Of a stretch of 10,838 nucleotides of DNA, positions 1-10,838 are shown piece by piece (position 1 is the stretch's first letter; each line of letters starts with the position of its first letter). Position numbers and translations under genes: made by a program. Where the stretch lies: the NCBI GenBank assembly GCA_030041195.1, contig JASHOI010000693.1, forward strand, positions 1-10,838, written 5' to 3'. The stretch is from Streptosporangiaceae bacterium (GTDB lineage: Bacteria > Actinomycetota > Actinomycetes > Streptosporangiales > Streptosporangiaceae). The notes under the pieces are model-generated. The model ran no database searches, was not told where the DNA came from, and saw only the letters and a program-made list of their open reading frames with translations.

Positions 1-1095
1 CCCGCGCGACCCGGTGGGCCAAACCGGGCCGGCGGGCCCCCGCGGGCTGGCGGGCAGACACGGCCGAACCGCCCCGCACGAGCCGGCGGCGCGCCGCGAG
101 GACCGCGAGCCAACGGGCCGATGCAGGACTACAACACCGGGCAGGGCTTCGCCCCGCCGCAGGACTACGGCAACGCGGCGCCGGGTTACCCGGCCGCCCA
201 GGACTACAACACCGGGCAGCAGTTCGGCGGACCGCAGGACTACAACACCGGCCAGCAGTTCCAGCCCGGTCCGGGCTACCCGCCCGCCCAGGACTACAAC
301 ACCGGGCAGAACTTCGGTGCACCCCAGGACTTCGGCGCGCCTCAGGATTACGACACCGGCCAGCAGTTCCAGCCCGGTCCGGGCTACCCGCCCGCCCAGG
401 GCTTCGACCGCGGCCAGGGCCGTGCGCCCGCGCGGCGTTCCCAGCCCGGTGCCGGCTACCCGCAAGCAGGGGGCTATGCGCCCGGTCAGGGCCCGCAGCG
501 CCCAGGCCCGCAGGGTCGCGGCAACCGGCGGCTCTACGCGGTGCCTGACGCCGGTCGCGGTCCGGGGAGCATGGGTCCTGGCGGTGGGCAGATGGTCCAG
601 TACGGCGGCGGCCAGGCGGTCGCGCTGGCCAACCCTGCATGGCAGGGCGACCCCCAGCCTGCGTGGGAGACCCAGGGGGCTCTGGCAACGATGCCTGCCC
701 CGGCGATCGCGCCGCCCAGGCCGAGGACCAGGCCCAATGGCCCGGCGGCCAGGCCGAGGACGGCGTCGGCTAGGCCGGCCGGCCTGGCCGGGCCGAGGAC
801 GGCCCAGGGCAGGAGGCCGGAGGGGGCGCGAGGCAGGCAGGCGCGCGCCATGCGCATCGCCACGGCCGCCACCGTGTCACTGTTCGCGTTCACCGTCATC
901 GCCGCCGGCGCGAACATCGCGCACTTCGGGTTCAAGTTCTTCACCTTCCGGGAAGCCGGAGCAGGCGAGACCGGCGGCTCCGAATTCGACACGACCTTCC
1001 TGGCTCAGCAGGCCGCGGCCAAGGCCGCCGCGGCCAAGGCCGCGACGCAGGGGCACACGCCAGGGAAGCACTCCGCGAAAACCACATCCGGCTAG
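1..1095 (+). CDS. Cassette 1 gene A: Pro/Gly/Gln-rich repeat protein with one C-terminal membrane segment (5' partial)
   Basis: The frame is open from base 1 to the TAG at 1093-1095, with no ATG or GTG before 121 and no Shine-Dalgarno before the ATG at 121, so the true start probably lies left of the window. From 121 the protein is low-complexity: QDYNTGQ occurs four times, with variants QDYDTGQ, QDYG and QDFG, interleaved with QFQPGPGYPPAQ blocks. A Pro/Arg/Ala-rich linker ending in a basic stretch (about 780-855) precedes one hydrophobic segment (about 856-915). After it comes a short segment with KFFTFREAGAG and a Lys/Ala tail (KAAAAKA). By the positive-inside rule the repeat region should be cytoplasmic and the tail outside. 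The C-terminal region matches the gene at 3208-4320, which marks the two as paralogues. No named family is recognised. The function is unknown; a disordered scaffold or regulator for the adjacent membrane protein is inference only. Confidence 0.8.
   Translation, partial: PARPGGPNRAGGPPRAGGQTRPNRPARAGGAPRGPRANGPMQDYNTGQGFAPPQDYGNAAPGYPAAQDYNTGQQFGGPQDYNTGQQFQPGPGYPPAQDYNTGQNFGAPQDFGAPQDYDTGQQFQPGPGYPPAQGFDRGQGRAPARRSQPGAGYPQAGGYAPGQGPQRPGPQGRGNRRLYAVPDAGRGPGSMGPGGGQMVQYGGGQAVALANPAWQGDPQPAWETQGALATMPAPAIAPPRPRTRPNGPAARPRTASARPAGLAGPRTAQGRRPEGARGRQARAMRIATAATVSLFAFTVIAAGANIAHFGFKFFTFREAGAGETGGSEFDTTFLAQQAAAKAAAAKAATQGHTPGKHSAKTTSG
245..400 (+). repeat. 48-base perfect direct repeat inside gene A of cassette 1
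   Basis: Bases 245-292 and 353-400 are identical, a period of 108 bases (36 codons). Each copy encodes the stretch from TGQQFQPG to YPPAQ. Identity at synonymous positions points to recent internal duplication or gene conversion rather than slow divergence. Weaker copies of the QDYNTGQ unit surround them (from about 121, 202 and 295). Confidence 0.9.
1012..1041 (+). repeat. Tandem 15-base duplication coding for the Lys/Ala tail
   Basis: Bases 1012-1026 and 1027-1041 are identical and encode two AAKA-type units near the C-terminus of gene A. This is an in-frame expansion that lengthens the tail after the membrane segment. Confidence 0.85.
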
Positions 1096-1156
1096 TTAGC
1101 CGACACATAAAGCGAATAACTAGCCTGCCGGCTGGAACCGCAGCCGGTTAACCGGC
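1090..1156 (+). promoter_or_regulatory. Cluster of inverted repeats between genes A and B of cassette 1
   Basis: A perfect 9-base inverted repeat, GGCTAGTTA (1090-1098) and TAACTAGCC (1117-1125), spans the stop codon of gene A with an 18-base loop. It is followed by CCGGCTG (1128-1134) pairing with CAGCCGG (1141-1147) over a 6-base loop, and by a 14-base perfect palindrome GCCGGTTAACCGGC (1143-1156) that competes with that hairpin. No T-tract follows. It could be a partial terminator, an mRNA processing or stability element, or a protein-binding site; the sequence alone does not decide. Confidence 0.6.
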
Positions 1157-1217
1157 AGAAGCCAAAGGCTAACCAAATGGGGAGCGAGCCAAGCTCTGTG
1201 GAAGGAGAATCCGCACA

Positions 1218-2246
1218 ATGGCTACCACTAGGGAGCCGTACACGGGTTATTCACCCGCTCCACCAAACGCACCGTATGGCGGCCCGGATACCTACGAGCC
1301 AGATCTATACCCCGACGGTTCCGCAGGCGCATGGAACCAAGGGCCGGCGGTTGACTACCAGGCACCGCGGCCGGCCAAGAGCCGTGCCGGCGAGCAGGAA
1401 CTCGTCGCGTCCAGGAGTCGTGTCGACGAATGGATGGACAAGGACTTCAAGTTCGGCGGCTCCCGCATCAAGCGGAAGGCGGTCGCGCTGATCCTGCTGG
1501 GCGCCCCCGCGGTGCTCCCGCTGTTCTTCATGGCGCCGGCGTTCTTCACGATGAACGTAGCAACGTTCGCGGGGTCGGTCGACGACACGCTGGGCACCGG
1601 GGCCGAGCTCTGCCTGTTCATCTGCCTGCTCGTCACTCCCATGATCACGCTTACCGGGCAGCGCTGGTTCTTCCCGCTGCGCCGCTGGTACGGGATCCTG
1701 TTCGCGTGTTCGGGCTTCGGCGACATGCTCGCCGCAGGCCTTACCGATAACTTCGCTGGAGGCTTCTTCGGCAAGGTGGCCGGGCACGTGTTCGAGCTCA
1801 TGGGCTTCATGATGGTGATGCTCGCGATCCCGCTGCTGATCACCGGCAACCACTGGGCGCAGCGCAAGCTCGGCCGGTACTGGAAGCCGCTGCAGCGGAT
1901 CACATATGTCATCTGGGGGCTGCTGTTCCTCCACTTGGCCCTGCTGGAAGGACTCGGGTTCCAAAACGGGGCCACCCACAACGGCTCGGGCAACCCCGGT
2001 GACGGTGACCCCATCTTCCACCAGCGGCTCTACCAGTACTGCGCGTGCAGCCTGTTCCTGCTGACTCTCCGGCTACCGCTAGTCAGGCGGTGGATAGCCG
2101 CCCGGCAACGGGAGGGCCGGGGGTGGCTGGTGTGGCTGACCATCGCACCGATTTTCGCGCTATTCATATTCGGCATGATCTTCGCCATCAACGAGGAGAT
2201 CTTCAAGGGGTTCAACTCCTTCATGGAGCACCCCAGCGCCGAATAA
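1218..2246 (+). CDS. Cassette 1 gene B: MsrQ/ferric-reductase-like multi-helix membrane protein
   Basis: 342 aa. AAGGAG at 1202-1207 sits 10 bases before the ATG. Residues 1-80 are a hydrophilic, Pro/Tyr/Asp-rich cytoplasmic tail. About seven hydrophobic segments follow (about 88-110, 127-146, 155-175, 188-208, 227-245, 270-288, 304-325). The pattern LVTPMITLTG, then LRRWYG, then AQRKLGRYWKPLQ and TYVIWGLLFLH follows MsrQ/YedZ and the ferric-reductase-like transmembrane domain. Compared with E. coli MsrQ from memory, the position of haem ligand His91 is Asp169, that of His151 is Gln226, and only His164 is kept (His239). His190 and His268 (in FHQR) are shared with the paralogue at 4399-5391. 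INEEIF near the C-terminus is also shared. There is no FAD or NAD(P)H domain, and no MsrP gene in the window. Membrane location is secure; redox or haem function is inferred and uncertain because ligands are replaced. Confidence 0.88.
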   Translation: MATTREPYTGYSPAPPNAPYGGPDTYEPDLYPDGSAGAWNQGPAVDYQAPRPAKSRAGEQELVASRSRVDEWMDKDFKFGGSRIKRKAVALILLGAPAVLPLFFMAPAFFTMNVATFAGSVDDTLGTGAELCLFICLLVTPMITLTGQRWFFPLRRWYGILFACSGFGDMLAAGLTDNFAGGFFGKVAGHVFELMGFMMVMLAIPLLITGNHWAQRKLGRYWKPLQRITYVIWGLLFLHLALLEGLGFQNGATHNGSGNPGDGDPIFHQRLYQYCACSLFLLTLRLPLVRRWIAARQREGRGWLVWLTIAPIFALFIFGMIFAINEEIFKGFNSFMEHPSAE

Positions 2247-2265
2247 GTCGGCGATCGTCATCGGT

Positions 2266-2305
2266 TTGGCTGGGGCTGGCAGCCGGAAGCTGCCGCCCCA
2301 GCCAA
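2266..2305 (+). promoter_or_regulatory. Long stem-loop between genes B and C of cassette 1
   Basis: TTGGCTGGGGC (2266-2276) pairs with GCCCCAGCCAA (2295-2305), and GGCAGC (2278-2283) with GCTGCC (2289-2294). This gives a 17-pair stem with one bulged T and the 5-base loop CGGAA. It lies 19 bases after the stop of gene B and 25 bases before the start of gene C. No T-run follows. In high-GC actinomycetes this could be a partial terminator or an mRNA-stabilising element that lowers expression of gene C relative to B. Confidence 0.7.
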
Positions 2306-2330
2306 CGGGACGGGTTAGCAGAGGAATCTT

Positions 2331-3011
2331 ATGAGCGAGACATACGCCGACGACTACGACTACGAGCGGGAGCCGCTTGGCGCCTTCCTGGTCGTAGCCA
2401 TTTCCATCCTGGCTGGCATCCTGGTGCTCGCGGGTCTCTTCTACGCCACAGGCACCAGCGCGCGTCACAAGGCCGCGCTCGCCGTCAACGACTGCGAGCC
2501 CAGCATGTCCCCATCGGGTATTCCTTGCAACACCCAGGCGATGGTGCTCGCCGAGTTCCAGGGGATCGTGACCCCAGCCGGCAAGCAACTGAACGCTGAT
2601 ATGGTCGCCTACCGCACCGACGAGAAGCGCCATCTCGCTGCGGCCGAAGCGGCCCTTACGTCGGAGGTGGCGACGGAGCAGGCGCTCAACAGCAGTCTGG
2701 CCGCGGTGGCGTACACGCCCCAGAACTATGCCAACGCCATTAACCTGATCACGATCAATTTTGATGCCGGGACTCCCACGCCACCGGCCGCGATCCTTCT
2801 GACGCCGCAGACCACGGTGATGGCCGATGCGCTGATGCAGGCCAACCAGGCCCTCGCAAAGCTGACCGGCGAGCAGGCAAAGTCGACCACGCTCGCCCAG
2901 TTGCAGTCGTTCAACAGCCGGGTCGATGCCGCCAATGCGACCGTGCTGGCCGACATCAACGCCATTCACAAGGCTCTTGAAGTGGTACCGACGGCGGCTC
3001 AGGAGCCCTGA
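2331..3011 (+). CDS. Cassette 1 gene C: membrane-anchored helical protein
   Basis: 226 aa. AGAGGA at 2320-2325 is 5 bases before the ATG. The N-terminus is acidic and Tyr-rich (YADDYDYE, residues 5-12), followed by one hydrophobic segment at about 17-39. The rest is mostly predicted helix, rich in Ala, Gln and Asn. Cys55 and Cys66 could form a disulphide if this part is outside the cell; the flanking charges leave the topology open. Residues 92-127 and 186-205 align without gaps to residues 65-100 and 130-149 of the protein at 5392-5904 (shared LAAA, EV, and the L-L-S-V spacing), so the two are paralogues. No known domain is recognised. Position directly after gene B in both cassettes suggests it is a partner of that membrane protein; this is inference. 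Confidence 0.87.
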   Translation: MSETYADDYDYEREPLGAFLVVAISILAGILVLAGLFYATGTSARHKAALAVNDCEPSMSPSGIPCNTQAMVLAEFQGIVTPAGKQLNADMVAYRTDEKRHLAAAEAALTSEVATEQALNSSLAAVAYTPQNYANAINLITINFDAGTPTPPAAILLTPQTTVMADALMQANQALAKLTGEQAKSTTLAQLQSFNSRVDAANATVLADINAIHKALEVVPTAAQEP

Positions 3012-3207
3012 TCGGTCGCAAAGACAGATCAGCGGAGGGTGGATCGAGAGCTTGGGTCCCCTAAGGGTCCTTCGTCCCTCGGGGGGTATCCGTCTCCGGC
3101 CAGATTTGCCGAGATACCCGATCTGCCAGGCATGTTGGGCTAACTTGTTGTTCAACACGCCCGAAGTCAAGTTTGGCGTCGGGCGCCCCTCTGCTGTTGG
3201 AGGCCCC
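3012..3207 (+). other. Gap between the two cassettes, with small inverted repeats
   Basis: This 196-base gap has no convincing gene; an open frame from 2926 crosses it but overlaps gene C and lacks a start signal. It holds GGGTATC (3084-3090) and GATACCC (3113-3119) as a 7-base inverted repeat over a 22-base loop, and TGTTG-TT-CAACA (3146-3157). TAACTT at 3141-3146 fits an actinobacterial -10 (TAnnnT), but no clear -35 precedes it. A promoter for cassette 2 may lie here; transcription could also run through from cassette 1. Confidence 0.4.
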
Positions 3208-4320
3208 GTGGTCACGGATGCCCCCGGTAGGCACCGGAGGTTTGAGGCCGAGCAGTTCAGCCGGGTTGCTGAATCGTACGCCGCTAACAGGCCGCCGGCC
3301 CCAGACTGGCCGCCGGACCCGCGCGGTGCCTCTTGGCCGCGATGGAATGCCGCCCCGCCAGCATTGCCTCCCGATCATCCGTCTGCCCCGGTACCGCAGG
3401 TCCGCGCGGTGCGGGCACCGGCACCGCCCGGGCCGTTGCCACAGCGGCGGCCCGGTGCCACAGCGGGCGCGGGTGCACCGGCACGAGGCGACGTTCCACG
3501 CCAGCGCTACAACGCCGGCCAGGGTTATGCACCCGCGCCACGGTTCCAGCCGAGCGCGGCTCCGCCCGGAGGTGTGCACCCAGCACAGGGGTACCCGGCC
3601 TGGCATGGCGACCCCCGGCCCGGCGGTTCGTTCCGCGGCGGCCAGATGCCGGCCATGCCGCACGGTCAGGCCGCCGCGGTCAACCAGGCGTGGAGCCAGG
3701 CCACCGCGATCCGTGAAGCCGCCGAGAATGACGCCGCGGCGATCAGGCAAGAGGCCTTCGCGATCCGTGAAGCCGCCGAGAGGGAGGCCGCCGAGATGCG
3801 GGCGGCCATCCTGTCAATGTCGCAGCAGCTGAGCAGGATGGCGGCCTACCTGACGGAGAACTTCCCGTCCTCGGGCGCGGCGACCGTTCTTGCTCCGGCA
3901 GTCCCGGCTGCTCCGGCGGTGGCACCTCCGGCCGCACTTCCGCGGCCGCCGATGCCTCGGCCAGCGGCGGTATCGACCCGGACCCGGCCCGCGGCGCCGG
4001 CTGCCCGTTCCGCGGCGCCCGCTACCCGTCCGGGACGGCCCGCCACCCGTGCCGAACGGCCGGTCACCAAGCCAGCGAAGTCGACTACCCGGCCGGGCAC
4101 ATCACAAGGCCGGCAGGCGCGCGCCGCGCGCAAGATGTTTGCGGTCCTCGCCGTCCTGGTCACGGCCGGCGCCATCACCGGAGGTACTCAGATAGCGCTG
4201 CACGGAGGGCGCTTCTTTATCTTCCGGGAGAACGGGGCGGGCGCGTCGGAGACCGGAGTCACCGACAGCCAGTTCCCCGGCCATCCGGGCGCCCCGGCCC
4301 CGCCCAAGCACGCCAGATAA
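3208..4320 (+). CDS. Cassette 2 gene A: Pro/Ala-rich protein with a helical region and C-terminal membrane segment
   Basis: 370 aa from GTG at 3208. This start was chosen because GGAGG (3199-3203) lies 4 bases upstream and the frame has no other nearby start; the open frame reaches back to 2926 but would overlap gene C. Regions in order: a Pro/Arg-rich N-terminus; a degenerate copy of the cassette 1 repeat (RYNAGQGYAPAPRFQP, about 3508-3555); a charged Ala/Glu/Arg helix (about 3670-3860) with repeated AIREAAE, a likely coiled coil; a Pro/Ala/Arg/Thr-rich basic linker; one membrane segment (about 4135-4200); and RFFIFRENGAGASETG after it. The last motif matches gene A of cassette 1 (KFFTFREAGAGETGG). 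The coiled-coil stretch is not evident in the cassette 1 protein. Function unknown; the coiled coil would permit self-association. Confidence 0.8.
   Translation: MVTDAPGRHRRFEAEQFSRVAESYAANRPPAPDWPPDPRGASWPRWNAAPPALPPDHPSAPVPQVRAVRAPAPPGPLPQRRPGATAGAGAPARGDVPRQRYNAGQGYAPAPRFQPSAAPPGGVHPAQGYPAWHGDPRPGGSFRGGQMPAMPHGQAAAVNQAWSQATAIREAAENDAAAIRQEAFAIREAAEREAAEMRAAILSMSQQLSRMAAYLTENFPSSGAATVLAPAVPAAPAVAPPAALPRPPMPRPAAVSTRTRPAAPAARSAAPATRPGRPATRAERPVTKPAKSTTRPGTSQGRQARAARKMFAVLAVLVTAGAITGGTQIALHGGRFFIFRENGAGASETGVTDSQFPGHPGAPAPPKHAR
3705..3781 (+). repeat. 23-base direct repeat coding for the coiled-coil unit
   Basis: Bases 3705-3727 and 3759-3781 are identical, 54 bases (18 codons) apart, and each encodes AIREAAE. 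The spacing suggests the charged helix grew by in-frame duplication. Confidence 0.8.
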
Positions 4321-4331
4321 CCCTGCAAAGC

Positions 4332-4374
4332 CAGCCCAGTCTGGGCTGTGCTGACTCGCCAAAGCCCGCACAGC
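4332..4374 (+). promoter_or_regulatory. Two overlapping, mutually exclusive hairpins before gene B of cassette 2
   Basis: CAGCCCAG (4332-4339) and CTGGGCTG (4341-4348) form an inverted repeat around one central T. GCTGTGC (4345-4351) can instead pair with GCACAGC (4368-4374) over a 16-base loop. The two stems share bases 4345-4348, so only one can form fully at a time. They occupy the gap between gene A (stop at 4320) and the ribosome-binding site of gene B. This is an attenuator-like arrangement, but no leader peptide or T-tract is seen. Confidence 0.5.
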
Positions 4375-4383
4375 GGAAGGGCA

Positions 4384-4391
4384 AGAGGAGG
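4384..4391 (+). promoter_or_regulatory. Ribosome-binding site fixing the GTG start at 4399
   Basis: AGAGGAGG at 4384-4391 ends 7 bases before GTG 4399. It is close to ideal and argues against the in-frame ATG at 4348, which would place this purine tract inside the coding region and has no comparable site. Confidence 0.85.
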
Positions 4392-4398
4392 CAGGAAA

Positions 4399-5391
4399 GT
4401 GAGCCAGAGAAACACGATCCAGGAGCAGTATCCCTATCCGGAAGGGCCATACCCCGGTCCTTACCAGGACGCTCGCTACCAGGACGGTCCTTACGCGGAC
4501 GCTCCTTACGCGGACGACGACTACGAGGATGATTTTTACCCGGACTACGGCGAGGAACAGCCGCAGTCGAAGGCCAAGAGGCGGTCGATCGACGCCTGGA
4601 TGGCCCAGCAGTCGACGATCTTTCCCCGGTTCAAGAGGCGGTCGATCGCGCTATTCTTCCTGCGCCTTCCCGCGTTCGTTCCGTGGTTCTTCATCCTGCG
4701 CGGCTGGCTGTCGCTGAACACCAAGGACGTGCTGACGCTTTCCGAAGCCGACGTTCTGGGTACGGGTGGCGAGGCCACCTTCCTGATAGCCGTGTCGATC
4801 ACGCCGCTTATCACGCTGACCGGGGCGCGGTGGTATGCGCCGCTCCGGCGGTGGTACGGCATCTTCTTCGCGCTCATCGGCATCTCGGACGCGACCACCG
4901 CTGCGATCACGACCAGCTTCTCCGGCGGAGTCTTCGGCCGGCTGGCCGGGCACACCTTCCTGGTAACGGGGTTCCTCATCGTTCTGATCGCGATACCGGT
5001 GCTACTTACGGCCAACACGCCGGCCCAGCGCAGGCTCGGGACGTACTGGAAGAAGCTGCAGAAGCTGACCTACGTGATCTGGGGCATGATCGTCCTCCAC
5101 CTCGGCCTCCTCGACGGGTTCCGTCCGTTCGACGGGCCGCAAGGTGACGGGGACTCCGTGTTCCACCAGCGCTTTTATCAGATCCTGGCGATCAGCCTCC
5201 CGCTGGTGATTCTCCGGCTGCCACCGGTAAAGCGCTGGATCACCGATAAGCGCGCGGCCGGCCAGCAGTGGAAGGTGTGGTGCGCGATCGCGCCGATGGC
5301 CGCCCTGTACCTCCTCGGCTTCGCGTTCATCATCAACGAGGAGATCTTCACCGGACTCCAGGTCATGACGCTGAACCCGCCGGCGAACTGA
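4399..5391 (+). CDS. Cassette 2 gene B: MsrQ/ferric-reductase-like multi-helix membrane protein
   Basis: 330 aa from GTG 4399. Residues 1-60 form a strikingly acidic, Tyr/Pro-rich tail (YADAPYADDDYEDDFYPDYG), partly built from a 15-base tandem repeat (4488-4501 and 4503-4516). The membrane core matches the gene at 1218-2246 without gaps from about residue 100 to 240: TPLITLTG, LRRWYG, GHTF, AQRRLGTYWKKLQ, TYVIWGMIVLH. Residues Asp164, His185, Gln221, His234 and His256 (in FHQR) correspond to Asp169, His190, Gln226, His239 and His268 there. INEEIF is also kept. Thus both copies share the same change from the MsrQ ligand pattern as I recall it: Asp and Gln in place of two histidines. It is a multi-pass membrane protein. 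Its stop TGA (5389-5391) directly abuts the ATG of gene C, so translation is probably coupled. Function unknown; electron transfer, haem binding or sensing are possible. Confidence 0.88.
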   Translation: MSQRNTIQEQYPYPEGPYPGPYQDARYQDGPYADAPYADDDYEDDFYPDYGEEQPQSKAKRRSIDAWMAQQSTIFPRFKRRSIALFFLRLPAFVPWFFILRGWLSLNTKDVLTLSEADVLGTGGEATFLIAVSITPLITLTGARWYAPLRRWYGIFFALIGISDATTAAITTSFSGGVFGRLAGHTFLVTGFLIVLIAIPVLLTANTPAQRRLGTYWKKLQKLTYVIWGMIVLHLGLLDGFRPFDGPQGDGDSVFHQRFYQILAISLPLVILRLPPVKRWITDKRAAGQQWKVWCAIAPMAALYLLGFAFIINEEIFTGLQVMTLNPPAN

Positions 5392-5904
5392 ATGAGCGCG
5401 GTGTCCCAGGCAAAAGCTCCGCGGACAAACATCACCGGCTTCCTTCTGATAGCCGTGGGGTCGCTGATCGCCGCCGTCCTGCTGATTGCTGCCATCCCCT
5501 ACTACAGGGGCTCGCCGGCGAGGATCGCGAGCCTCTACTCGAACCTTGCCGGTCCGGCCGACCGAGCCCTCGCCGCCGAGTTCCAGGCCTATGGCGTTAA
5601 CCGAAATCGCAATCTGGCCGCGGCCAAGCTGGATCTGTCGGACGAGGTGAAGGCGGAGACCTCGTTCGACAGCCAGCTAGGCCAGATCACGTTCCCGCCA
5701 GCAGCCGACCCCCACGCCGACCAGCTCACCGCGGCCGACGCGAAGCGGATCAAGCTGATAAAGCTGCAGCTGAAGGCGACCTCGCTCAGGAAACTGCGCG
5801 CGCTCGACAGCCAGGTGGAGGCCGCGAGCGCCGCCGTCGATGCCCAGGTCACGATCATGCGCGCGGATCTGGGCTTGCCCGCGGTGAGCGGCGGCCTTTA
5901 CTGA
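5392..5904 (+). CDS. Cassette 2 gene C: short membrane-anchored helical protein
   Basis: 170 aa. The ATG follows the TGA of gene B with no base between (TGAATG), which supports translational coupling; no separate strong Shine-Dalgarno is needed. One hydrophobic segment lies at about 15-37, followed by a helical domain rich in Ala, Leu, Lys and Asp. It matches gene C of cassette 1 in two blocks (AY...LAAA...EV around 66-86, and L..L..LDSQVEAA at 132-146). It lacks the two Cys residues and about 55 residues present in the cassette 1 protein, including the acidic Tyr-rich N-terminus. No known family is recognised. It ends 7 bases before the stop of the convergent GntR gene. Confidence 0.85.
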   Translation: MSAVSQAKAPRTNITGFLLIAVGSLIAAVLLIAAIPYYRGSPARIASLYSNLAGPADRALAAEFQAYGVNRNRNLAAAKLDLSDEVKAETSFDSQLGQITFPPAADPHADQLTAADAKRIKLIKLQLKATSLRKLRALDSQVEAASAAVDAQVTIMRADLGLPAVSGGLY

Positions 5905-5911
5905 GGCCGAG

Positions 5912-6640
5912 CTACTCGGAGGCGCCCGGCGGCGGCCTGCGCACCATGATCGTCTCGATGGGGTAGCCGGCCCGCATGGCGCTCATCGCGTACTCGACGA
6001 CGAGGTTCGAGCTGTCATACGTGGTCCTCGCGATCCGGAGCACCGGCTCGTCGGGCTTCAGGTCGAGAGCCCAGCCGTCGGCTTCGCCGGCGACCGCGGC
6101 CATCACCGCCTGCTTCGCACGCACGATGCGCACCCCGTAGCGCACCTCGAGCATCGCGTACAGCGAGCCGTCCAGCAGCGGATCCGCGTCCAGGCCCGCG
6201 AACCGCGCGCACGGCAGCCACGAATTCTGCACGACGATCGGGCAGCCGTCCACCAGCCGTACCCGCCGGATCGCCACGGCAGCCGCCGACTGCCCGAGCA
6301 GCAGGGCCATCCGCGCGGCGGGCGGCGGCTGCTCCACCGCCGCGTTGAGCAGTCTGGTCTCGACCTCGCGGCCCTGCCCGCGCATTTCCTCGGTGAAGCT
6401 CAGCAGCAGTTCCGCGCTTCTGGTCGGGCGGTCAGCGGCGAACGTTCCCAGGCCCTGCCGCCGGATCACGTTCCCCTCGGTCGCCAGTGCCCCCACCGCC
6501 TGGCGGATCGTCATCCGCGCGACGCCGTATCGGGCCGCGAGTTCGGTCTCGGACGGCAGCCGATCCCCCGGACCCCATTCGCCGGCGTCGATCCGGGCCC
6601 GCAGGTCGTCGCGAATGGAGATGTGAACGGGCCGGCTCAT
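5912..6640 (-). CDS. GntR-family transcriptional regulator, HutC/UTRA subfamily
   Basis: 242 aa. Residues about 5-68 are a GntR winged helix-turn-helix: DDLRARIDAGEWGPGDRLPS, then ETELAARYGVARMTIRQAV, then IRRQGLGTF. Residues about 75-235 fit a UTRA effector domain (FTEEMRGQG, VRLVDGCPIVVQNSWLP, LVVEYAMSAMRAG). This subfamily usually represses sugar or amino-acid uptake and catabolic genes and is released by a small metabolite, often a phosphorylated sugar. Its ATG overlaps the TGA of the upstream kinase gene (ATGA, 6637-6640), so it is the second gene of that operon and likely controls it. The effector cannot be named from sequence. Confidence 0.95.
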   Translation of the reverse strand: MSRPVHISIRDDLRARIDAGEWGPGDRLPSETELAARYGVARMTIRQAVGALATEGNVIRRQGLGTFAADRPTRSAELLLSFTEEMRGQGREVETRLLNAAVEQPPPAARMALLLGQSAAAVAIRRVRLVDGCPIVVQNSWLPCARFAGLDADPLLDGSLYAMLEVRYGVRIVRAKQAVMAAVAGEADGWALDLKPDEPVLRIARTTYDSSNLVVEYAMSAMRAGYPIETIMVRRPPPGASE

Positions 6641-8277
6641 CGCTTTCTCGCATGCGGCTCACGCCGCCGGGCGGCGGCTAAGCGAGCGGATCCGATTATC
6701 CTCACTGTCGCGTACCTCACGCTTTTCCAGGCTGGTAAATCGCGAGCATACCAGCGCGCGAAGTTGCCCCAGCGAACCTTTTTGCGGAGCCTTGAGCCGC
6801 TGCTGTCCCGGCCGTTGTTCAGTAACTCCATCACCTCGCGCCACCGCCGGTAGCGCCGCTCGGTGGTAGCAGCCTCTGCCGGATCGGGGCCATAACGCTG
6901 AGTGGGGGGCGCAATCGCCATCGCCGCCACCCGCGCGTCGGGGAACTGCCCGGCCGCCACCGCCGCGGCAAGCGCTGCGCCGCGCAGGCTGGCGTACCGT
7001 TCGGCTGCCCTGCCGATCTCGACATCCCACACGTTGGCCCGCAGTTGCACCGCGCGCGGTGAGGTGGCCGGGCCGCCGGCCAGGATCACGCGGCTGACGT
7101 CGGCGCCGGCCGCCCGGAGCGCGTCGATGCCGAGCCGTACCTCGAATGCACTGCCCTCCTCGGCGGCTCGCATCAGGTGCGCGGGACCGTGCTCGCCGGA
7201 AATCCCGTCGATGCGGCCACGCACCCGCGCATCCCACCCGGGCAGGCGCCGACCGGTGAGCGTCGTCCTGATCATGAGCTCGCCCGGATCCGCGGCGTCC
7301 AACGACGGCTCGAGCGCCCGGTACGCGGCATCGGCCGACTCGTGGCCGAGGGTCGAGGCGAGCCAGTCAAGGCCGCCACCGGTCAGTCCGGTCGGCCCGC
7401 CCACCGTCCAGAGATCGTCGAGCAGATACGCGTTGAGCACCGCACCGCCGGAGACCCGGGCCGACGGCGTGTCGGTCACGTGCAGCAGAACGTCGGTGGT
7501 GCCCGCGATGTCGACGGTCAGGCCCGCCCGGACCGCTCCGACGCCGAGAGCCCCCGTCGTGCCGTCAGGCCCACCGACCGCGACCGGGGTTCCGGTCTCC
7601 AGGCCGGTCAGCTTCGCCGCCGCCGGGGTCACGCCCCCGGCGAGCGCGACGCCGGCCCGGACCGGGGGCAGGATCTCCATGGGCACGCCGCATCTCCCGG
7701 CGATCCGCACCGACCACCGCCGCTGCCGTACATCGAACAGCTGGGTGTAGGAAGCCGTCGCCGGATCCGTACACGGAATCCCGGTGAGCTGGAGGGTGAG
7801 GTAATCCTTCAGGCTCAGCAGCCACCGGGTGCGGCGGAGCACCCCGGGCCGGGTCTTGCCGAGCATGCGGACCCGCGCGGCCGCGGACTCCGGCGACACC
7901 GGGCGGCCGGTCACCGATTCGAGCTCCGGTCCGAACAGGGCGCCGAGCTCCTGAGCCTCCGGCCAGGCCCGGTTGTCGCGCCAGAGCATCCCCTGCGCGG
8001 ACGGACGGCCGTCGGGGCCGGTCAGCACCGTCGCTAGGTGCGCCGTCAGCCCTACGGCGCGCACCCGGGCGCCGGACCCGGTCAGCTCTCTGATCGCCGA
8101 CGCGACCGCCCGCCAGGTCGAGTCGGGATCGAACTGCGCGCCTCCGCCCGGGTCCGGCCTGCTGATCAGGGGACGCAGCGCGCCGGACGGGCCGATCATC
8201 CCGGCCCGTATCCCACCGCCACCCACGTCAACCCCGAGCAAGCCATCGGGGACCGGCTGCGCGCCCTCGCCGGTCAT
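6637..8277 (-). CDS. FGGY-family carbohydrate kinase (xylulokinase-like) with an extra basic C-terminal tail
   Basis: 546 aa. It should transfer phosphate from ATP to a hydroxyl of a sugar or polyol in the cytoplasm. The N-terminal half has the ATPase-fold loop LLGVDVGGGGIRAGMIG (13-29) and the substrate-side motif MLWRDNRAWPEAQEL (97-111). GGPDGTTGALGVG (235-247) carries the probable catalytic Asp238. The nucleotide-binding C-terminal half shows ILAGGPATSPRAVQLRANVW and SLRGAALAAAVAAG (430-443). The usual end of the family falls near residue 488 (RWREVMELLNN). About 57 further Arg/Lys-rich residues follow, with relaxed codon use including TTA at 514 and 533. The substrate is undetermined because no transporter or dehydrogenase is nearby. 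It forms an operon with the downstream GntR gene. No strong Shine-Dalgarno is seen before the ATG at 8277, so the exact start is less certain. Confidence 0.92.
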   Translation of the reverse strand: MTGEGAQPVPDGLLGVDVGGGGIRAGMIGPSGALRPLISRPDPGGGAQFDPDSTWRAVASAIRELTGSGARVRAVGLTAHLATVLTGPDGRPSAQGMLWRDNRAWPEAQELGALFGPELESVTGRPVSPESAAARVRMLGKTRPGVLRRTRWLLSLKDYLTLQLTGIPCTDPATASYTQLFDVRQRRWSVRIAGRCGVPMEILPPVRAGVALAGGVTPAAAKLTGLETGTPVAVGGPDGTTGALGVGAVRAGLTVDIAGTTDVLLHVTDTPSARVSGGAVLNAYLLDDLWTVGGPTGLTGGGLDWLASTLGHESADAAYRALEPSLDAADPGELMIRTTLTGRRLPGWDARVRGRIDGISGEHGPAHLMRAAEEGSAFEVRLGIDALRAAGADVSRVILAGGPATSPRAVQLRANVWDVEIGRAAERYASLRGAALAAAVAAGQFPDARVAAMAIAPPTQRYGPDPAEAATTERRYRRWREVMELLNNGRDSSGSRLRKKVRWGNFARWYARDLPAWKSVRYATVRIIGSARLAAARRREPHARKR

Positions 8278-8405
8278 GCGAATGCCGCCCGAATTAAATG
8301 GCGCCGGCCAAAGCGGATCGCACGTGCCGGAGTTCCGGTGAAAATGGCTGATGTACAGAGAAGGTTGCGGGCACCAGCGTGCGGCATCACTTCGGGTTCC
8401 GGTCC

Positions 8406-8423
8406 ATAGATCCTCTATAGATC
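8406..8423 (-). promoter_or_regulatory. Candidate operator or promoter element for the kinase-GntR operon
   Basis: ATAGATC occurs at 8406-8412 and 8417-8423, an 11-base period close to one helical turn. The same stretch holds ATAGA-TCC-TCTAT (8406-8418) and TCTATAGA (8414-8421), both symmetric. It is the most A/T-rich symmetric site between the kinase start and the XRE gene, about 130 bases upstream of the kinase ATG. GntR regulators bind short dyads, so binding by the operon's own regulator is plausible. TATAGA on the minus strand could also be a -10 element. Confidence 0.35.
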
Positions 8424-8561
8424 ATGAAAAGCGGCACAACGCCGGTTCGTCAACACCGTGTTCCGGAGTTTGGGCGCGCTATTGGCCGCCAGACGATTGG
8501 ACGAGGCAAATCGTGTGCCGCGGTAAGCGAAGTATTCCTGCCGGGGTAGCCGCCTGGGCTC

Positions 8562-8600
8562 GCCGACCCGCCCGCTGGCGTTGCGTAACGGGCGGTCGGC
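8562..8600 (-). terminator. Likely terminator hairpin after the XRE regulator gene
   Basis: GCCGACC (8562-8568) pairs with GGTCGGC (8594-8600), and GCCCG (8570-8574) with CGGGC (8589-8593). This makes a 12-pair stem with one bulge and a 14-base loop, beginning directly after the TAA at 8602-8604. No T-tract follows on the minus strand, which is common for actinobacterial terminators. Confidence 0.6.
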
Positions 8601-8601
8601 T

Positions 8602-9507
8602 TTACTCGTCCAGCAAGTCGCTGATCATCTTGATGCTGCCCTCGGTGGGCAGGGCCTCAACGCACAGGCGTTCGAGCACCGCCATGTAGTGGTCGACGGC
8701 ATCCCGCTTGTCCAGGTACAGCGCGCTGGTGAGCTGCTCGAGGTAGACGACGTCAGGCAGGTCCGGCTCGCCGAACCGGAGCACGGTGAACGCCCCGCCA
8801 ACGGCGGCGGGCCCGCCGGTGGTGAGCGGGACGACCTGGAGGCTGACGTTCGGCCGGTCGGCCATGTCCATCAGGTGCCTGAGCTGGCCGCGCATGACGT
8901 CGGGCGAGCCGACGGGCCGCCGCAGCGCCGCCTCGTCCAGCACCATCCACAGGTGCGCCGACGTCCGGCGGGTGATCACCGCCTGGCGCGCCATCCGCAG
9001 GCTGACCCACCGCTCGATCTCATCGTCCGGCCTGCCGGGGTGACCGAGCATCGCGATCGCGCGGGCGTAGTCCGCGGTCTGCAGCAGGTCCGGGACGTGC
9101 TGCATCTCATAGCAGCGGATCGAGCTGGCCGCCTCTTCGAGGCCGACGTACGGCTCGAACCAGGCCGGCATCACGTCGGCGTAGTCGTGCCACCAGCCCA
9201 TCGCGCTTGCCTGGCGGGCCAGTTCCAGCAGGGCCTCGCGCTCCTGCACGTTCGTGACGCCATACAGGGTCAGCAGGTCAGCGATGTCCCGGCTCTTGAA
9301 GCCGACCCGGCCGGTCTCCAGCCTGCTCATCTTCGAGCCCGAAGCGCGGATCACGTACCCGGCTTCCTCGAGGGTGATCCGCTTTGCCTCACGCAGGCGG
9401 CGGAGCTGTGCGCCCAGCATGATGCGCAGCGCGGTCGGGCCACCGCCGCCCGACGGGGCGATCATGTTCCGGACAGCCGCGCCGCTGCAGGGCGGATGTG
9501 TGGTCAT
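8602..9507 (-). CDS. XRE-family helix-turn-helix regulator with DUF5753 domain
   Basis: 301 aa from ATG 9507. This start was preferred over the in-frame ATG at 9537 because AGAAGGA (9519-9513) lies 5 bases upstream. Residues about 27-84 are an XRE helix-turn-helix (LGAQLRRLREAKRITLEEAG, SGSKMSRLETGRVGFKSRDI). Residues about 105-285 are DUF5753, shown by WWHDYADVMPAWFEPYVGLE, CYEMQHVPDLLQTADYARA, DEAALRRPVG, RPNVSLQVVP and PDVVYLEQ. Such regulators are abundant in actinomycetes, often sit beside a small DUF397 gene and a nucleotide-binding or signalling gene, and some affect development and antibiotic production. No DUF397 gene is visible on its downstream side. The gene is divergent from the helical-repeat gene at 9816, and the shared gap holds candidate control sites for both. 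Confidence 0.95.
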   Translation of the reverse strand: MTTHPPCSGAAVRNMIAPSGGGGPTALRIMLGAQLRRLREAKRITLEEAGYVIRASGSKMSRLETGRVGFKSRDIADLLTLYGVTNVQEREALLELARQASAMGWWHDYADVMPAWFEPYVGLEEAASSIRCYEMQHVPDLLQTADYARAIAMLGHPGRPDDEIERWVSLRMARQAVITRRTSAHLWMVLDEAALRRPVGSPDVMRGQLRHLMDMADRPNVSLQVVPLTTGGPAAVGGAFTVLRFGEPDLPDVVYLEQLTSALYLDKRDAVDHYMAVLERLCVEALPTEGSIKMISDLLDE

Positions 9508-9514
9508 GCGCATC

Positions 9515-9532
9515 CTTCTGGGGGGCCAGAAG
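9515..9532 (-). promoter_or_regulatory. Hairpin enclosing the ribosome-binding site of the XRE gene
   Basis: On the minus strand CTTCTGG pairs with CCAGAAG around the loop CCCC. The 3' arm contains most of the Shine-Dalgarno sequence AGAAGGA of the XRE gene, 5 bases before its ATG. Folding would hide the site from ribosomes. It could equally be a DNA dyad bound by the regulator itself. Confidence 0.5.
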
Positions 9533-9537
9533 ACCAC

Positions 9538-9568
9538 ATTCTCCCACTTCCGGGGCCCTTCACGTCAA
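9538..9568 (-). promoter_or_regulatory. Possible promoter of the XRE gene
   Basis: On the minus strand TTGACG (9568-9563) and GAGAAT (9543-9538) are separated by 19 bases, roughly fitting a housekeeping actinobacterial promoter. The -10 lacks its first T and the spacing is long, so support is weak. Confidence 0.3.
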
Positions 9569-9763
9569 CCGTTGGGCAACCCGGCAGACCACGTCGGCAC
9601 GGGCTCACGCGGACGGCCAGGCACCGGCCCCCCCGGCCGGGCCTGGCCAGCCCGCAGAGCGAGACGGAGCCACCTGGCACCGGCTCGGCGGCAGGATCCA
9701 GCCGCCCCACCCGGCTGGCATTCCTGGCCTTTCATCCCAAATTCTGCCGGAACCGCTCATGCA

Positions 9764-9777
9764 ATCCCAGTAGGGAT
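9764..9777. promoter_or_regulatory. 14-base inverted repeat, possible operator in the divergent region
   Basis: ATCCC-AGTA-GGGAT is a perfect dyad ending 5 bases before the TTGACG at 9783. Its position just upstream of the -35 suits an activator or repressor site for the gene at 9816. The adjacent XRE regulator is the nearest candidate ligand; this is inferred from position only. Confidence 0.4.
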
Positions 9778-9782
9778 AACCC

Positions 9783-9809
9783 TTGACGCGCCCGGCGGGT
9801 AAGTAAACT
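9783..9809 (+). promoter_or_regulatory. Promoter for the helical-repeat gene, probably leaderless
   Basis: TTGACG (9783-9788) and TAAACT (9804-9809) are separated by 15 bases, slightly short but with good hexamers (TTGAC and TAnnnT). Transcription expected about 7 bases past the -10 would begin at or next to the GTG at 9816, and no Shine-Dalgarno is present. Confidence 0.55.
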
Positions 9810-9815
9810 ACGCAT

Positions 9816-10838
9816 GTGGCACTTCCGGACGCCCACGACGGCGAGGCCGAAAGCCGCGGCGCGGCACTGGGTAATCAGGCAGAGCCGCTGGCCGAGCGGC
9901 TGCGCAGGGCACGACTGCAGCCCAGAGCCGACCAGGTTCCTGCCCTGGCAACACCCTGGCTGTCCACGATGTCCGACGGTTCCGAGCGGCCCGTGGCACG
10001 GGTGGCCGCACTGAGCCAGATCGCGCAGTCGGCCATGCGCCTTGGCCGGGTGACGGAGTGCCTCGCCGCGCTGACCGAGCAGCGGACGGCGGCCGGAGAC
10101 GACCCGGCCGCACAGGTATGGGCGCTGACCGCCTCGGCCGCCTGCCGGTCGGTATTCGGCCAGTTAGGACAGGCTCGCGCGGACCTGGCCGAGGCCAGGA
10201 AGGTCTGCTATTACACGACCCCGCTGCTGGCCGAGCCGTTCTGGCGGTTCACCGGGGTCGTGCTCAACTGGCTCGGCGGGAACTGGACGGAGGCGCTGTC
10301 CGACGCCGCGCTGATGGACACGAACCAGGTGAGCGCGTTCCCGCCCGCGCTGTCCGGGACCGTGGCCGCGCTTCGCATGGAGCTGCTGCGCGGCCTCGGC
10401 ATCCCCGGCGAGATCCGCCAGCTTGCCAACAAGCTCGACGCCGAGGGGCCAGCCGAGCTCAGCGCGTGGGCCTGGGCAGGCCTGGACATCGACGAGGGAC
10501 GCCCCGACGACGCGCTGCGCCGCCTCGCCGACGTCTGCGACGTGGGCACCCGGAGCGTGTACCGGACCGCGCTGCCGCTGGTGCTGCACCGGATGGCGGA
10601 GACCGCGTTCGCTTGCGGCGAGCCGGACGTGACCGCCTTCGCGGCTGCCGCCCTCGCCGAACTCGACCCGGCAGCGCCGGTGAACGTGATGCTCGCCGGG
10701 CTCGCGCAGGCGTACGCGGCCCGCGACCCCGCTCCGGCGCGCCGGGCACAGGAACTCGCGCAGGCCGAGGGCGCGGTCACACTGGTGGCTGAGGCGCTCA
10801 CCGTGCGCGGCCAGGTCGGCGACGACCCCGCCTCGACG
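9816..10838 (+). CDS. TPR-like all-helical protein (3' partial)
   Basis: The frame is open from GTG 9816 to the last base (341 codons); an in-frame TAA at 9804-9806 fixes the left limit. After a charged N-terminus the protein is a run of Ala/Leu/Arg helix pairs resembling tetratricopeptide or LuxR/MalT-type helical repeats: VAALSQIAQSAMRLGRVTEC, GQLGQARADLAEARKVCYY, EGRPDDALRRLADVC, HRMAETAFACGEPDV, AGLAQAYAARDPAPARRAQE. No NTPase motif or DNA-binding domain is visible in the part present, but the missing C-terminus could hold one. One TTA codon (10164-10166) occurs. Codon use is typical of the window, which supports this frame over the overlapping opposite-strand frames. It is divergent from the XRE gene. 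Its role is unknown; protein-protein interaction or signalling is the usual task of such repeats. Confidence 0.75.
   Translation, partial: MALPDAHDGEAESRGAALGNQAEPLAERLRRARLQPRADQVPALATPWLSTMSDGSERPVARVAALSQIAQSAMRLGRVTECLAALTEQRTAAGDDPAAQVWALTASAACRSVFGQLGQARADLAEARKVCYYTTPLLAEPFWRFTGVVLNWLGGNWTEALSDAALMDTNQVSAFPPALSGTVAALRMELLRGLGIPGEIRQLANKLDAEGPAELSAWAWAGLDIDEGRPDDALRRLADVCDVGTRSVYRTALPLVLHRMAETAFACGEPDVTAFAAAALAELDPAAPVNVMLAGLAQAYAARDPAPARRAQELAQAEGAVTLVAEALTVRGQVGDDPAST

Follow-up and report, generated by a model that had tools for sequence, protein, structure and literature searches.

The window analysed here (the whole stretch of 10,838 nucleotides from a Streptosporangiaceae bacterium) carries two gene cassettes, A1-B1-C1 and A2-B2-C2, which are old, diverged tandem copies found in a soil actinobacterium. 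The reading that we prefer, with a probability of about 0.5, is that a membrane cassette was duplicated in tandem long ago, and that its A-B core is a two-subunit module which derives from the ferric reductase domain (FRD) and holds one outward-facing haem or metal site. The six genes lie in tandem on one strand, and the gaps between them are, in order, 122, 84, 196, 78, and 0 nt:

1..1095, forward strand: A1, an ORF whose 5' end lies beyond the window.
1218..2246, forward strand: B1, an FRD/MsrQ-like multi-helix membrane protein.
2331..3011, forward strand: C1, one TM helix plus a helical domain, with a conserved Cys pair.
3208..4320, forward strand: A2, an ORF with a GTG start.
4399..5391, forward strand: B2, a second FRD/MsrQ-like protein, with a GTG start downstream of a purine-rich stretch.
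5392..5904, forward strand: C2, an ORF for a shorter C paralogue, directly after the B2 stop codon.

The sequence-only reading had proposed a tandem, diverged duplication in which all three genes were copied together, and this proposal is supported. B1 and B2 are identical at 143 of 327 positions (44%, E=7e-91), and C1 and C2 show 24% identity (E=1e-9, BLASTP). The relation between A1 and A2 is missed by plain BLASTP, whose best hit (E=0.014) falls in low-complexity sequence; an HMM built from 47 A2 relatives, with P0288 left out, picks A1 out of 1986 ORFs (E=1.6e-9). The match of C2 to the C HMM is circular, since that model was built with the window's C2 included. The motifs quoted for the paired proteins are also present, namely FFTFREAGAG and FFIFRENGAG in A, LRRWYG, FHQR, and INEEIF in B, and LAAA..L..EV together with FNSRVDAANATV and LDSQVEAASAAV in C. 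The statement that the B cores align without gaps is correct from the start of TM2 (LGTG) until shortly after the His of TM5; it fails in the TM5-TM6 loop, where a gap spans 7 residues, in the TM1-TM2 loop, with a gap of one residue, and at the N terminus, where further gaps occur. Among the best 120 of 1538 B matches, 84 are B1-like and 36 are B2-like, and both types form separate clades (support 99/98 and 100/99 in a 44-row tree), which indicates that the duplication is old. It is consequently hardly credible that the duplication is recent or arose in the assembly, the two cassettes having no specialised roles. Rearranged copies or misassemblies do occur, as two unusual database proteins show (P0012 contains an internal repeat, and P0109 combines a B2-like with a B1-like half), but the 24-44% identity between the copies already refutes this explanation, and the two supported clades also speak against it. 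No sigma-70-type promoter was matched in positions 1-6700 (shuffled sequences gave 0.6), and the four terminator-like matches, counted on both strands, are near the shuffled mean of 2.6 +/- 1.7.

The conserved unit observed outside the window is A-B, not A-B-C. B was found on nine viral contigs, and in seven of them it directly adjoins a small protein that has one TM helix and the A motif; in the other two, the sequence stops at or within the expected place of A. The seven A-B contigs represent five phage types, so that all five types with the flank present keep A beside B, in varying order and with overlapping genes or 2-nt junctions. An HMM made from A proteins that did not come from the phage search ranks the phage A ORFs next after the window's own (1986 ORFs), and the relation between host-type and phage A proteins is recovered reciprocally. 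In addition, a DNA pattern for A matched four viral contigs, all four of which also carry B. L009, the one contig matched by a further pattern, was rejected; its called ORFs have low GC3 and include no B, and it is absent from the best 20 rows of the A HMM. Phage marker genes were tested on five of the nine contigs (L004, L006, L037, L039, and L040), and the position of the pair differs among them: L004 carries it close to genes for the tail and for lysis, L006 ahead of the terminase, and L037 close to replication genes. No integrase was found in the L037, L004, and L006 records, which may be fragments. C was not detected in viral contigs by scanning, and its best HMM match there had an E of 7.3; as the phage loci lack any relative of C, the cassette does not form a single, indivisible unit of three genes.

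Database relatives of A, B, and C coincide in the exact size of their longest contig in 9 cases, against a mean of 0.92 in offset controls; this size match is an indirect proxy for the host distribution of the full cassette and refers to contigs of at least 3 kb, as the count for all contigs (14) holds four blank-entry artefacts. The earlier suggestion that the three products act together is thus partly supported: the adjacency of A and B in the phages and the shared sizes for relatives of all three indicate some functional tie, and C is not inseparable from the other two. The refuting condition set at the outset, independent scattering of the homologues, gives a split outcome, with no scattering of A and B observed and C proving separable. 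According to these data, A-B looks like an unstudied membrane module common to bacteria and their viruses.

The cassette had been described as unnamed, which is not supported for B. By sequence comparison, B is an FRD relative whose nearest family is MsrQ, far under the cut-off of the latter. The Pfam model PF01794 matches B1 at E=9.1e-4 (19.7 bits) and B2 at E=6.8e-3 (16.9 bits), both below the gathering score of 28; at the family level it matches 30 of the 49 members of alignment A5 at E<=0.01 (best 1.4e-9), as well as all six phage B proteins (E from 0.011 to 8.2e-5). MsrQ is the best curated match for B, although its equivalog model in NCBIfam gives 37.6 bits for B1 and 33.1 bits for B2, with a cut-off of 130, and in an alignment with 19 MsrQ proteins B tracks the MsrQ core. 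Searching PDB sequences with a profile of B returned one match, judged to be due to chance (E=0.42), and no cytosolic dehydrogenase domain was detected in B with Pfam. The B2 relatives start with [MV]SQR.

Four residues, D123, D169, H190, and H239 in B1 numbering, are the same in all 126 B proteins compared. These comprise the six phage proteins and 120 from the window and databases (the window pair plus 118 database proteins from the best 120 of 1538 matches, P0012 left out), the 118 being taken as host proteins, some of which could be phage-borne. Those located on the DNA are the following:

1722..1724, forward strand: B1 D169, aligned with the TM3 haem His of MsrQ.
1785..1787, forward strand: B1 H190, where the 19 MsrQ compared have Arg.
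1932..1934, forward strand: B1 H239, aligned with the second of the two TM5 His in MsrQ.
4951..4953, forward strand: B2 H185, equivalent to B1 H190 in the B alignment.
5098..5100, forward strand: B2 H234, equivalent to B1 H239 in the B alignment.

All 19 MsrQ proteins have the three His residues (one in TM3 and two in TM5), while B shows Asp, Gln or His, and His at these positions. The Asp in TM3 and the distal TM5 His are found in the whole set of 126, and the inner-haem position in TM5 toggles between Gln (72) and His (48) in the window and database proteins, all six phage proteins having Gln (78 of 126 overall). B2 has three His in the whole protein, and of the four positions of the NOX haem His, one is always His in B. 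The presence of Asp where the outer-haem His is expected means that B would be, at most, a divergent member of the FRD superfamily. If B shares the topology of MsrQ, the four invariant residues would lie on the outer half of the membrane.

The A proteins share one TM helix and a tail with the motif FFxFRExGAG, predicted to be on the outer side. In A1, the helix (assigned by hydropathy) is preceded by a disordered arm rich in QDYNTGQ repeats, and in A2 by a disordered arm with a coiled-coil-like stretch. The C-terminal region of A2 as a query gave 48 relatives, all of them listed. The motifs are located as follows:

940..966, forward strand: A1 motif FTFREAGAG, at residue 314 of the translated stretch.
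4216..4242, forward strand: A2 motif FIFRENGAG, at residue 337.

A basic stem precedes the helix of A, and B has an acidic C-terminal tail and acidic outer loops, a charge pattern that would place the A tail and the outer loops of B on the same side.

Beyond the observed duplication, homology, conservation of residues and motifs, and A-B adjacency, we infer a complex with a cofactor, gating, electron transfer, and a role in phages. B, which lacks the inner-haem His and has Asp at the outer-haem position of TM3, would join in one complex with A, its small partner, in which a single TM helix links a basic stem in the cytoplasm to a short tail outside (HGxxFFxxRxxGxG-like). B would hold near the outer face a single haem, with H239 and H190 as ligands, or another metal, and the A tail would lie over this site and control how an electron donor or acceptor outside the cytoplasm reaches it. 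In host cells, this core may have acquired the long disordered arm on A and the helical partner C, giving two specialised versions, and in phages the bare A-B would act as an accessory gene pair. A further-reaching proposal, rather doubtful at present, is that A-B represents a new class of FRD complexes with two subunits, in which the outer haem or metal site is rewired (TM3 His to Asp, and a new His at the start of TM4) and covered by a dedicated single-pass subunit. The pair would move between soil phages and Actinobacteria, would serve the phages as an accessory membrane pair, and would have been domesticated, provided with a third subunit, and duplicated in Streptosporangiaceae-type hosts.

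Alternatively, B may be a bare FRD scaffold with no redox cofactor. A-B would then have a structural or exclusion role in the cell envelope; it could be, for example, an accessory pair with which phages modify the membrane or prevent superinfection, and the copies in the host would have been domesticated and duplicated. This explanation, unlikely although deserving serious attention, is consistent with the fact that every B has lost the haem His of TM3, with the occurrence of A-B at differing genome positions in five phage types, and with the scan of window ORFs, in which no enzyme partner was found. Against it, two His and two Asp strictly kept over 126 proteins suggest a bound ligand, PADLOC-DB, whose models cover described defence systems only, gave no match for eight proteins at E<=0.1, and the tree does not settle the direction of transfer. 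It is quite improbable, in turn, that B works as a typical MsrQ, or belongs to the MsrQ-like flavinylation systems of Actinobacteria, with an MsrP-type or FMN-binding partner receiving its electrons from across the membrane. Besides the curated match, it is favoured by the names MsrQ/YedZ that many B relatives carry at JGI, and by MsrQ-like PF01794 clusters with apbE and FMN-binding genes, described as common in Actinobacteria (PMC8238504). However, the scores of B fall far from the MsrQ cut-off, the TM3 Asp and the frequent inner Gln depart from MsrQ, and no molybdoenzyme (msrP type), ApbE, or FMN_bind was matched among the 10 window ORFs scanned, the region upstream of A1 lying outside the window. 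The names given to many of these relatives seem to mislead about function.

B shares with MsrQ/YedZ, the membrane haem subunit of MsrPQ, the six-helix FRD core, the LRRxxG and LGxxWxxLxRxxY blocks, and the distal TM5 His. In contrast to MsrQ, B has the TM3 Asp, mostly Gln at the inner TM5 position, a His for the conserved Arg at the start of TM4, an extra C-terminal helix, and the partner A. B resembles short bacterial FRD proteins and STEAP (Zhang et al. 2013, PMC3591440) in having TM3 Arg and TM5 Gln in place of the inner-haem His and in its proposed single outer site. Those proteins are described as keeping the outer pair (NOX2 His-115 and His-222), and B has no equivalent of His-115. The actinobacterial flavinylation clusters resemble the cassette in their PF01794 membrane protein, and differ in that A and C take the place of the ApbE and FMN-binding genes. 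NOX and SpNOX, according to PMC5676040 and PMC11564096, have an FRD membrane domain like B, along with four haem His and a FAD/NADPH domain, neither of which B has. Giant viruses (NCLDV of eukaryotes) encode ferric reductases described as NADPH-oxidising metal reductases (PMC9270025), set beside B by description only, the likeness being a virus-encoded gene with that name. The titles and abstract openings listed for open PMC papers mentioned no FRD protein of a bacterial phage and no such A-B pair. The analysis sets a two-gene core apart from the three-gene cassette and predicts, at the residue level, one outer site formed by D123, D169, H190, and H239; if this is true, a redox or metal membrane module joins the accessory genes of soil phages, and the FRD superfamily gains a ligand swap.

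Regarding C, C1 has 485 relatives at E<=0.001, of which the best 120 are listed, and a conserved Cys pair (alignment A6); the model of its predicted structure has a pLDDT of 61. C had no PDB match at E<=0.001, with four-helix domains such as PcaY among the top ranks. INPHARED gave no match for the B of L006, the B of L037, or the A of L004, and PLSDB none for B2. A PLSDB match to A2 (E=0.7), beside a gene of the SCO6880 family on a Streptomyces conjugative plasmid, covers residues 3-60 only, short of the motif, and is attributed to chance. A scan of genome contigs for host context yielded one Oxalobacteraceae locus, and the B of L037 matched three Sinorhizobium records in PLSDB (E=0.09, 23.7% identity).

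Positions 1-5904 of the window hold six genes on one strand in the order A1-B1-C1-A2-B2-C2, with intergenic gaps of 0 nt (B2-C2) up to 196 nt (C1-A2). A GC content of 69% and one named relative, P0136, make a Streptosporangiaceae-type actinobacterium the probable host. The tandem duplication of an A-B-C cassette proposed in the sequence-only reading stands: the paralogy is clear for B1 and B2 (44% identity, E=7e-91) and weaker for C1 and C2 (24% identity, E=1e-9), and the kinship of A1 and A2 is detected by an HMM of A2 relatives (A1 E=1.6e-9). BLASTP of A1 against A2 missed their common part, which consists of a basic stretch, one TM helix, and an FFxFRExGAG tail. Database matches of A, B, and C fell on identically sized longest contigs nine times (contigs of at least 3 kb), where 600 control offsets gave 0.92 on average and 5 at most; this points indirectly to linkage of the cassette genes in other genomes too.

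A search with the C-terminal region of A2 found 48 relatives of A (211-633 residues), all of them with the TM-plus-tail block. The 485 relatives of C are one-TM helical proteins; a Cys pair is common to the C1-like members among those listed, and the C model (mean pLDDT 61.3) matched generic four-helix bundles in the PDB without significance. AAQEP or AVQEP, an unusually conserved C-terminus (window 2994-3008 in C1), ends nearly all aligned C1 relatives.

The protein B is a relative of ferric-reductase-domain (FRD) proteins, MsrQ being the nearest. Pfam Ferric_reduct (PF01794) matches B1 and B2 with E=9.1e-4 and 6.8e-3, under the gathering score, and the NCBIfam MsrQ model scores them at 37.6 and 33.1 bits, falling far short of the 130-bit cut-off; PF01794 is matched by 30 of 49 B-family members (best E 1.4e-9). 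In an alignment with 19 MsrQ proteins, B follows the MsrQ core, and hydropathy alone detects five of the seven helices in both B1 and B2. The structure model of B is weak (pLDDT 61.0, pTM 0.51) and had no Foldseek match at E≤0.001; NOX and STEAP chains stand among its better VIA-align rows, interspersed with unrelated helical proteins.

MsrQ has three conserved histidines (H91, H151, and H164 in E. coli). The first is replaced by Asp in every B, the second is Gln or His, and the third is retained. Among 120 B proteins from the window and the databases, the second, the inner-haem position in TM5 (residue 226 in B1), is Gln in 72 and His in 48; in the six phage ones it is always Gln. D123, D169, H190, and H239 (B1 numbering) are invariant in all these proteins, while H268 and E326 are invariant in the 120 and present in three and five, respectively, of the six phage proteins. 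B2 contains no more than three His altogether. Charge and the topology of MsrQ would place D123, D169, H190, and H239 on the outer half of the membrane. According to PMC3591440, short bacterial FRDs mostly have no inner-haem His (Arg and Gln instead) and retain the outer pair; B agrees with the former and departs from the latter.

Nine viral contigs from IMG/VR carry B, as revealed by scans with B alignments. L005, L006, and L008 share one and the same B, which L007 matches as well, leaving six distinct B proteins among the phages. All five contigs tested carry hallmark genes. In seven of the nine contigs, B is adjoined by a short ORF that encodes a basic stem, a single TM helix, and an HGxxFxxR..G.G tail (NG in L004); the other two start at B itself (L041) or inside the A gene (L007). 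With copies collapsed, A adjoins B in all five phage types, in the order A-B in two and B-A in three.

Phage types carrying A and B: gene order; junction; hallmark genes
L004: A-B; GTGA overlap; tape measure, endolysin
L006: A-B; GTGA overlap if the second GTG is the B start; terminase, portal, protease, major capsid
L037: B-A; 2 nt apart; DNA polymerase, Sak4, ParB
L039: B-A; ATG inside the last codons of B; terminase, portal
L040: B-A; GTGA overlap; terminase, endolysin, primase

An HMM of 47 database A proteins, run against 1986 six-frame ORFs from ten sources, ranked A2 and A1 of the window at the top together with the five phage ORFs (phage E 2e-8 to 2.8e-5; next ORF 0.33). Conversely, when 134 window ORFs were searched with an HMM of the five phage A proteins, A2 (1.1e-10) and A1 (9.9e-6) were the best matches, and the next ORF had E=0.47. 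A loose A motif gave one extra match not adjoining B in the nine loci (L040, 18986), and the DNA pattern F(V/I)FRxAGTGAT occurred on four contigs of the viral collection, all four carrying B. No relatives of C were detected by HMM in the nine loci (best E 7.3). In L006, B is followed by a 93-residue secreted-type protein (10874-11155) with no PHROGs match at E≤0.01, and in L037 (87 kb) a run of ORFs judged by eye to be sugar-nucleotide/glycosyltransferase-like (13439-20388) lies downstream of the A-B pair.

The simplest account would be one complex of A and B, in which B would hold a single cofactor site on the outer face and the tail of A would lie beside it; this would cover the residue invariance, the coupling of the genes, and the location on a common side of the membrane. 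The cofactor may be haem, held by H239 and H190, as a first guess, or a non-haem metal as a second. The main rival is a B without any cofactor. The sequence-only reading, which knew of no described system of this composition, was half right: the fold is known, while the literature titles and abstract starts searched mention neither this FRD module and its partner A nor a case of it in bacterial phages. Ferric reductases encoded by giant viruses are reported in PMC9270025, so a virus-encoded FRD as such would not be new.

In a B tree of 44 rows, for which the tool warned that long branches meet and in which the MsrQ branch is very long, B1-like and B2-like proteins fall into two distinct clades (99/98 and 100/99) whose joining node has 89/93 (not starred), and phage B proteins form two clades outside both. 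This separation implies that the duplication happened before the sampled lineages with B1 and B2 diverged. Two database B proteins are irregular: P0012 repeats its TM4-TM5 region internally, and P0109, from a contig of 1416 bases, seems to begin like a B2 and end like a B1, which would reflect either misassembly or recombination between tandem paralogues.

Family searches identified the following genes downstream of the cassette:
5912-6640, minus: GntR/UTRA regulator
6637-8277, minus: FGGY carbohydrate kinase
8602-9537, minus: HTH_31 and DUF5753 regulator
9816-10838, plus: divergent ORF with a weak TPR-like match and nothing else

The three named genes look unrelated to the cassette. The first two, which overlap on the minus strand (5912-8277), are an ordinary sugar-use pair.
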